This document shows positions 1 to 64,000 of a stretch of DNA of 64,000 nucleotides, piece after piece (within the stretch, counting starts at the first letter, position 1; each line of letters starts with the position of its first letter). The notes under the pieces are model-generated. The model was not told the DNA's origin. It did not search any database and saw only the letters and a list, made by a program, of their open reading frames with translations. The position numbers and the translations under genes are program-made. The stretch is from Candidatus Brocadia sinica JPN1 (lineage in GTDB: Bacteria; Planctomycetota; Brocadiia; Brocadiales; Brocadiaceae): the NCBI RefSeq assembly GCF_000949635.1, contig NZ_BAFN01000001.1, positions 682,001 through 746,000 on the forward strand. The letters are read 5' to 3'.

Positions 1-1151
1 TCTGAGTTAATCGGAATGCGATGTCCGAGATTCCCCTTCCCAATCGCATTCGCCCCCTGAACCAACTGAAGAATGGGTTGTGTGATTCCGTGCGCCAGGA
101 TAAAAACGATAACAACAATAACGAATACACTTACAATCGCCAGGGTAATTACCTGATCTTTTAATTCCATAATAGGCTGAAAGGCCTCAGACGTATCCTG
201 CTTCACAATCAATCCCCATTTCAACTGAGGTATATAACGAAAAGCCGAAAGGACTTCTAACCCCCGGTAATCCAAAGCCTTTATAATTCCTTCTTCCTCA
301 TCATCTAACATAAAAGACTCCGGCACAATTGTTTTCACAGGGATACTCATTTTTAATGCAGCATCCGTAAGATGTCGCGTATTATTGAGGAACAGTAACC
401 GGTCCCCGTCGCGTCGCGCCAGTAAGGTCTCACCCGTTTCACCACTGCCAGGCCAGTCCTGCAGCAATGCTCCTATAGCATCATTTGTATTTACACGGAT
501 AAGAACAATACCATTGATAATCTCTGTTTCCTCCATGGTAATTGGATCCGTTCTTTTCATGATGCCGAAAAGGGTCATTCCTATCCGCTTTGTATATCCG
601 GAATAGTGGACATCTTTCAAAGGTATTCCATTATTTACCAGCACATCAAGATAATACTTGTAATCCCCATCTATTACCCCTATGTTTGATTCCATAGTGG
701 AAATTACGGTCTCGCCGTTCTCTACATCGAGGATAGCTATTTCATCACAATAGATCAACTTTTCCTTGAGTTTGCCTAAATACTCTGAAAGTCTTTTATA
801 ATAGACCTCGCCAATTTCCGATTCTTTCATCCTGTCAATAGTGTGAAATGCTTTTCTCAAGTAAAGCAGATTGGAAAACGATACCTCTAAAGATTTGTTT
901 GTCGAAAGCACCCCAATATCAACCATCCTTTCCTGTAACCAGTTGCTGAGTTGTGCCTTTTTTAAATCCGCAATAGAGGTCAGCTTTTCAACCACTTTCT
1001 CGTTTAACGCTCTTTTTCCACGGTTATACGCCGTACTACTCACGATCAGGATAGGAAGTGTTGTCATGAGAATGAGATAGCAGATGAGTTTAACCTTGAT
1101 ACTCTTAAAAAACCCAACAAGACTTTTTGCCCACGTCCTATTTTTCATCAT
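1..1151 (-). CDS. Sensor histidine kinase, N-terminal part (dCache + HAMP), runs off the window
   Basis: Reading the minus strand from ATG at 1151 (a second ATG follows at once) gives about 383 residues without a stop, continuing past base 1. A transmembrane segment lies near residues 20-40 (LICYLILMTTLPILIV). It is followed by a ~300-residue extracytoplasmic region of dCache type, ending in the typical KWGLIVKQD strand. A second membrane helix (ITLAIVSVFVIVVIVFIL) leads into a HAMP start (ITQPILQLVQGANAIGKGNL). By family this is the input half of a membrane sensor kinase or chemoreceptor; the output domain lies outside the window. The architecture resembles the kinase at the right edge of the window. 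The ligand cannot be told. Confidence 0.8.
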   Translation of the reverse strand, partial: MMKNRTWAKSLVGFFKSIKVKLICYLILMTTLPILIVSSTAYNRGKRALNEKVVEKLTSIADLKKAQLSNWLQERMVDIGVLSTNKSLEVSFSNLLYLRKAFHTIDRMKESEIGEVYYKRLSEYLGKLKEKLIYCDEIAILDVENGETVISTMESNIGVIDGDYKYYLDVLVNNGIPLKDVHYSGYTKRIGMTLFGIMKRTDPITMEETEIINGIVLIRVNTNDAIGALLQDWPGSGETGETLLARRDGDRLLFLNNTRHLTDAALKMSIPVKTIVPESFMLDDEEEGIIKALDYRGLEVLSAFRYIPQLKWGLIVKQDTSEAFQPIMELKDQVITLAIVSVFVIVVIVFILAHGITQPILQLVQGANAIGKGNLGHRIPINS

Positions 1152-1430
1152 CTTCGGAATACAACTCCAAAATAAACCAACCTTTTATCCGGATCACAAA
1201 CAGGCATGATTCGTCATGCAAAGAAACGTTCTTTTGTTGACTTATTATAGTATTTATTTTACCATGTTGCATTGTACCTTAAAAACCTTCTTTTTTGTAA
1301 GTTTTTACCGCACCTAACAAAATCTACACGAGCACATTCTTTACCAGAAGGGATTGAGGGAAATCAAAATTGGTTTTTTCATGCAACGATACTGTGCCAT
1401 AACAATTGATAAAACTCCCGGAGAAAAACA

Positions 1431-2600
1431 ATGCAAAAAAAGACTATCGCTTATCTGACCACGTTCATTTTTATTATAATTTCAGTTCTTACTCAACTCA
1501 AATCTGTACAGGCCCAGGAAGTTTCAAAAACCCCATGGCAAATGTTTCGAGGCAATCTCCAGCATACAGGACAAAGCGCTTACAAAGGAGCGCAAACGAA
1601 TACCTTAAAATGGTCTTTTAAGATAGACACCCGTATTACGTCCTCTCCGTCCATCGCATCCGATGGCACTATCTATTTTGGTTCCATTGACGGCAGACTC
1701 TATGCCGTGAATCCGGACGGCAACGCAAAGTGGGCATTCCAGGTGGGTAATGAAATAACAGCCTCGCCTGCCATTGGAAATGATGGAACAATTTATATTG
1801 GTTCCCGGGACAAAAAGATGTATGCGATCACTTCCGAAGGCAAACTCAAATGGACGTATCAGGTCGGGGGCATTATCCTCTCCTCTGCTGCTGTTACCGA
1901 TAACAGTCTCTATTTTGGTTCAGACGATAATACCCTCTATGCCATCACAACCGATGGCAAGCTAAACTGGAAATATACTGCTAACAGCAATATAACAGCA
2001 TCACCTGCACTCGGAACTGATGGCACCGTCTATCTCTTCGAGGTAAGTGGAGCGCTCCATGCATTATCTCCTGATGGAACCGAAAAATGGGTAAAACGTG
2101 TTGGAACCGGTGTATACGATTCCTATTCTTCTCCGTCAATAGGTTCAGATGGCACTGTGTATTTGGGCACAGACAGCGGCAGATTGGTCGCCGTTAAACC
2201 GGACGGCAATGTAAAATGGTATGTCAATACGGGAAAGGCCGTCCATTGCACCCCTGCTATTACAGAGGATGGGACAATTGTCTTTGGCTCATATAATGGC
2301 TTTGTATACGCCGTCCTTCCAGAATGTAAACTCAAATGGAGTTTTAAGACCAACAATTGGGTGGAATCTTCACCTGCCATTGATGTGGAAGGAACCGTTT
2401 ATATCGGTTCAAGTGACGGGAAACTTTACGCCATCAATGCTGATGGCACCCTGAAATGGTCATTTCAGACGAAAGGGGCTATTGAATCATCTCCGGCCAT
2501 AGGGGCCGATGGAACCATCTATATCGGATCAAACGACAATCACCTGTACGCCATCGGTGGCACAATACAGACGGAATCTGTACCAATGTTTGAAAAATAA
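1431..2600 (+). CDS. Secreted PQQ-like beta-propeller repeat protein
   Basis: 389 residues. An N-terminal signal peptide (hydrophobic IAYLTTFIFIIISVL, cleavage probably after VQA) is followed by about eight tandem ~38-residue repeats of the form SSPSIASDGTIYFGS..GRLYAVNPDGNAKW. These match the PQQ/PQQ_2 repeats of quinoprotein dehydrogenases and BamB. No quinone-ligand or catalytic domain is visible, so this is probably a structural propeller in the periplasm or at the cell surface rather than an enzyme. It stands alone: upstream is the divergent kinase, and the 669 bases downstream hold only a gene remnant. An in-frame ATG at 1431 with hydrophobic N-terminus supports the start. Confidence 0.85.
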   Translation: MQKKTIAYLTTFIFIIISVLTQLKSVQAQEVSKTPWQMFRGNLQHTGQSAYKGAQTNTLKWSFKIDTRITSSPSIASDGTIYFGSIDGRLYAVNPDGNAKWAFQVGNEITASPAIGNDGTIYIGSRDKKMYAITSEGKLKWTYQVGGIILSSAAVTDNSLYFGSDDNTLYAITTDGKLNWKYTANSNITASPALGTDGTVYLFEVSGALHALSPDGTEKWVKRVGTGVYDSYSSPSIGSDGTVYLGTDSGRLVAVKPDGNVKWYVNTGKAVHCTPAITEDGTIVFGSYNGFVYAVLPECKLKWSFKTNNWVESSPAIDVEGTVYIGSSDGKLYAINADGTLKWSFQTKGAIESSPAIGADGTIYIGSNDNHLYAIGGTIQTESVPMFEK

Positions 2601-2784
2601 CTTACCTTTATAGATAGCAGTTACGTTCCCAGACTGCCTGTAAATGCCTACATTAGGTTTAGTTAGACAGGTCTTATAGCTTCGGAAGATCTTTAAGGTA
2701 GTAATCCCCCCAAGAATTACATTTCTAAATAGATGAAATGTAGCGATGACTACATCCTATGACAGAATAATCATTCAAGGGACA

Positions 2785-2955
2785 TTACCACCTTTTTGTT
2801 ATGCCGATGGGATGACCTCTTTTTTGTACAAACACAAGATTCGTATCCTTGACTATAAATAACACTTTGCTCAACCACTGCGTGATGCAATCATTCACAA
2901 TGATAAACAACTTGCCCATGATAATGGCCTTACCATCGAATTCCTATATTTTTCT
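2785..2955 (+). pseudogene. Remnant of a larger protein with an in-frame stop
   Basis: One forward frame reads DGMTSFLYKHKIRILDYK, then TAA at 2857-2859, then HFAQPLRDAIIHNDKQLAHD and NGLTIEFLY. The segment reads like the N-terminus of a widespread uncharacterised protein family that I know only from memory. It has an internal stop and fades into unrelated sequence. The rest of 2601-3269 is A+T-rich with no convincing gene; a reverse reading frame of 90 codons across 2895-3167 shows no recognisable features. Interpretation as a decayed gene is inference. Confidence 0.35.
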
Positions 2956-3269
2956 CCTTTTCTGTTTTTAAAATATACATTCTGGAATTCCAGATAATTT
3001 TCAGCGGGATACCTTCTGTCTTTTTTGAGTATTTCCCTTTGTTTACCATTTGAGAAAAATTTGCACAAATAGGGGAGATTGGGTAAAAAAATTTGAAAAA
3101 ATTTCGCTTCTGAACTGCCATCCTTTACCTGAATCGCTCTTTCAATATCTGCGTTGGATTTCCTCATGATAATTAATTTGATTTTGCCAGGTGATTTTTA
3201 TAAGATTTTGGAATATTTTCGTGTTTATCTTAAAATTACAGTCCCGGTTCTTGCATTGGCTTTGAGGGT

Positions 3270-4175
3270 ATGCATCTTAAATTCAATACACCATCGTTTC
3301 TGCTTACTGCCTTAGTGCAGGGGCATCTTTGTAAGGTACTGTCCTTCCTCCTGATAATTTCTGTTTGTCTTCCATGCTATATTACCTGGGCTGTTACTAT
3401 GAAAGGAAATATCTACAAAACCTCGTCCAAAAAACACAGCGCAAGGAAGTGGATCAGAAATGGACAATCGAACTATAAACGGGGTAGATACGAACGGGCC
3501 GTCAGGGCATATAATAATTCCATTGCATGTTACCCAAAGTACTTTGATGCATGGGATGGGTTGGGAAATGCCCTATATTGCCTGGGAGATTATGATCTGG
3601 CCATTCAGGCTTATGACAAGGCGCTCGGCATCAATCCGGGCCGTAATGCTACCCGGGTGAATAAGGGGATTGCTTTCTATAAGAAAGGTAATTTTGCAGA
3701 AGCCTTAAAGTTATACGACGAGGTACTTGCTTCGGACCCAAAACTTGCAGCCGGCTGGTATAATAAAGGTATTGTCCTGATTGCGTTAGGGAGAAACCAT
3801 GACGCAATGCAGACCTTTGAAAAGGCCATTGAAATCAATCCAAAGGAAGATTTGGCATGGCATGGGAAAGGCTATGTACTAATTCTGCTCGATCAATACA
3901 ATGACGCCCTTAAACTCTTCAGTAATGCGGTTCAGATAAACCCAAACAGGGGATGGGCATGGAATAATATGGGGATTATCCTGAACAGCCTGGGTATGTA
4001 TGATGATGCAGTCAAGGCCTTTGATAAGGCTATTGAAATTAACCCGAAGAGCGCAAGGGCGTGGCATAACAAAGCGAATAGTCTGTATAATATGGGAAAA
4101 TATAACGAGTCTATGAGAACTTATAACAAAGCCATGGAACTGGACCCCCTCTTGTATGCAGGGATTAAAAAATAA
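3270..4175 (+). CDS. TPR repeat protein with N-terminal membrane/signal segment
   Basis: 301 residues. A hydrophobic segment at about residues 20-43 (VLSFLLIISVCLPCYITWA) looks like an uncleaved or cleaved signal sequence. Six or seven tetratricopeptide repeats follow at 34-residue spacing, with the usual A-W..G...Y..G.Y..A...Y.KA..INP pattern (for example AWHGKGYVLILLDQYNDALK). TPR proteins of this kind scaffold protein complexes in the periplasm; no catalytic domain is attached. An alternative internal start is ATG at 3399. It ends 22 bases before the next gene, on the same strand, so the two may be co-transcribed. Confidence 0.8.
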   Translation: MHLKFNTPSFLLTALVQGHLCKVLSFLLIISVCLPCYITWAVTMKGNIYKTSSKKHSARKWIRNGQSNYKRGRYERAVRAYNNSIACYPKYFDAWDGLGNALYCLGDYDLAIQAYDKALGINPGRNATRVNKGIAFYKKGNFAEALKLYDEVLASDPKLAAGWYNKGIVLIALGRNHDAMQTFEKAIEINPKEDLAWHGKGYVLILLDQYNDALKLFSNAVQINPNRGWAWNNMGIILNSLGMYDDAVKAFDKAIEINPKSARAWHNKANSLYNMGKYNESMRTYNKAMELDPLLYAGIKK

Positions 4176-4197
4176 TTATTATTTGAAAAAAAACATC

Positions 4198-5622
4198 ATG
4201 AAAACCATCTCAAAGAAAATATTTCAAACGATATCCGGTTGTGTGGTACTGGTTTTTTTCGCACTGGCGAACCTGCAGCAAATTGTCCTGGCTGCATGGT
4301 CCTTTACCGCACGGGAGAATACGGCCATCTGTACGGCGATTGGCCAGCAAAGTTCGTTACAAATAATTAGTGACGGCGCCGGTGGCGCCATTATTGCCTG
4401 GGAAGATGCGCGTGACAGCCATTTTGATATCTACGCCCAACGGATTGATGCCCATGGAAATGTCCTTTGGACAAAGGACGGCGTGCCTATTTGTGTTGCG
4501 GCAGAAAATCAGAATCGACCAAAGGTTATCGGTGACGGTGCGGGAGGGGCGATTATTGTCTGGCAGGATATGCGAAGTGGCATTGGCAATTGCGATATTT
4601 ATGCCCAACGTATTAATGCAGACGGAAACCTTCAATGGACAATCAATGGTATACCCATATGTAACGAAATTAACGCACAGAACAGTCCATGCATTACAAC
4701 TGATGGCACAGGAGGGGCGATTATTATCTGGCAGGATTTTCGTACCCACTATGCAGACCTCTATGCCCAGCGTATTAATCAAAGTGGGGAGATGCTATGG
4801 GCAAAAAATGGGGTGCTTGTTTGCGGAACTTCGGGTGCACAGGGCGCACCCATAGCAGTGAACGATGGAACGGGGGGCGCTATTGTTGCATGGCAAGATT
4901 TTCGGAGAAGTTATGCTGACATCTATGCACAACGAATCGATGGAGGTGGTAATGTATTATGGGAAAAAAGTGGGCTAGCAGTATGCACTGCGTTAGGGCA
5001 CGAAAGTTTTCAGGTCATTGTTGGTAACGGCGCTGAAGGGGCAATCGTGGCATGGGTCGATACCCGTAATGGCAATAATGATATCTTTGCCCAGCAGGTG
5101 GATGGGAACGGAGTTGTTCACTGGCTGGATAACGGTATTCCGGTATGTACCGCTTCAGGCAATCAAAACTATCCGATGATTACCAGTGATGGAGCAGGTG
5201 GTGTCATCCTTGCCTGGTGGGATATGCGCAGCGGCGAATTCAATATCTATGCGCAACGAGTTGACCTTGCAGGCAACGCCCTGTGGGGAAAAGATGGTTT
5301 GACCGTATGTGCTGAATCAGGTATCCAAAATTATGTGTATATCACGGGAGACGGTGCAGGCGGTGCAATAATGGCGTGGGACGATAACCGTGGCGCTACG
5401 TTTGATTTGTATGCCCAGAGGATTGATCCAAAGGGAGTTTCGAAGTGGAGCAACAATGGTGTTGCTGTCTGTACAGCACCAGATACCCAATGTTTTCCTG
5501 TATTGATGAATGATGGGACGGGTGGGGCAATCATTGTCTGGCAGGATGGCCGTCACAAAGATAAGAGTTATTGGGATATTTATGCCCAAAAGATCAATGG
5601 ACAGGGCTCTTTGGGAGAATAA
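4198..5622 (+). CDS. Secreted protein of eight ~50-residue tandem repeats
   Basis: 474 residues from the ATG at 4198, chosen over an upstream in-frame ATG at 4156 because the former directly begins a signal peptide (MKTISKKIFQTISGC then a hydrophobic stretch ending VLAAW). The mature protein is almost entirely eight repeats of about 50 residues with core DGAGGAIIAWEDxR, then FDIYAQRID..GNVLW, then DGVPICxA. Repeat regularity suggests a beta-propeller or beta-solenoid, possibly on the cell surface; I do not recognise a characterised family. It follows the TPR gene by 22 bases. No enzymatic motif is visible. Confidence 0.75.
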   Translation: MKTISKKIFQTISGCVVLVFFALANLQQIVLAAWSFTARENTAICTAIGQQSSLQIISDGAGGAIIAWEDARDSHFDIYAQRIDAHGNVLWTKDGVPICVAAENQNRPKVIGDGAGGAIIVWQDMRSGIGNCDIYAQRINADGNLQWTINGIPICNEINAQNSPCITTDGTGGAIIIWQDFRTHYADLYAQRINQSGEMLWAKNGVLVCGTSGAQGAPIAVNDGTGGAIVAWQDFRRSYADIYAQRIDGGGNVLWEKSGLAVCTALGHESFQVIVGNGAEGAIVAWVDTRNGNNDIFAQQVDGNGVVHWLDNGIPVCTASGNQNYPMITSDGAGGVILAWWDMRSGEFNIYAQRVDLAGNALWGKDGLTVCAESGIQNYVYITGDGAGGAIMAWDDNRGATFDLYAQRIDPKGVSKWSNNGVAVCTAPDTQCFPVLMNDGTGGAIIVWQDGRHKDKSYWDIYAQKINGQGSLGE

Positions 5623-5659
5623 AAAGGCGCTTTAGCAAAAATATATGACTGAACGATTA

Positions 5660-5858
5660 GATGGCTGGATGGTTACATGGTTTTTTGAGTATAGATATGA
5701 TTGAAGGCTGATTCAATCTTACAGATTCAACTATATATATTTGAACGATGCTCTTAAGTTTTAAACTCGTACTGTGAAACGAAATCATGCCAAACGTTTC
5801 GGTTCAATCGAGGACGATTGAACCAGCAAAAGAAAAACCGTATAACCATCCAACCATC
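5660..5858. repeat. Nested inverted-repeat element (MITE-like, family A copy 1)
   Basis: Outer arms of 26 bp (5660-5685 and 5833-5858) are imperfect inverted complements. Inside lies a ~121-bp unit (5707-5827) with ends GCTGATTCAATC / GATTGAACCAGC. The inner unit has a homologue at 36434-36573 with perfect 12-bp terminal inverted repeats. No coding capacity. It fills most of the gap between the repeat protein and the transglutaminase-like gene. Confidence 0.75.
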
Positions 5859-5937
5859 TTGCCATTAGCCATATTCTGATTTTATCTCTTTCGACTCTTT
5901 CGGATTAGGGATCGGGTTTTTTCCCGATTCGTACCCT

Positions 5938-6732
5938 TTAATTGCGGAGGGTCGATGGCTGCACGCTTGCAGTTAATTGATGCATCTGTCCGCTGTAACG
6001 GGTAAACATACCCTGAAGTTTTTGAAAAATTTCCCTGATAGTGGCGGTATTATTAAGATAAATACCCCAGGGGAACTGCCCATCCTCAAAAGATTCCGCG
6101 AAGGTTGGAATTACCTCATCCACCGTTCGATTTAACCGGTTATGCCGTAATGTCAAGGTTGGCACGCGTTCTTCAGCCCCGCCAACCATCTCCTCGGGGA
6201 TAATCCCATTCCACTCCTTTGAAAAACCTTCCACGACATATGCCCTGCCACGCTTATCAAACAGTTGATACCATACATGGGCAAAGGCGACCGAGGTATC
6301 TTTGTCTACCACCCAGCCCCATACGATATCTCCGTCAATATTCAGGCCGGAAAGCTGGGAAAAGAACAGAAAGACAGAATCTTCGCAGTCGCCCTTTTTC
6401 CTTTGACGTGTTTCTATGGGTGTCTGCCAGTCATCTGTCTTTGGCGGTTCGGCCCGATAGTCAATATCAAAAGCTATTTCCTTATATGCCTCGTATATCT
6501 GTTCACCGTTATTGAAGGTATTGATACACCATTCTTTATACAGTGGGTTATCAGGAATGCTGCTTCCATCCGGAGCATAAGTCACAATCGGCTTTTCTGT
6601 CCAGATATCTTCAACTGGCTTATAACCCCTTCCGGCCAAAAACAGGTCGGCATAGGAAACATCAGCAAATGCTTTTCCACAGCATAAAGTTGCCAAAATT
6701 CCTGAGATTATGATTGCAAACAAAGATCTCAT
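5938..6732 (-). CDS. Exported transglutaminase-like cysteine peptidase family protein
   Basis: 264 residues from ATG at 6732, which has a strong ribosome site (AGGGAGGATAAT) immediately upstream; a longer frame up to 6807 lacks one. The signal peptide (MRSLFAIIISGILATLCCG, cleaved near AFA) sends it to the periplasm. The core shows the transglutaminase-like triad signature: KKGDCEDSVFLF (nucleophile Cys about residue 112), then FAHVWYQLF (His) and a downstream acidic residue near VVEG. Bacterial members process or cross-link surface proteins, but substrates are rarely known. Monocistronic, minus strand, flanked by repeats on both sides. Confidence 0.7.
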   Translation of the reverse strand: MRSLFAIIISGILATLCCGKAFADVSYADLFLAGRGYKPVEDIWTEKPIVTYAPDGSSIPDNPLYKEWCINTFNNGEQIYEAYKEIAFDIDYRAEPPKTDDWQTPIETRQRKKGDCEDSVFLFFSQLSGLNIDGDIVWGWVVDKDTSVAFAHVWYQLFDKRGRAYVVEGFSKEWNGIIPEEMVGGAEERVPTLTLRHNRLNRTVDEVIPTFAESFEDGQFPWGIYLNNTATIREIFQKLQGMFTRYSGQMHQLTASVQPSTLRN

Positions 6733-7319
6733 AATATTATCCTCCCTGTTTATAGAGTTGACTAAAATTAGTTTCTCTACAAAACCTGTTTTGGTTACGC
6801 AAAACATCCTTATTTACACGCACATAACCAAAGACGGCTTCGGATAACTACTGTTTAGTGTATTACTGTAAACACCAAGCTATTTTACGAGATATTACCT
6901 ATGTTGTCAAATTAACGCATCAGAGCCGCTGAAGAATTCAAAAAGCCTTTGCTCAATAATATCGGTTAAACGTGATGAAACTTAAGAATATTTCAGATAC
7001 TTACTCTACTTTTGGGAATGTTGCTTTAAATGAGGCATTCGACGGCTTTCCTAATGGAGAACGAAGGGTCTCTTTGCTCTACACCACATTTGCTTGTTCC
7101 CAAACTCTGTTTGGGAACACAATGATCTAGAAACTCTGTTTCATGTGAGTGTGGTATGCAAAATTCAGGTATGGGTTTCCTCGAAACAAAGTTTCTCAGC
7201 CAGATGCGTTCCCAAGCAGAGTTTGGGAACGAGTATCGTATTACTTGAGCGTGTTGCTAAAATGGAGATTCACTGTAAAGAAACAGGACGCCTGTAGCAA
7301 AACGAGACACCTGCATAAA
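6733..7319. other. Intergenic stretch with inverted GTTCCCAAAC repeats
   Basis: No gene seen. At 7096-7118 and 7210-7232 the inverted phrases TTCCCAAACTCTGTTTGGGA and TTCCCAAGCAGAGTTTGGGA occur, each itself partly palindromic. They flank about 90 bases with a degraded third copy (AAACTCTGTTT / AAACAAAGTTT). A single related copy sits at 47118-47144. This is a dispersed hairpin repeat, probably transcribed read-through DNA without coding function. Confidence 0.55.
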
Positions 7320-9536
7320 CTAAAATCGGTAACTCAATCCGACAAAAAACGTCCTCCCCGGCCTGGGAAAATCGTCCGGAATGGAAATAGGTCCTGGGTC
7401 ACTATAGTCTTTATCAAGCAAGTTGAATACCGTACCCTGAACCTCCATGGTTTTAAAGAATTCTTTTGCAATAACAGAGAGATTAAGTAGTGCATAGGAC
7501 GGTAAGTCATCTCTGGGGTCGCCTGCTTCCCTGGAACGTCTCCCGCTCACAAAGGTGCTCAGGTTGGTATTGATATACTTCCAGTAGTGGGCGTTCACAC
7601 CAAAGTTGCCAAAGTGCTGTGCCACAAATGGCATGTCATCGCCATCGCCATCTTCCGGATTCTGGAAGGTATAATTCATAAATACGTAATTACCTTTTGT
7701 TATGTCTATCTTCGTCTCCGTTTCGATACCCTGTACGTGCGCATCTCCAAAGTTTTCATATCGTGTAGTACCCTGGGTGGTTGATAACGCACGAAGCACA
7801 ATGAGGTCTTTGATATCATTATTGAAATAGTTAATACTGCTCGTAACGTGTTTATTAAACTGGTAATTTAAACCCACTTCATACGTTCTAATTCTTTCGG
7901 GATCTAAATCCTCATTTCCCTGAATAGAAGGTTTGATAAGGGTAAACATTTCTAAAAAATTTGGCGCACGAAACGCCTCCCCGTAAAGGACTTTTACCGA
8001 TGCATTCTTCATAAATGCCCACGTCAGCCCAGCCCGGGGACTGGTTGTCTCGCCAAAATCATTGTAACGGTCATGCCTTACTCCTAATGTAAGGTTTAAG
8101 GTATCGGTAATATCCCATGTATCCTGTAAATAAAATGACAAAATCCTGCGGGTGTGGTCTTCAAAAAATGGATGTGTATCCGTAAAACTCTGCATGGAAT
8201 CAAGGGGTTCCAGCGTTTCTGGATTATAGTTATATGAAGCGCTTTTAGGGACTTGGTTGATTAATCGGTATTCCATACCCAGAGTAAAAATATTTCCATC
8301 GAATAATCTATAATCGAAGGGGAGTTCTGTACCAACTATTCTTTCAATCACTTTAAGACGTTGAGTAATCCCATCTGGATAGGTTGTAAAAGTGTCAATT
8401 ACACCGTCTCCATCTGTATCAAAAGGTAAGGTTGTACCATCTGGTAGTGCCTTAATATAATTATCCGCATCAAATTGGTCATAATAAACCCTAGGTCTTA
8501 TTGTAAAGCTCTCATCGAATGTTTTCTTGTATCCAACCTCACCAAAAACATAATCAATTTCAAAAAAAGATACGTCAGTTAAGGCATATTGAGGTCCAAT
8601 AAAAGTATCAGCCCTTTTATTTGTGTACCATCCATTAAAATAGAAATCATCGTATGTGGCTTTCAATTCCATGTCATATTCCTGCCTATCGTCATGTATT
8701 CTTCCTGGCGCCAATGACGCGGGAGGGAAACCCAAAGAGGACAGTGCGTTATCCATTAATGTTTGCGTATCACTTTCAATAATTCCATCAAAACCGTTAG
8801 TTTGTCTGTATCTGGCCATGCCGGAAATTCCAAGTTTTCCAAAGGTCTTACCAAACGTGATATTTTCATCATAGGTGTCGAAGTTTCCGTAACCACTGCT
8901 TACCTTTACCCCGTCGATATCCTTTGCGTCAAACGTAATAATATTAACAACCGCTAAAAACGCATTTTCACCATACACGGCAGAACCCGGTCCCCGGATA
9001 ATCTCTATCCTTTTTATATTTTCTACGGGGAAATCATCAAACGTTTCAAATATGCCTCCCCTTGCCGGGTTCATCGTAAAATGCCCGTTCACCATTACCC
9101 TTACCCTGTTTTCGCATTGAACACCCCGTACCACAGGAAGAGATATTCCCAAATCTCCTCTTTTTAAAATTTCAAATCCTGGTACCGTCCTCAGAATTTC
9201 TATAAAGGTGCGGTATCCTAAATTTTTAATCTCTTCGGCTGTAATTACAGTAACAATGCTTGGCGCTTTGCTGAGAGGGGTCTCCTGACGTGTGGCAAGG
9301 GCTGTCGTCTGATCGCACGCCAGCCAGAGACATTCTGTTGCGAATTCCTCCTTAAGAACAGCGCCGGTATAAGAAGCGTCTTTCTCATTATTGGAATGGC
9401 TTTCAGTTATGTGGGTTGCTTCTGTGCCTTCGGCGAGGATCGTAAACGAATAGAAAGGAATGCAGCTAAACAAAATACTGGAGTATACAAAGGGTAGGAA
9501 TAATAAATCTCTTTTGTTTTGGGGCGGTTTAACCAA
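7320..9536 (-). CDS. TonB-dependent outer membrane receptor
   Basis: 738 residues. A hydrophobic N-terminus (LLFLPFVYSSILFSCIPFYS) acts as signal sequence. The plug domain spans about residues 75-200 (PLSKAPSIVTVITAEEIKNL; then IKRIEIIRGPGSAVYGENAF, the conserved end of the plug). A 22-strand type beta-barrel follows and ends in the aromatic terminus FFVGLSYRF expected for outer membrane insertion. Start codon is TTG at 9536, supported by AGGA eight bases upstream and the lack of an in-frame ATG before the plug. It imports a siderophore, cobalamin or another large ligand using TonB-ExbBD energy; substrate unknown. No cobalamin riboswitch or clear Fur box is visible upstream, and no transporter genes adjoin. 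Confidence 0.9.
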   Translation of the reverse strand: MVKPPQNKRDLLFLPFVYSSILFSCIPFYSFTILAEGTEATHITESHSNNEKDASYTGAVLKEEFATECLWLACDQTTALATRQETPLSKAPSIVTVITAEEIKNLGYRTFIEILRTVPGFEILKRGDLGISLPVVRGVQCENRVRVMVNGHFTMNPARGGIFETFDDFPVENIKRIEIIRGPGSAVYGENAFLAVVNIITFDAKDIDGVKVSSGYGNFDTYDENITFGKTFGKLGISGMARYRQTNGFDGIIESDTQTLMDNALSSLGFPPASLAPGRIHDDRQEYDMELKATYDDFYFNGWYTNKRADTFIGPQYALTDVSFFEIDYVFGEVGYKKTFDESFTIRPRVYYDQFDADNYIKALPDGTTLPFDTDGDGVIDTFTTYPDGITQRLKVIERIVGTELPFDYRLFDGNIFTLGMEYRLINQVPKSASYNYNPETLEPLDSMQSFTDTHPFFEDHTRRILSFYLQDTWDITDTLNLTLGVRHDRYNDFGETTSPRAGLTWAFMKNASVKVLYGEAFRAPNFLEMFTLIKPSIQGNEDLDPERIRTYEVGLNYQFNKHVTSSINYFNNDIKDLIVLRALSTTQGTTRYENFGDAHVQGIETETKIDITKGNYVFMNYTFQNPEDGDGDDMPFVAQHFGNFGVNAHYWKYINTNLSTFVSGRRSREAGDPRDDLPSYALLNLSVIAKEFFKTMEVQGTVFNLLDKDYSDPGPISIPDDFPRPGRTFFVGLSYRF

Positions 9537-9907
9537 ACAACAGTTCCTAAAGATTTATCGTTGATTTGCCACAGCGCATGCCGTGACAACGCTAACTCTA
9601 AGTAGCGGAACTATGTATTTTGTACAGTGTGCTACTTTTACTCTGTTTTCGTGATAAATGCGATTCAGATGATCATGGATTTTCCTGGTATGGTAAAAAC
9701 CCTTTTTTTGTTTGATTGCTCAGGCTTTGCCCTTATCGAAACGTTTTTCTGTTATACGAAAAGTCAATAATGAAATTTTGGGTTTTAAGAACTTTAGGCT
9801 TTATAGCAAACCAAATATCTGATGTCAACTAATAATTTAATAAAACTAACGAATTACACGCCAAGAGTCTTGAGGTTGAACGTCTGCACTTCAAGGACAT
9901 TTACCCT

Positions 9908-10291
9908 GTGGAAGAGGTCAAGAAGCGCCTCAACAACAAAGAATGCGTCTATCTTGTTGGTAAGGAGGATGGGCAGGTCGTGGGTTTTGTGTTTGCCTGG
10001 GTGTCGGAGGGTGGGGAGAATTTACACTGGATGGGTTTGGCGCCGGGATACAGGAAAAAGGGATACGGAGAAAAACTCCTGATGGAGACAATAAAGCGCT
10101 TCATGGAAAAAGGCTGCCATGAGGCAAAGCTGTTTACCTATCCTTCCGCAAAGGAGGCATATCACTTTTTCAAAAGTACGGGTTTAAAATTGAGAGGGTT
10201 ACTTAAATTAGACCTATGGCCATTTTTCTGGTCAATTATGCTTTTGCTTCTGACTGTTTTCTCAACGAAAGGGAAATTCTTCTCCTCTTGA
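9908..10291 (+). CDS. GNAT-family N-acetyltransferase, possibly 5'-truncated
   Basis: 127 residues from GTG at 9908. The GNAT acetyl-CoA motif is clear (LAPGYRKKGYGEKLL), preceded by strand VGFVFAWVSEGGENLHWMGL and followed by a C-terminal AKEAYHFFKSTGLK segment. The open frame extends upstream to 9836 with family-like sequence (VERLHFKDIYPVEEVKKRL) but has no ATG, so the usual first ~20 residues appear missing; it may be a truncated copy. The 3' end runs 56 bases into the 3' end of the convergent tex gene, and the last ~25 residues are a hydrophobic tail unlike GNATs, suggesting loss of the native stop. Confidence 0.6.
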   Translation: MEEVKKRLNNKECVYLVGKEDGQVVGFVFAWVSEGGENLHWMGLAPGYRKKGYGEKLLMETIKRFMEKGCHEAKLFTYPSAKEAYHFFKSTGLKLRGLLKLDLWPFFWSIMLLLLTVFSTKGKFFSS

Positions 10292-12383
10292 GATCCACAT
10301 CCAGTACGGTAACATTCACTTTTTGATGAACCTTAACCACATCATTGGGATTTTTTATAAAGCGGTCAGAAAGTTGGCTTATATGTACCAGTCCGTCCTG
10401 ATGAACCCCAATATCAACAAAGGCGCCGAATGCAGTGATGTTAGTTACGACCCCGGGGAGTTTCATACCGGGCATAACATCCTCGATCTTTTCGATCCCT
10501 TTTGTAAAACTAAACGGCTCAAACTTTTCCCGCGGGTCACGACCGGGTTTTGCTAATTCTTTCATGATATCCTGCAATGTCGGTAAACCTACTGAGTCTT
10601 TTACATATCTTGAAAGGTCTATTCTGTTCCGATGATTCTCGTCTCTCATCAAATCGACTACCGAGCAGTTTGTCTCTCTTGCCATGGCATCTACAATATG
10701 ATAACTTTCAGGATGGACAGCGCTCCGGTCGAGAGGGTTTTCTCCATCACTGATGCGAAGAAAACCTGCTGCCTGCTCAAATGCCCTTGCCCCCAATTTA
10801 TTTACCTTTTTCAGCTCCTCCCTGGACCGAAAGGGGCCATGTTCGTTTCGGTACTCAACGATGTTTTTGGCAAGTTGGGGTCCCAGGCCGGAGACATACA
10901 TGAGCAGTTGTTTGCTGGCGGTATTGACCTCGACTCCAACAAGATTTACACAACTGATAACTATGTCATCCAGACTGCGCTTCAGTATTCCCTGATCCAC
11001 GTCGTGCTGGTATTGTCCCACACCAATGGATTTAGGATCTATCTTTACCAGCTCTGCCAGGGGGTCCATAAGCCTTCTCCCGATAGATACTGCCCCCCGT
11101 ACCGTTACATCCTGGTCAGGAAATTCTTCGCGGGCAACGTCTGAAGCGGAATAGACGGATGCTCCACTTTCATTCACCATCACAATCTGAATCTTTCCCG
11201 GGAGGTCGAGTTTTCTCATAAACGACTCGGTTTCCCTTCCTGCGGTACCGTTTCCTATTGCAATGATCTCTACCTCGAATCTTTTACAGAGATTTAGAAT
11301 CTTTGCAGCAGCTTCAGATGCGCCTGCCTCAGACTGATGAGGATATACGGTGTCCGTATGGATCAGTTTTCCCTGTCTGTCCATACATACCACCTTACAT
11401 CCCGTACGAAATCCGGGATCGATGGCAAGGACGTTTTTTTGTCCCAGTGGTGGAGCAAGCAAAAGCTGCCGAAGATTTTCAGCGAAGACTTTAATTGCCC
11501 CTTCATCCGCCCTTTTCTTTGTATCTAAACGTATCTCTGTTTCCATTGATATTGACAGGAGTCTTTTGTAGCAATCGTGCACTGCCATCTTGACTTGCAG
11601 GGAAGCAGCCCCGTTTCCTTTCACAAACAATGATTCAAGTATGGCGAGGGCATCTTCTTCAGGAGGAGTTACCCGCAGTCCCAAAAATCCCTCCTTTTCC
11701 CCGCGCCTCATCGCTAAAATTCTGTGGGATGGGGCCGTCGAAACGGGCTCTTCCCAATCGAAATAATCCTTGTACTTAATCCCGTCCTCTTCCTTACCGG
11801 TAATTACCTTCGTCCTGAAGACACCTTTTGTCAGAAAAAGTTCACGGATTTTTGCCCGGGCATTTTGATCTTCATTAACCCATTCGGCAATAATATCCCG
11901 CGCCCCTCCAAGTGCATCCTCACCGGAATTAACCCCCTTCTCCGCATCCACGTAGGCCTCTGCTACTGCAAACGGATCGGTATCATCCTGTGTGAAGATG
12001 CGCTGAGCCAGTGGTTCTAACCCCTTTTCTCTGGCAATAATTGCCCTGGTACGGCGTTTGGGACGATACGGCAGATATATATCCTCCAGTACCGTCATAG
12101 TCTCTGCTATAAGGATTTTTCCCTTGAGTTCGTCTGTGAGTTGCCCCCTCTCCTCTAAAGACTTAAGAATAGCTTCGCGCCGTTTATCCAGTTCCCTGAG
12201 CTGGTCGAGACGGTCACGAATTGTCATAATGGCGATTTCATCCAGAGAACCAGTGGCTTCCTTTCTGTAGCGTGCAATAAAAGGAACTGTAGCGCCTTCC
12301 TCAAGGAGTAGGGCGGTACCCTGTACTTGCTTTGTTGTCAGATTGAGTTCTTTGGTAATCTGAGAAATGTATTCATTATTCAT
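10236..12383 (-). CDS. tex: Tex-family S1 RNA-binding transcriptional accessory protein
   Basis: 715 residues from ATG at 12383 (AAGGAAAGGATT upstream; an upstream ATG at 12410 has no ribosome site). The order is as in Tex: N-terminal helical domain (VPFIARYRKEATGSLDE), YqgF/RNase H-like domain with NVLAIDPGFRTGCK near residues 325-340, helix-hairpin-helix region (NIVEYRNEHGPFRSREEL), and a C-terminal S1 domain (GVVTNITAFGAFVDIGVHQD) at about 645-710. Tex binds nucleic acid and promotes transcription-complex recycling and RNA turnover. Full length for the family (~720-780). Divergent from the Crp-type gene with a 370-base control region between. Confidence 0.95.
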   Translation of the reverse strand: MNNEYISQITKELNLTTKQVQGTALLLEEGATVPFIARYRKEATGSLDEIAIMTIRDRLDQLRELDKRREAILKSLEERGQLTDELKGKILIAETMTVLEDIYLPYRPKRRTRAIIAREKGLEPLAQRIFTQDDTDPFAVAEAYVDAEKGVNSGEDALGGARDIIAEWVNEDQNARAKIRELFLTKGVFRTKVITGKEEDGIKYKDYFDWEEPVSTAPSHRILAMRRGEKEGFLGLRVTPPEEDALAILESLFVKGNGAASLQVKMAVHDCYKRLLSISMETEIRLDTKKRADEGAIKVFAENLRQLLLAPPLGQKNVLAIDPGFRTGCKVVCMDRQGKLIHTDTVYPHQSEAGASEAAAKILNLCKRFEVEIIAIGNGTAGRETESFMRKLDLPGKIQIVMVNESGASVYSASDVAREEFPDQDVTVRGAVSIGRRLMDPLAELVKIDPKSIGVGQYQHDVDQGILKRSLDDIVISCVNLVGVEVNTASKQLLMYVSGLGPQLAKNIVEYRNEHGPFRSREELKKVNKLGARAFEQAAGFLRISDGENPLDRSAVHPESYHIVDAMARETNCSVVDLMRDENHRNRIDLSRYVKDSVGLPTLQDIMKELAKPGRDPREKFEPFSFTKGIEKIEDVMPGMKLPGVVTNITAFGAFVDIGVHQDGLVHISQLSDRFIKNPNDVVKVHQKVNVTVLDVDLKRRRISLSLRKQSEAKA

Positions 12384-12522
12384 AATAATCCTTTCCTTAT
12401 GCTGCGCCAACGTACTTTCATTGAATCATTGAAGATGATAATACAGATTTTCCCTAAATCGCTTCAACGATCCTTTTGTTTCCCTGTCATTTCCTTTCAT
12501 CTTGTATGAGAAAGTGTATCAT

Positions 12523-12563
12523 GGCACACTTGTGTGACGTCACACTTCTGTAACATGACACAG
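12523..12563. promoter_or_regulatory. Tandem palindromic operators between tex and the Crp-type gene
   Basis: Two palindromes in 41 bases: GTGTGACGTCACAC (12532-12545, perfect 14-bp) and TGTAACATGACACA (12549-12562, imperfect). A block matching 30 of 41 positions, including both half-site sets, is found at 23382-23422. The block lies 140 bases upstream of tex and 190 upstream of the Crp-type gene. Conservation of two sites with identical spacing at two loci suggests operators for one regulator; which one is inference. Confidence 0.6.
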
Positions 12564-12752
12564 TTTTACATAGCCATCTATACAATCACATTTTTATCTT
12601 TTTGTATTCATCCATCGTCACAATTGTAATAAAGAGCAGGTTTTATAACAAAACAATTCTTTGATATTTTCCCTCCATATTTTCTGGCATCTACCTTGCG
12701 CATCCGAAACGAACCAATCAAATTTCATAATATATTGACAAAATGAAAATGC

Positions 12753-13433
12753 ATGAATGAAGTGAAAAAATTTGATCTGACGACACGGTTAAAAAATGTA
12801 CCTCTGTTTAGTCCTTTTAGTGATAAACAGTTGGACATGCTTTCTAAAGTTGGGATAATCAAGAGTCTCAGGAAGGATTGTACAATTGTATATCAGAACG
12901 GACCCGGAGATTCATTTTACATTGTTTTATCCGGTCGTGTAAAAGTAACCATCTTAAATGAAAACGGTAAAGAAATCGTCCTTTCCATTTTACAAGCAGG
13001 CGATTTTTTCGGCGAGTTATCCCTCCTGGACAATGCACCTCGATCAGCAAGCGTAATTGCCGTAGAAGACACCTCGTTGTTTTTACTTACCCGGAACCGA
13101 TTTTGTCAATTGATAACGGACCACACTGATATAGTAAAAATAATCCTCAGGGAAATTTGCATCCGTTTAAGGAACGCCAACGGAAAAATTGAAAGTTTTG
13201 CCTTTTTAGATGTTTATGGAAGAACGATCAGGGTGCTTCAACAACTGGCCCATAATCAGGGAATAAAGACAGGCAATAGCATAACGATTCTAAACGCCCC
13301 CAGTCATCAAGAGCTTTCCTCTATGGTTGGCACATCGCGAGAGACGATTACAAGAATTATCAAGATATTAAAGAAAAACAAAACCCTTATTTCTTATAAG
13401 GGAAGAAAAATTGTTCTGAGTGGAATTACGTAA
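12753..13433 (+). CDS. Crp/Fnr-family transcriptional regulator, CRP-like
   Basis: 226 residues. The cyclic-nucleotide-binding fold covers about residues 15-130, with the phosphate-binding cassette GDFFGELSLLDNAPRSASV close to that of E. coli CRP (Arg and Ser present). The winged-helix domain covers about 150-222, with recognition helix MVGTSRETITRIIK. The RETxxR positions match those by which CRP reads TGTGA half-sites. The N-terminal cysteine cluster of FNR is absent, so Fe-S oxygen sensing is unlikely. Start at ATG 12753 gives a normal length; no good Shine-Dalgarno is seen. A perfect TGTGA-N6-TCACA site lies 50 bases past the stop. Confidence 0.9.
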   Translation: MNEVKKFDLTTRLKNVPLFSPFSDKQLDMLSKVGIIKSLRKDCTIVYQNGPGDSFYIVLSGRVKVTILNENGKEIVLSILQAGDFFGELSLLDNAPRSASVIAVEDTSLFLLTRNRFCQLITDHTDIVKIILREICIRLRNANGKIESFAFLDVYGRTIRVLQQLAHNQGIKTGNSITILNAPSHQELSSMVGTSRETITRIIKILKKNKTLISYKGRKIVLSGIT

Positions 13434-13483
13434 TGTAATTTGGCTAATCTGTCTTTTACGATTTTAAAAATATTTTTTAAAAT

Positions 13484-13499
13484 TGTGATATACATCACA
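13484..13499. promoter_or_regulatory. CRP-type binding site TGTGA-N6-TCACA
   Basis: TGTGATATACATCACA has both half-sites perfect with the CRP spacing of six. It lies just downstream of a gene for a regulator with a CRP-like recognition helix, 93 bases upstream of a 22-codon membrane peptide. Function is inferred from consensus. Confidence 0.6.
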
Positions 13500-13591
13500 T
13501 ACAGCATTGAAAGAATTTCATATCATGTTGTCCAAATGAAACGGAGAAGTAATGTCTTTGTCAATTTTACCTTAAGAGAAAGGATGGACAC

Positions 13592-13660
13592 ATGAGCGCT
13601 TTTTTTGTTTTTATAATAATCAGTACCCTGATTTCTTTGGTAATGGTAATACTCCTGTAA
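13592..13660 (+). CDS. Putative 22-residue single-pass membrane peptide
   Basis: ATG at 13592 is preceded by AGAAAGGATGGACAC (ribosome site AAAGGA). The reading MSAFFVFIIISTLISLVMVI plus two leucines is one continuous transmembrane helix, then TAA. A still smaller frame, MSLSILP at 13552-13575, also has a ribosome site (GGAGAAGTA). With a CRP-type site upstream this looks like a small regulated membrane protein or accessory subunit of the CydX/KdpF size class; no homologue is claimed. Too short for routine gene callers. Confidence 0.45.
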   Translation: MSAFFVFIIISTLISLVMVILL

Positions 13661-13695
13661 GAGTTCAGGATTTTTACAAAAGGGAGAAATTCCCC

Positions 13696-13803
13696 ATGTC
13701 CGACAGATGCGATGTGACAGAGAATATCCAGCTTGCTCTTGAATTGTTTGCCAGGAAAGGGCTGCTGGAGAAGATTGTCAGAGGCAGGCGAGGCAGGCGC
13801 TGA
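13696..13803 (+). CDS. Putative 35-residue protein of unknown function
   Basis: ATG at 13696 with AAAAGGGAG about nine bases upstream. The product MSDRCDVTENIQLALELFAR continues KGLLEKIVRGRRGRR. The centre is an amphipathic helix resembling a short winged-helix fragment; the C-terminus is arginine-rich and encoded by a short direct repeat (GGCAGGCGA/GGCAGGCGC). It follows the membrane peptide by 35 bases and precedes a terminator-like hairpin at 13904, so the two small frames could form one transcript. Unrecognised; could be a remnant. Confidence 0.3.
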   Translation: MSDRCDVTENIQLALELFARKGLLEKIVRGRRGRR

Positions 13804-13903
13804 AATGTATCGGGACTAACCGCTGTTATCATGACATTGAACACAGAGTGATTTGCTGAAGAATAAAATCCGCACATATTTTTTATTATGCTGTGTCAAA
13901 AGA

Positions 13904-13931
13904 AAAAGCCACTCATCACCAAGTGGCTTTT
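13904..13931. terminator. Rho-independent terminator-like hairpin
   Basis: Stem AAAAGCCACT / AGTGGCTTTT with an eight-base loop. Flanking A and T runs make it usable in either direction. It closes the crp-small-ORF region. The remaining bases to tatA (13932-14218) show no gene. Confidence 0.7.
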
Positions 13932-14218
13932 GGATTGTGATACTCCTGAATGAGCTGAACGCTGACAGCCGAGGGCTCCAAGTCTTGCTTTACTTATATC
14001 TTCCCACCCTTCTTCCCTTGCATCCCATCTTTCCATGATTTGCCCGCTTACTGCGCCATGTCAGCCTTTGTCTTCTCTTGTCTCTCATTGTTAAATTACC
14101 CCTATTTTAAAAATTGAATTTGAATCGGTCTTCTGCAATCATTCACCCAAAATGTCGACGTAGGTACACGTTGCCCCGTGTCCTATAATGTAATTCCAGA
14201 ATATACATTTTACACTAG

Positions 14219-14446
14219 TTATTTGCTTTCCTGCTTGGTGGCGTCCTTTTCAGACTCTATCTTCTTCGCAGGTTTACTACTCGATTCCTCTACATCTTCC
14301 TCGACTCCCTTTACTCCTTTCTTAAATTCAACGATGCCCCGCCCCAGGGATTTCATAACTTCCGGAAGTCTTTTACCAAAGATCAGAAGAGCCACAATCA
14401 GGATGATAAGCCATTCCCAACCACCTGGCATACTAAACATATTCAT
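14219..14446 (-). CDS. tatA: Sec-independent translocase subunit TatA/E family
   Basis: 75 residues: a short periplasmic N-terminus, one membrane helix (WEWLIILIVALLIFGKRL) with the conserved FGKRLPE hinge, an amphipathic helix (VMKSLGRGIVEFKKGV), and a charged acidic/lysine tail. This is the standard TatA layout and length. TatA oligomers form the pore for folded twin-arginine substrates. No tatB or tatC adjoins, so Tat genes are dispersed here. ATG at 14446 is preceded by AAGGAGGCATGA-type spacing (GGAGG). Confidence 0.92.
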   Translation of the reverse strand: MNMFSMPGGWEWLIILIVALLIFGKRLPEVMKSLGRGIVEFKKGVKGVEEDVEESSSKPAKKIESEKDATKQESK

Positions 14447-14819
14447 GCCTCCTTATAAAAAATTCTCTATAATACCAAAATTATATCATTGGACTGATGA
14501 AAATCAACGAATTTGTTTTTGGGAAAAACACCAGTTCATCAGGGTCAGGAATCGATGATTCGGTATTGCAGCCAGCATAGCATTTCATGAAAGTGTCTCT
14601 ATCCGTATCATCATTGTGAGCAACAGCAAAACAATCTGAAGTCTTTTAGAAACAAGAGATTGCTTCTTTGCTCCACTCCTCGCAAAAACAATTTTTTACG
14701 TATATATTTTACTGAAACGCTATACTCGTTAGCGAGGTGGAGTAACCACGACAAGATTCTGAAACAAGTTCAGAATAACAAATAACAGTGCCGTGTCATT
14801 GCCGAAATTGGTTCAGTTG
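14447..14819. other. Intergenic region with inverted repeat, no gene seen
   Basis: Contains the imperfect inverted phrases TTGCTCCACTCCTCGC (about 14667-14682) and GCGAGGTGGAGTAA (about 14733-14746) around an A+T-rich core, a small palindromic element. No reading frame of interest. Confidence 0.4.
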
Positions 14820-15824
14820 CTAATTATTGCTGTTTCTGTAAGGTCTTATTTCCCTCAGCGTTTTTACAAGACGTGAAATATCTTCAGGGAGGTCTACCTG
14901 GAATTCCATTTTCTTATTCTGAATAGGATGGAAAAACCCTATCCTGTGCGCATGGAGCGCCTGTCTCTCGATAATTGGCATTTCTCCGGATTCTCTTTCC
15001 TTCTCCAGCAGGTCGGAAAGATAGCATGATTCATGGTTACTATACATAAAATCAGCAACAACCGGATGCCCAATCGACCGCATGTGTACACGGATTTGAT
15101 GTGTCCGTCCCGTCTTTGGCATTATTCTTACCAGGGTATAACCACGGAACCGTTCCATTACCTCATAGATAGACACAGCCTCTTTGCCGTTATCGCGTCT
15201 TACGGCCATTTTTTGCCGGTCTGTTTTATGCCTTCCAATAGGTAAATGAATCTCGTCGGAATCAAACATAATCTCGCCTTCGACCACGGCAATATATTCC
15301 TTTTTTACATAGCGTTTTTCAAACTGCATGGCAATATGGGAATGGACGGCATCGCTCTTGATTACCAGCATAATCCCGCTTGTATCTCTATCCAGCCTAT
15401 GCACAATGCCCGCTTTTAATGGCCCGTTGGCTTGGGAAAGATTCTGACAGTAAAAGGCTAATGCGTTAACAAGGGTGCCGGAAGGATGGCCGCCCGCAGG
15501 ATGCACAACCATATCGTACGGTTTGTTAATGAGCATCAAATAATCATCTTCATACACAATATTTAAGGGTATCTCCTCAGGGACGATCTTGCTTTCTTCA
15601 AGAACAGGCACATGGACGGAAATACAGTCTCCCTTCTGGATATCATAGCTGCTTTTGACCGTATGTCCATTGACCAGTACAGCCCCTTCTTTTATTAACT
15701 TCTGAATAAAAGTCCTGGAATAATCGGGAAGACGCGAGGCAAGGTATTGATCAATCCTTTTGTCTTCAAATACCTTTTTTATATCAAAGGTTACCTCTTT
15801 TACTTGCGAAATTTCCTGCTCCAT
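14820..15824 (-). CDS. rluD: Ribosomal large subunit pseudouridine synthase, RluD/RluA family
   Basis: 334 residues from ATG at 15824; a longer frame to 15872 would overlap the upstream gene, whereas 15824 lies five bases after that gene's stop, implying translational coupling. N-terminal S4 domain (RIDQYLASRLPDYSRTFIQK, then VLVNGHTVK) at about 12-75. Catalytic domain follows with HRLDRDTSGIML, whose Asp (about residue 140) is the catalytic residue of all such synthases, and the TGRTHQIRVHM motif. It isomerises uridines in 23S rRNA (RluD: helix 69). Assignment to RluD rather than RluC rests on the S4 domain and general resemblance. Confidence 0.88.
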   Translation of the reverse strand: MEQEISQVKEVTFDIKKVFEDKRIDQYLASRLPDYSRTFIQKLIKEGAVLVNGHTVKSSYDIQKGDCISVHVPVLEESKIVPEEIPLNIVYEDDYLMLINKPYDMVVHPAGGHPSGTLVNALAFYCQNLSQANGPLKAGIVHRLDRDTSGIMLVIKSDAVHSHIAMQFEKRYVKKEYIAVVEGEIMFDSDEIHLPIGRHKTDRQKMAVRRDNGKEAVSIYEVMERFRGYTLVRIMPKTGRTHQIRVHMRSIGHPVVADFMYSNHESCYLSDLLEKERESGEMPIIERQALHAHRIGFFHPIQNKKMEFQVDLPEDISRLVKTLREIRPYRNSNN

Positions 15825-15829
15825 AGTTA

Positions 15830-16480
15830 TTACCGGATTACAGATAAACGATACTGCGCCATTGTAGCCCAATTGCTGTTTGGAGAGAGTTCAAGTGCTT
15901 TGGTATATGAGCGGATTGCATCGGTTGTCTGACCTAACTTTTCGTAACAACGACCAGCGTCCCAGCTTCCTTGTGCGACGAGAAAATTATTACCGGCAAC
16001 TACAATGTCCTCAAATTGTTTTACCGCCTCCTGGAAAAGCCCTTTTTCCTCATAGGCATACCCCAGAGATTGCTTTACAATGGGTGCCAGGGAATGGCTG
16101 CTATACTTCTCCAGAAAATCATTGTACATGCGAATAGCATCATCATAGTTCTTCAGGCGATAATAAATATTTCCCAGCTCAAATACTACCCATGGAGCAG
16201 CGCTGGAAGAAGGTATCGTATCTTTCATATATTTGTAAGCATCAGCTGCAGTGCTCAAAGCCGCAGTTTTGTCCTTTTCATCCTTTCCCTGTTGTACCGT
16301 CATTGCCAGATCGTTATTGATTTTCCACAGATTTTGCCACGCAACCTCCGTCTTTCTGGCCTTTTCTGTGGTGAAAAAAGCAGTTCCTCCACCAGCAGCA
16401 ATTGCAACACCAACACCTATTCCAATATAGACCTTATATTTATTCAGCGTTTTTAAAATATTTACAGTAGCTTCTTTCAT
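15830..16480 (-). CDS. Membrane-anchored TPR protein (YfgM/ancillary translocon-like)
   Basis: 216 residues. A single membrane helix near residues 17-37 (YIGIGVGVAIAAGGGTAFF), then a mostly helical body with three or four TPR units (PWVVFELGNIYYRLKNYDDA; LAPIVKQSLGYAYEEKGLFQ; GSWDAGRCYEKLGQTTDAIR). The layout resembles YfgM, which assists periplasmic chaperone networks at the Sec translocon; that match is by layout only. It is the first gene of a two-gene unit with the pseudouridine synthase, five bases apart. Confidence 0.75.
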   Translation of the reverse strand: MKEATVNILKTLNKYKVYIGIGVGVAIAAGGGTAFFTTEKARKTEVAWQNLWKINNDLAMTVQQGKDEKDKTAALSTAADAYKYMKDTIPSSSAAPWVVFELGNIYYRLKNYDDAIRMYNDFLEKYSSHSLAPIVKQSLGYAYEEKGLFQEAVKQFEDIVVAGNNFLVAQGSWDAGRCYEKLGQTTDAIRSYTKALELSPNSNWATMAQYRLSVIR

Positions 16481-16551
16481 TTTTCTTCTTTCTACAATTT
16501 AAACACCCAAAATACCGCTTAAATAAAATGAAATTTCCTTGCACAATCAAG

Positions 16552-17193
16552 TTATAAACCAACTAAAAATTCCGCCTCTTTAAAAATTTCCTGAATATCT
16601 TTTTCTTCCAAACCCGCCCCGCGTGCAATGCATTCGGCGCGGTTCCGGTCTAACAAATCGTCAGGCGTATGTGAATCGGAACCAAAAACAAGTTTTGCCC
16701 CAACCTTCTTTGCCATTTTAACTACGTGTCCATTTGCATAAGCATGCCCTTTCCTGCCGGAGATTTCCAATCTGACCCCCTTGCTTTTAGCGAGATTCGC
16801 ATCGTCTTCTGTAATAAGACCGGGATGTACCAGGATATCAGCGCCGGCCTCTATTGCTGCCCGATTTGTCCCCGGCAGCACGGGTTCGGTAATAGTCTCG
16901 CCATGCACCAGCACAATGAATGCACCTAATGTTTTTGCCCGTTTTACCATGGATTTTATATGCTCCGGACGAAGATGGGTCAATTCAACCCCGCCATACA
17001 CCTTGATTTTAGAAACAGATGCTATTTCCTTACATGCCTTCAGGACGTTCGGAATTACTATATCAATATTTGAATAGTCGACATGATCCGTTATTACCAG
17101 CCCTCGAAACCCCTTGGCCTCGCAACGACGGATTAACTCAGCTGGTAAAAGTACGCCATCAGAAAATAACGTATGTGTGTGCAAGTCAATCAT
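16552..17193 (-). CDS. PHP-domain phosphoesterase (histidinol phosphatase-like)
   Basis: 213 residues starting MIDLHTHTLFSDG, the first metal-binding motif of PHP proteins (HxH). Further metal ligands: ITDHVDYSN (about residue 36), GGVELTHL, VLVHGET, ILVHPGL and C-terminal FGSDSHTPDD. All expected His/Asp/Glu ligands appear present, so it should be an active trinuclear-metal phosphoesterase. The short single-domain form is typical of YcdX/histidinol-phosphatase relatives; the natural substrate cannot be told and no his genes adjoin. It lies just downstream of the tRNA-Arg gene on the same strand. Confidence 0.85.
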   Translation of the reverse strand: MIDLHTHTLFSDGVLLPAELIRRCEAKGFRGLVITDHVDYSNIDIVIPNVLKACKEIASVSKIKVYGGVELTHLRPEHIKSMVKRAKTLGAFIVLVHGETITEPVLPGTNRAAIEAGADILVHPGLITEDDANLAKSKGVRLEISGRKGHAYANGHVVKMAKKVGAKLVFGSDSHTPDDLLDRNRAECIARGAGLEEKDIQEIFKEAEFLVGL

Positions 17194-17226
17194 CTGCGAA
17201 GGCCAATCGCCGATAAAAAATTTTAA

Positions 17227-17300
17227 TGCGCCCGAGACGATTTGAACGTCTGACCTACGGTTTAGGAAACCGTCGCTCTATCCTGCTGAGCTACGGGCGC
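17227..17300 (-). tRNA. tRNA-Arg (anticodon CCU)
   Basis: The minus strand folds as a full cloverleaf: acceptor GCGCCCG / CGGGCGC, D-arm GCTC...GAGC, anticodon stem ACGGT / ACCGT around loop TTCCTAA, variable AGGTC, T-arm AGACG TTCAAAT CGTCT, discriminator A. CCA is not encoded. The anticodon CCU reads AGG. The following 281 bases to the TPR lipoprotein gene hold no gene I can see. Confidence 0.95.
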
Positions 17301-17581
17301 ATTGGATTATTGCAAGTCATTCCTGTCCAGGAAAACAAGGACAACCGAGCGAAAATCAGATAGTTTAAAAGAATAAATTATAGCCTTAAGTAAAAAAAAA
17401 TCAACATCATTCCATCTCGTCCGGTCATTTCCACCTCACACGAAGAATTCAATTGAAGTAGAGAATGCTTCATATTACAATGCAATGACATTATAGATAC
17501 GTCTTGTTTATTCTGGCAAACGAAGGAAATAAGCCGGTGTGTTTTGTTGTAACGAACGAAATGACAAGGGAGAGAAACGGT

Positions 17582-18286
17582 ATGCTTTTTCTTATTCGAT
17601 ACATCCCATTATTGCTTCTTCCCGGTATATTTATAGCCGCCGGTTGTGGTGTACAGGACCCTGATTACTACAACCGCCAGGGCGTTTCCTTGGATAGTCA
17701 GGGCAAGGTTGATGATGCCATCGCTGAATACAGGAAGGCATTGAGGATAGAGCCCTATAACAGAGAGGCGCATTACAACCTCGCAGTAGCCTACCACAAA
17801 AAAGGGTTGTACACAGAAGCTATTGAGGAATACAAAACCGTATTGGGACTCTATCCAAATGACCCTGAGACCCTCTATAATCTTGGTGCGATATATGCAC
17901 GAAACAACATGCAGGATGCAGCTATTTTTGCCTGGGAAAAGGCGGTGGAATTAAAGCCAAATTTTACAGAAGCACATTACGTTTTAGGATTTACCTATGC
18001 TCAGAAAAAGCAATTTGACGAAGCCATTAAAGAGTATAAGAAGGTTATTGAAAAAAAACCAGATGATGCAGTTACCCATAACAACCTGGGAGTTGCTTAC
18101 ACCGAAAAAGGGTTACTGGATGAGGCTATTGATGAGTTAAGGAAATCTGTCAAAATTAATCCGGCAATGGCAATGACCCACAAAAATCTTGAATTTGCCT
18201 ATAGAAAGAAGGGGATGGAAAAGGAAGCTCAAAACGAACTCAAACTTTATGAGGAATTAATGAAAAGGGGGAATCAGCCGCAATAA
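17582..18286 (+). CDS. TPR lipoprotein
   Basis: 234 residues from ATG at 17582, chosen because GGGAGAG sits seven bases upstream and the product begins directly with a lipoprotein signal peptide (MLFLIRYIPLLLLPG, lipobox IAAGC). The mature protein is five or six TPR units (YNRQGVSLDSQGKVDDAIAE; AHYNLAVAYHKKGLYTEAIE; THNNLGVAYTEKGLLDEAID). Predicted anchored to a membrane by the cysteine lipid and acting as a protein-protein scaffold. Same design as the lipoprotein at 24674, suggesting a paralogous set. No operon partner. Confidence 0.82.
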   Translation: MLFLIRYIPLLLLPGIFIAAGCGVQDPDYYNRQGVSLDSQGKVDDAIAEYRKALRIEPYNREAHYNLAVAYHKKGLYTEAIEEYKTVLGLYPNDPETLYNLGAIYARNNMQDAAIFAWEKAVELKPNFTEAHYVLGFTYAQKKQFDEAIKEYKKVIEKKPDDAVTHNNLGVAYTEKGLLDEAIDELRKSVKINPAMAMTHKNLEFAYRKKGMEKEAQNELKLYEELMKRGNQPQ

Positions 18287-18321
18287 AAGAGTTTCATTGT
18301 CTGTTGGTAAAACTCTGAGCA

Positions 18322-18531
18322 CTACTTCACCGGGTCATACCCGGAATCACCAAAGGGATGGCATCTCAGTACACGCCATATGCCCAGGCAAATTCCCCAA
18401 ATAACACCTTTTTTTTCCACTGCATCGATCATGTATTGAGAACAGGTAGGTTCAAACCGGCAGGAAGGATGAAAAAGGGGTGAAATGATACCTTGATAAA
18501 TCCGGAGGAGTTTAATGACGATAAATTTCAT
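18322..18531 (-). CDS. yidD: Membrane protein insertion efficiency factor YidD
   Basis: 69 residues from ATG at 18531 (MKFIVIKLLRIYQGIISPLF). Family hallmarks present: an amphipathic N-terminus, three cysteines in CRFEPTCSQYMIDAVEKKG, and RCHPFGDSGYDPV at the C-terminus. YidD assists YidC-dependent membrane insertion. It overlaps the end of rnpA by 20 bases, the standard rnpA-yidD arrangement; longer in-frame starts would intrude deeper into rnpA. Confidence 0.93.
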   Translation of the reverse strand: MKFIVIKLLRIYQGIISPLFHPSCRFEPTCSQYMIDAVEKKGVIWGICLGIWRVLRCHPFGDSGYDPVK

Positions 18532-18883
18532 TGGCAAAGGTTTCGTTAATTTGGAGCAATAATTTCCTAAATCCATTATCAACGTCGGACAGTTTCAGAT
18601 CAGACGAAAAGGGATGTCTTGGAATGGCAACAATATCGACATGCACAGCAAGTAAGTGTTTGTTCAACCTGTAAACCTCTCTCAGCAGTCGTTTGGCGCG
18701 GTTGCGCCGAACGGCATTTCCTACCTTTTTACTCACTACCAGTCCCAAACGGGAATGTTGAAGGCCGTTAGGCATGACATAGAGAACGGTCTTTCCATTT
18801 TTCAATACCTTACCCTCATGAAAGACCTTTTCAAATTCCTTCTTTCTGGTCAAACGTTCAGCTTTTGTAAATCGAAAATTCAT
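18512..18883 (-). CDS. rnpA: Ribonuclease P protein component
   Basis: 123 residues. It starts FRFTKAERLTRKKEFEKVF, and the RNA-binding RNR helix VGNAVRRNRAKRLLREVYR is intact at about residues 55-73. It pairs with RNase P RNA to mature tRNA 5' ends. In most bacteria rpmH (L34) lies directly upstream; the ~100 bases upstream here do not encode L34, and a sugar-nucleotide reductase gene comes next on the same strand. Translational overlap with yidD downstream. Confidence 0.93.
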   Translation of the reverse strand: MNFRFTKAERLTRKKEFEKVFHEGKVLKNGKTVLYVMPNGLQHSRLGLVVSKKVGNAVRRNRAKRLLREVYRLNKHLLAVHVDIVAIPRHPFSSDLKLSDVDNGFRKLLLQINETFANEIYRH

Positions 18884-18984
18884 GAACTGAAATCGTATGA
18901 TAAGTATGATAAGAATGTAGGGGATTTTATAATGCCTTTAGGTTAGCAGAAACAGATGAGGTAGTCAATGATATCCCTGCAGGA

Positions 18985-19860
18985 TCAAACAATGCCACGC
19001 AGTCCATTGAGTTCTTCTGACAGAAGGAATGGTTTAAAGCCCAAAGCGAAAGCTTTTGAGCTATCGAGTGAAACATCAGGAGGTCTCGGTGCTGGCATGA
19101 CCACATCCTTCTGTCTGCTGGGTATTAACCGGGCTTCTCGTATGTTTAAGGTTTCCATGAGCAACTTGCCAAAATCGTAGCGTGAAATGCGTTCAATGCC
19201 TCCCAAATGGAGTAATCCTCGTGCCTTTTCAAGGGCAAGAAAAATTCCGGAGACTGCGGTTTTTCCACTTACCGGAGTCCTGAATTCATCCACAAATAAT
19301 CGCAATTCTCTACCCTCTCTCATTGTTTCGGTCATTGGTTGAATAAAGCTTTTGGCGCCAGGTCCGGAAATACCAAACATCAATGCCATGCGGCAAATGG
19401 CAACCAGCGGATGGTATTTAAGCATACCCTTCTCAGCCAGTACTTTCTGCTCACCGTAAAAATTGACGGGACAAACGGGATCTTCCTCACGGTACGGGGC
19501 ATTTAAACCATTAAAGACTAGGTCGGTTGAGGTAAAAACACACGGGATGTTATAGTCAGCACAAAGTGCGGCAATATGAACAGAGGCAGCTACATTGATT
19601 TTCTGTGATTCAGTCCGATGGATTTGACAAAAATTCGGGTCAGAGTTTGCGGCGGTATGGATTACTGCATCCGGATTGGTTTCCTGAAATAGTTTCTTCA
19701 ATTCATAAAAATCAGCCAAATTAATTTTTACGATATTTACACCTGCAATTCCCACAGGATGAGAAAAGACTGTCCCGAATGTCTTCCATTTATTCTTCGC
19801 GGCCTGACAAATATTCCAGCCCAGGAAACCACTGGCACCCGTAACGAGCAATTTTTTCAT
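18985..19860 (-). CDS. NAD(P)-dependent sugar-nucleotide reductase, RmlD-like
   Basis: 291 residues. N-terminal Rossmann motif KLLVTGASGFLGWN, then DAVIHTAANSDPNFCQ, FTSTDLVFNG and the active-site YGEQKVLAE (YxxxK), with an R-rich substrate region ICRMALMFG. This is the extended short-chain dehydrogenase fold of dTDP-4-dehydrorhamnose reductase (RmlD) and methionine adenosyltransferase regulatory subunit-like proteins. Other rhamnose genes are not adjacent, so the exact substrate is uncertain. ATG at 19860 gives the usual start at the first beta strand. Confidence 0.8.
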   Translation of the reverse strand: MKKLLVTGASGFLGWNICQAAKNKWKTFGTVFSHPVGIAGVNIVKINLADFYELKKLFQETNPDAVIHTAANSDPNFCQIHRTESQKINVAASVHIAALCADYNIPCVFTSTDLVFNGLNAPYREEDPVCPVNFYGEQKVLAEKGMLKYHPLVAICRMALMFGISGPGAKSFIQPMTETMREGRELRLFVDEFRTPVSGKTAVSGIFLALEKARGLLHLGGIERISRYDFGKLLMETLNIREARLIPSRQKDVVMPAPRPPDVSLDSSKAFALGFKPFLLSEELNGLRGIV

Positions 19861-20062
19861 AAATTACCTCGTAGCAGTATTACCCTGTAAAAGCTTCTTT
19901 TTGCTGTTGCATGCATCGTTCATAACCTGTAGGTATTTTTTGACTACATTAAGGATGCCTTGCGATTAGTAGTCTTGTAGTTTTCTAGAAACACAGATAA
20001 TTTTTCACCAGGGATACACCATTCCTTTTCACCATTTTCTTGCAGAGACTCTTTTCAATGCA

Positions 20063-21241
20063 TCAATACATTTCATCTACTATGAGTTGTGTATTAAAAA
20101 GCATTTTCTCATATCGTGTATAAACCCCGTGTCCAAAAAGTGTATCAAAACAATTAGGATAAATGGTACTATTATCCTTGTAGTCTACTAAAATTGTTTT
20201 CCCATAATGAGGAACCCTCATTCTTGCTTTTAAATTCTCAAACAATCCAATCATATCATTGCCTTTACCCAGTATCTCATCGAGTTTCTTGTCAGACATG
20301 CGCTCTGTATCTGTTTTTGCAATGGTATCCGATCCGGCAATAGCCGATTGTTGTACATAGTCGCCATGTTTTGTGCTAAAAACCATGGTATCTATAGCTC
20401 CAGCCAAAAATTCATTTCCACGATGATTAATAATATTCAATAGATTATACTTTCCGTCCCCCCATCCGTAGCGAGGAGGTGTTCCAAAGGTAACAATGTC
20501 TAAATGAACCTGCCGGATTTTTTGTAAATACTCATCAAATTTTGAAACATCTATCCCTGCTTTCCCGCCGATAGCAAGGAGTGCACTCACACCTGGTGAT
20601 TGTGCCAGAAAATTTGTCATAAGTGCAAACAATTGTCCGGCATGGCTATGACCAAGTAATAAAACCCTTTCTCCCCATGATGGCATTTTCGTATCAATGT
20701 CATTCGCAAGTGCACTAACCAACTTTATGGACTCTCTCAAACGTGCAAAATGATGATTCTCAGATGACCAGATAAACCGTTCACAACAAATATCATTGCC
20801 AATAGCCTTTTTAAATAGCGCCACATATTCTTGTGTATAATTGCCACAATCCTCCATCATTTTATCAATCATATTTTGTTTGATAAATTCTTTAACTATG
20901 GGAGTAAAGTCGTGATTTATTTGCTCAATAAGATTCGCAATGCCAAAAGGATCGTCACCGGCATAGGTACCGTGTATAAAATATATGAGACCAACTTTTG
21001 CCTGTTTCAATCGATGTCCAAGGTCACGCATTTTACTTTGCCATTCCTGAGATTGGTCGTCTAATTTCAATGATTTTTTATTAAACGAAACTCTTTCTTT
21101 GAATTCAACGTGTGTGTAAGGAGTCGTGGGAGGGGTATTGACATATTCCTGCGGCTGAAGATCTGCATTGACAATACCCATAAAGCCGAATGATAGAAAA
21201 AAACAAAAAATACCTGAAATCGTATAAAAAAGCTTCTTCAT
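20063..21241 (-). CDS. Exported alpha/beta-hydrolase-like protein
   Basis: 392 residues from ATG at 21241 (an ATG five codons upstream is also possible). The signal peptide (FYTISGIFCFFLSFGFMGIV, cleavage near VNA) implies export. Hydrolase marks: VGLIYFIHGTYAGDDP (oxyanion loop, HGT) and LLLGHSHAGQLFALM (nucleophile elbow GxSxG). The catalytic acid and His are not certain; FGHGVYTRYEK near the C-terminus may hold the His. It lies 134 bases downstream of the hydrolase-caspase fusion on the same strand, so the two may be functionally linked. I do not know a characterised close relative. Confidence 0.65.
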   Translation of the reverse strand: MKKLFYTISGIFCFFLSFGFMGIVNADLQPQEYVNTPPTTPYTHVEFKERVSFNKKSLKLDDQSQEWQSKMRDLGHRLKQAKVGLIYFIHGTYAGDDPFGIANLIEQINHDFTPIVKEFIKQNMIDKMMEDCGNYTQEYVALFKKAIGNDICCERFIWSSENHHFARLRESIKLVSALANDIDTKMPSWGERVLLLGHSHAGQLFALMTNFLAQSPGVSALLAIGGKAGIDVSKFDEYLQKIRQVHLDIVTFGTPPRYGWGDGKYNLLNIINHRGNEFLAGAIDTMVFSTKHGDYVQQSAIAGSDTIAKTDTERMSDKKLDEILGKGNDMIGLFENLKARMRVPHYGKTILVDYKDNSTIYPNCFDTLFGHGVYTRYEKMLFNTQLIVDEMY

Positions 21242-21374
21242 ATTTATTTTACCCATAGTAGAGGATTATCGAACTTTATCACATCGGAATTAATAACTAT
21301 ACCATCTGAATGTTTTATTGCACACCCAGAAATCATACAAAAGACTATTCCGCTTCCGGGAATATCTTCGTGCT

Positions 21375-23057
21375 TCAGAGCAAAAACATCGATGCCTCTA
21401 TCTTCCGGGGGCCGTTCAGTTGAGGCGTCTGATCCTGAATATCGGCAAGTTTCATGGACCGACCACACATTTTCGTGAGATTCCCGTACGTTAATTTCTT
21501 GCCCTTATTCTTATAAATTTCATGGCATATGAAATAGGTAAATGCGCCATAATTTGCACCGCCTACGGGATACTCTTTGGCAGTTTGACTATCCTTGCAT
21601 GCTGAAAGTGCAATCGGAATATACTCGTCTTTCTCTCTTTTCATCTCCCGTAATAACCGCCGTTTCTTGTCCGCAAATTCCTCGCGCAATTTAAACACAG
21701 GCAAAGGACTCCCTTCAAATTTAAACTCATACACCCTGTTCAAAATATCCATGGGCGGCAAAAATCCTCGCACTTTGATACTTTCACCCCTTGTGCCTGT
21801 TCCTGAATGGCAGCAATCGAAGATGACCGTAAGCTTGACCCCGGCAGGGAGGTTTCCAAACAATTCCCTGAAATCGTTGTCTATCAACCCTGGCGCATCA
21901 GAATCAAAGTCGTAGGGGACTATGCATTCATCAAGTCCGTCCACTTCATCACCTATCCGTTCTGGTATTTGAGTTCCGTGTCCCGAATAGTGTAAAAGAA
22001 GCGTATCTCCACTTTTTGCCCCATCAAGCAACCACTCTATCTTGTTCCTGATCTTATTCGTGGTTGCGCGGTGATTATGAACCATATGGATGTCTTTGGT
22101 TGGGAATTCATGCACCTCCTGAAGCATACGGTTTACCAGGAAAGAGTCGTTTATGCAGCCGTAGAGCGGTGGAATAGGGAACGGATATTCGTTAATGGCA
22201 ATCAGTAATGCCTTTTTCTTTGGTTTTCTCGGCTCTAACGCCCTCTCTGCAACCCCTGGTGGGATTGTTACCCTCAAGGATGTCAGCAGGATCCCGGTCA
22301 TTTCGTCATCCCCTAGATACCCCACCGCAAGGTGACCAGTCTTACTATGGATATTCATGTTTTTAAAGCGGTCATGATCATCGTAAATATTTAAGTAACC
22401 GCCAATAGGATCGCCATTAAACCATTCCCAGAATCCGTTTCCCTCATTATCGACATTCGTCCACCGCATCGTCTTCTCCGGATATTTTCGCCGTTCAATT
22501 CTGACAACGGGTATCCACAGAGGGCTGCCAATGGTAATCAGTGACGAAATCTTTGGACATTTGTCCCACCTGCTTAAGACATCGTACGTTACTACTGTTC
22601 CCCAGCTATGACAGATAATGTGGAGTTCAGTATCCTGTTGTGACAATTCGATAAGTTTGTCCCGAAGCTGTTTTTGGACTTTATCTGCTAAAGCTGCATC
22701 AAGTAAATAATATCCAAAATCGCCAAGGTAATCGCCAATGAATCCTCGCTCCATACTTCGATCGAGAGTTTTTCCTTTCCCTTTGCACCATCGTAAGAGT
22801 TCCCGGTGAATTGTCGTATTTATTTCATCCTTGAGTTTCGATGCCTTGTCTGTTAACGAGGGCGCTTTCAATGATCTTTTTCCGGGTTCTCCTCCCCCTG
22901 AATAATCATCCATAATGCCTTCCCACCATACACCATGATAGTCACGGTTAGGGTCAAATTTGTTTGTCCCGATTGCATTAGCAACTCTCTCACGCCATTC
23001 ATGCCAGTAATCAGACTTTGAATCCCCAATTCCATGGACAAAAATTATTTTTCCCAT
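21375..23057 (-). CDS. Fusion of alpha/beta hydrolase and metacaspase-like peptidase
   Basis: 560 residues from ATG at 23057, preceded by GGAAAGGGGGAACCGT. N-terminal half (about 1-280): lipase-like fold with MGKIIFVHGIGDSK at the start and IICHSWGTVVTYDVL (GxSxG-like, nucleophile Ser about residue 152). C-terminal half (about 298-555): caspase-like C14 domain starting KKKALLIAINEYPF, with catalytic His in LLLHYSGHGTQIP (about 356) and Cys in VIFDCCHSGTG (about 414), plus DEVDGLDECIVPYD. The dyad and acidic pocket for basic P1 residues look intact, so an active metacaspase is expected. No signal peptide: cytoplasmic. Could act in regulated proteolysis, cell death or defence; context alone does not decide. 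Confidence 0.82.
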   Translation of the reverse strand: MGKIIFVHGIGDSKSDYWHEWRERVANAIGTNKFDPNRDYHGVWWEGIMDDYSGGGEPGKRSLKAPSLTDKASKLKDEINTTIHRELLRWCKGKGKTLDRSMERGFIGDYLGDFGYYLLDAALADKVQKQLRDKLIELSQQDTELHIICHSWGTVVTYDVLSRWDKCPKISSLITIGSPLWIPVVRIERRKYPEKTMRWTNVDNEGNGFWEWFNGDPIGGYLNIYDDHDRFKNMNIHSKTGHLAVGYLGDDEMTGILLTSLRVTIPPGVAERALEPRKPKKKALLIAINEYPFPIPPLYGCINDSFLVNRMLQEVHEFPTKDIHMVHNHRATTNKIRNKIEWLLDGAKSGDTLLLHYSGHGTQIPERIGDEVDGLDECIVPYDFDSDAPGLIDNDFRELFGNLPAGVKLTVIFDCCHSGTGTRGESIKVRGFLPPMDILNRVYEFKFEGSPLPVFKLREEFADKKRRLLREMKREKDEYIPIALSACKDSQTAKEYPVGGANYGAFTYFICHEIYKNKGKKLTYGNLTKMCGRSMKLADIQDQTPQLNGPRKIEASMFLL

Positions 23058-23381
23058 ACGGTTCCCCCTTTCCTGCAAATAAAAAAGCCTTACTACAGAG
23101 ATATTCATTCCGGCAGTAAGGCTGTCTTTATTCCCGCAAAAACCGGTTTTTTAAAACCCCGTCCGTACAGGCTTAAAGATCCACTACTTTGCGCCCCCCG
23201 ATCACTCAGGGTTTACCCTTATCAAAATGCTTGCTAAAGAGTCATTGGCAAAATAGAAACCATTTTACAACAGGCAAAAAAAATTTTAAAAATTATTTCA
23301 TTGTGATTTGTATTTTAATCACTTACGAACGAAGAACAAAACATGAATGGCAATGGATATAATGCGCAAAAAATGCAACAT

Positions 23382-23422
23382 GCCACACAAGTGTATCGTC
23401 ACATGTATGTGTCATGACACAC
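23382..23422. promoter_or_regulatory. Second copy of the paired palindromic operator block
   Basis: 41 bases matching the block at 12523-12563 in 30 positions. It contains the perfect 14-bp palindrome TGTGTCATGACACA (23408-23421) and a degenerate first site GTGTATCGTCACAT. It lies between the divergent hydrolase-caspase gene (325 bases) and the mgtC-type gene (240 bases). Confidence 0.6.
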
Positions 23423-23553
23423 AACCGGTATAATTCACGCGGAAGACAGTCTTTCTTTCAGATTCGATGCGGCCCAGGCTTCTTCGTGCCTTTCAGTATT
23501 TGAGAAAAAAGTCTAAACTTTATTTTTACTTTTGGTGGGAAGATAATAAACAT

Positions 23554-23582
23554 TTGACATTAATTATAGGCTGGGTTATACT
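23554..23582 (+). promoter_or_regulatory. Sigma70-type promoter of the mgtC-family gene
   Basis: TTGACA, 17-base spacer, TATACT: near-consensus. The predicted transcript start near 23589 gives a ~70-base leader to the ATG at 23661. The rest of 23058-23660 shows only the operator block. Confidence 0.7.
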
Positions 23583-23660
23583 TTTTGTCAAATACTTAAA
23601 TCATTTATCTAAAATGAGTTATGTGTTGAATAAATCTCTTTGTTAAATGAAGGAGCAGAT

Positions 23661-24362
23661 ATGTCTTATCTTCTGAGTCTTATGGAAACCTTTGATAACT
23701 CTATCGGAAAACTTCTCATAGCAGCCGTTTTAGGCGGGATTATTGGGTGGGAAAGGGAACGGCGAGGACGACCGGCCGGATTGAGGACCCATATTCTGGT
23801 ATGCGTGGGTGTAACCCTGATGATGGTGGTATCTGAGCATATCTTTCAAAGATATAAAACTTTTGCCGCTGATTCCATCATACGGGTCGATCCTGCAAGG
23901 ATTGCCGCCCAGGTGGTAACCGGGATCGGTTTCCTGGGTGCGGGCACAATTATGAGATTTAAAACAACGGTGCGGGGGTTGACGACTGCGGCATCTTTAT
24001 GGGTCGTGGCGGGCATCGGTTTGGCAATAGGAAGCAGCTGTTATACTCCTGCGATGCTTACAACACTCATAACGCTTTTTGCGCTATTGTTAGGACCTCT
24101 CTTTGAACGCGGAATTAAACGTGATACCTATAGAACACTCAAGGTGTGCGCCTCAGGTTCCGAACCCAATTTCACACCTATTGTGGAAATATTAAGAAGG
24201 AATTCAATGGAATTGCAACATTACGAATTTGAACGCGACCTTGTGAAAAATGAAGTTCAGTATAACATCAATGTGAGATTTAAAGACGAGACTGCGGTCT
24301 CAAAAGTTTGCGATGAGGTTGCCAGGTCGATTAAAGAGATTCGTAAACTTGGGTGGGAGTAA
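23661..24362 (+). CDS. MgtC/SapB family membrane protein
   Basis: 233 residues from ATG at 23661 with GAAGGAGCAGAT upstream; an upstream in-frame ATG at 23640 lacks a site. The family signature ERERRGRPAGLRTHILVCVG follows the first membrane helix. Three or four more helices (IAAQVVTGIGFLGAGTIM, LWVVAGIGLAIGSSC, LTTLITLFALLLGPL) precede a C-terminal ACT-like cytoplasmic domain (TLKVCASGSEPNFTPIVEIL). Distant MgtC relatives affect Mg2+ or ATP-synthase homeostasis; many are simply inner membrane proteins of unknown role. Single gene with its own promoter. Confidence 0.88.
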   Translation: MSYLLSLMETFDNSIGKLLIAAVLGGIIGWERERRGRPAGLRTHILVCVGVTLMMVVSEHIFQRYKTFAADSIIRVDPARIAAQVVTGIGFLGAGTIMRFKTTVRGLTTAASLWVVAGIGLAIGSSCYTPAMLTTLITLFALLLGPLFERGIKRDTYRTLKVCASGSEPNFTPIVEILRRNSMELQHYEFERDLVKNEVQYNINVRFKDETAVSKVCDEVARSIKEIRKLGWE

Positions 24363-24399
24363 GTGTTTTTGATTATCTAACTATCTACCAAATAAACAT

Positions 24400-24428
24400 T
24401 TGACAATATATAGCCCATTTGATATATT
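24400..24428 (+). promoter_or_regulatory. Sigma70-type promoter upstream of a TPR lipoprotein gene
   Basis: TTGACA, exactly 17 bases, TATATT. The next gene start on this strand is at 24674, leaving a ~240-base leader that contains a dispersed repeat. Confidence 0.6.
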
Positions 24429-24494
24429 CCCCCATAAAAGTATGGCATAGCCTGCTCTGTCTCAAAGTAAGCACAAATAAGCAGGCTTGTCGTT

Positions 24495-24590
24495 CGGCTG
24501 ACCCTTCGGCAAGCTCAGGAGAATGAGATTATTTCGCCCGTGCATGGTGAGAGCGTGTCGAACCATCACGACGAAGTCCATGCTGCCCGT
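24495..24590. repeat. Dispersed inverted repeat of the CTTCGGCAAGCTCAGG type
   Basis: The phrase CCTTCGGCAAGCTCAGGAG and its degenerate inverse GGTGAGAGCGTGTCGAACC flank a short core. This resembles a common bacterial intergenic repeat. No coding capacity. Confidence 0.45.
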
Positions 24591-24673
24591 TACTCGGCAA
24601 ATTCCTGAAAGGTAAAATAAGTCCGTTATAGAAAATTCATGTATCGATAAAAGTTTTCATGGGAGACCTGATA

Positions 24674-25930
24674 ATGATAATGAATCTAGTATCGCCATTC
24701 AAAACACTAACGTTAATGGCAGTATTAGTTTCTGGCAGTATATACGGATGTTCCAAGGCTGATATGCCTGATGAGGTTATCACTGCATATCAAAAGGCCA
24801 TCCGCATAAATCCCGCTCTGGCGGCGGCACACTATGATCTGGGGATGGCATATAATAACCGGACGATGGTTGATGAAGCTATCGCAGAGCTAAAAAAGGC
24901 TACAGAGATTGATCCAAACTATAAGGACGCATTTTTCCAGCTTGGTTTACTTTCCATAGAAAAAGGCCTCTGGGAAGATGCTATAACTGCATTCAAATCT
25001 GTGATACAATTAGATCCCAACCATGAGTTGGCGCATAGTAAGCTGGCTGACATCTACAAATCCAGACAGATGTTTAACGATTCCGTACATGAATACAAAA
25101 AAGCATTGGAGATCAATCCAAAAGACGGCGTATCTCAGCATAATTTAGGAGTAGTTTACGCTGAGAAAAATGCGACAGATGAGGCAATTCAGGCATTCAG
25201 GAAGGCTATCGAGATCAATCCAAATTATACAGATGCCCATTTGGGTTTAGGCAAGATATATCTGGATAAGAACCTGTTGGATGAGGCGATAACTGAATTC
25301 AAAAAAGTTACTGATATCAACCCGCACCATGCACTGGCGCATTACCATCTCGGTTTAACCCACTACGCTAAAGGAGAGAATGTCAAGGCTGCGGATGCTT
25401 ACAGGAGATCAATAGAAATTGATCCCAAAAATCCCAAAGTGCATTATAACCTCGGGATCGTTTATTCGGATGAAAGGTTATTCGAAGAGGCGATTGAAGA
25501 ATTCAGCGCCGTTGTGAAGCTCGATCCGAATGATGCAGACGCACATTACAGACTTGGTAAGGCTTACGCTGACAAGCGGGTGCTTGCTACTGCCATTGCC
25601 ACCGTTCGTAAGGCAGCAGCAGCTCATTATAACATACAGAATCCTTATTCGGACAAAAGAGCGCTTGACGAAGCAATTGCCTCATTACAAAAGGCTATTG
25701 AGATAAATCCTTACAATCCGTCTGTATACTTTGACCTTGGGAGCGCGTATTCAGAAAGCAGGATTTTGGACGAGGCGGCAGTTGCACTTGAAGAGACCGT
25801 ACGAATTGATCCCAATTTCGCAAAGGCGCACTACGGTTTAAGTATTATTTATGACCGAAAGGGTATGAAAGAAGAGGCGCAACGGGAGTATCAGGCATAC
25901 CTGAATTTAACGTGCGAACGCAAGAAATAA
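24674..25930 (+). CDS. TPR-repeat lipoprotein (about eleven repeats)
   Basis: 418 residues from ATG at 24674, eight bases after GGGAGA; an in-frame ATG at 24659 lies upstream without a site. Signal peptide with lipobox SIYGC. Almost the entire mature chain is TPR units with consensus AHYDLGMAYNNR..VDEAIAELKKATEIDPN. One repeat (about residues 310-325, TAIATVRKAAAAHYNIQNPY) is irregular, as if two repeats were fused by a deletion. Likely periplasmic or outer-membrane scaffold. It is transcribed alone and closed by a terminator at 25999. Confidence 0.85.
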   Translation: MIMNLVSPFKTLTLMAVLVSGSIYGCSKADMPDEVITAYQKAIRINPALAAAHYDLGMAYNNRTMVDEAIAELKKATEIDPNYKDAFFQLGLLSIEKGLWEDAITAFKSVIQLDPNHELAHSKLADIYKSRQMFNDSVHEYKKALEINPKDGVSQHNLGVVYAEKNATDEAIQAFRKAIEINPNYTDAHLGLGKIYLDKNLLDEAITEFKKVTDINPHHALAHYHLGLTHYAKGENVKAADAYRRSIEIDPKNPKVHYNLGIVYSDERLFEEAIEEFSAVVKLDPNDADAHYRLGKAYADKRVLATAIATVRKAAAAHYNIQNPYSDKRALDEAIASLQKAIEINPYNPSVYFDLGSAYSESRILDEAAVALEETVRIDPNFAKAHYGLSIIYDRKGMKEEAQREYQAYLNLTCERKK

Positions 25931-25998
25931 ATTTTTACCGGAATAGTAGCCGGCGGCTTTCATTTCCTGCAGAATAGAACAAAATACGCCATTCCATG

Positions 25999-26024
25999 AA
26001 AGAGGGATTTCGCCCTCTTTTTTT
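25999..26024 (+). terminator. Rho-independent terminator
   Basis: AAAGAGGG - six-base loop - CCCTCTTT followed by further T residues, 70 bases after the TPR lipoprotein stop and 30 before the next start. Confidence 0.85.
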
Positions 26025-26054
26025 ATTTCAGGATTTTTAGGATTTCCCGATACT

Positions 26055-27671
26055 ATGCGCGATAAGATCTATACCTATCTGAAGTCTCAGAAAACAGGCG
26101 CTGCCAGTGGGGAACTGGTGGAACAGGTATTGAAGATTAAAGGCGCCTCACCCAATATCAGTGAGACACTTATACGGACTGCTACAGCCGGGGATCATAG
26201 GTTTGTTGTAGACGAAAATCATCTCTGGAGGATTATTGAAAGAGGTGGGACACCCCTTTCTGAAGCAGGATTTGTTTTCCTGAGCCTTCTGACATCAGAC
26301 ACCGTTGAAAGATCCAAAACAATCGTCGAAATAAGTGCACAAAAACCAGGAAATGATAAAACAACAAACCGTCTTCATCTCTTCATAAAACCTGCCTCGC
26401 TAGCCGTATCTGCTCTTTGTTTGCCTGCAGATTTAGCGCAGGAAATGGAAGAAGGTGTTCCTGAAGAAAAGGCGATGCGCTCTCTCATTGATTTCTGCGG
26501 AGAGAGCGTTTTGGTTGGTTATGATATTCGGTCCTCCCTACCTCTGCTCAATAAGATTCTGAATACCTTGAATAACCCTCTTGAAAATGCATACATATGC
26601 TTAAAGTCCTTAACAAAGAGGCTTATTCCGGACCTTCATCCAAAATCATTGCATGATATAGCCTCCTTTTTTCAACTTCCCGTAATGGATATCCGGCGTA
26701 CCGAAAAGGAGATTGGTGCAATTGCCGATATCTTTTCCCGGTACATGGAACTCTTAAAAGAACGGGGATTAAATACGGTAGAAGATGTCCTGGAATTTCA
26801 ATATCCCGATATCGAATATGTTGATTTTAGTAAATATGCCTTTGGCAAGGGCTTTCTATGGGCCATTCCTCAGAAGCCGGGTGTCTATACGATGAAGGAT
26901 AAACAGGGAGAGATAATTTACGTGGGCAAAGCAAAGAATCTGAGGTCGCGGGTAAGCTCCTATTTCTGGAATACGGCAGACCGGCTGCAAAAAATAACCG
27001 ATGTATTGCGTAACGTCCACAGCATTGAATATGAGATAACGGGTTCCGAACTTTCAGCAATGCTCCTGGAATACCGATTGATAAAACAATATCAACCAAT
27101 ACTGAATCAACAGCTTGAAGTACATGAAAGGGCAGCCAGATATGGAAATCTAAAAAATTTCATACTGATATTACCTTCTTTGATGGAGGAAAGCCTGGAG
27201 TTGTTTTTCGTGAAAGATGGTTTGCCATTAGAACGGTACGAAGTTTTAAGAGACGCCGTAAACTTTTCGGAAGTTGGAAAAATCTTAGACGAAATGTATT
27301 ATGAAACCGCAGGAACAAGCGCCTGTTCGACCTCACATGTAAAGGGTAACGGAAATCCCCCCACCCCTTCATCCCATCCCGCGAGGAGAGAAAAAACAAA
27401 GGGAATAACAATTTCCCCTTCCTTGGACGGGAGGGGTGATGGGGAGGGAGAAAAGGTATTTTCCGATGAAAATATTCAAAACGATAATACCCTTACTGAA
27501 ATTGAAACGGGAGAAATAGACCTTGTGCTGAGTTGGTTAGAAACAAAGAAAGATCATGTAAATTATATCAACATGGATACCGTTTGTGACAAAGAGGCAT
27601 GCCTGAAACTGATGAAGGATTATATTCGGGATGAAGAAACACTTCAGAAAAAAATGTTTCGATTGGTATAA
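26055..27671 (+). CDS. DnaQ-like exonuclease-fold / GIY-YIG endonuclease protein (UvrC/Cho-like)
   Basis: 538 residues. Residues ~70-240 match the DnaQ-type exonuclease fold by pattern (VLVGYDIRSSLPLLNKIL corresponds to the Exo II strand), but the first catalytic motif DxE is replaced by GFVFLSLLT, so exonuclease activity is doubtful. Residues ~275-360 are a GIY-YIG nuclease (KPGVYTMKDKQGEIIYVGKA; the conserved Arg in LRSRVSSYF; Glu in AMLLEYRLIK), related to UvrC/Cho. Residues ~420-475 are low-complexity (NPPTPSSHPARREK and LDGRGDGEGEK) and coded by a GC-rich inverted repeat inserted in frame at about 27345-27460. Expected role: DNA incision in repair. ATG at 26055 lacks a strong ribosome site. 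Confidence 0.75.
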   Translation: MRDKIYTYLKSQKTGAASGELVEQVLKIKGASPNISETLIRTATAGDHRFVVDENHLWRIIERGGTPLSEAGFVFLSLLTSDTVERSKTIVEISAQKPGNDKTTNRLHLFIKPASLAVSALCLPADLAQEMEEGVPEEKAMRSLIDFCGESVLVGYDIRSSLPLLNKILNTLNNPLENAYICLKSLTKRLIPDLHPKSLHDIASFFQLPVMDIRRTEKEIGAIADIFSRYMELLKERGLNTVEDVLEFQYPDIEYVDFSKYAFGKGFLWAIPQKPGVYTMKDKQGEIIYVGKAKNLRSRVSSYFWNTADRLQKITDVLRNVHSIEYEITGSELSAMLLEYRLIKQYQPILNQQLEVHERAARYGNLKNFILILPSLMEESLELFFVKDGLPLERYEVLRDAVNFSEVGKILDEMYYETAGTSACSTSHVKGNGNPPTPSSHPARREKTKGITISPSLDGRGDGEGEKVFSDENIQNDNTLTEIETGEIDLVLSWLETKKDHVNYINMDTVCDKEACLKLMKDYIRDEETLQKKMFRLV

Positions 27672-28274
27672 CAGGCTCCGGAAATAATTGTTTTAGATAT
27701 CCAGAGTGTAATTTTTCCACTGAAGATTTGGGTTGGTCAAGTCCTTTGATTATGCATAAGTTGTACCTCACTAAATAGTCATGCTTTGATAAGTGAGTTG
27801 TACATATCTTTTGCCAAGCAGGTTTTTTGCTCTACAAACTATACTCCCCCCAAATTTCTCTTCTCTTGCCATAGACTTATCTTTCTCCTTAACCACACTT
27901 GGGTATTTACAGTCAGATCTTTAGTCTTGTTTTAATTTCAGGATGTTATGAGATAAACCCAATGAGTCACCAGGCACCGTTTATAAAGGTTTACCTGTGG
28001 CGTTAACGAAACTTTTATCCTTATTATGTTGTTATTGTTTATACTTATATCAAAAAATTCAAATGTTGATTCAAGAACTATATAAAAACTTTTTGCACGC
28101 AAAAATTTGTAAACGTGACTTAACCAACTTAATCGGGGAAAAGAACGTCGTCAATTCAATTTTAAACACTCTGCCTTTTTAGTTGCGACTTGTCATAGTA
28201 TAGTGTAAAATTTGGAGAATTGTAAAAAATTGCTATACAGTTGAAAATTTTATGCAATAAAGGAGTTTTCATTC
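27672..28274. other. Intergenic region, nothing recognised
   Basis: A+T-rich. A forward frame of 61 codons (27997-28182) has odd composition and no ribosome site. I see no RNA gene or repeat. Confidence 0.4.
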
Positions 28275-28727
28275 ATGCTTAAAAAGAAATTTATAAAAGA
28301 GAAATGCGTGACCTGTAAACAATGCATGATAGAGTGTGCAGTGAGGCACTCGGCATCAGGAAACCTATACGAAGCCTTTACAGAAACACCCAAGTCCCAA
28401 TACCGGTTACAGGTGTCTATCAGGAAAGACAAACCACATATGACGGTATGCCAGAATTGCGCAAAACCCAAGTGTATGGCGGCCTGTGAGTACGGGGCGA
28501 TCACAAAATATGAAGACGGGAATGTGATTATTGATACAAAAAAATGTGTCGGGTGCTGGGCATGTGTAACGGAGTGTCCTTTTGGCGCCATTACCAAGGA
28601 CACCGAACTTAATTTTGCCTTCAATTGCGATGACTGTAAGGGGTTTGATACTATGGCCTGTGTGGAGGCTTGCAAGACAGGCGCACTGATATATACCGAG
28701 AAACACGCCAGATACCAACCTGTCTAA
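28275..28727 (+). CDS. Polyferredoxin-type electron-transfer subunit (four 4Fe-4S clusters)
   Basis: 150 residues with AAAGGAG ten bases before the ATG. Sixteen cysteines fall in four groups: CVTCKQCMIEC, CQNCAKPKCMAAC, CVGCWACVTECPFGAI and CDDCKGFDTMACVEAC. This is the DMSO-reductase-type/CooF/HycB iron-sulfur subunit pattern, so it likely carries electrons between a catalytic subunit and a partner. No catalytic partner is adjacent, so it may serve a complex encoded elsewhere. No signal peptide: cytoplasmic side. It is closed by a bidirectional terminator shared with leuS. Confidence 0.85.
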   Translation: MLKKKFIKEKCVTCKQCMIECAVRHSASGNLYEAFTETPKSQYRLQVSIRKDKPHMTVCQNCAKPKCMAACEYGAITKYEDGNVIIDTKKCVGCWACVTECPFGAITKDTELNFAFNCDDCKGFDTMACVEACKTGALIYTEKHARYQPV

Positions 28728-28772
28728 ATAAGGATTATACAGTCCAAAGGTTATACTTTTTAAATAATAAGT

Positions 28773-28802
28773 ATAGGGGCGAACGGCCGTTCGCCCCTAT
28801 AT
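28773..28802. terminator. Bidirectional terminator between ferredoxin gene and leuS
   Basis: A perfect 30-base palindrome with arms TATAGGGGCGAACGG / CCGTTCGCCCCTATA, followed by T-rich sequence on the plus strand and preceded by A-rich sequence, lying between two convergent genes. Confidence 0.85.
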
Positions 28803-28822
28803 TTTTTATATATAAATCGCAG

Positions 28823-31324
28823 TTATTTTACCACGATATTTACCAATTTCTTGGGTACTACAATGGTATTAATAACCTTCTTACCATTCAAAAATCCGGC
28901 GACTCGTTCGTCGCTTAATACACGCCTTTTCAATTCATCCTCACTCACATCAATGGGAACCGATAGACGGCTTCTGACTTTGCTATTGATCTGAATTACG
29001 ATTTCTGCCACTTCCTCCTGAATAGCATTTTTATCATACTCAGGCCATCTCTGGTGAAAGATGCTTGGTTTATTTCCCATTATTTCCCACAGTTCCTCGC
29101 AGATATGCGGGGTAAAGGGCGCCATCAACAAGAGAATCGTTTCCATGGTGTAACGGAAGACATGAAAATTAAGCTCTTCCGCAGCATTGTTGGGTATGAC
29201 AACGTTAAAGGAATCCACAGTATTTAATAACTCCATGACAGAGGCAATGGCCGTATTGAAATGCCAGGAGGTTTCCATATCTTCAGTGACCTTCTTGATC
29301 GTCTGGTTCGTCTGACGGTAGAGGGTCTTTGCTTCAGGTGAAAGACTGTTTATATCAATATCCGCACGTTGCACTTTAGCATATACATCTTCATAGTCAG
29401 CAATCTTCTGCCACAGACGATTCAAGAATCGATGTGCGCCAATCACCCCGCGGTCGTTCCACTCGGCATCTTTCTGGGGCGGACCGATAAAAAGGATATA
29501 AAGGCGCTGGGTGTCTGCTCCATATTTATCAATGAGGATATCCGGGCTTACCACATTGCCCCGTGACTTGGACATCTTAGCCCCTTCTTTAATAATCATA
29601 CCCTGGGTAAAGAGATGCCGGAAGGGTTCTTTAAAACCGAGAGAGCCAAGATCGTAAAGCACCTTGGTAATAAAACGTGAGTATAGGAGGTGCAGGATGG
29701 CATGTTCCACCCCTCCGATATACTGATCTACCGGCAGCCATTTGTTGACTTTCTTTGTAACAAAAGGGTGGTTGTCATCCTTCGGCGAGAGATATCTGAG
29801 AAAATACCAGCTCGAATCCACGAATGTATCCATCGTATCGATCTCCCGCCGCGCCCTTCCGGAACACTTCGGACAGATCGTATTGAGGAAGGAATCTACC
29901 TCCGCCAGTGGACTCATACCATGCGGTTTAAATTCAACCGCTTCGGGCAGTATTACGGGGAGTTGTGATTCAGGCACCGGCAGCGTGCCACATTTTTCGC
30001 AATAGATGATGGGGATAGGCGCACCCCAATAACGCTGACGGGAAATGAGCCAATCCCTCAACCGATAGGTTACAGTCTTGGTACCAAGGACTTTGGATTC
30101 GAGATATATGGCAATTTTTTTTATTGCCTCTGTGTTCGGCATTCCATCGAAATTTCCTGAATTGACTTGTATGCCATTATCGACGTATGCATCCATCATG
30201 GTGTCGGCGTGCAGTTCATTGTCTCCGGGCTGAATAACAATTTTGATGGGAAGCTTATATTTCTTTGCAAAGAGGAAGTCCCGCTGGTCATGGGCAGGAA
30301 CACCCATAACGGCCCCCGTACCATATTCCATAAGGACGTAGTTTGCTACCCAGATGGGAACTTTATCATTATTGACAGGATTAACGACATACTTGCCGGT
30401 AAATATACCCTCCTTCTCTGTCCCCTCGGCAGTTCGTTCCACCATCCCCTGGTTGCGTGCCCTTTCCACAAAGTCCGTCACGGCTTTTTCCTGAGGGGTA
30501 CCGGAAATCAATTTCCCAATGACAGGATGTTCTGGCGCTAAAGAAACAAAGGTCACACCGTAAAGTGTATCAGGGCGTGTAGTAAAGCAGGATAAAGCCT
30601 TGCCGGAATCTTCTAACATAAAATCGACCCTAACTCCCTCACTGCGACCGATCCAGTTTGCCTGCATGGTCTTAACTCGTTCAGGCCATCCTTCTAACAA
30701 AGAAATATCATCTAAGAGTTTTTGGGCATACTGACTGATCCGGAAGAACCACTGTTCAAGGTCTCGCTGCCGTACCGGGGTATCGCATCGTTCACAACAA
30801 CCGTCCACAACCTGTTCATTTGCCAGCACCGTAGCGCAGGAAGGGCACCAATTAACGGCGGCCTTCTTTTTATAAGCAAGGTTATTTTCGTAGAGTTTCA
30901 GGAATATCCATTGCGTCCACTTATAATAATCGGGATTACAGGAAGTAATCTCCCTGTCCCAGTCATACCCAACCCCCCACCGGTGAAGCTGCCGTTTCAT
31001 GGCCTTAATATTGTTTCTCGTCCAGACAGCTGGATGGACACCCCCCTTGATGGCTGCATTCTCAGCAGGTAGCCCAAAGGCATCCCAGCCTATAGTCGAA
31101 AGCACGTTGTAACCCTTCATAATCTTGTAACGCGCAACGACGTCGCCAATGATATAGTTTCTGCCGTGACCTACATGCAGGGTACCGGATGGATACGGGA
31201 ACATGACCAGGCAGTAGAATTTTTCTTTACTACTGCCCTCATCGGTACGGAATAACCCGCAACCTTCCCAAAATCCCTGCCATTTCTTTTCGATATCAGT
31301 AAAATTGTATTCTCTTTTTGCCAT
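28823..31324 (-). CDS. leuS: Leucyl-tRNA synthetase
   Basis: 833 residues, normal bacterial length. Class I motifs: HIGH-type PYPSGTLHVGHGRN near residue 45 and KMSKS in GAKMSKSRGNVVSP near residue 586. The CP1 editing domain lies between (TTRPDTLYGVTFVSLAPEHP; conserved GTGAVMGVPAHDQRD), and a zinc-ribbon-like CPSCATVLANEQVVDGCCER. The tRNA-binding C-terminus ends KVINTIVVPKKLVNIVVK. Charges tRNA-Leu. The ATG at 31324 begins MAKREYNFTDIEKKWQ, the normal family start. Confidence 0.97.
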   Translation of the reverse strand: MAKREYNFTDIEKKWQGFWEGCGLFRTDEGSSKEKFYCLVMFPYPSGTLHVGHGRNYIIGDVVARYKIMKGYNVLSTIGWDAFGLPAENAAIKGGVHPAVWTRNNIKAMKRQLHRWGVGYDWDREITSCNPDYYKWTQWIFLKLYENNLAYKKKAAVNWCPSCATVLANEQVVDGCCERCDTPVRQRDLEQWFFRISQYAQKLLDDISLLEGWPERVKTMQANWIGRSEGVRVDFMLEDSGKALSCFTTRPDTLYGVTFVSLAPEHPVIGKLISGTPQEKAVTDFVERARNQGMVERTAEGTEKEGIFTGKYVVNPVNNDKVPIWVANYVLMEYGTGAVMGVPAHDQRDFLFAKKYKLPIKIVIQPGDNELHADTMMDAYVDNGIQVNSGNFDGMPNTEAIKKIAIYLESKVLGTKTVTYRLRDWLISRQRYWGAPIPIIYCEKCGTLPVPESQLPVILPEAVEFKPHGMSPLAEVDSFLNTICPKCSGRARREIDTMDTFVDSSWYFLRYLSPKDDNHPFVTKKVNKWLPVDQYIGGVEHAILHLLYSRFITKVLYDLGSLGFKEPFRHLFTQGMIIKEGAKMSKSRGNVVSPDILIDKYGADTQRLYILFIGPPQKDAEWNDRGVIGAHRFLNRLWQKIADYEDVYAKVQRADIDINSLSPEAKTLYRQTNQTIKKVTEDMETSWHFNTAIASVMELLNTVDSFNVVIPNNAAEELNFHVFRYTMETILLLMAPFTPHICEELWEIMGNKPSIFHQRWPEYDKNAIQEEVAEIVIQINSKVRSRLSVPIDVSEDELKRRVLSDERVAGFLNGKKVINTIVVPKKLVNIVVK

Positions 31325-31555
31325 TCAAATTCCTTTAATTACCTGGTTACCCTACAAATTCTTCCGAATGTCCTCAGAAGAATTTGAATTCTATCAAAAT
31401 TCCATTTTGAATCAATCTAAATTCAAACCGAAAAGCCTTGACAATAATTATGGATCATGTTATTTTTAACACGTAGAAATCTCAAATGACCGCAGAAAAA
31501 CAGAGAAAAAATTTTCTGTGTTCTCTGTGCCCTCTGTGGTTAAGAACATTCAGGT

Positions 31556-31632
<77 letters not shown>

Positions 31633-31646
31633 TAAATACAAGGGTT

Positions 31647-32603
31647 TCAGGCATTTGCCATAATTTGGTTTTCTTTGATTATGACCGAATTATGACATAT
31701 TTCTAATGCTTGGATTCCCACCCTTAAACTTTCTGGACAATGATGAGCGTACCTTTGCGTCATTCGAATATCCTTGTGACCCAACAGCTTTGAGATCGTA
31801 TAAATATCAACGCCATTTTGTGCCAACCGCGTAGCAAAGGTATGTCTTAAATCGTGGAAGTGGAAATCCTCAATACCAGCCTTTTTCAATGCCTTCTTGA
31901 ATGCCCTTCTGAGATTATCGCCGTCAATCCTGGTACCAACAGTGCTTGTGAAAACTAGGTCATTTTTGATATTCCGTATCTTTGACCTTTCTGTTAGAAT
32001 ATCAGCAGCTTTTTGAGTGAGTGGAGTCGTTCTTGGTTTTCCGTTCTTAGACTCCTGGATGACGATTGTTTTTCTGAACAGATTTACCCTATTCCATTGA
32101 AGGGAAAGCAATTCACCCATTCGCAACCCCGTGTTCAGGTCAAAAACAATTATATCCTTAAGCCATGATGGGGAATTGTCCAGGAGTCTTTTTTCTTCAT
32201 CCTCAGTTAGCCAACGGTCTCTCTCATTATCTTCCTTTTCTTTTGGTACCTTTGACATGGGGTTATTTTCTACCCATTCCCATTCTTTCATAGCCAGATT
32301 AAAGGCCTTTGACATCATGGCAAGTTCCCTGTTAATGGATGCTGGCTTCGCACCTTGATTTTTCCTCAACACCTTATACTCATAAAGCATTTTGGGAGTT
32401 ATTGCCGATAGCTTTGAATCGCCAAAATATGGTAAAAGATGCTTCAAAGATGCTGAATAGCTAGTTTGTGTCTTGGTTGATACTGTTGGGGCATGTTCCA
32501 GCATAAACTTATCCATCATATCTTTGAGAGTTTTGCTTTCACCAAGAGACTCATCTGCCTGGTTAGGAGACTTCCCTCCCGTGCATTGTAACATGCACGG
32601 CAT
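31647..32603 (-). CDS. Tyrosine recombinase / phage-type integrase, N-terminus probably lost
   Basis: 318 residues by the open frame. SAM-like core-binding domain at about 30-110 (TLKDMMDKFMLEHAPTVSTK), catalytic domain 135-300 with the tetrad: Arg in NTGLRMGELLSL, HDLRHTFATRL (His-x-x-Arg), LLGHKDIRMTQRYAH (His and Tyr). The residues before ~25 (MPCMLQCTGGKSPNQ) do not look like integrase and arise from DNA at a palindrome (32579-32600), so the arm-binding N-terminal domain seems to have been removed. It ends 16 bases from tRNA-Ala, the arrangement of integrative elements. Activity uncertain. Confidence 0.8.
   Translation of the reverse strand: MPCMLQCTGGKSPNQADESLGESKTLKDMMDKFMLEHAPTVSTKTQTSYSASLKHLLPYFGDSKLSAITPKMLYEYKVLRKNQGAKPASINRELAMMSKAFNLAMKEWEWVENNPMSKVPKEKEDNERDRWLTEDEEKRLLDNSPSWLKDIIVFDLNTGLRMGELLSLQWNRVNLFRKTIVIQESKNGKPRTTPLTQKAADILTERSKIRNIKNDLVFTSTVGTRIDGDNLRRAFKKALKKAGIEDFHFHDLRHTFATRLAQNGVDIYTISKLLGHKDIRMTQRYAHHCPESLRVGIQALEICHNSVIIKENQIMANA
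32579..32600. repeat. Perfect 8-bp palindrome at the integrase 5' junction
   Basis: CCGTGCAT - TGTAAC - ATGCACGG. It sits where integrase homology stops and a GC-richer segment of foreign character begins, so it may mark a rearrangement end. Confidence 0.5.
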
Positions 32604-32664
32604 ACACGTGATGCCATCAGCCGCCGCGAATCAGCGGTCTGGTGCAAACGAGTATTGGGCATTT

Positions 32665-32963
32665 CTATGGGTTGTTGTCAGGAACGAGGCGGTAGACCTT
32701 GGCCTCCCAGGCAAAAATGGCTTCGCTTTCAGGTCTACCGTTGCTAATGGGACGGTTTTACGTTACTTTGAACCAATGATGTTCAGCGGGAGCAGGCGGC
32801 CAGTTTGGCACGAAGTACTCTGTATTGGTCCCGGTGCAAAGGGTGTCGTGAACTCTGAGAAATTGGCCACCACAACAACAGGGTTTGAGTCGCTGCCGCG
32901 CTTCCAGACTACGACACGCTTGCCTTCACTGAAATCAAAATGAATGAAATCGGTGTCATTAAC
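32665..32963 (-). pseudogene. C-terminal fragment of an alpha-amylase-family glycoside hydrolase
   Basis: On the minus strand, from 32963: VNDTDFIHFDFSEGKRVVVW, then KRGSDSNPVVVVANFSEF, then a one-base frameshift near 32830, then TEYFVPNWPPAPAEHHWFKV, an in-frame TAA, and PESEAIFAWEAKVYRLVPDN. The VVVVANFS and AWEAKVY phrases are typical of the beta-sandwich C-domain of GH13 enzymes. One frameshift, one stop and loss of the catalytic domain show decay. More GC-rich than its neighbours. Confidence 0.6.
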
Positions 32964-33325
32964 CTATATGGCTATCGCCACTACGAAAATCCAGACGGCA
33001 AATTTCCGTATATTATAGAACATATACCATAGTATGAAGAATCAACGCCATAGATTTATAACCTTGAGCAAGATTGTTAGTAACGTCTCTAATATATATT
33101 TGTTGCAAAGAGAGAATTTCGTGGCTATCTGAAAAGAGATCACTTGGTCCTCCTAAAATATCGCATATAAAAAAGTTAGCACAATTATCTGATTAATGAA
33201 GTTGTTTAATCATAATGCCTATTAATGTATATTCCAAAATAATTAAGATGAAGGAGGAATAAAACTTGCTTTTTCCTTTTGAAGATTACTTAATTTAAAA
33301 ATGAAAAATGTTAAAGGGAAAATTT

Positions 33326-33718
33326 ATGGGAATAGAATTTGAAAAACCTGTCGTTCTGGTTGTAGATGATGAACGAGATATTTGTGAAATGTTTATTAAG
33401 ATACTTTATGAGGATGGTTATTTAACCGACATGGCAAAAAGTGGAAAAGAGGCAATAAAAAAAGTGCTGGATGAGAGATTGGACTTCGTATTACTGGATA
33501 TTATGATGCCTGAAATGAGTGGTATTGAGACACTTCGGCGGATCAAAGCAATCCGACCCGAACTTCCTGTTGTAATGATCACAGCCTTTGCTACCTTGAA
33601 GACAGCACAAGAAGCTATGAAGCTTGAAGCTTATGACTACATAACCAAGCCGTTTAACCTCGAATGTGTCAAGGAGGTTATAAAACAGGGATTAGAGGAA
33701 CAATACACCAACGCGTAA
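33326..33718 (+). CDS. Stand-alone response regulator receiver domain
   Basis: 130 residues from ATG at 33326 (AAAGGGA six bases before); an ATG at 33308 in frame lacks a site. CheY-like fold: acidic pair VVDDERD, phospho-acceptor Asp in FVLLDIMMPEMSG (about residue 54), Thr/Ser in VVMITAFAT and Lys in YITKPFNLE. No output domain. It acts as a relay or allosteric partner. It is the first gene of a tight operon (3-base gap to the next gene) leading into the gas vesicle locus, so it may take phosphate from one of the kinases at 41 or 52 kb. Confidence 0.88.
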   Translation: MGIEFEKPVVLVVDDERDICEMFIKILYEDGYLTDMAKSGKEAIKKVLDERLDFVLLDIMMPEMSGIETLRRIKAIRPELPVVMITAFATLKTAQEAMKLEAYDYITKPFNLECVKEVIKQGLEEQYTNA

Positions 33719-33721
33719 ACA

Positions 33722-34330
33722 ATGGGACGCCGACTTATCTATGTGCCGATTATTCATACCGAAGTTGATATGGGATCTTTAGCTGAGTCCTTTAAAAAAG
33801 AATATATGAAAAAGTACGGCACTCACAAATGGGAGCAGCACCTGAAAAAAATAAACGATCTCTGGATGGGCATTGAAGAACGTTTAAATCAAAAAAATCT
33901 TTGCTACAATCATGTCAGGGTCTATCAGGATGGTTTGCCCGTCTGTGGAAAGGAATTACAAATTGTACGGGATATAGCAAATAGCGGGGGAAGAAATCAT
34001 CAATTGTTGCTCAAACTTATCCGGAAGGGGGCAACCTTGATGGGAACAGAAGATCCGGCATTGTTAATAAAAGAATATCAACTAATCAAAGATGCAACCC
34101 TGCAAACAAGTACAGGAAAAGATAACACTGGGCATAAGAACTACATTGCAGAACGAGATGCGTTTATTGCAAACAGAATTGATAAGACCTTGATGGATGG
34201 AGAAACAGGAATTCTTTTTCTGGGCATGCTTCACAAGGTAGATGAAAAACTACCTTCCAATATTGTTATAGATTACTTAATTTACCACTTGCCATTTAAA
34301 GAAGCACTGAGAGAGAAAAAAAAACCGTAA
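33722..34330 (+). CDS. Uncharacterised 202-residue protein between two response regulators
   Basis: 202 residues, no signal peptide or membrane helix. Conserved-looking phrases: MGRRLIYVPIIHTEVDMGSL at the start, YNHVRVYQDGLPVCGKE, NHQLLLKLIRKGATLMGTED and LFLGMLHKVDEKLPSNIVID. The dense charged motifs suggest an enzyme or ligand-binding protein, and I recall similar hypothetical proteins in other bacteria but no function. Spacing is 3 bases after the receiver gene and 3 bases before the sigma54 activator gene, so it is surely co-expressed with them. A role in modulating the phosphorelay is inference. Confidence 0.8.
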   Translation: MGRRLIYVPIIHTEVDMGSLAESFKKEYMKKYGTHKWEQHLKKINDLWMGIEERLNQKNLCYNHVRVYQDGLPVCGKELQIVRDIANSGGRNHQLLLKLIRKGATLMGTEDPALLIKEYQLIKDATLQTSTGKDNTGHKNYIAERDAFIANRIDKTLMDGETGILFLGMLHKVDEKLPSNIVIDYLIYHLPFKEALREKKKP

Positions 34331-34333
34331 ACT

Positions 34334-35872
34334 ATGGCAACCGATTCCAACATAAGCGTCCTCATCATAGACGACGAAGTAGATATATGCGATATACTAT
34401 CGCATGTTCTCAACAAGGAAGGTTATACAATCTACACGGCACACGATGGAAATACCGGGATTGAGATTTTCAATCAGGAATTACCCCATGTAGTCATTCT
34501 GGACCTTCGTATGCCAGGTATGATGGATGGAATGGAAGTGCTGAAGCAAATCAAACATTCCGGTTGTGAAACCCCTGTAATTATCATCACTGCCTATGGT
34601 GAAATACAGTCAGCTGTCGAAGCCATCAAGCACGGTGCATACAATTATTTTAACAAGCCCTTTGATAATGAAGAGGTTGTGCTCACAGTAAAGCGGGCAC
34701 TTGAAGAAAGTGCAATGCGACAGGAAATTCGCATGCTCAAAACACAAATGAGTTTTGTCATGCCCCTGTTCGAACAGATGGGTAATAGTGCTGAAATTGC
34801 TAAGGTAAACGAGCTGGTAGAGTGTGTTGCCCCAACGAATTTTACCGTTGTCATTTACGGTGAGACAGGCTCAGGTAAAGAACTGATAGCGCAGAACATT
34901 CATAAACGAAGTCCCAGGTGTGGAAAGCCGTTTGTAGTGGTGGATTGCGGATCAATTCCGGAAACCTTGATTGAGAGTGAGCTTTTTGGTTTTGAAAAGG
35001 GTACTTTTACCGGTGCAGATCAAAGAAAGGTTGGACAATTTGAAATAGCGTCAGGCGGCACAATATTTCTGGACGAAATTGGGAATCTGCCCAGGTCTAT
35101 GCAGGGCAAATTGCTGCGAGTGCTTCAAGAACGGCGAATTCGACGATTAGGAAGTAACAAAGAAATTGATGTGGATGTACGTGTTGTTGTGGCGGGAAAC
35201 GAGCGTCTGGAATACCTTGTAGAATCCAGGAATTTTAGAATGGATCTGTATCAGCGCCTAAATGAATTTTGCATAGAAATACCTCCGTTACGGCAACGGA
35301 AGGACGATATCGTATTCCTTTGTAAGAGGTTCCTGGATATCACCAATAAAGAACTCAATAAAAATATTCGTGGGATTACTAAGGATGCACTGGAGATGTT
35401 ACTTACATACAACTGGCCAGGCAATGTGAGAGAGTTAAAGAATGTTGTCCGGCGTGCAGTCCTATTGGCAAATGACGTAATAGAGCCTAAATACCTGATG
35501 ATTAAGATTCAGGAACAAAAGCAAGAGCCGATGCCGGCAACAGAGCAAATAGTAGGTATGGAAAATCAGGATACAAGCCATACCTTTTCGCTGGATTTGA
35601 ATATCAATGACGATAATAATCTTTCTCTCCGTGATATGGTTGCTAAGTGCGTAGAGGATGCTGAAAAAAAATTGATTACAGAGGTATTGAAACAGACTGG
35701 CGGAAACAAGAGCCGGGCAGCCAGAATACTCAAGATCGATTACAAGACTATGCATTATAAGGTCAAGAATTACGGAATTAAAATACAGACTACAACCGAA
35801 GTTACTGACAAGGTACTGACAGAAAATACAAAAAACGAAACTTTGAGTCAGGATGTTTTTTCAAGATACTAA
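34334..35872 (+). CDS. Sigma54-dependent response regulator, NtrC family
   Basis: 512 residues. Receiver domain 1-125 (LIIDDEVDICDIL; phospho-Asp in VVILDLRMPGMMDG). Central AAA+ domain about 150-390: Walker A GETGSGKELIA, sigma54-contact loop written GTFTGA (usual GAFTGA), Walker B GGTIFLDEIGNL, and sensor II in NWPGNVRELKNVV. C-terminal Fis-type HTH about 450-490 (GGNKSRAARILKIDYKTMHY). It activates sigma54 promoters once phosphorylated. Third gene of the operon 33326-35872. A close paralogue lies at 57380, on the far side of the gas vesicle genes. Confidence 0.93.
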   Translation: MATDSNISVLIIDDEVDICDILSHVLNKEGYTIYTAHDGNTGIEIFNQELPHVVILDLRMPGMMDGMEVLKQIKHSGCETPVIIITAYGEIQSAVEAIKHGAYNYFNKPFDNEEVVLTVKRALEESAMRQEIRMLKTQMSFVMPLFEQMGNSAEIAKVNELVECVAPTNFTVVIYGETGSGKELIAQNIHKRSPRCGKPFVVVDCGSIPETLIESELFGFEKGTFTGADQRKVGQFEIASGGTIFLDEIGNLPRSMQGKLLRVLQERRIRRLGSNKEIDVDVRVVVAGNERLEYLVESRNFRMDLYQRLNEFCIEIPPLRQRKDDIVFLCKRFLDITNKELNKNIRGITKDALEMLLTYNWPGNVRELKNVVRRAVLLANDVIEPKYLMIKIQEQKQEPMPATEQIVGMENQDTSHTFSLDLNINDDNNLSLRDMVAKCVEDAEKKLITEVLKQTGGNKSRAARILKIDYKTMHYKVKNYGIKIQTTTEVTDKVLTENTKNETLSQDVFSRY

Positions 35873-35902
35873 ATTGTTATTTTTTATGAAAGGGAGGACA
35901 TT

Positions 35903-36424
35903 ATGACGACCAGAAAGACAGGAAAGAAGGAAACAGAGGGCGAATTTGATATAGGTCTGGGGGGTATCTTCAGGGGATTAGGGGATTTCGTTGACAAACT
36001 ATCCGATCTTGCAGAAAAGGAAAAAGAGATTCAGAAAACAGGGGAAATCAAAAGTCTGAACAAAATGATAAGCGGTGTGTATGGCTTTTCTGTAAAGATT
36101 GGAGGTCTTGGTGGAGATAAGGTAAAAGTAGAGCCTTTTGGCAATATACATAAGGATAAAAAGGGAAAAGCTGTTGTCGATGAAGTGAGAGAACCCATGG
36201 TAGACATCTTTGAAGAATCAGATCATACGTTGATTGTTGCAGAGATGCCCGGAGTGGATGCAAAAGACATCAGCGTAGATTTAAATGACGATATATTGCA
36301 GATTTCAGCAGAAACACATGGGAAAAAATATCGAAAAGAAATCCTCCTGAAAGAGAGTTTTACAAAAGACAGGATGGTACATACGTATAAAAATGGAGTC
36401 CTTGAAATAAAGTTAATGAAATAA
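35903..36424 (+). CDS. gvpH: Hsp20-family protein, GvpH-like
   Basis: 173 residues with AAAGGGAGGACATT upstream of ATG 35903. The N-terminal half is a gas-vesicle-type extension (IFRGLGDFVDKLSDLAEKE); the C-terminal half (about 95-173) is an alpha-crystallin domain (MVDIFEESDHTLIVAEMPGV, then GVLEIKL). GvpH in haloarchaea and bacteria has this composition and is thought to keep vesicle proteins soluble. It is the first structural-accessory gene of the locus, 30 bases after the sigma54 activator gene. Naming rests on domain plus context. Confidence 0.8.
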   Translation: MTTRKTGKKETEGEFDIGLGGIFRGLGDFVDKLSDLAEKEKEIQKTGEIKSLNKMISGVYGFSVKIGGLGGDKVKVEPFGNIHKDKKGKAVVDEVREPMVDIFEESDHTLIVAEMPGVDAKDISVDLNDDILQISAETHGKKYRKEILLKESFTKDRMVHTYKNGVLEIKLMK

Positions 36425-36433
36425 TACCTCAAG

Positions 36434-36573
36434 GCTGGTTCAATCTTGCAGATTGAACGGGAGCATTCCCGATTGAACCATATATTTGAACGGTACTCTA
36501 ATGAGCTTAAACTCGTGCTATGAGACGGAATTAAACCAAATGTTTCGGTTCAATCGTGAATGATTGAACCAGC
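36434..36573. repeat. MITE-like element, family A copy 2
   Basis: 140 bases bounded by perfect 12-bp terminal inverted repeats GCTGGTTCAATC / GATTGAACCAGC. Related to 5707-5827 (shared internal phrases ATATTTGAACG, TTAAACTCGT, TTTCGGTTCAATCG). Non-coding; sits directly after the GvpH-like gene. Confidence 0.8.
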
Positions 36574-36617
36574 AAAGTCACCGAAGGCGTTAAATTTAAT
36601 GTTTAGGAATTTTAATT

Positions 36618-36770
36618 TTGTAGGGGCAATTCATGAATTGCCCTTACAGGCAAGCCATTGTAGGGTGCGTCCTACGCACCATCCATACGCTGGATTATTT
36701 TGGTGCGTAGGACGCACCCTACACAAGCTGTTCGCGTTGGGACAGGCATCCTTGCCTGTCATCATTGCAA
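36618..36770. repeat. Cluster of three hairpin repeats, including family D copy 1
   Basis: GTAGGGGCAATTCATGAATTGCCCTTAC-type hairpin (36620-36647), then a long hairpin 36660-36722 with 22-base arms beginning GTAGGGTGCGTCCTACGCAC, then GACAGGCA / TGCCTGTC. The central hairpin recurs at 52412-52490. No gene. Confidence 0.75.
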
Positions 36771-36910
36771 AGAGAACTCTTACGATGTCAAAATTCCTCA
36801 TATTCATTCGGAATGACAAGAAAGTCGTTGGGTTTTTGTCTTTTTAAAACTCAATCTAATTTATTATCTTTGTGTTTTTGTGCCTTCGTGGCGAAAAATA
36901 GGTAGAGACA

Positions 36911-39013
36911 ATGAATGAAATAATCTTAAAAGTTGCAGAAGCCGTAAAAAAGGATGTAGGACGAGGATTGGCAAGGATTGACCCTGCCGATATCGAAAAT
37001 TTACATGCCACGATTGGAGATATTATTGAAATTGTAGGCAAGAAGCGTACTGTCGCAAAGGTAATGCCTGCCTTTAAAGAGGAACGGGGCAAAGGAATTA
37101 TCCAGATCGATGGTCCGACCCGTGGCAACGCACATGTAGGTCTTGACGAAAAGGTTACCATAAAAAAAATAACGTGGAATTCCGCTGATAACGTCGTCCT
37201 TACTCCCATAACCGCAGTTAACCTTGAGCGGGACAGCAGGTATATTGGAAGCCTCCTTGACGGACTTCCAGTTATTGCAGGAGACCGGATACGCGCTACG
37301 CTCTTTGGCAGCCGGTTTACCGATTTTGTTGTTGAAGCTACCATCCCCAAAGGTGTCGTGGTTATCAATCCCACGACGCTGTTAAAAATCAATGAGAAAA
37401 AGTCGGGAACTGCCGAACGTGTGAAATTTTCTTATGAAGACATCGGAGGACTTGGTCATGAAATACAACGGATACGGGAGATGATAGAACTCCCCTTAAA
37501 GCATCCGGAGATATTTGAACGGCTGGGAATCGATGCCCCCAAGGGTGTGTTGTTATATGGTCCGCCCGGCTGTGGGAAAACTCTCATTGCAAGGGCGGTG
37601 GCAAACGAAACCGATGCACATTTCATTACCATCAACGGGCCGGAAATTATTCATAAATTCTACGGAGAAAGCGAGGCCCGGCTTCGAGAAATATTTGAAG
37701 ATGCAAAAAAGCATGCCCCGAGTATTATATTTCTGGATGAAATTGATGCCATTGCGCCGAAACGAGAACATGTTGTGGGAGATGTGGAGAAAAGAGTTGT
37801 GGCTCAACTCCTGGCACTTATGGACGGGCTTGACAGCCGCGGACATGTTATTGTCATTGCTGCCACAAATATACCAGGGGCGCTGGACCCTGCATTACGG
37901 CGTCCCGGGCGTTTTGACAGAGAAATATCCATACCCATTCCTGATCAAAATGCCCGGCTTCCAATTCTTGAAATTCACAGCCGCGGCATGCCACTCTCCG
38001 AAGACGTGGACCTCCATAAACTGGCGGAAATTACTCATGGCTTTGTGGGAGCAGACCTTCAGGCGCTCTGTCGTGAGGCCGCCATGCTTTGTCTGAGAAA
38101 AGTTATACCGGAGATGGATTTCGGGACATCAAATATCCCTTACGAAACCATGATGAATTTAAAAGTAAGCATGGAACACTTTGTCGAGGCACTGAAAGAG
38201 ATCGAACCTTCTGCCTTGCGTGAGGTATTTGTAGAAATTCCCAATGTACGCTGGGAGGATGTTGGAGGACTCGAAACCGTCAAACAACAGATTCGGGAGG
38301 CTGTGGAATGGCCATTGAAGTATTCTGACATGTTCAAACGGGCAAAGATCAACACACCAAAGGGGATTCTCCTTTATGGTCCTCCCGGAACGGGAAAGAC
38401 CCTTATAGCCAAAGCCGTTGCCAGCGAGACAAAGATTAATTTTATTTCGGTCAAGGGACCTGCCCTGATTTCAAAATATGTTGGAGAATCGGAACGTGGT
38501 ATCAGGGATATCTTCAAAAAGGCAAAACAGGCCGCACCCTGCATTATCTTTTTCGACGAACTGGATGTGATTGTTCCAAGACGCGGAGAAGGAGGTGATT
38601 CGCATGTAACAGAGCGCGTTATCGGCCAGTTTCTTACCGAAATGGATGGTATAGAAGAGTTGAAGGGAGTTCTGGTGCTCGCAGCTACAAACCGTATGGA
38701 TCAGATAGACCCTGCACTCCTGCGCGCAGGGCGGTTTGACTATCTCATTGAAATCCCCATTCCCGACGAGGAAACACGTTTGAAAATATTCCAGATACAT
38801 ACAAAGGACAAACCCCTGGAAAAGGGACTGGATCTTAGAAAATTCACCAAGGAAACCGACGGGATGACGGGTGCCGATATAGAGTTGGTTTGTAAAAGGG
38901 CTGCACTGATGACCATCCGGAATGCCATCAATAAACAGGGCGCTGAGATCGGGGAATTCGTAATCACTGCAAATGATTTTACTCATTCCATAGAAGAGGT
39001 AAAGCAACGGTAA
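36911..39013 (+). CDS. CDC48/VCP-type double AAA+ ATPase
   Basis: 700 residues. CDC48 N-terminal substrate/cofactor domain 1-165 (double-psi barrel VKKDVGRGLARIDPADIENL). D1 ATPase: Walker A LLYGPPGCGKTLIARAV (about 216), Walker B SIIFLDEIDAIAPKRE, arginine finger region RRPGRFDREI. D2 ATPase: LLYGPPGTGKTLIAKAV (about 490), CIIFFDELDVIVPRRG and RAGRFDYLIEIP. All ATPase motifs are intact in both rings. Such hexamers unfold or remodel protein complexes. Position between gvpH and gvpF/L, same strand, suggests a part in vesicle assembly or turnover. ATG at 36911 has GGTAGAGACA upstream. Confidence 0.93.
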   Translation: MNEIILKVAEAVKKDVGRGLARIDPADIENLHATIGDIIEIVGKKRTVAKVMPAFKEERGKGIIQIDGPTRGNAHVGLDEKVTIKKITWNSADNVVLTPITAVNLERDSRYIGSLLDGLPVIAGDRIRATLFGSRFTDFVVEATIPKGVVVINPTTLLKINEKKSGTAERVKFSYEDIGGLGHEIQRIREMIELPLKHPEIFERLGIDAPKGVLLYGPPGCGKTLIARAVANETDAHFITINGPEIIHKFYGESEARLREIFEDAKKHAPSIIFLDEIDAIAPKREHVVGDVEKRVVAQLLALMDGLDSRGHVIVIAATNIPGALDPALRRPGRFDREISIPIPDQNARLPILEIHSRGMPLSEDVDLHKLAEITHGFVGADLQALCREAAMLCLRKVIPEMDFGTSNIPYETMMNLKVSMEHFVEALKEIEPSALREVFVEIPNVRWEDVGGLETVKQQIREAVEWPLKYSDMFKRAKINTPKGILLYGPPGTGKTLIAKAVASETKINFISVKGPALISKYVGESERGIRDIFKKAKQAAPCIIFFDELDVIVPRRGEGGDSHVTERVIGQFLTEMDGIEELKGVLVLAATNRMDQIDPALLRAGRFDYLIEIPIPDEETRLKIFQIHTKDKPLEKGLDLRKFTKETDGMTGADIELVCKRAALMTIRNAINKQGAEIGEFVITANDFTHSIEEVKQR

Positions 39014-39071
39014 GCATTCAACCATCAGCAATGGGAGAATTGTTACGAAATTTTCGTACCAATAATATATA

Positions 39072-40040
39072 ATGAGTAAAATAGCTGATAGAGATCAGAC
39101 GAATACTATGTTACCGGACACTTCGCCCGGGATTTATGCCTATTGCCTTACCATGACACCAGTCGCATTTCCCCATACAATGACGGGCATTGATGGTATG
39201 CATAAGGTATACTCTGTGGAACAGGACGGTATTTTCGCCGTACTCAGCAACGTATCTTTACAGGAATATAATGAAGAGACACTCGAAAAAAATATGACTG
39301 ATGTGACATGGCTTGCTGCAAGGGCAAAGAAACATGAAGAAATAATCGAGTTCGTTATGACTAACAACCTGTCGAATCAGAATGAAACATCACCCTCCTC
39401 ACATTCACCCTCTCTCCATATCTCCTCATCTTTTACTAAGGGAAGTATGGGAGAAAAAGAATGGGGCGGAGAAAGTGAGGTTGCAGAGAAATATTACACT
39501 CCTGTGGTTCCCTTACGTTTTTGCACGATTTATAAAAACCTTGAAGGTTTCTTTAAGGCTGTTATGCCGCACAAGGAAAAGATTATTAGTTTCATGAATT
39601 ATACCTCTGATAAACTCGAATGGTCGGTAAAGGTTTTTTGTGATAAAACAGTTGTTATGAATAATTATGACAGAAATAAGGAACAGTCCCCATTTGCTAA
39701 TCAGACGTCATTATTACCCGGAGAGGCTTATTTATTGAAAAAGAAGGCCCGTAAGGTACAAGAAGAAAGATTCAGGATAGACCTTCAAGCATACTTGAAG
39801 GATATCGATTATACATTATCTCTGTATACTGATCGCTACCGTTTCCTGCAATGCACCAATAAAAGCATCCATAACAGGTCACTCGATATGATTATGAATG
39901 CCGCCTTTCTGGTAGAACAGCAGGCCTTGAATGCGTTCAAAAACACCTTAGATAAGCTGGCGGAAAAGTATAGGGATGAAGGTCTGGTGTTTGGGGTATC
40001 TGGCCCGTGGCCCCCTTATAATTTCTGCCCTGCGTTATGA
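39072..40040 (+). CDS. GvpF/GvpL family gas vesicle protein (first of three)
   Basis: 322 residues. Family features: N-terminal GIYAYCLTMTPV strand and ferredoxin-like half-domain, PVVPLRFCTIYKN, ERFRIDLQAYLKDIDYTLSL helix, and C-terminal GLVFGVSGPWPPYNFCP. GvpF/L proteins are conserved accessory factors needed for vesicle formation and contact GvpA. Residues ~105-140 (SPSSHSPSLHISSSFTKGSM) are an insertion relative to the family, coded by a GC-rich near-palindromic element at about 39388-39480. ATG at 39072 or 39111; the stop overlaps the next start by four bases (ATGA). Confidence 0.88.
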   Translation: MSKIADRDQTNTMLPDTSPGIYAYCLTMTPVAFPHTMTGIDGMHKVYSVEQDGIFAVLSNVSLQEYNEETLEKNMTDVTWLAARAKKHEEIIEFVMTNNLSNQNETSPSSHSPSLHISSSFTKGSMGEKEWGGESEVAEKYYTPVVPLRFCTIYKNLEGFFKAVMPHKEKIISFMNYTSDKLEWSVKVFCDKTVVMNNYDRNKEQSPFANQTSLLPGEAYLLKKKARKVQEERFRIDLQAYLKDIDYTLSLYTDRYRFLQCTNKSIHNRSLDMIMNAAFLVEQQALNAFKNTLDKLAEKYRDEGLVFGVSGPWPPYNFCPAL

Positions 40041-40906
40041 AAAACACAAAATCGAAAATGGAGTATACCATGTATCGATATGTATATTGCATTACGAGGA
40101 CACTGCACAAGCCATGCATAGATGTGGCTGGCATTGGAAATGCTATTGTCAGCACACTGCAATACAAAGAAATCATGGCCATTTTATCGGGAGTATCGAT
40201 GGCCAAAATATCCGTATCAAATGAAAATGTATTACGCCATGCGGTGGTGGTTGAAACTGTCCCAAGAGAACAAACCGTCTTGCCTATGCGGTTTTCATCA
40301 GTTTTTAACGGTGATGATGCAGTGCTCGAATTTCTCAAGAATCGTTACGCGGTATTTATTTCAGACCTGGAAAGATTACAAGACAAATTGGAAATGGGCA
40401 TCCGTATTATTGCAAGAAGGAATATCACGCAAGATAATGATTATGAAAATCACTCTGAATACCCCCAGGCATCTTTTATGAAAGGAGGATTGAGGGGAAT
40501 TATCCAGCGAGGACTTTTTAGACTGTCTATTGGGAGAAATGGAGATGTTGAGAAATTATTGGATAAAAAATGTAGCGTAAATCCAGGCATCGCCTATTTG
40601 CAACAGCGACGCGCACATTATACCTCTCTGGATGAGAACGATGAGAGGGTTCGGGAGATTGTGAAGATCTGTCATGCACAATTTGAAGATATCTGCGTAG
40701 AGTACAAGAGAGATACCCACACGCCTTTTCCTCAGGGGGTATCTTTAAATTATCTGATCCACAAGGATTCTGTAAATGAGTTTAAGGGCAGATTTAACGA
40801 TCTTAAGTGCAGTTTGAATGAACTCCATTTCCTGTGCTCAGGTCCCTGGCCACCCTATCATTTTGTTTCTTCGGGAGGCGGGGATGGAGAACATGGCTTA
40901 ATTTAA
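40037..40906 (+). CDS. GvpF/GvpL family gas vesicle protein (second of three)
   Basis: 289 residues, start overlapping the previous stop (ATGA), so translationally coupled; ATG 40070 (MYRYVYCITR) is an alternative. GvpF/L pattern: VAGIGNAIVSTLQYKEIMAI, then TVLPMRFSSVF, DLERLQDKLEMGIRIIARR, and C-terminal ELHFLCSGPWPPYHF. A stretch at about residues 143-165 (YPQASFMKGGLRGIIQRGLF) looks like another in-frame repeat insertion. Together with the preceding gene it likely encodes heteromeric assembly partners of GvpA. Confidence 0.88.
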   Translation: MKNTKSKMEYTMYRYVYCITRTLHKPCIDVAGIGNAIVSTLQYKEIMAILSGVSMAKISVSNENVLRHAVVVETVPREQTVLPMRFSSVFNGDDAVLEFLKNRYAVFISDLERLQDKLEMGIRIIARRNITQDNDYENHSEYPQASFMKGGLRGIIQRGLFRLSIGRNGDVEKLLDKKCSVNPGIAYLQQRRAHYTSLDENDERVREIVKICHAQFEDICVEYKRDTHTPFPQGVSLNYLIHKDSVNEFKGRFNDLKCSLNELHFLCSGPWPPYHFVSSGGGDGEHGLI

Positions 40907-41000
40907 ATGGCAAGGAATTTCAAAAATAGTGGTCGTAGAGCGACGAGGCTCGTCGCTCTTCCTCATTGAGAAGGTAGTCGAAGGCCTAATTTCACCCTGA

Positions 41001-41150
41001 AATTCTGATGTTTCGGCGTGTCCTCACGCCGAAACCGACTGCCGATGACGCCCGATTCGTTTCGGTACCGAGGATTCCTTCTTGTTTCGGTGAGAGGACT
41101 CACCGAAACATCCGGCATTATCAAGTGATTCATAAGATTATTCATCTGAT
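41001..41150. repeat. Composite hairpin repeat, family B copy 1
   Basis: Two hairpins: TTTCGGCGTGTCCTCACGCC-GAAA and TTTCGGTGAGAGGACTCACC-GAAA, separated by CGACTGCCGATGACGCCCG and ending CATAAGATTATTCATCTGAT. Copies at 52012-52164 (inverted) and 56624-56768. Any reading frame here is an artefact of the repeat. Confidence 0.85.
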
Positions 41151-41185
41151 GACATGCCTCTGTGTCTATTGTGAAATTCCCGGGT

Positions 41186-42718
41186 ATGAATAATATGAGA
41201 AATAATTTGAAAACTATAAATTTTGACAAAATAGGTTTATCAGAAAAAAAATATGAGCGCCTCTGCTCTATGGTCTTTTCGTGTATTCCCTCATCTATAC
41301 TGATGTTTGATCGTAATCTTCGGGTAATTATTGCCAACAAGAACTTTCTGGAAAAATCACGTCGAACCGAATACGAAACCATTGGAAAGCATGTAGACGA
41401 AATATTTCCCAGCGTTATCCTGCAATACACCCAACTGTCCGAAAGAATCCGGACAGTTTTTAAGGGAGGTGTGGGAGACCGAGGCCGCGAGATGTATTAT
41501 CGATCCCCCGGTCTGCCAACCAGAGTTTATTATTATAATTTGACCCCCCTCATAGACGACCAGGGAATTGTCGAAAACGTCATGCTCATCATGGATGATA
41601 TTACACAGCAGGTAAGTCTGCGTGAGAAAGTCAGGCAGACGGAGCGCCATCTGGCCAGTGTGGTCGAGAGTGCCAATGATATTGTTACCTCGTTAGACCC
41701 AAAGGGAATGATCCTGACATGGAACAATGCAGCAGAACGTATTTCAGGGTATATAGAGAGGGAATTGGTGAGTAAGCCCTTGACAACGATCTTTGTGGAT
41801 GCGCAGAAAGCAACCCTGGTTTCCATCATTGAAGGTCTTTCGAAAGGAAAAATGGTAAAGCACATCGAATTGGGTCTCATAACGAAGATGGGAAAGATAA
41901 TCCCCATTTCATGGAGTTTTGCATTGATGCGAGATGATGCCCAGATGGTGGTTGGTATTGTAGGTGTAGGACAAGACCTTTCTGAGAGACGCGAATTAGA
42001 AGCGCAATTATTTCATTCCGCAAAACTCGCCTCTTTGGGAGTAATGGCTGGTGGTATAGCGCATGAGATTCGAAATCCATTAGGCATCAGCTCTGCTGCT
42101 GCCCAGCTTTTACTGGAATACCCGGAAAATGAATCCCTGCGTAAGGAATGTGCGCAAAAAATTTATTCAGGCATCAAACGTGCATCACAGATAATTGAAG
42201 AATTGCTCAAGTTTTCACACCCTTCCAAAGGGCAATTTGAGCCTACAAATATCAATGATGCGGTTGTGGAGACCCTGAACCTGATTGAAAAGCAGCTGGT
42301 ACTAACGAGAATCGAGATTAAAAAAAATCTGGATTCTCATATTCCCGTCATTACGGCGGAGAGAAATCTCCTGAAGCAGGCATTCCTGAATATGCTTCTT
42401 AATGCTGCGAATGCCATGCCTGATGGCGGAATCTTGACGATAACAACCGAAACTGATGGTAAGAATAGCGTGATGGTTATTTTCAAGGATACAGGCCGTG
42501 GTATTTCCGCTGAAAATATTGATAAGATATTTGATCCATTTTTTACCACGATGCCCGTTGGAAAGGGAACGGGGCTTGGGTTGTCAATTACCTACAGTAT
42601 TATCAAACATCACGAGGGTACTATACACGTGGAGAGTACCGCAGGAAAAGGTACTACCTTTACAATCAAATTGCCGATAAAGAAAAAGATAAATAGCGAG
42701 GAGGGATGCAATGTCTGA
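41186..42718 (+). CDS. Cytoplasmic PAS-PAS histidine kinase
   Basis: 510 residues from ATG at 41186 (GTG 41162 and ATG 41195 are alternatives; the first overlaps repeat B). Two PAS domains (about 20-140, SILMFDRNLRVIIANKNFL; and 150-275, DIVTSLDPKGMILTWNNAAE). HisKA with phospho-His in GGIAHEIRNPLG (about residue 291). HATPase with NAANAMPDGG, DTGRGIS and [12 protein letters not shown]. No membrane helices, so it senses an internal cue. It overlaps the following receiver gene by eight bases, forming a two-component pair inserted between the gvpF/L and gvpA genes. Confidence 0.93.
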   Translation: MNNMRNNLKTINFDKIGLSEKKYERLCSMVFSCIPSSILMFDRNLRVIIANKNFLEKSRRTEYETIGKHVDEIFPSVILQYTQLSERIRTVFKGGVGDRGREMYYRSPGLPTRVYYYNLTPLIDDQGIVENVMLIMDDITQQVSLREKVRQTERHLASVVESANDIVTSLDPKGMILTWNNAAERISGYIERELVSKPLTTIFVDAQKATLVSIIEGLSKGKMVKHIELGLITKMGKIIPISWSFALMRDDAQMVVGIVGVGQDLSERRELEAQLFHSAKLASLGVMAGGIAHEIRNPLGISSAAAQLLLEYPENESLRKECAQKIYSGIKRASQIIEELLKFSHPSKGQFEPTNINDAVVETLNLIEKQLVLTRIEIKKNLDSHIPVITAERNLLKQAFLNMLLNAANAMPDGGILTITTETDGKNSVMVIFKDTGRGISAENIDKIFDPFFTTMPVGKGTGLGLSITYSIIKHHEGTIHVESTAGKGTTFTIKLPIKKKINSEEGCNV

Positions 42719-43097
42719 AAAACAGAGCATACTTATTGTAGATGATGAGATGGATATGTGCTGGGCATTGGAAAGCATACTGGTGTTGGAAGGTTACAAG
42801 ATACATACTGCAACCAGTGGAAAAGAGGGACTGAAATTAATCCAGCAATTGCAATCAAATATCAGGTTACTTTTCCTGGATGCGAAACTACCCGATATTG
42901 ATGGTCTCATGTTTGCCGAATTTATTAAACAACAATATCCACAGATAAAAATAATTATCATTACTGGTTATTATTACCGGGACAGCGATGCAGTCCGCAA
43001 GGGTCTTGCCAATAGCATCTTCGATGGTTTTATTGGAAAACCCTTTAACATTTCAGAAATACGCTCTGCCATAGAGACAATTGCCCTTTCACAATAG
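42711..43097 (+). CDS. Stand-alone response regulator receiver
   Basis: 128 residues. Ribosome site GAGGAGGGATGCA lies inside the kinase gene end. Receiver motifs: LIVDDEMDMCW, phospho-Asp in LLFLDAKLPDIDG (about 54), IITGYY and Lys in FIGKPFNIS. No output domain. Cognate partner of the overlapping kinase gene by arrangement. Its target is unknown; a phosphorelay to one of the sigma54 activators flanking the locus would fit but is inference. Confidence 0.9.
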   Translation: MSEKQSILIVDDEMDMCWALESILVLEGYKIHTATSGKEGLKLIQQLQSNIRLLFLDAKLPDIDGLMFAEFIKQQYPQIKIIIITGYYYRDSDAVRKGLANSIFDGFIGKPFNISEIRSAIETIALSQ

Positions 43098-43241
43098 ATG
43101 GTATGTAATCAAAATCATACCTATGGCAACCCTTCCATAGAATCATTTTCTTTCAAGTCGAATCGAAGTATCACAAAAATTTATTAACTCAAAAGTCAAA
43201 ACCATTAACCTTCCTTCTGTAAAGAAGATATAACTTATTAA

Positions 43242-43284
43242 GAAATTGTTTTTTTGGTTGGCCGATAAGGCATGATTTTGGCTT
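43242..43284 (+). promoter_or_regulatory. Candidate gvpA promoter: sigma28-like, overlapping a weaker sigma54-like match
   Basis: GAAATTGT (43242-43249), 11 bases, GCCGATAA (43261-43268). The second box is the exact sigma28/FliA -10 consensus at the right spacing; the first matches TAAAGTTT at 5 of 8. An overlapping GG-N10-GC pattern (AGGCATGATTTTGGC, 43268-43282) weakly resembles a -24/-12 sigma54 promoter. Both lie about 80-95 bases upstream of gvpA1. An exact 8-mer could occur by chance in a window this size. Confidence 0.5.
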
Positions 43285-43361
43285 ATCCATTATAACAACG
43301 AAAAGCAATCTGTGAAGAATCTTTACGTAAAATTTAAAATCAAAGAAAGGGGGTGATAAAC

Positions 43362-43580
43362 ATGGCAAAGATACAGAAATCTACCGATTCGTCAAGCCTC
43401 GCAGAGGTCGTTGACAGAATACTCGACAAGGGTATTGTGGTCGATGCATGGGTAAAGGTGTCCCTGGTAGGTATCGAGTTGCTTTCAGTAGAGGCGAGGG
43501 TGGTGGTCGCATCAGTTGAGACGTATTTAAAGTACGCAGAGGCGATTGGCTTAACAGCAACTGCCGCTTCACCGGCTTAA
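43362..43580 (+). CDS. gvpA: Gas vesicle structural protein GvpA, copy 1
   Basis: 72 residues from ATG at 43362, preceded by AAAGAAAGGGGGTGATAAAC. Canonical Gvp[21 protein letters not shown], then [33 protein letters not shown]. These form the two helices and beta-hairpin of the ribbed shell monomer. Extremely well conserved and normal length (about 70). GvpA polymerises into the gas-permeable hollow shell that gives buoyancy. Differs from copy 2 at only two residues (Ile4/Val, Val49/Ile). Confidence 0.97.
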
Positions 43581-43639
43581 GCGCCTAGTATAGGATGTTT
43601 CATTTTATTTATGCGGTTTTAGGGTACTAGAAGCATAAA

Positions 43640-43734
43640 AATCCCCCTTAGAAAAGGGGGACAAAGGGGGTTGTAAATAATTCTCATTCGAAGAAAAACA
43701 CAACCCCCTGTTTCCCCCTTTGATAAGGGGGATT
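43640..43734. repeat. Long inverted repeat between the two gvpA genes (family F copy 1)
   Basis: Ends AATCCCCCTTA / TAAGGGGGATT with nested arms AAAGGGGGTTGT / ACAACCCCCTG, a large hairpin. A related copy (50632-50723) also lies directly before a gvpA-type gene. Possible effects on transcript stability or attenuation are inferred. Confidence 0.8.
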
Positions 43735-43768
43735 AACAACATTAAACGAATAAAAGGAGAATAATAAC

Positions 43769-43987
43769 ATGGCAAAAGTACAGAAATCCACCGATTCGTC
43801 CAGTCTTGCAGAGGTCGTAGATAGGATACTTGATAAGGGTATCGTGGTTGATGCATGGGTAAAGGTGTCCCTGGTAGGTATCGAATTGCTTTCAGTAGAA
43901 GCGAGGGTTGTGATTGCATCGGTTGAAACGTATCTGAAGTACGCAGAGGCGATTGGTTTGACAGCTACTGCCGCTTCACCGGCTTAG
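43769..43987 (+). CDS. gvpA: Gas vesicle structural protein GvpA, copy 2
   Basis: 72 residues, ATG with AAAAGGAGAATAATAAC upstream. Two conservative differences from copy 1 (residues 4 and 49), with more silent differences at DNA level, so the duplication is under protein-level selection or recent conversion. The shell function is as for copy 1; a doubled gene raises supply of the main structural subunit. A strong terminator follows 15 bases after the stop, closing a gvpA1-gvpA2 unit. Confidence 0.97.
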
Positions 43988-44001
43988 TGTTTATGGGGAA
44001 T

Positions 44002-44036
44002 AAGATGACCGCCACCTGAAAAGTGGCGGTCATCTT
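44002..44036 (+). terminator. Strong terminator after gvpA2
   Basis: 14-base perfect stem AAGATGACCGCCAC / GTGGCGGTCATCTT with a seven-base loop CTGAAAA, 15 bases after the gvpA2 stop. Confidence 0.85.
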
Positions 44037-44170
44037 TAACTCAGTTCATGTATAGGAAATTCAAAGTTGCGATTGTAGCGCAAACTTTAATTCGCCTGTA
44101 TCCCTATGCGGACTAAAGTTCTCGTTACATGGAAAAGCTGCCGAATGCCTAATTTAATGTTAAAGAGATT

Positions 44171-44240
44171 CAAACCAACTGTAGTGGCAAGGCGCGCCTT
44201 GCCGCTACGCTGTTATAGAAGTTGCAGAAGGCCTAATTTT
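44171..44240. repeat. Hairpin repeat, family C copy 1 (inverted orientation)
   Basis: The core palindrome at 44181-44208 has arms GTAGTGGCAAGGCG / CGCCTTGCCGCTAC, flanked by CAAACCAACT and CTGTTATAGAAGTTGCAGAAGGCCTAAT. Copies at 50517-50586 and 58930-59000 share both core and flanks. Confidence 0.85.
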
Positions 44241-44285
44241 AAGCCGTTCACTATAGTTTGTCAATTTTCAGGAAGGTGAAATATC

Positions 44286-44528
44286 GTGCTCATACTGACA
44301 AGGAAGTTAGGAGAAAGCATCACTATTGGTGATGAAATAAAAATTACTGTTGTAGACTGTCAGGGGAAACAGGTCAAACTGGGTATCATTGCGCCGGAGC
44401 ATATTAAGATTCACAGAGAAGAGGTTTTTGAAAAGATTCAGGAAGAGACGAAGAAGGCCACAACGGTATCCAAACACGCCATCGTTGAAATTGTCAAACA
44501 GTGGCGAAAGGATGTAAAAAAATCGTAA
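44286..44528 (+). CDS. csrA: Carbon storage regulator CsrA (translational regulator)
   Basis: 80 residues from GTG at 44286, with CAGGAAGGTGAAATATC upstream. Sequence MLILTRKLGESITIGDEIKI, then KLGIIAPEHIKIHREEVF: complete CsrA fold including the C-terminal RNA-binding Arg (HREE). Binds ANGGA motifs in mRNA leaders and controls translation. The C-terminal extension (about 20 residues, VSKHAIVEIVKQWRKDVKKS) is longer than in E. coli. Lying between gvpA and gvpN on the same strand, it may tune vesicle mRNA; gvp leaders here contain AGGA motifs at the ribosome sites. Confidence 0.95.
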   Translation: MLILTRKLGESITIGDEIKITVVDCQGKQVKLGIIAPEHIKIHREEVFEKIQEETKKATTVSKHAIVEIVKQWRKDVKKS

Positions 44529-44568
44529 CAATATTTTTGAATGACAACAATAATAAGGAGATGCGTGA

Positions 44569-45579
44569 ATGAACACAGCGGTAATGAAAACCCACCGGCA
44601 GTCTTGTGAATTGGGAGTTTCTCTGGAACCAAGTAACGGATTTGCGACTACTCCATATATAGAGGAAATTGTTGAATCCGCGCTTGCATATCTTCAAGCA
44701 GGTTATCCTGTTCACTTTTCAGGCCCTGCTGGAACAGGGAAAACGACACTGGCCTTCCATGTAGCCTCAAGGATAGGAACGTCAGTAACACTTATTCATG
44801 GAGATGATGAGTTCAAAACGTCAGACCTTATTGGTAAGCATGATGGTTACCGGAAGAAAAAGCTCTATGATAATTTCATACATTCAGTGGTGAAGTCCGA
44901 AGAGGAGATGCAAACCATCTGGGCGGATAACCGCCTTACCAGCGCATGCAGGAATGGCCATGTGCTTATCTACGATGAATTTAATCGCTCAAGGCCCGAA
45001 GCAAACAACGTCTTGCTCAGTGTTCTTCAGGAAGGGATTTTAAGTGCGCCAAAGCGAAACAGGTACGGCAGTGGCCACCTAGAAGTACATCCTGATTTCC
45101 GCGCCATTTTCACCTCGAACCCTGAAGAATACGCAGGCACCCATAAGGCACAGGATGCGCTTATCGACCGTCTCGTGACGATTCAAATTCACCACTTCGA
45201 TAGAGAAACCGAGATTAAGATCGTAGAGGCAAGGTCGGGTATCGCACGGGAAGACGCAGAAATAATTATAGATATCATCAGAAAACTGAGAAATATGGGA
45301 GTCAACAATCACCGTCCCAGCATTCGGGCTGGTATCATGATTGCGCGTATACTTGCCCATCGCGGTGGCCATGTTGCGTGGAGCGACCCGATTTTCCGTC
45401 GTGTCTGTCATGATGTACTCAACACCAATACGATTAAGATCACCCGTGATGGAAAGACGATCATGCAGGAAAAAATTTCTGAGATAATTCAAAAAATATG
45501 TAATACAAGAAATGAAAAAAGTATGGAAAAAATGTCATTTATTAAAAAAACATTTTGTGGCTCATCTGAAGGAGAGTAA
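44569..45579 (+). CDS. gvpN: Gas vesicle protein GvpN (MoxR-type AAA+ ATPase)
   Basis: 336 residues, ATG after AATAAGGAGATGCGTGA. Walker A HFSGPAGTGKTTLAFH (about residue 50), Walker B HVLIYDEFNRSRPEANN, sensor motif AIFTSNPEEYAGTHKAQDAL and arginine finger region LIDRLVTIQI. Starts GFATTPYIEEIVESALAYL, the normal GvpN entry. GvpN is needed for vesicles to enlarge beyond small bicones. C-terminal 30 residues are lysine-rich and variable. It lies 40 bases downstream of csrA, with the small coiled-coil gene 14 bases further on. Confidence 0.95.
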   Translation: MNTAVMKTHRQSCELGVSLEPSNGFATTPYIEEIVESALAYLQAGYPVHFSGPAGTGKTTLAFHVASRIGTSVTLIHGDDEFKTSDLIGKHDGYRKKKLYDNFIHSVVKSEEEMQTIWADNRLTSACRNGHVLIYDEFNRSRPEANNVLLSVLQEGILSAPKRNRYGSGHLEVHPDFRAIFTSNPEEYAGTHKAQDALIDRLVTIQIHHFDRETEIKIVEARSGIAREDAEIIIDIIRKLRNMGVNNHRPSIRAGIMIARILAHRGGHVAWSDPIFRRVCHDVLNTNTIKITRDGKTIMQEKISEIIQKICNTRNEKSMEKMSFIKKTFCGSSEGE

Positions 45580-45593
45580 AGGAGCAAAGAGCA

Positions 45594-45881
45594 ATGAAAA
45601 TGCCTATGAAACGAAAAAGCATGAATGATATTAAAACCCATGCAGGTACTGTGGGTCAGACTTTTTTACCACACAAGGCGTTTATGAGAATTTCCTGCCT
45701 TGAGATGGAAAAGGCCCACCGTATCAGGGAAATGGAAAACTCGCGCCGGCGCATCGAAGCTATTAAAAAACGCCTTAGTGAGATTGAAAGTGAGACGAAT
45801 AATCTCTTAAATCGTATCAAGGAAAACACCAGCATCGGGACAAACACAAATAAGAACAAAGGACTGGTGCTCAGGTACTGA
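45594..45881 (+). CDS. Small coiled-coil protein of the gas vesicle locus
   Basis: 95 residues, ATG after AAAGGAGCAAAGAGCA. N-terminal TVGQTFLPHKAFMRISCLEM is followed by a heptad-rich helix (EKAHRIREMENSRRRIEAIK KRL continuing through EIESETNNLL), predicted coiled coil about residues 45-75. No membrane segment. I recall similar small proteins beside gvpN in other bacteria but know no function; a structural or adaptor role would fit. Fourteen bases after gvpN and tightly linked to the next gene. Confidence 0.7.
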   Translation: MKMPMKRKSMNDIKTHAGTVGQTFLPHKAFMRISCLEMEKAHRIREMENSRRRIEAIKKRLSEIESETNNLLNRIKENTSIGTNTNKNKGLVLRY

Positions 45882-45919
45882 CGGTGCTTCACAAATAGAT
45901 TTTAAAAGGAGATTGAGTG

Positions 45920-46108
45920 ATGAAGATAAATTGTATTCTCTGTGGTCATAATTTCGACTTAAATGATACCTATGATGATTACGAGGGAGAGGTTAAATGC
46001 TGGGTCTGTGGCGGTGTCCTGGATATCAAAGTACAGGAAGGCAAGTTGAAATCTTTGAAATACTCCCATACTCCTCGCCCTGTATCGGAAGGAACCAGAA
46101 CTGCATAG
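45920..46108 (+). CDS. Small zinc-ribbon protein of the gas vesicle locus
   Basis: 62 residues from ATG at 45920 (AAAGGAGATTGAGTG upstream; a GTG one codon earlier is less likely). Two CxxC knuckles, CILCGHNFDL and CWVCGGVLDI, about 25 residues apart, form a rubredoxin-like zinc ribbon; the tail SHTPRPVSEGTRTA is unstructured. May bind zinc and mediate protein contacts. Function unknown; linkage to gvpN and gvpF suggests an accessory role. Confidence 0.7.
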   Translation: MKINCILCGHNFDLNDTYDDYEGEVKCWVCGGVLDIKVQEGKLKSLKYSHTPRPVSEGTRTA

Positions 46109-46240
46109 GGTTTTCACCTTTAACATAAACTGGCGGTTGGTCCAGTTAAGAGTTGTAGGTAGTAAGATTTGAGTTGCGCGTTCCTCCTTACAACTTGATC
46201 CAATAACTTAAATCTAAAAGGATAACACAGGAGAATAGTT

Positions 46241-46987
46241 ATGCCTGGCAACGGAAAATATATTTACGGTTTCACAAAAAGCGATGCAATACTTAATATT
46301 GCAACACATGGTATTGATGGCAAACCTGTTTTTACAATATTCGATAACGGTGTTGCCGCCGTAGTCAGTGATAAACCAAACGGCAAACTTCGTCCGGAGC
46401 GAAAAAACTTGAGTGCCCACAATGGTGTGATCAAAGAAGTCATGAAGACATCAACGATTTTACCTGTGTCTTTTGGCGTTGTGGCAGATAACGAAGCAAG
46501 CATTAAAAAAATATTAAAGTTAAACCACGATAGTTTTGTAAGCCAGTTGAAAAGATTAGAAAGTAAGGTTGAGATGGGTCTAAAAATCGCATGGGATGTC
46601 GAGAATATCTTTGAATTTATGGTCATGAAACATCGCACACTTGAGTTATTCAGAGATAACATATTTTTAAAACCCACAGGCGCCACACAGGAAGAAAAGC
46701 TGGAATTAGGAAGAATGTTTGAGACCATTCTGAATGAAGACCGGGAAAGGCACATAGCAACAATACAAAGTATCATAAAAAATTACTGCTGTGAGATACA
46801 AGTAAACAAACCAAAAGATGAAAAAACGGTAATGAAACTGGCTTGTCTTGTGGAAAAGACAAAACTGGAACAATTTGAAAAGGGGGTCTTTGAAGCGGCA
46901 AAGCTATTTGATGACAATTATGCCTTTGATTTTAACGGCCCCTGGGCCCCTCACAATTTTGTAGATATGAAATTGAAGACGGCATAA
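46241..46987 (+). CDS. gvpF: GvpF/GvpL family gas vesicle protein (third of three)
   Basis: 248 residues, ATG after AACACAGGAGAATAGTT. This is the compact, insertion-free form: GKYIYGFTKSDAILN start, TILPVSFGVVADNEASIKKI, VSQLKRLESKVEMGLKIAWD, ENIFEFMV and C-terminal NYAFDFNGPWAPHNFVDM. It is the best match to a classic GvpF in this window. GvpF binds GvpA and is proposed to keep it from premature aggregation. Same strand as its neighbours, with 130 bases upstream of no clear content. Confidence 0.93.
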   Translation: MPGNGKYIYGFTKSDAILNIATHGIDGKPVFTIFDNGVAAVVSDKPNGKLRPERKNLSAHNGVIKEVMKTSTILPVSFGVVADNEASIKKILKLNHDSFVSQLKRLESKVEMGLKIAWDVENIFEFMVMKHRTLELFRDNIFLKPTGATQEEKLELGRMFETILNEDRERHIATIQSIIKNYCCEIQVNKPKDEKTVMKLACLVEKTKLEQFEKGVFEAAKLFDDNYAFDFNGPWAPHNFVDMKLKTA

Positions 46988-47256
46988 ATATGCGTTCTGG
47001 TTCATCGCAAAGTTACAAAGGACGCGAAGAAGGTAGTTAAACTGTAAGGGATTTTCATTTTGTTTAAGCGGGTTACAGGGTGGATTGGACAAACTATGTT
47101 TGCACATGCTTTGCTTTTGCTTGTTTCCAAACTTTGTTTGGGAACGAATATTGTGCAATACTTACAAAGAAAGTAACTATTCAGCGAAACTGACGGTGAG
47201 AGAGAAAATTTTCTCAGAATAGTTAGGAGCCAATAGGGAAAACGGGCAGACGAGAA

Positions 47257-47415
47257 AATCCCGAAGGGATGACATGATTATAGAGAGAAAAACGCACCAC
47301 AATATTCAACCCCGTAGGGGTGAAATATCGAGAAAAGAATGATACCATGCCACCCCTACGGGGTTAACCATAATTGCATAACGATATGCTATAATAATAA
47401 CATCCCTTCGGGATT
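47257..47415. repeat. Nested inverted repeats
   Basis: Outer arms AATCCCGAAGGGAT / ATCCCTTCGGGATT (47257 and 47402) enclose inner arms AACCCCGTAGGGGTG / CACCCCTACGGGGTT (47308-47322, 47351-47365). Each arm is also self-complementary. Just 5' of it (47118-47144) lies a TTTCCAAACTTTGTTTGGGA hairpin like those near 7.1 kb. Together these fill the gap 46988-47492. Confidence 0.8.
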
Positions 47416-47492
47416 ACATAATCAATATTTTGTTCGCTCATAGTGTTTGTGAGCGAAAGTACGCTGAATCGTTACCAAAGAAAGAGGTATTT

Positions 47493-47861
47493 ATGTTATT
47501 AATCGATGACATCCTACTTTCCCCGGCAAAGGGTTTTTTTTATATTTTTAAACAGATTCATAAGGCTGCTGAGGAAGAATTTCTCAACGAGGAGAATGTC
47601 TCTGCGGAGCTATCCGAACTCTACATGATGCTTGAAACCGGGAAAATCACTGAAGAGGAGTTTAACAAAAGGGAATCGGAACTCCTGAACCGGCTTGAAC
47701 AGATAGAGGCATATAAAAAGAAACACTTTGAAGTAATAGAAGAAAGCGAAGAAAATGAAGATAGCAGGGCCGAAGATACCGTGAAGAAGGTAGCCACCAG
47801 AGCAAAGAAAAAAAGAAGTAAAAATAGTTCTTATGAACACAGTGGCAATATGAAAAAATGA
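47493..47861 (+). CDS. gvpG: Gas vesicle protein GvpG
   Basis: 122 residues from ATG at 47493 (AAAGAAAGAGGTATTT upstream); a longer frame reaching 47430 reads repeat-derived sequence. GvpG core: MLLIDDILLSPAKGFFYIFK, then AELSELYMMLETGKITEEEF and SELLNRLEQIE, a helical accessory protein. The C-terminal tail after residue 80 is extended, acidic then very basic (RAKKKRSKNSSYEHSG), longer than usual for GvpG (about 80-90). GvpG forms assembly complexes with GvpF/L. It is followed 13 bases later by the ArsA-like gene. Confidence 0.88.
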   Translation: MLLIDDILLSPAKGFFYIFKQIHKAAEEEFLNEENVSAELSELYMMLETGKITEEEFNKRESELLNRLEQIEAYKKKHFEVIEESEENEDSRAEDTVKKVATRAKKKRSKNSSYEHSGNMKK

Positions 47862-47874
47862 GGGTAAACATATT

Positions 47875-49758
47875 TTGAATGAAAAGAGAGAACAAACCGC
47901 ACAAGGTACTTCATTCCTTACAAACCCAGCAATATCTTTGATTTGTTTTGGAGGTAAGGGAGGTGTAGGCAAAACAACCTCGGCAGCAGCAACGGCACTC
48001 CATCTTGCAAATAAAAACCCACAAAAACGCATTCTCCTGGCTTCTATTGACCCTGCCCATTCCCTCATGGATAGCCTAAATAACCCGGTAATAGTTCGCC
48101 CGCATTCTTGCCCTCCCCCAGCCTACCCCTTTCTCTCTCTCAGGGATGGGGACAGAAGGGGGAAATATGATGGTAATAAGTGTTTCCCGCCCCTGATGAA
48201 AGAAGTTAGGGGTGATGGTGAACTGTTACAAAATCTCATGGTATGGGAAATAGATGCGCGCGCCTCATTCCAGAAATTTATGGAAAGACATAGCAATACC
48301 ATCAAGAAAATTATGGAAAGAGGTACCTTCCTTGACAACACGGATATATCGGCTCTTCTCTCAGCTTCCCTGCCAGGCATAGACGAATTGATGGGAATGG
48401 TAGAACTGGTCGATCTGTTAGAAAGCGATGCCTATGATATTGTCATACTCGATACAGCACCAACAGGGCATACCATCAAATTTCTGCAAATGCCTCATCT
48501 CATAAAGAAATGGTCTCGTTTGCTTGATTTGATGATGGAAAAGCATCGATATATGTCGAAGTTATATACAAGATATTATCGGGCAGATGATACCGATGCA
48601 TTTATCAAGGCATTTTCAAATAGTATAGAAAGGGTCGAGCGGGTATTGCGGAATAAGTCTTGCGAATTTGTACCGGTAATGCTACCGGAAACCCTGTGTG
48701 TCAAAGAAACACGGCGGTTTTTAGCAACATTAAGAGAGTACAAGATTCCGGTAAAAAACATTATCGTTAATCGTATCTATCCTGTTAGTAATTGCTCTTT
48801 TTGTAAGGAACAATATTTACTTCAAAGAAAGTGTGTCGATGAAATGAAACGGTATTTCGACGGGTACAACTTCCTGATGATACCTTTGTACACAGATGAG
48901 ATTCACGGAAAAGAGTCGTTACTGATGTTTGCGCAGGCAATGACGGATACTATCCCCCAAAATCATGGCATGGTAAGCAGCATACCGGTATCCTCTCCCT
49001 ACCGCATGGGAAAATTGATGACAGGGGAAATCGGAGATTCAAAATCTCCTCCTTTCTCCGTTTTCCCCCTTCTCCCAGCTATTGATGAAACATTGCATGT
49101 GCAAAAAAGAGAATCAATAAATCATTTTCCTCTACCCAAATCAACAGTAAAATTCCTGCTGTTTGGTGGCAAAGGAGGCGTGGGGAAGACAACTATTGCC
49201 AGTGCAACTGCGGTGTTGTTCTCAGAACTGTACCCTGAGAAGCGCATTTTGCTTTTCTCAACCGACCCAGCGCATTCCCTTGCAGATTGTCTTGGTGTTA
49301 CCATAGGAAGCGATGGTCTGTTTGTGAAAAATAATCTCTCTGTATGGGAATTGGATGCTGAAGAAGAATATGAAAAATTAAAGCGCCTCTATTCAGAAGA
49401 AATGAAAGACCTTACGATGGTATTTGGAAAACGAGATACTGCAATAAATGTGATATTCGAAAAGGAAATTATAGAATCTTTCATAGATTTGACCCCACCT
49501 GGTCTAGACGAGATCATGGCCATTGCCACAATTATTGATTACATCGATAAAGAAATATTTGACTTGTTCATTCTGGATACAGCGCCAACAGGCCATCTGA
49601 TACGGTTCCTGGAAATGCCAGAGTTGGTGATCGACTGGCTGAAAATCTTTTTTAATCTCTTTTTAAAATATAAAAATATCTTCCGTTTGCCAAAACTTTC
49701 AGCCTTCCTGATCGATTTGTCAAAAAAAAATCAAAAAGCTCCTGAATTTACTGCGTAA
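47875..49758 (+). CDS. Double-domain ArsA/Get3-like ATPase, frameshifted near its end
   Basis: 627 residues as written, from TTG at 47875. Two tandem ArsA-type ATPase halves: GGKGGVGKTTSAAATALHLA with DPAHSLMDSL and LDTAPTGHTIKFLQMP, then GGKGGVGKTTIASATAVLF with DPAHSLADCL and LDTAPTGHLIRFLEMP. Such deviant Walker-A ATPases drive arsenite export or target tail-anchored proteins (Get3). No arsenic genes adjoin; the gas vesicle setting suggests a protein-handling role. Residues ~75-120 (SCPPPAYPFLSLRDGDRRGK) are an in-frame repeat insertion. The frame breaks in an A9 run (49722-49730); homology continues in another frame to 50086. Confidence 0.85.
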   Translation: MNEKREQTAQGTSFLTNPAISLICFGGKGGVGKTTSAAATALHLANKNPQKRILLASIDPAHSLMDSLNNPVIVRPHSCPPPAYPFLSLRDGDRRGKYDGNKCFPPLMKEVRGDGELLQNLMVWEIDARASFQKFMERHSNTIKKIMERGTFLDNTDISALLSASLPGIDELMGMVELVDLLESDAYDIVILDTAPTGHTIKFLQMPHLIKKWSRLLDLMMEKHRYMSKLYTRYYRADDTDAFIKAFSNSIERVERVLRNKSCEFVPVMLPETLCVKETRRFLATLREYKIPVKNIIVNRIYPVSNCSFCKEQYLLQRKCVDEMKRYFDGYNFLMIPLYTDEIHGKESLLMFAQAMTDTIPQNHGMVSSIPVSSPYRMGKLMTGEIGDSKSPPFSVFPLLPAIDETLHVQKRESINHFPLPKSTVKFLLFGGKGGVGKTTIASATAVLFSELYPEKRILLFSTDPAHSLADCLGVTIGSDGLFVKNNLSVWELDAEEEYEKLKRLYSEEMKDLTMVFGKRDTAINVIFEKEIIESFIDLTPPGLDEIMAIATIIDYIDKEIFDLFILDTAPTGHLIRFLEMPELVIDWLKIFFNLFLKYKNIFRLPKLSAFLIDLSKKNQKAPEFTA

Positions 49759-50086
49759 TGGTGAAAACTCACTCTTTGTTCCCATCGCCATCCCCACTGA
49801 GATGGCATATCATGAGACAAGTGACCTTGTACAATCCATAAGAAATCTTAAGATTCCAACGAGTCAGATGATTCTGAATATGATACAACCCCATTCCCAA
49901 ACTTATGGAATATCCGCTGAATGTGCTTTGTGCACGAATAAAATTGCATACGAAAAAAAGATATTCGATAACTTTAGCCACTTGTTTCCCAGGGAATCCA
50001 TGTACATTATCAATAAACAATATGAAGAGGTGTGTGGAATAAAAGACTTGGAACATTTTGGCAGGAAATTGTATGGATACTTTTAA
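49759..50086 (+). pseudogene. Frameshifted C-terminal part of the ArsA/Get3-like ATPase
   Basis: From the A9 run on, a second frame reads KLLNLLRNGENSLFVPIAIP, then TEMAYHETSDLVQSIRNL, QMILNMIQPHSQ and CALCTNKIAYEKK, to TAA at 50086. This equals the end of the second ArsA half (compare the first half: LPETLCVKETRRFLATLREY, IIVNRIYPVSNCSFC). An ATG at 49802 could start a separate 94-residue product, but no ribosome site precedes it. Removing one A from the run would fuse both parts into about 736 residues. Causes: sequencing error, true mutation or transcript slippage. Confidence 0.75.
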
Positions 50087-50516
50087 AAAATTGTTACGTT
50101 TGCTGGATAAAGTATACCTAATGGTAAAAGAACGCTTCTTTCTCATTCCTCCTCCGGGATCTCAGTCTCTCCAGTCATCCTCCTTTATGGAAGGTGTAGG
50201 AGAGGCTGGGTTCCAACAGGAATATCGGTTCTCGGGAAAGCAGTCATTCCAACCTTCTCCAGTGTTTGCTTCTGCTGGTGGGGAAGCACTGTTTAGGGAA
50301 AGGGCGGGTGATTTTAATGCTTCCCCCCTGTTGGCGGATCAACATATTTCACTTTGCGAGACACTCGACCGCGTACTGAATACCGGTGTGGTAATCCAGG
50401 GTGATATCACGATATCGGTAGCAAACATTGACCTCATTTATATTGGGCTGAGGGCATTATTAACATCTGTCGAAACTGCAAGGCAGGCAGGTATATACCA
50501 TGCGGCAGATTTTTAA
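50073..50516 (+). CDS. GvpA/GvpJ-family protein with an unusual N-terminal extension
   Basis: 147 residues from ATG at 50073 (AGGAAA upstream, overlapping the ArsA-like end by 14 bases). Residues ~90-140 are a GvpA/J core: ISLCETLDRVLNTGVVIQGD, then ITISVANIDLIYIGLRALLT. The first ~90 residues are not GvpA-like: a helix (MDTFKKLLRLLDKVYLMVKE), then low-complexity SQSLQSSSFMEGVGEAGFQQ and PVFASAGGEALFRE, coded by GC-rich repeat-like DNA. GvpJ/M/S-type minor proteins help nucleate or shape vesicles. Which of these it represents cannot be settled here. Confidence 0.8.
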   Translation: MDTFKKLLRLLDKVYLMVKERFFLIPPPGSQSLQSSSFMEGVGEAGFQQEYRFSGKQSFQPSPVFASAGGEALFRERAGDFNASPLLADQHISLCETLDRVLNTGVVIQGDITISVANIDLIYIGLRALLTSVETARQAGIYHAADF

Positions 50517-50586
50517 ATTAGTCCTTCGGCTACTTTTATAACAGTAGTGGCAAGGCGCGCCTTGCCACTACATAGTTGGTTTGAAA
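50517..50586. repeat. Hairpin repeat, family C copy 2
   Basis: The core palindrome 50544-50571 is perfect over 28 bases (arms GTAGTGGCAAGGCG / CGCCTTGCCACTAC), preceded by TCGGCTACTTTTATAACA and followed by TAGTTGGTTTGAA. Begins at the stop codon of the GvpJ-like gene. Confidence 0.85.
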
Positions 50587-50631
50587 TTCTTGAACATTTA
50601 TTTATGCTGGCTTTGGGGTGGCAGACAAAAA

Positions 50632-50723
50632 AATCCTCCTTAAAAAAGAGGGACTCCGGGGGTTGTCAAATACTCAGACAGAAAGAACACAACCCCCTAT
50701 ATCCCCCTTTGCTAAGGGGGATT
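50632..50723. repeat. Long inverted repeat, family F copy 2
   Basis: Ends AATCCTCCTTA / TAAGGGGGATT, nested CGGGGGTTGT / ACAACCCCCTA. Counterpart of 43640-43734; ends 28 bases before the next GvpA-type start, as copy 1 ends 34 before gvpA2. Confidence 0.8.
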
Positions 50724-50751
50724 AACTTGATCACAGAAAGGTGGATATAAT

Positions 50752-51060
50752 ATGGAAAGGCAACGAACAGCTATAACACAGTCGACAAACTCTGCAACAC
50801 TTGCCGATGTATTGGAACGAATCCTTGACAAAGGACTTGTCATTGCGGGGGATATTAAGATCAAATTGGTTGACATTGAACTCCTGACTATTCAAATACG
50901 TCTCATGATTGCATCTGTTGAAAAGGCAAGGGAGTTAGGGATGGACTGGTGGGCGACAAATAAAGATTTCAATTCAAAATTGAACGCGCCACAAAATGTG
51001 GAAGAATTAGAAGCCCTCAAGAGGCGTATAGAAATACTCGAATCCAAAAAACAAAAGTAA
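50752..51060 (+). CDS. gvpJ: GvpJ-like minor gas vesicle protein
   Basis: 102 residues, ATG after AGAAAGGTGGATATA. GvpA-superfamily core: TLADVLERILDKGLVIAGDI, KIKLVDIELLTIQIRLMIAS, VEKARELGMDWW; then a polar tail ending in a short helix (VEELEALKRRIEILESKKQK). The AGDIKIKLVDIELL form and the extra C-terminal tail are typical of GvpJ rather than GvpA. GvpJ and relatives are minor constituents that influence vesicle shape and initiation. Precedes gvpK. Confidence 0.88.
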   Translation: MERQRTAITQSTNSATLADVLERILDKGLVIAGDIKIKLVDIELLTIQIRLMIASVEKARELGMDWWATNKDFNSKLNAPQNVEELEALKRRIEILESKKQK

Positions 51061-51459
51061 TATTTACACCTACTGTCCCCCGCTGGCGGGGGTGAAGGGG
51101 GTGGCCCACAGTCGTAAAAACTTGTATTTAAAAGTTGCCTTCACGGGTTCAAGTTTGTAACTTGAACCCAATATTTATAACATTAATTCAAGTTTGACCT
51201 TATCAAAATTAAGGGTTCAGGTTGTAAACCTGAACCCGCTAAATAGGGAACTTGATGAAATTCCACCTAATAAATGGGCAGGGGTTGTTCCCCCTTAACA
51301 AAATCTATTAAGATTGTAAAGGCGTATTGCAATGCACCCCTGCGACTATTATCCTTCGACATTCATTATTTCTTGTTCGATATTCGATATTGGAATCTCA
51401 TAAATCGTAGGGACACGGAGCACCGTGTCCCCTACTATCTATTACAAAACGGAGGTTTT
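51061..51459. other. Intergenic hairpin cluster before gvpK
   Basis: Hairpins CCCCCGCTGGCGGGGG (about 51073-51090), GGGTTCAAGTTTGTAACTTG-AACCC (51148-51173) and GGGTTCAGGTTGTAAACCTG-AACCC (51213-51237). No gene: the long open frame upstream of gvpK has atypical composition and gvpK starts at 51460. Confidence 0.6.
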
Positions 51460-51792
51460 ATGCCAAATATTGAAACTGATGCCCCTGATATATTCAGCCA
51501 TATCATGTCTGAGAAAAAAAGCGTATTGCCAGATCATATTAATATCGACCCGGCAGATGTGGGTAAGGGGCTGGCAAAATTAGTACTAACTATTATTGAA
51601 TTACTGCGAGAACTCTTAGAACGTCAGGCTATCAGGCGCATTGATAGCGGGACATTAACCAGGGAGGAGATAAATAACCTGGGAAATACTTTCATGAAGC
51701 TGGCAGAAAAAATGGAGGAACTCAAATCCCAGTTTGGCTTAAAAACAGAAGACCTGAATATAGACTTGGGTCCTATCGGCAGACTGCTTTAA
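51460..51792 (+). CDS. gvpK: Gas vesicle protein GvpK
   Basis: 110 residues from ATG at 51460, with ACGGAGGTTTT just upstream; a longer open frame reaches 51274 but reads repeat DNA. GvpK family core: NIDPADVGKGLAKLVLTIIE, LLRELLERQAIRRIDSGTLT, REEINNLGNTFMKLAEKMEE and DLNIDLGPIGRLL. All-helical accessory protein present in nearly every vesicle cluster. Last recognisable gvp gene here. Confidence 0.95.
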   Translation: MPNIETDAPDIFSHIMSEKKSVLPDHINIDPADVGKGLAKLVLTIIELLRELLERQAIRRIDSGTLTREEINNLGNTFMKLAEKMEELKSQFGLKTEDLNIDLGPIGRLL

Positions 51793-51865
51793 GTATCTTA
51801 TGTGCGATTTATAGCATCTTCCGGAAATGATTTTGACATTTTTGGCAAAAATCCAACGAAAAATG

Positions 51866-51892
51866 GTAGGGGCGGGGTTACCACGCCCCTAC
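51866..51892 (+). terminator. Terminator-like hairpin after gvpK
   Basis: Nine-base stem GTAGGGGCG / CGCCCCTAC with a nine-base loop, 73 bases after gvpK. The T run is weak (ACTTTGC). Confidence 0.45.
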
Positions 51893-52011
51893 TTTGCATT
51901 TTCCACTTTCCATTTTACACATCCGGCTCGTTCGAGTTGAGAAACTATTTTTTTACCCACTTCTTCATCCTCTCCCAGGCTTACAATCGGACAATTTTTG
52001 GGGAAATCAAC

Positions 52012-52164
52012 CATCATTAGATGAATAATCCTATGGATTACTTAATAGTACTGGATGTTTCGGTGAGTCCTCTCACCGAAACAAGAATGAATCCTCAGCA
52101 CCGAAATGAATTGGGAGTCATCGGCAGTGGGTTTCGGCGTGATGACACGCCGAAACATCAGACA
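52012..52164. repeat. Composite hairpin repeat, family B copy 2 (inverted)
   Basis: Reverse complement of the unit at 41001-41150: TTTCGGTGAGTCCTCTCACC-GAAA then TTTCGGCGTGATGACACGCC-GAAA with the same spacer. Similarity to copy 3 extends some 20 bases outward (ATGGTTGATTTCCC on the opposite strand). Confidence 0.85.
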
Positions 52165-52411
52165 TTTACTCCTCTAACCCGAAAGAGTCGGAAAAAGACA
52201 AAATCTGGAGCACGAAGTTCGTGAGTCAACCCTGACAGGGTTAATTCACGGTAACTTTTTATTTTCCCTCCTGAGAAAAAGGTTTCATAAAAGTCGGTTG
52301 CAGTATTTAAGTAGAATGGTAAAATGATGCGATATTCCGATGTGGGAAGAAGCTGGATTTAAATTAGGTTGGGTTTTAAAAGACAAAAACCCAACGACTG
52401 TCCCACGAGAA

Positions 52412-52490
52412 CAGCCATGGTAGGGTGCGTCCTACGCACCATCCATACGTTGGATTGTTTTGGTGCGTAGGACGCACCCTACCATGGCTG
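52412..52490. repeat. Long perfect-arm hairpin, family D copy 2
   Basis: Arms start CAGCCATGGTAGGGTGCGTC and run about 29 bases, around ATCCATACGTTGGATTGTTT. Internal 63 bases match 36660-36722 with two differences that I can see. Confidence 0.85.
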
Positions 52491-52557
52491 TCTGGCAACA
52501 TATTTACTTTTCATAATATATACTGACACTTTCAATATTTTCATTAGGCAAAAAACA

Positions 52558-55500
52558 ATGAACAGAGCAAATGCAAAAAAGGTTACATATGGAAATCATT
52601 GGGATTTTCTGTCAGCATGGCTTTCGATAATTATTGGAGTCGTCCTGGTGGCTGTTTCAATTATTCTCCGGCGGACGCTTGTTGTTCAGGAACATTCTCA
52701 TATTAGACAGATCATTGAATTAAGGGCTAAGGATTTAAAGACCAATACTGAGAGACTTTTGGAATCTCAGGCACAGGCGCTGACCCGCATGGCAAGACGC
52801 TGGGAAAGGCGAGGCGAGACAACGAAAGAGGAGTGGGAATCGGATGTAAGACTTTATGTGAATCAGCATTCCTTTTATCAGGCTATCGAATGGGCGGATT
52901 CTTCATTCCATGTGCGCTGGATTGTGCCACTGGAGGGGAACGAGGAAGCTCAGAATCTCAATCTTGCATTCGAGGAGCGACGGAGAATCGCACTTGAAAA
53001 GGCCAGAGACAGTCGGGAGATCACGGTAACACATGCTATCGACTTAGTGCAAGGCGAAAAAGGTTTTCTCGTGAATCTGCCAATTTACCCGGGAAAGAAT
53101 TTTGATGGATTCATTCTTGGAGTTTTTCGTATCAACAAATTATTTTCCTCGATCCTGACTGATAAAGATTTATCACGATTTTCATTTGCTGTTTTTGATG
53201 ATGAGGAAGAAGTCTATAGTCAAGGCAATGATAACAGGGAAAATATGGCTAAATGGTCTATTGAGAAAGAAATCAAATTTTATAATATAGCCTTACGCAT
53301 ACTCGTATGGCCACGCGAGGAGCTATTTGTAGAATTGCAATCTATTGTCCCAGAAATCGCATTAATTACCGGTATTTTCATGTCTCTGTTCATTGCATTA
53401 GCGGTTTATTTTTTTCAAAAAGCCTCGTTTCGTACAAAAGAGATTGAAATTTTGAATCGGAACTTGTTTCATGAAGTCATTGAGCGCAGGCATGCCGAGG
53501 CTATGCTGCAAAAAGCTCACAATGAATTAGAAGTGCGGGTGAAAGAACGTACCGCAGAGTTGACGGAAGTCAATAAAGCATTAGAACGTGAAATTACCGA
53601 GCGCAAGCAAACGGCGGATGAAATTTATTTGCTGCGAGAAATGATCCTGGATATCAGTAATTCCAAAGATTTGCATGATGCACTGGTCATTACAATGCAA
53701 AAGGTGTGTGATATTACAGGCTGGGTTTACGGGGAGGCCTGGAAGCTTAGTTCAAACGGCACACACTTATTGCGCAATAGAGCAATGTATAGTACTATCA
53801 AGGGTCTGGAGAAATTCATTGCGTCAACCGAAGGAATGAGCTTTCCCATGGGTAAGGGTCTTCCTGGCAAAGCATGGAAAACGAAGCAGCCCGTGTGGGT
53901 ATATGATGTTGCCGATGACCCGGAGTATTTGCGCAGACAGATTGCCGGAGAAACAGGGATAAAGACCGGGATAGCCTTCCCTGTTATTGCAAATGATGAG
54001 GTGGTTACTGCTATCGTGTTTTATCAGGTAAAGTTGGAAGAACGAAACGAAAGACTGGTTAGACTTGTTTCGGCGGTTGTGACTCAACTGGGTCCTGTCA
54101 TTAAACGTAAGCAAGCAGAGGACGCATTGCGGGAGAGTGAAGAGCGGTTGCGGGCCATCCTTGATAATGCTACGTCTCTCATCTACATGAAGGATATTCA
54201 GGGTCGATACCTTTTCATCAACAGACAATTTCAAAAGTTGTTCCCTAGTTCAACTAATGAAATAAAATACAAGACTGACAAAGACCTCTACCCAGAGAAA
54301 TTGGCCGATGCATTTCAGGCAAACGACAGAAAAGTACTCGAAGCGAAAATTGCTTTCGAATTTGATGAGTTAGTACCCCAGAAAGATGGACTACACAACT
54401 ATCTTTCGATCAAGTTCCCGCTTTTTGATTCCACTGGGGCTGTCTACGCAATTTGCGGTATCTCAACGGATATAACCGAACGCAAACGGATGGAAGAAAT
54501 ATTGTTTAATATTGCAGAAGGGGTTGTTGCAAAAATCGGTAAGGCATTTTTCCAGTCATTGGTGTTGCAAATTGCGGAGATGTTGAACATTGATTATGTA
54601 ATGGTTTCTAAACTGATTCATGAAGGGAACGAACTGGAAACTATTGCCCTGTATGCCCACGGTGCGATCCTGGATAATGTTGTGTATCCTTTTGTCGGGA
54701 CACCGGATGAAAAAGTCCTGGAGAAAGGTCTCTTGACGTATTATGAGAACCCCCAGCAACAATTTCCGAAAGATCATTCACTGGGAGAAATGGGTGTGAA
54801 GAGTTACATGGGTATTCCCCTGACTGACAGCAACAAACACCCACTGGGATTGCTGGTGATCATGGGGAAAAAAGAACTGAAGGAAGTCGAAATTGCAGGA
54901 TCTTTACTAAAGATCTTTGCAGGGCGTGCCTCAGCAGAGCTGGAGCGCGAGCGAGCGGAAAAAACATTGCAGGAGAGTGAAGCCCGTCTCTCCGAGGCAC
55001 AACAAATCGCACGTATCGGCAGCTGGGAGTGGGATATCATAAAAAATAAGATGTGCTATTCTGATGCGGTTTATTGCATATTTGGCCTGTCATCACAAGA
55101 ATTTGGTGATACCTACGATGCGTTTTTAGATCGTATCCATCCTGACGACAGTGCATTCGTGAGGGAATCTATTGATAAAGCTTTATCTGAGAGAAAACCT
55201 TACGATATAAAATACCGCATAACTTTAAAAGATAATACGATACGCTTTATTCACGAAAAGGTGGTGGTCTTGTTTGATAATATGGGAATAAGACCTGTTC
55301 GCATGGTGGGGACGATTCAGGACATTTCCGAAATAAAACAAGCAGAAGAAGAGCAGTCACGACTGAGAGAACAACTTGAACGTGTATCCAAACTGGAATC
55401 TATCGGTAAACTTGCCGGGGGTATTGCCCATGACTTCAACAACATCCTTACGGTAATATCGGGATATGGACAGTTGTTAAACAAGGAGTTGAAAGGAGAC

Positions 55501-56529
55501 GATCCATTTAAGGCTTATGTTGAAAAAATCGTTACATCCGCGGATAGGGCGGCGCAGTTAACGCAAGGTCTCCTTGCATTTGGCAGAAAACAGATATCCG
55601 ATCAGAAGCCGGTAGAAATAAATGAACTCATGAAAAGTTCAGAGTGTCTTATGAGGAGGCTTCTCGGTGAGGACATAGAACTTACGATCAGCCTTACGGA
55701 CAAAAAGTGTATTGTGATGGCGGACAGCGGCCAGATAGAGCAGGTCATGATGAACCTTGCCACAAATGCAAGGGATGCCATGCCTCATGGAGGGGAGATA
55801 ATCATACACACAAACATAATTGAATTAGACAATGAATACAGAAAGACACATGGTTATGGTGAGACAGGGAAGTACGTCCTTTTGTCTTTTTCAGATACTG
55901 GTGAAGGTATGGATGAGGAGACGAGAAAAAGGATATTTGAGCCGTACTTTACGACCAAGGATGTCGGAAAGGGTACCGGGCTTGGCCTCTCGATTGTGTA
56001 CGGAATAGTGAAACAACATAATGGTTACATAAATGCCTATAGTGAGCCGGGCAAAGGTACATCATTCAAGATATATTTACCCCTGATTGAGTCAGCGGTT
56101 GAAAAGAAAAGACGAGAAACACATACACTTACCGCCGGTGGTACGGAGACAATATTGATGGCAGAAGATGAATTAGAAGTAAGGAATCTTGTAAAGACAG
56201 TACTTGAGGGAAATGGTTATAAGGTCATAGAAGCGACAGACGGAGAGGATGCAATCAAGAAGTTTACGGAACATAAAGACGAAATCAACCTTCTTATCTT
56301 TGACGTAGTGATGCCCAAAAAAAGCGGTAAAGACGCATACGATACTATAAGGAAGGTGAAACCAGAGGTAAAAACCCTTTTTATGAGCGGTTATAGTGAG
56401 GATATTATTCATAAAAGAGGTTTCGTCATTGAAAAGGGATTAACCTATGTATCAAAGCCCATTTTACCAACGGAACTATTGAAGATTGTAAGAGAATTAC
56501 TGGACAAGCCTTTTGGAAGAGATCCCTAG
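52558..56529 (+). CDS. Large hybrid sensor histidine kinase (membrane, GAF/PAS/GAF/PAS, HK, REC)
   Basis: 1323 residues. Two membrane helices (about 20-42, 264-285) flank a ~220-residue external sensor of CHASE-like type. Coiled coil 300-350, then GAF (about 360-520, [12 protein letters not shown]), PAS (525-640, [20 protein letters not shown]), GAF (650-800), PAS (810-930, [20 protein letters not shown]). HisKA with His in [12 protein letters not shown] (about 957), HATPase ([24 protein letters not shown] about 1139), C-terminal receiver ([10 protein letters not shown]; phospho-Asp in [13 protein letters not shown] about 1246). It follows gvpK and precedes the second sigma54 activator. Its C-terminal third closely resembles the kinase at the right edge. 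Confidence 0.93.
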
Positions 56530-56623
56530 CCCTGCATGGCCGCAATCAAAATGACCTCCCCTTGCTCCCATTCGCAAGGACTTACATCTGGACAATTTTT
56601 TGCTGAGGTAAGTGGTCGCTATT

Positions 56624-56768
56624 ATTCTGATGTTTCGGCGTGTCCTCACGCCGAAACCCACTGCCGATGACTTCCGATTCTTCGGTACTGAGGATTTCTT
56701 GTTTCGGTGAGAGGACTCACCGAAACATCCAACATTATTAAGTAATTCATAGGATTATTCATCTGATA
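56624..56768. repeat. Composite hairpin repeat, family B copy 3
   Basis: Same order and orientation as copy 1: TTTCGGCGTGTCCTCACGCC-GAAA, spacer CCCACTGCCGATGAC, TTTCGGTGAGAGGACTCACC-GAAA, then CATAGGATTATTCATCTGAT. Confidence 0.85.
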
Positions 56769-56813
56769 ATGGTTGATTTCCCACGCCAAAAATTGTTCTC
56801 AATACCCCCACTG

Positions 56814-56890
56814 CTTGTTCCCAAACCATGTCCTCATGAAACCTGCCCTCACGGAAGTGGGGAATGAGGAAGGAGTTTTGGAGCGAGCAG
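56814..56890. repeat. 77-base dispersed repeat, family E copy 1
   Basis: Begins CTTGTTCCCAAACCATGTCC and ends GAAGGAGTTTTGGAGCGAGC. Reappears almost exactly in inverted orientation at 59514-59590. Contains an internal ATGAAACCTGCCCTCACGGA segment. The remaining gap to 57379 holds a partial family-F hairpin (56905-56931) and no gene. Confidence 0.75.
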
Positions 56891-57379
56891 TTGAACAACC
56901 TCCTGACCCCCTTTGATAAGGGGGAATTTGCCTATTCCGTAAAGCTTATATCATATTTCTCACACCCTCCTGAAGAACAAATTTGAAAGCGCAACGAATC
57001 AGGAATAGTATTTGCTCTTAATATAAAATTAGAGATCAATTAATTTTACATAAAGAATAAATATGGAGCTAATATGCCTGATATTTATGACTTATCTTAT
57101 CCGGAGACGATTTTTGCTTGATAAATAAAAAGGCGAATGGCTCATGTAATATTGAGTATTTGTCTAAAAATTCAGCACAAAAAAGGAGGTATCCAAAAAA
57201 CAAACAAATTTTTGGTTTTCTTGTTTTCGTGGCGGAATAACAACGGAGGGAAGGCAATGTCTCAGTCGTTCACATTTTAATTCAATGACATTGCCACCAG
57301 GGGATTGGGAACATTTATTGATAGGTTCGTGCAGCCAGAAGTTTCCGTATTACCTCCCCTTGATGGGGGGAGATCAAGA

Positions 57380-58930
57380 ATGAGTGTGAACTATTATAAC
57401 TTTTCAAAAATAAACATGAATATGAACAATACATCTGAACACAAAATAAACGTTCTCATTATAGACGATGAAGTAGATGTGGGTTATATGATTTCACATA
57501 TCTTAAATCAGGCAGGATACACCACGTATACTGCAACTGACGGGAATAAAGGGATTACCATATTTAACGAGAAATGTCCTGATGCTGTCATTTTAGATCT
57601 CCGTATGCCATGCATGAACGGCATGGATGTTTTAAGGCAAATTAAACATGTCAATGATAGTGTTCCTGTCATAATAATTACAGCCTATGGAGAAATACAG
57701 TCGGCTGTCGAGGCAATTAAATTTGGCGCTTATGATTTTTTAAAAAAACCTTTCGCTAATGATGAGCTTGTTTTGGCGGTAAAGAGGGCAGTCGAAGAAA
57801 AGGCAATGCGTAATGAGATTCAGAAGCTTAAGACACAACTGGGTGTGACCATGCCGTTAATTGAACAGATGGGTTCCAGCGCTGAAATTGCAAGATTAAA
57901 CGCACAGATAGAGTGTGTTGCCCCTACAAACTTTACGGTTGTTATTTATGGTGAGACAGGTTCAGGCAAAGAATTAGTGGCACGGGGTATCCATAATAGA
58001 AGTTCCAGGAAAGACAAATCCTTTGTGGTAGTAGATTGCGGTTCGATCCCGGAAACGTTGATTGAAAGTGAACTTTTCGGATATGAGAAAGGAACCTTTA
58101 CTGGTGCGGATCAAAAAAAGATCGGACAATTTGAAATGGCTTCCGGCGGTACTCTATTTCTCGATGAGATTGGAAATTTACCGAGGTCTATGCAGGGTAA
58201 ATTGCTGAGAGTGCTTCAGGAACGGCGAATCCGGCGTTTAGGAAGTAGTAAGGAAATCGAGGTTGATGTACGTGTTGTTGTGGCTGGAAATGAACGCCTG
58301 GAGACTTTGGTAAACGCCGGGCATTTTCGAATGGACTTGTATCAAAGGTTGAACGAATTTTGTATTGAGATACCACCATTGCGACAACGCAAGGAAGATA
58401 TCATATATCTCTCTCAGAGATTCCTGGATATAACCAACGGAGAATTAAAAAAGAATATTCAGGAAATTGCAAAAGATGCATTGGAAAAGCTGCTGACATA
58501 CGATTGGCCAGGTAATGTGAGAGAACTGAAAAATGTCATCAAACGTGCAGTCTTATTAGCCTCGGATATTATTGAAACGAAACATCTTCTGATAAATGAA
58601 TTGGAGCATAAAAAAAAGCCTGGTTACATGATGGAACAGACAACGAGCATAGTGCATGGGGCAACAAGACATACAATTTCCCTGGATTTTGATATAAATA
58701 ATGGTAAAGATATTTCACTTCATAATAGTGTGTCCAGGTGCATTGAGAGTGCTGAAATAATAATGATTACAGATGCCTTAAAACATACCAATGGAAACAA
58801 GAGCCGGGCAGCAAAGATACTCAAGATTGACAACAAGACTTTGCACTACAAGATCAAGAAATATGGTATTACGGTACAGCCGATGATAGAAGTTGCCCAT
58901 CCGATACCATCGGTATCCTGCATAGATTAA
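57380..58930 (+). CDS. Sigma54-dependent response regulator, NtrC family (paralogue)
   Basis: 516 residues from ATG at 57380 (GGGGGGAGATCAAGA upstream; ATG 57422 is an alternative). Receiver (LIIDDEVDVGYMIS; AVILDLRMPCMNGMD), AAA+ domain (GETGSGKELVA; GTFTGA loop; GGTLFLDEIGNLPRSMQGK; YDWPGNVRELKNVI) and Fis-type HTH (GNKSRAAKILKIDNKTLHYK). It aligns along its whole length with the activator at 34334, including the linker, so the two arose by duplication and may recognise related enhancers. Placement after the hybrid kinase gene suggests it is one output of that kinase. Confidence 0.93.
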   Translation: MSVNYYNFSKINMNMNNTSEHKINVLIIDDEVDVGYMISHILNQAGYTTYTATDGNKGITIFNEKCPDAVILDLRMPCMNGMDVLRQIKHVNDSVPVIIITAYGEIQSAVEAIKFGAYDFLKKPFANDELVLAVKRAVEEKAMRNEIQKLKTQLGVTMPLIEQMGSSAEIARLNAQIECVAPTNFTVVIYGETGSGKELVARGIHNRSSRKDKSFVVVDCGSIPETLIESELFGYEKGTFTGADQKKIGQFEMASGGTLFLDEIGNLPRSMQGKLLRVLQERRIRRLGSSKEIEVDVRVVVAGNERLETLVNAGHFRMDLYQRLNEFCIEIPPLRQRKEDIIYLSQRFLDITNGELKKNIQEIAKDALEKLLTYDWPGNVRELKNVIKRAVLLASDIIETKHLLINELEHKKKPGYMMEQTTSIVHGATRHTISLDFDINNGKDISLHNSVSRCIESAEIIMITDALKHTNGNKSRAAKILKIDNKTLHYKIKKYGITVQPMIEVAHPIPSVSCID

Positions 58931-59000
58931 ATTAGGCATTCTGCAACTTTTATAACAGCGTAGTGGCAAGGCGCGCCTTGCCACTACTGTTGGTTTGAAT
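58930..59000. repeat. Hairpin repeat, family C copy 3
   Basis: Core 58960-58987 identical to that at 50544-50571; flanks ATTAGGCATTCTGCAACTTT and TGTTGGTTTGAA match the other copies. Begins at the stop codon of the activator gene, as copy 2 begins at the stop of the GvpJ-like gene. Confidence 0.85.
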
Positions 59001-59194
59001 TTCCTTTCATTGATCCTCTAGTAAAAAGCGCCACTATATTCCGGCGCAGCAGACCTGCAATCAAATAACAAATAAATTCTTAAACAACTCGCCTGTAAAA
59101 ATTTCGTAAAAATTTAGTATTTTGAAGGATTTTTCCCCTTTAATCCCCCGTAAACGGGGGAGACTCGTTTCCCTCTCTGTTTACGGAGAGGGTT

Positions 59195-59234
59195 AGGGTG
59201 GGGGTGGGGGTGGGGGTGGGGGTGTGGGGGGTGG
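59195..59234 (+). repeat. G-rich tandem repeat (GGGGGT)n
   Basis: AGGG followed by four GGGGGT-like hexamers and GTGGGGGGTGG. Enough G-runs for a G-quadruplex on the plus strand. Non-coding, within the gap 58931-59959. Confidence 0.8.
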
Positions 59235-59322
59235 TACGGGAGCATTCCCGATTTTTGTACTAGTTAACCGCAGAGGGGTGCTGAGAACGCAGAGAATAAG
59301 GCATAAGGGGCATATGCGCGTT

Positions 59323-59355
59323 AACTCTGACAGGGTTTAAAACCCTGTCAGAGTT
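59323..59355. terminator. Perfect 16-bp palindrome, terminator-like
   Basis: AACTCTGACAGGGTTT - A - AAACCCTGTCAGAGTT followed by TT. A dispersed hairpin of this kind (CCCTGACAGGG) also appears at about 52231. The gap to 59959 otherwise shows no gene. Confidence 0.5.
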
Positions 59356-59513
59356 TTCATGCCCCCCCTTGCTCCTTATACCCTCCCTGCCTTCTTTGCA
59401 GTAATTCGCGCATTGTCTTTTTTACTCTTGCCGGGACATGTAGCACGACATTTATGCCGATGTCCTGCGAACTGAAGTTTGCGCTACACAGGCTGTAAAA
59501 CTTAATTTTTTAG

Positions 59514-59590
59514 CTGCTCGCTCCCAAACTCCTTCCTCATTCCCCACTTCCGTGAGGACAGGTTTCATGAGGACATGGTTTGGAAACAAG
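59514..59590. repeat. 77-base dispersed repeat, family E copy 2 (inverted)
   Basis: Reverse complement of 56814-56890: CTGCTCGCTCCCAAACTCCT ... GGACATGGTTTGGAAACAAG. Together the two copies form an inverted pair enclosing the second sigma54 activator gene. Confidence 0.75.
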
Positions 59591-59959
59591 CGGTGGCGGT
59601 TTATTTAAAGACAATTTTCAAACGGCTAAATTGTTACCAAAATTTCTTATCTGGCTAAGAACGTAGATCATTTAAAGTTCTGCTGTGTATGGAATCTGTA
59701 TCAAAAACTATGGCAATTGTGCTATGGAATCTTTTCATACAAAGTATGTTTACTAAATCAAGAGTTTTGCATTCAAAAATATAAAGCCTTTTAATTCTTT
59801 GCCCCCCACAAGGTTAAAACTTGTTTGATAATATTTATGGATAATGCATAACAAGGCATGGTTTTCGTAATAATGCCGTAAGAGAATAATTATTAACTGA
59901 ACAGGATTAGGGTTTAAATAATAAAAAAATGTTTTAAATTACAAATCGGGAGGGTATGT

Positions 59960-60067
59960 ATGGTTACAAAAGTAGTGAAAAGTAATCCATTTAATGAGAC
60001 CGTAAGTTATTTAAGGCCAGGTGATGGGTTTGTGGTTACTCCATATATAAAGGGAGGAAAAAAATAA
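59960..60067 (+). CDS. Putative 35-residue leader peptide coupled to the sigma factor gene
   Basis: ATG at 59960 with CGGGAGGGTATGT upstream, a good ribosome site. Product MVTKVVKSNPFNETVSYLRP plus GDGFVVTPYIKGGKK, then TAA whose last base is the A of the sigma-factor ATG (TAATG). The one-base overlap means translational coupling. The GFVVTPYI phrase resembles the GFATTPYI entry of GvpN in this window, which may be chance. It could be a real small protein (for example an anti-sigma or regulator) or only a translated leader. Confidence 0.5.
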   Translation: MVTKVVKSNPFNETVSYLRPGDGFVVTPYIKGGKK

Positions 60068-60828
60068 TGTGTATGGTAAACGAATTAAAAATTAACTATA
60101 CAAGAAATAATCAGAAAAAACGAGATAAATTGATTATAAAACACCTTCCACTGGTCAAGTATGTAGTGTCTAAAATTATAAATTATTTACCCTCGTTTGT
60201 AGACCAGGAAGACCTTATAGAGTACGGTATTGTTGGTTTGATAAAAGCGGCAGAAAAATATGATACAAGGAGAAACACAAAATTTAAATCATATGCTATG
60301 TATCGTATTCGTGGCTCAATTTTAGATTACCTGAGATCGCAGGAATGGATGCCTCGTACATTGCGTGAAAAAGCAAAGATGGTAAAAGATACATGCATTT
60401 CATTGGAGCAAAAACTCAGCAGGCCACCACAAACTGACGAGATTGCAAAGGCATTAAACATTGACCCTGCTGCGTTAAATAAATTGTTAGCAAACATCCA
60501 TTTTAGTACATTATTTTCTTTGGAAGGGTTTTGTCAAAAAACAGAAGATACTATGGAAGAGAATAGGAATCAAGAAATAAGAGATACTAAGTCCACTGAT
60601 CCGTTAAGCGAGTTACAGACAAAGGAAGAAATTTCTTTATTGGCACAGGCCATTGATGAACTACCAAAAAAAGAAAGACTGGTAATTACCTTATATTATT
60701 ATGAAGGTTTATTACTGAGGGAAATAAGTCGATCACTGGGCATCTCAGAATCAAGAGTATCGCAACTCCACCATCATGCTTTATTTTTACTTCGAATGAA
60801 AATGAGGAAGTCAGCATTGAACAATTGA
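60067..60828 (+). CDS. fliA: RNA polymerase sigma factor, FliA/WhiG (sigma28) type
   Basis: 253 residues; AAAGGGAGG lies eight bases upstream of ATG 60067. Region 2 (LVKYVVSKIINYLPSFVDQE, DLIEYGIVGLIKAAEKYDTR, FKSYAMYRIRGSILDYLRSQ), region 3 (ISLEQKLSRPPQTDEIAKAL) and region 4 (LPKKERLVITLYYYEGLLLR, EISRSLGISESRVSQLHHHA) are all present in FliA order. FliA factors read TAAA-N15-GCCGATAA promoters. No flagellar gene is seen in this window, while gvpA1 has a match to this promoter type, so it may serve the vesicle genes. Coupled to the preceding 35-codon frame. Confidence 0.93.
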   Translation: MCMVNELKINYTRNNQKKRDKLIIKHLPLVKYVVSKIINYLPSFVDQEDLIEYGIVGLIKAAEKYDTRRNTKFKSYAMYRIRGSILDYLRSQEWMPRTLREKAKMVKDTCISLEQKLSRPPQTDEIAKALNIDPAALNKLLANIHFSTLFSLEGFCQKTEDTMEENRNQEIRDTKSTDPLSELQTKEEISLLAQAIDELPKKERLVITLYYYEGLLLREISRSLGISESRVSQLHHHALFLLRMKMRKSALNN

Positions 60829-61082
60829 TAAATGATGTATCATTCAGCAAAAGTCGGGTTCTAGCATTCTGCGTATGGGTAAAGAATTTATCCGCATCAA
60901 ACACACCCCTTAAATCCCCAGAGGTAGGTCAACCGTCCCCGGTTGACATCATAATGACAAGCGGGGACGCTTGTCCTACCGATAGAGTGGACTTTTGCTC
61001 TTCCCTCGGAAGAGAGTGCCGGAAGTGTGTTTTCATTCAGGAAATGCTGCAATGCAAAGAATTCAAAGGTTACAGAGAATAG
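60825..61082 (+). CDS. Possible small cysteine-containing protein, partly repeat-derived
   Basis: 85 codons from TTG at 60825, overlapping the sigma-factor stop. The end [20 protein letters not shown] plus KEFKGYRE has four cysteines and looks protein-like. The centre (VGQPSPVDIIMTSGDACPTD) is read from a dispersed inverted repeat (about 60922-60979, GTAGGTCAACCGTCCCCGG against AAGCGGGGACGCTTGTCCTAC-type arm). No ATG and no ribosome site for the TTG beyond coupling. Could be a small zinc-binding partner of the sigma factor, or no gene. Confidence 0.3.
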   Translation: MINDVSFSKSRVLAFCVWVKNLSASNTPLKSPEVGQPSPVDIIMTSGDACPTDRVDFCSSLGRECRKCVFIQEMLQCKEFKGYRE

Positions 61083-64000
61083 TTAAGACCTTCGGTGCTA
61101 AAGGTATTTTACCAGTTATGGAGTCAAAATTTAATAGATCACTTTCAAAAAAGGCATTGATCGGAATTGTCTTCATTCTCCTTCCTGTCGTGATTACATT
61201 CTTTTTGAGCTTCCATAAAAACAGATGGCATATAAAAGAACTTATCTTTAACGATATAACAGCCATTGCAGAGGCTTACGAGGGCCATGTCTATCAATTC
61301 CTGGAGATATCGAAGCGACGTGTCCAGGATTTTGCCAGTGATGGCTTTATAAGACATCAGCTTTTAAAAATAAATCGTAGCCGTGACAAAAGAATTGCAA
61401 CTATGTCCCTGAATAAATACCTCGCCAAGGACAAAATCATTCTTGACAAGAGCATAAAGACTATCCATGTCCTTTCTCCGGAAGGACGGGTTGTCGCTTC
61501 TACAAACATCCCTGAAATTGGAATGGATTTATCCAACGAAGCATTTTTTATAAAAGGGAGTGACGTCATTAAGGTTGTAGAATGCTACTTTGGGTATACG
61601 AAACAGCCTGGAATTGCAATTTCAGCTCCTATTTTTAGTAAAGTGATGAGAAGACCCATCGGTGTGATTGTTAACTATATTCAACTCTCAGAGATCAATA
61701 AAGTACTGGCCGGAGAATCTATCAGGGAACTGGGGGCAATCTCCTGGAACAGAGGGAGAGCAAAAAGCATGGAGGTCTATCTGGTCAATCAAGAGAAACG
61801 TATGATTACCGAGTCCAGATTCGTGAAAAATGCTGTTTTGAAGCAGGTAGTCAACACATTGCCGGTTGAGTTAAGCTTAACATCACAGAAAGAAATGGTT
61901 GGACTTTATAAGGATTACCGGGATAGAGAGGTTGCTGGCGCATCAATGTATATTCCGTCATTAAAATGGGTACTCCTGGTTGAGGTTGACAAAAACGATG
62001 TGATGGCTCCTCTAAAATATATGCTCGTAAACGCGATGATAACTGTTTATATAGTAATTGCACTAATCTTCACATTGTTCGTTATTTTTGTAAAAAGGGT
62101 GGTGCAACCTCTTCGCATTATATCTGATGCTGCTAAGGATATTGCCAGTGGAAATTATGATGTTGTCATCCCAGTTCAAACGCGTGACGAAATCGGGATG
62201 CTTTGTAACTCCTTTAATAATATGTCCCATGATATTAAAACCAGAACATTATTGCTTACAAGGAGTGATGCCCGCCTTGCCGAGGCTCAGCGAATTGCTC
62301 ATATTGGAAGCTGGGAGTGGGATATTGTAAAAAATGAATTGTGCTGGTCCGATGAGATCTATCGTATCTTTGGACTTTCACCCCGGGAATTTAATGCAAC
62401 CTATGAAGCGTTTTTAGATTGCGTTCATCCTGACGATAGGGACTTTGTAAAAAAATCCATTAATGAAGCTTTGTACAAGAATACGTATTACGATATTGAT
62501 CATCGGATACTTCTTAAGGATGGAACAGTCCGAATTGTTTATGCAAAAGGAGAGATTTTCATTGATGATACAGGAAGGGCTATTCGAATGGTGGGAACGG
62601 TTCAGGATATTACCGAGCGCAAACGGATGGAGGATCAGATGAGAAAATTATCTTACGCCATTGAACAAAGTACAATCGCAATTGTTATTACCGATACAAA
62701 CGGCAACATTCAATATGTAAATCCAAAATTCACACAATTAACAGGTTATACCTCAGAAGAGGTAATGGGGAAAAACCCGTGTATCTTAAAATCAGGGAAA
62801 ACACCACCCGAGGTATACACGCGGTTATGGAACACGATTACCGCTGGTGGTGAATGGCAGGGAGAATTTTGCAATAAGAAGAAAAACGGTGAATTTTATT
62901 GGGAGCAGGAACGTGTTTCTTCGATAAAAAACCAGGAAGAGGTTATTACCAATTTTATTGCATTTAAGGAGGACATTACCTTGGTCAAGCAGGCAGAAGA
63001 GGAGCAGACAAAATTGAGAGAACGGCTTGAACGTGCTTCCAGATTAGAATCCATTGGCAAGCTTGCCGGGGGTATTGCCCATGATTTTAACAATATCCTC
63101 ACCGTAATAATAGGATATGGAAACTTATTAAACAAGGAAACAAAAAAGGGCAACCCATCAATGGAATACGTTAAAAAGATACTTACCTCAGCAGAGAGGG
63201 CAGCCCAACTAACCCAGGGTCTTCTTGCTTTTAGTAGAAAACAGATAATCAACCAAAGGCCAGTAAACGTAAACGAGTTCGTAAAAAAGTCTGAGAGCCT
63301 TTTGTCGCGGCTTATTGGCGAAGATATAGAACTCAAGACGATACTGATGAACAGAGACGGTATTGTGATGGCAGATAGCGGTCAGATGGAGCAGGTATTG
63401 ATGAATCTCACCACAAATGCAAGGGATGCCATGCCTGAGGGAGGAGATATCATCATACGTACAGAAATAGTGGAATTGGGCAATGAATATATAAAGGCAC
63501 ATGGTTATGGTCTGATAGGGAAGTACGTTCTTTTGTCTTTTTCAGATACGGGTGTAGGTATGGATGAAGAAACGAAAAAAAGGATATTCGAGCCGTTCTT
63601 CACGACCAAGAAGGTAGGAAAGGGTACCGGGCTTGGCCTTGCGATTGTATATGGGATAGTGAAACAACACAACGGATACATAAATGTCTATAGTGAAACT
63701 GACAAAGGCACAACATTGAAGATATATTTACCACTGGTTGAGTCAATGGCTGACAAGTTAAAACCAGACACGAGTGCACCCGTTACCCTTGACGGCACAG
63801 AGACAATACTGTTGGCAGAGGATGAAGAGGAGGTAAGAACTCTTGGGAAAAAAGTGCTTGAAAGATTTGGTTACAAAGCCATAGAAGCAGCAGATGGAGA
63901 AGAGGCGATACAGAAGTTTATGGAAAATAAAGACGATATCAATCTTCTTGTCTTTGATGTGCTCATGCCGAAAAAAAGCGGCAAAGAGGCATATGATGCA
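61052..64000 (+). CDS. Hybrid sensor histidine kinase, cut by the window end
   Basis: About 983 residues are visible, no stop before base 64000. ATG 61052 has AGGAAATGCTGCA upstream; ATG 61118 is an alternative. Membrane helix ([19 protein letters not shown]), ~270-residue dCache region ending [14 protein letters not shown], second helix ([19 protein letters not shown]), HAMP ([20 protein letters not shown]), PAS ([20 protein letters not shown]), PAS ([20 protein letters not shown]), HisKA (His in [12 protein letters not shown]), HATPase ([13 protein letters not shown]) and the start of a receiver ([26 protein letters not shown]). Input half resembles the kinase at the left edge, output half the kinase at 52558. 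Confidence 0.92.

Follow-up and report, generated by a model that had tools for sequence, protein, structure and literature searches.

The window analyzed here is a stretch of 64,000 nucleotides (C1:682001-746000 of genome G000) from a Candidatus Brocadia species, an anammox bacterium. An initial annotation had placed two similar 41-base blocks in separate intergenic regions of this stretch, and both were found to sit between divergent genes. The first lies between tex and the gene for a Crp-type regulator (12753-13433, plus strand; Pfam cNMP_binding and HTH_Crp_2), the second between mgtC and the gene for a caspase-domain protein (21375-23057, minus strand; Pfam Peptidase_C14), whose start was reassigned to an ATG preceded by a GGGGG ribosome-binding site. 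The match of 30 positions with the same spacing described for the two blocks was reproduced: positions 12523-12563 and 23382-23422 agreed in register at 30/41 positions. When both intergenic regions were shuffled 300 times, the best 41-mer match had a mean of 23.8 and a maximum of 29, and the value of 30 was never attained.

The triple-palindrome element

The 41-base blocks are portions of a larger 54-bp element consisting of three palindromes of 16, 14 and 16 bp, with a centre-to-centre spacing of 17 bp and the family consensus AAGTGTGnCATGnCACACwwGTGTGACGTCACACwwGTGTGnCATGnCACACTT. Three palindromes in the consensus correspond to the repeated dyad sites of a sigma-54 upstream activating sequence (UAS). 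Copy 1, a predicted enhancer assigned to neither strand and recovered in the genome search, spans 12512-12565, matches the consensus at 50/54 positions and comprises GTGTATCATGGCACAC (12514-12529), GTGTGACGTCACAC (12532-12545) and CTGTAACATGACACAG (12548-12563). The two operator-like sites originally described in this block, GTGTGACGTCACAC and TGTAACATGACACA, are indeed present, the latter within the third palindrome, but the palindrome at 12514-12529 and its counterpart at 23373-23388 had been overlooked. Copy 2 (23371-23424, likewise unstranded) matches at 44/54 positions and contains a degenerate outer palindrome ATGCAACATGCCACAC (23373-23388), the central GTGTATCGTCACAT (23391-23404) and a second outer palindrome ATGTGTCATGACACAC (23407-23422) with a perfect core, TGTGTCATGACACA at 23408-23421, in agreement with the perfect palindrome claimed for the second site of this copy.

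At element positions 8/47 and 13/42, the letters that the consensus leaves free in the outer palindromes were mutually complementary far above column expectation, in 41/67 copies for 8/47 (22.4 expected) and in 34/67 for 13/42 (21.6 expected), and letters inside one palindrome were not. A long hairpin was considered on this basis; since the AA/TT spacers were paired in just 26/67 and 22/67 copies and the shuffles ignore relatedness, it is kept as a side observation. In many loci, the interval from element to promoter (window 23263-23370, minus strand, for example) also contains a conserved A/T-rich block, CATAAGTnATT...GAAATAATT, which is perhaps the site of a DNA-bending protein.

A sequence-only search model was built from both strands of 11 copies. 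The genome-wide scan that had been proposed as a check returned 13 places in the own genome (4.08 Mb) at 52-69 bits, the next-best place scoring 12 bits. The model matched 24/39 genomes, the own one included, from genus to order. All 11 members of the genus (G000-G010) were matched; counted as match rows divided by two, G010 has 1 copy, G005 about 6 and each remaining genome 8-14, a range that holds for 8/10 genus relatives. When 84,980 species genomes were scanned for an exact pattern, 29 stretches were obtained, every one of which bore the label Brocadia, Scalindua, Planctomycetota or Planctomycetia, and the viral, phage and plasmid collections gave no match at the settings used. Two distant genomes, G013 and G015, hold about 30-55 weaker copies.

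At the orthologous mgtC loci, the element was present in 1/10 (G001), about 550 bp upstream of mgtC; it lies there in non-matching sequence and is thus uninformative on mgtC control. No clean empty site of a precise insertion was seen around mgtC. Decayed copies (L111-L113) were observed upstream of the Crp orthologues in G001, G002 and G008. Comparison of L151 (G009) with window 9500-15500 showed that G009 retains both element and promoter on the tex side, where a PqqD-like frame takes the place of crp behind the promoter. Loci L068 and L069 are a duplicated 3.8-kb segment, 90% identical, with element, riboswitch and gene, and the L069 copy of the 519-aa frame is shorter or broken.

Predicted sigma-54 promoters and c-di-GMP-I riboswitches downstream

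Comparison of the flanks among copies revealed another conserved block, at a fixed offset from the element, which proved to be a c-di-GMP-I riboswitch. The sequence between the two holds a TGG-N10-GC site of the -24/-12 type characteristic of sigma-54. A first promoter scan used a fixed canonical consensus and was noisier than the pattern counts that followed. Among 67 distinct intact copies, TGG[CT]-N7-TTG[CAT] oriented away from the element was found 34 times at a distance of 85-140 bp and 0 times in this interval when oriented toward it (6 matches elsewhere), against a mean of 0.6 in shuffled flanks, while TGG-N9-[TC]GC at the same distance gave 31 sites away, 2 toward and a shuffled mean of 1.25. 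Distances to the element edge, usually 105-135 bp, had their main peak at 116-122 bp and minor ones around 107 and 130 bp, which would fit DNA-helix phasing. A predicted sigma-54 promoter (GG-N10-GC) downstream at loop distance is present in its strict form in 34/67 copies; among the 33/67 copies lacking the strict pattern at 85-140 bp are variants, as well as a few copies in which no good site was seen. L071 and three relatives have a promoter-like site at another distance (178-260 bp), a good sigma-54 site is absent from L078 and a few other copies, and L068 and L075 show TTGAC-type sites near the aptamer.

In the window, the predicted promoter TGGCATCTACCTTGCG (GG-N10-GC; 12685-12700, plus strand) lies 119 bp from the edge of copy 1 with the crp-type gene next, and TGGTTTCTATTTTGCC (23247-23262, minus strand) lies 108 bp from the edge of copy 2, followed by the riboswitch and then the caspase gene. 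No such promoter was found on the tex and mgtC sides, where the best sigma-54 matches score only 5; mgtC has instead a TTGACA/TATACT promoter in sequence common to relatives. The genome encodes RpoN and activators of the Sigma54_activat/HTH_8 type, and one rpoN per genome was found in 5/5 genomes tested.

The leader of the caspase gene carries a c-di-GMP-I riboswitch aptamer (23109-23227, minus strand; RF01051) 144 bp downstream of copy 2, scoring 47.3 bits against the Rfam gathering score of 35. Folding of 23060-23240 (minus strand) predicted an intrinsic terminator at 23081-23124 (minus strand), between aptamer and start codon, as the expression platform. Intact or decayed element loci from nine genomes numbered 83 (81 fetched plus the two in the window), and the Rfam scan covered 81 of them, L180 and L181 being left out. 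An aptamer lay 140-351 bp from the element in 45/81 loci (44 without the duplicate L069), always downstream and oriented away from it, with 33/44 at 140-179 bp; aptamers at 564 bp (L145) and 1815 bp (L176) were excluded from this count. In the own genome, 7/13 copies are linked to a riboswitch of Rfam level, an eighth (L074) to a sub-threshold look-alike, and window copy 1, L071, L072, L077 and L078 have none linked. Two further arrangements were observed: L073 holds two riboswitches in series on one strand (2505-2605 and 3259-3374) with the element between them, and L079 has a lone palindrome (2032), the other two being absent, 27 bp upstream of a riboswitch at 1891-2005.

Matches to the c-di-GMP-I riboswitch at E<=0.01 number 56 in G000, 36 in G001, 47 in G002 and 45 in G009, so most riboswitches in these genomes stand without an element. 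As a control, 39 element-free riboswitches were fetched from the 56 of G000, one of which (L280) has a single palindrome. A sigma-54 pattern occurred in the 100 bp before the aptamer in 23/44 element-linked cases by the strict form and 30/44 by the loose one, compared with 2/39 and 3/39 of the element-free set; TTGAC showed the opposite trend (5/44 versus 23/39). The control set comes from one genome and the linked set from eight; within the own genome alone, a sigma-54 site precedes 3/6 (strict) or 4/6 (loose) of the linked riboswitches.

An Rfam scan of 20 distant loci found no riboswitch, and a search of 20 distant loci for GG-N9-[TC]GC remained near background; in G013 and G015, the promoter pattern was present in only 9/35 copies. 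From the missing riboswitches and the weaker promoter pattern, the coupling to the riboswitch looks like a Brocadia feature, two G018 copies excepted, and the enhancer itself seems older.

A candidate activator

A copy of the element begins 56 bp past the stop codon of a gene for a 584-aa response regulator (G000:C1:622439-624130) with Response_reg, PAS, Sigma54_activat and HTH_8 domains, i.e., of the REC-PAS-AAA-Fis type. The gene order in G000 is histidine kinase, candidate activator, element and a gene with PAS and HD_5 (HD-GYP type) domains, the HD-GYP fold being that of c-di-GMP phosphodiesterases, and both flanks of this locus match in G001, G002, G004 and G009. Among 30 activator loci, the own one included, 17 have an element scoring at least 34/54, where scores of 34-42 denote decayed or divergent copies and 34 is close to chance. 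Over the 31 genomes searched, the activator (E<=1e-120) was found in 17/18 genomes with at least three element copies versus 4/13 with fewer; the genomes are related and the counts not independent, so that the p value of 0.0003 should be read as indicative only. G029 is the exception, with about 7 copies and no activator at E<=1e-120. G030 and G037 have activator matches at 57-59% identity and no element, and G020 and G021, with 17 and 16 Sigma54_activat matches, have neither this orthologue nor the element. The genus shares the recognition helix SRRT[ILV]YRK (preceded by a stop in G004), which one of the two copies in G018 also has. The helix is different in the element-less G030 and G037. 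In G004 (L200), a single in-frame TGA interrupts the activator gene, due to decay or to an assembly error.

Proposed mechanism, alternatives and significance

The statistics define an element family with a preferred geometry, its association with riboswitches, its adjacency to and co-occurrence with an activator gene, and the presence of rpoN. The reading we prefer, with a probability of roughly 0.8, is that the element is an enhancer (UAS) for sigma-54 transcription, bound by one NtrC-family activator as three dimers, most likely the REC-PAS-AAA+-HTH_8 protein. Three dimers of this activator would occupy the three palindromes and nucleate a single AAA+ hexamer, which would reach sigma-54 RNA polymerase, bound to one side of the element, through a DNA loop of about 105-135 bp and activate a group of genes for signalling and the cell surface. 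The transcripts of 7/13 own copies would start with a c-di-GMP-I riboswitch, and expression would then require both the activator and the right level of c-di-GMP. Binding, hexamer assembly, looping, start sites, the sign of riboswitch control and the identity of the activator are what we infer here from sequence data.

The same enhancer role might be served by another sigma-54 activator of the genome or by several paralogues, which we regard as rather unlikely. The own genome has 23 Sigma54_activat matches, G029 holds element copies without the candidate, and some activator genes are themselves predicted targets (see below); against this, the candidate lies next to an element copy in G000 and in many relatives, and its presence follows copy number over the 31 genomes. 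That the blocks form operators of a small regulon, as the initial annotation proposed, agrees with their operator-like appearance and their occurrence in promoter regions, and this part of the account stands, although the sigma-54 promoters, the c-di-GMP riboswitch and 11 further copies had gone unseen along with the third palindrome. The attribution to the adjacent Crp-type protein was set aside and we consider it highly improbable. CRP has the helix SRETVGR, similar to SRETITR in the protein encoded here, its half-sites start with TGTG/CACA as do those of the element, and the degenerate copies that precede the Crp gene in three relatives (G001, G002 and G008) point the same way. However, the spacings TGTG-N6-CACA and TGTG-N4-CACA of the element consensus differ from the TGTGA-N6-TCACA of CRP, a discrepancy that had been noted from the start, Crp orthologues (E<=1e-30) were found in 3/11 relatives searched versus the element in 11/11, and the element is tied to sigma-54 promoters. 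The Crp-type protein is more likely a target of the element than its regulator.

Two readings without an enhancer role were also weighed and set aside. Dispersed intergenic palindromes, outer arms covarying like a long hairpin at two positions, sequence in common between the control regions of different genes and the existence of decayed copies would all suit a palindromic repeat, mobile or structural (MITE/REP-like), that plays no part in regulation. Such a repeat is nevertheless very unlikely, given the distance and orientation that the copies preferentially keep relative to sigma-54 promoters and riboswitches, the unpaired AA/TT spacers and the absence of matches, at the settings used, from viral, phage and plasmid collections. 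Abundant copies outside promoter DNA would have spoken for a mobile repeat, whereas the copies were intergenic and about half had the strict sigma-54 pattern at a set distance. Many copies also look like an A-tract, stem and T-tract, but bidirectional intrinsic terminators are the least probable of all readings, as both window copies lie between divergent genes, the best promoters are oriented away from the element and a scan of 12200-13000 called no terminator at copy 1.

The enhancer reading has precedents in known systems. In E. coli norVW, NorR uses three enhancer sites upstream of one sigma-54 promoter, and three-site DNA supports ring-shaped oligomers, most likely hexamers (PMC2941729), so that three sites feeding one hexamer are a precedent for the element. 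NorR senses NO through a GAF domain (PMC2941729), unlike the REC-PAS-AAA-HTH_8 candidate, which scores 331 against a cut-off of 476 with the NorR model; moreover, the element sites are contiguous, with centres 17 bp apart, and the likeness is one of architecture. The PEP-CTERM control region of PrsR/PrsK, with tandem kinase and activator genes, is similar in that many surface-protein genes are preceded by a dispersed activator site and, at a set distance from it, a sigma-54 promoter, an arrangement detected from sequence alone (PMC1569441). Its 17-nt motif 1 ends in TTTACA, has a mean spacer of 62.8 nt and is described for proteobacteria only, and the section describing it includes no riboswitch (PMC1569441); the candidate scores 362.3 against the TIGR02915 (PrsR) cut-off of 502.6. 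Activator sites at a comparable position, at least 100 bp upstream of sigma-54 promoters, were predicted in the Desulfovibrio vulgaris sigma-54 regulome, from whose main text the words riboswitch and c-di-GMP are absent (PMC4641369). The aptamer described here is an ordinary c-di-GMP-I riboswitch (RF01051, RF03167) by Rfam thresholds; it differs in sharing one control region with a predicted sigma-54 enhancer. For anammox bacteria, the nearest study among the sources available is a CRP/FNR meta-regulon analysis that used the E. coli CRP matrix (PMC8510549). The parts are of known kinds, and no description of the enhancer, the regulon or the riboswitch coupling, nor any sigma-54 enhancer or c-di-GMP riboswitch regulon of anammox bacteria, was found in the open-licence literature searched, which omits most subscription journals.

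Predicted targets were taken as the open frames on the promoter side, and 28 candidate proteins were run against Pfam, 9 of them without a match. They include the Crp-type regulator, two caspase-domain proteins, a TonB receptor, a polysaccharide-synthesis protein, PKD and Ig-type, autotransporter and matrixin proteins, GGDEF cyclases (L133, L173), the HD-GYP protein and further sigma-54 activators (L126, L084 and L147, in G001, G002 and G009). A common theme of cell surface and c-di-GMP is plausible among these targets. Comparison of 33 element-aptamer spacers showed that 24/74 same-genome pairs of different loci are similar (z above 4), which, together with the common A/T-rich block, suggests that enhancer, promoter and riboswitch may have spread as a unit before different genes.

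In the open-licence literature searched, little appears to be in print on what determines the timing of surface and signalling gene expression in anammox bacteria, and the pairing of a sigma-54 promoter with a second-messenger riboswitch is seemingly rarely discussed. As regulator, site, promoter and target list can be read from the sequence, the proposal is testable in vitro without a pure culture. We tentatively suggest, at somewhat less than even odds, that a portable two-lock cassette of triple enhancer, sigma-54 promoter and c-di-GMP riboswitch with terminator has been copied before unrelated Brocadia genes, where phospho-relay and second messenger would act as an AND gate. Since the predicted targets include GGDEF proteins, which make c-di-GMP, and an HD-GYP protein that likely degrades it, the circuit would feed back on its own second input, and it may govern the transition to aggregate growth in anammox granules.
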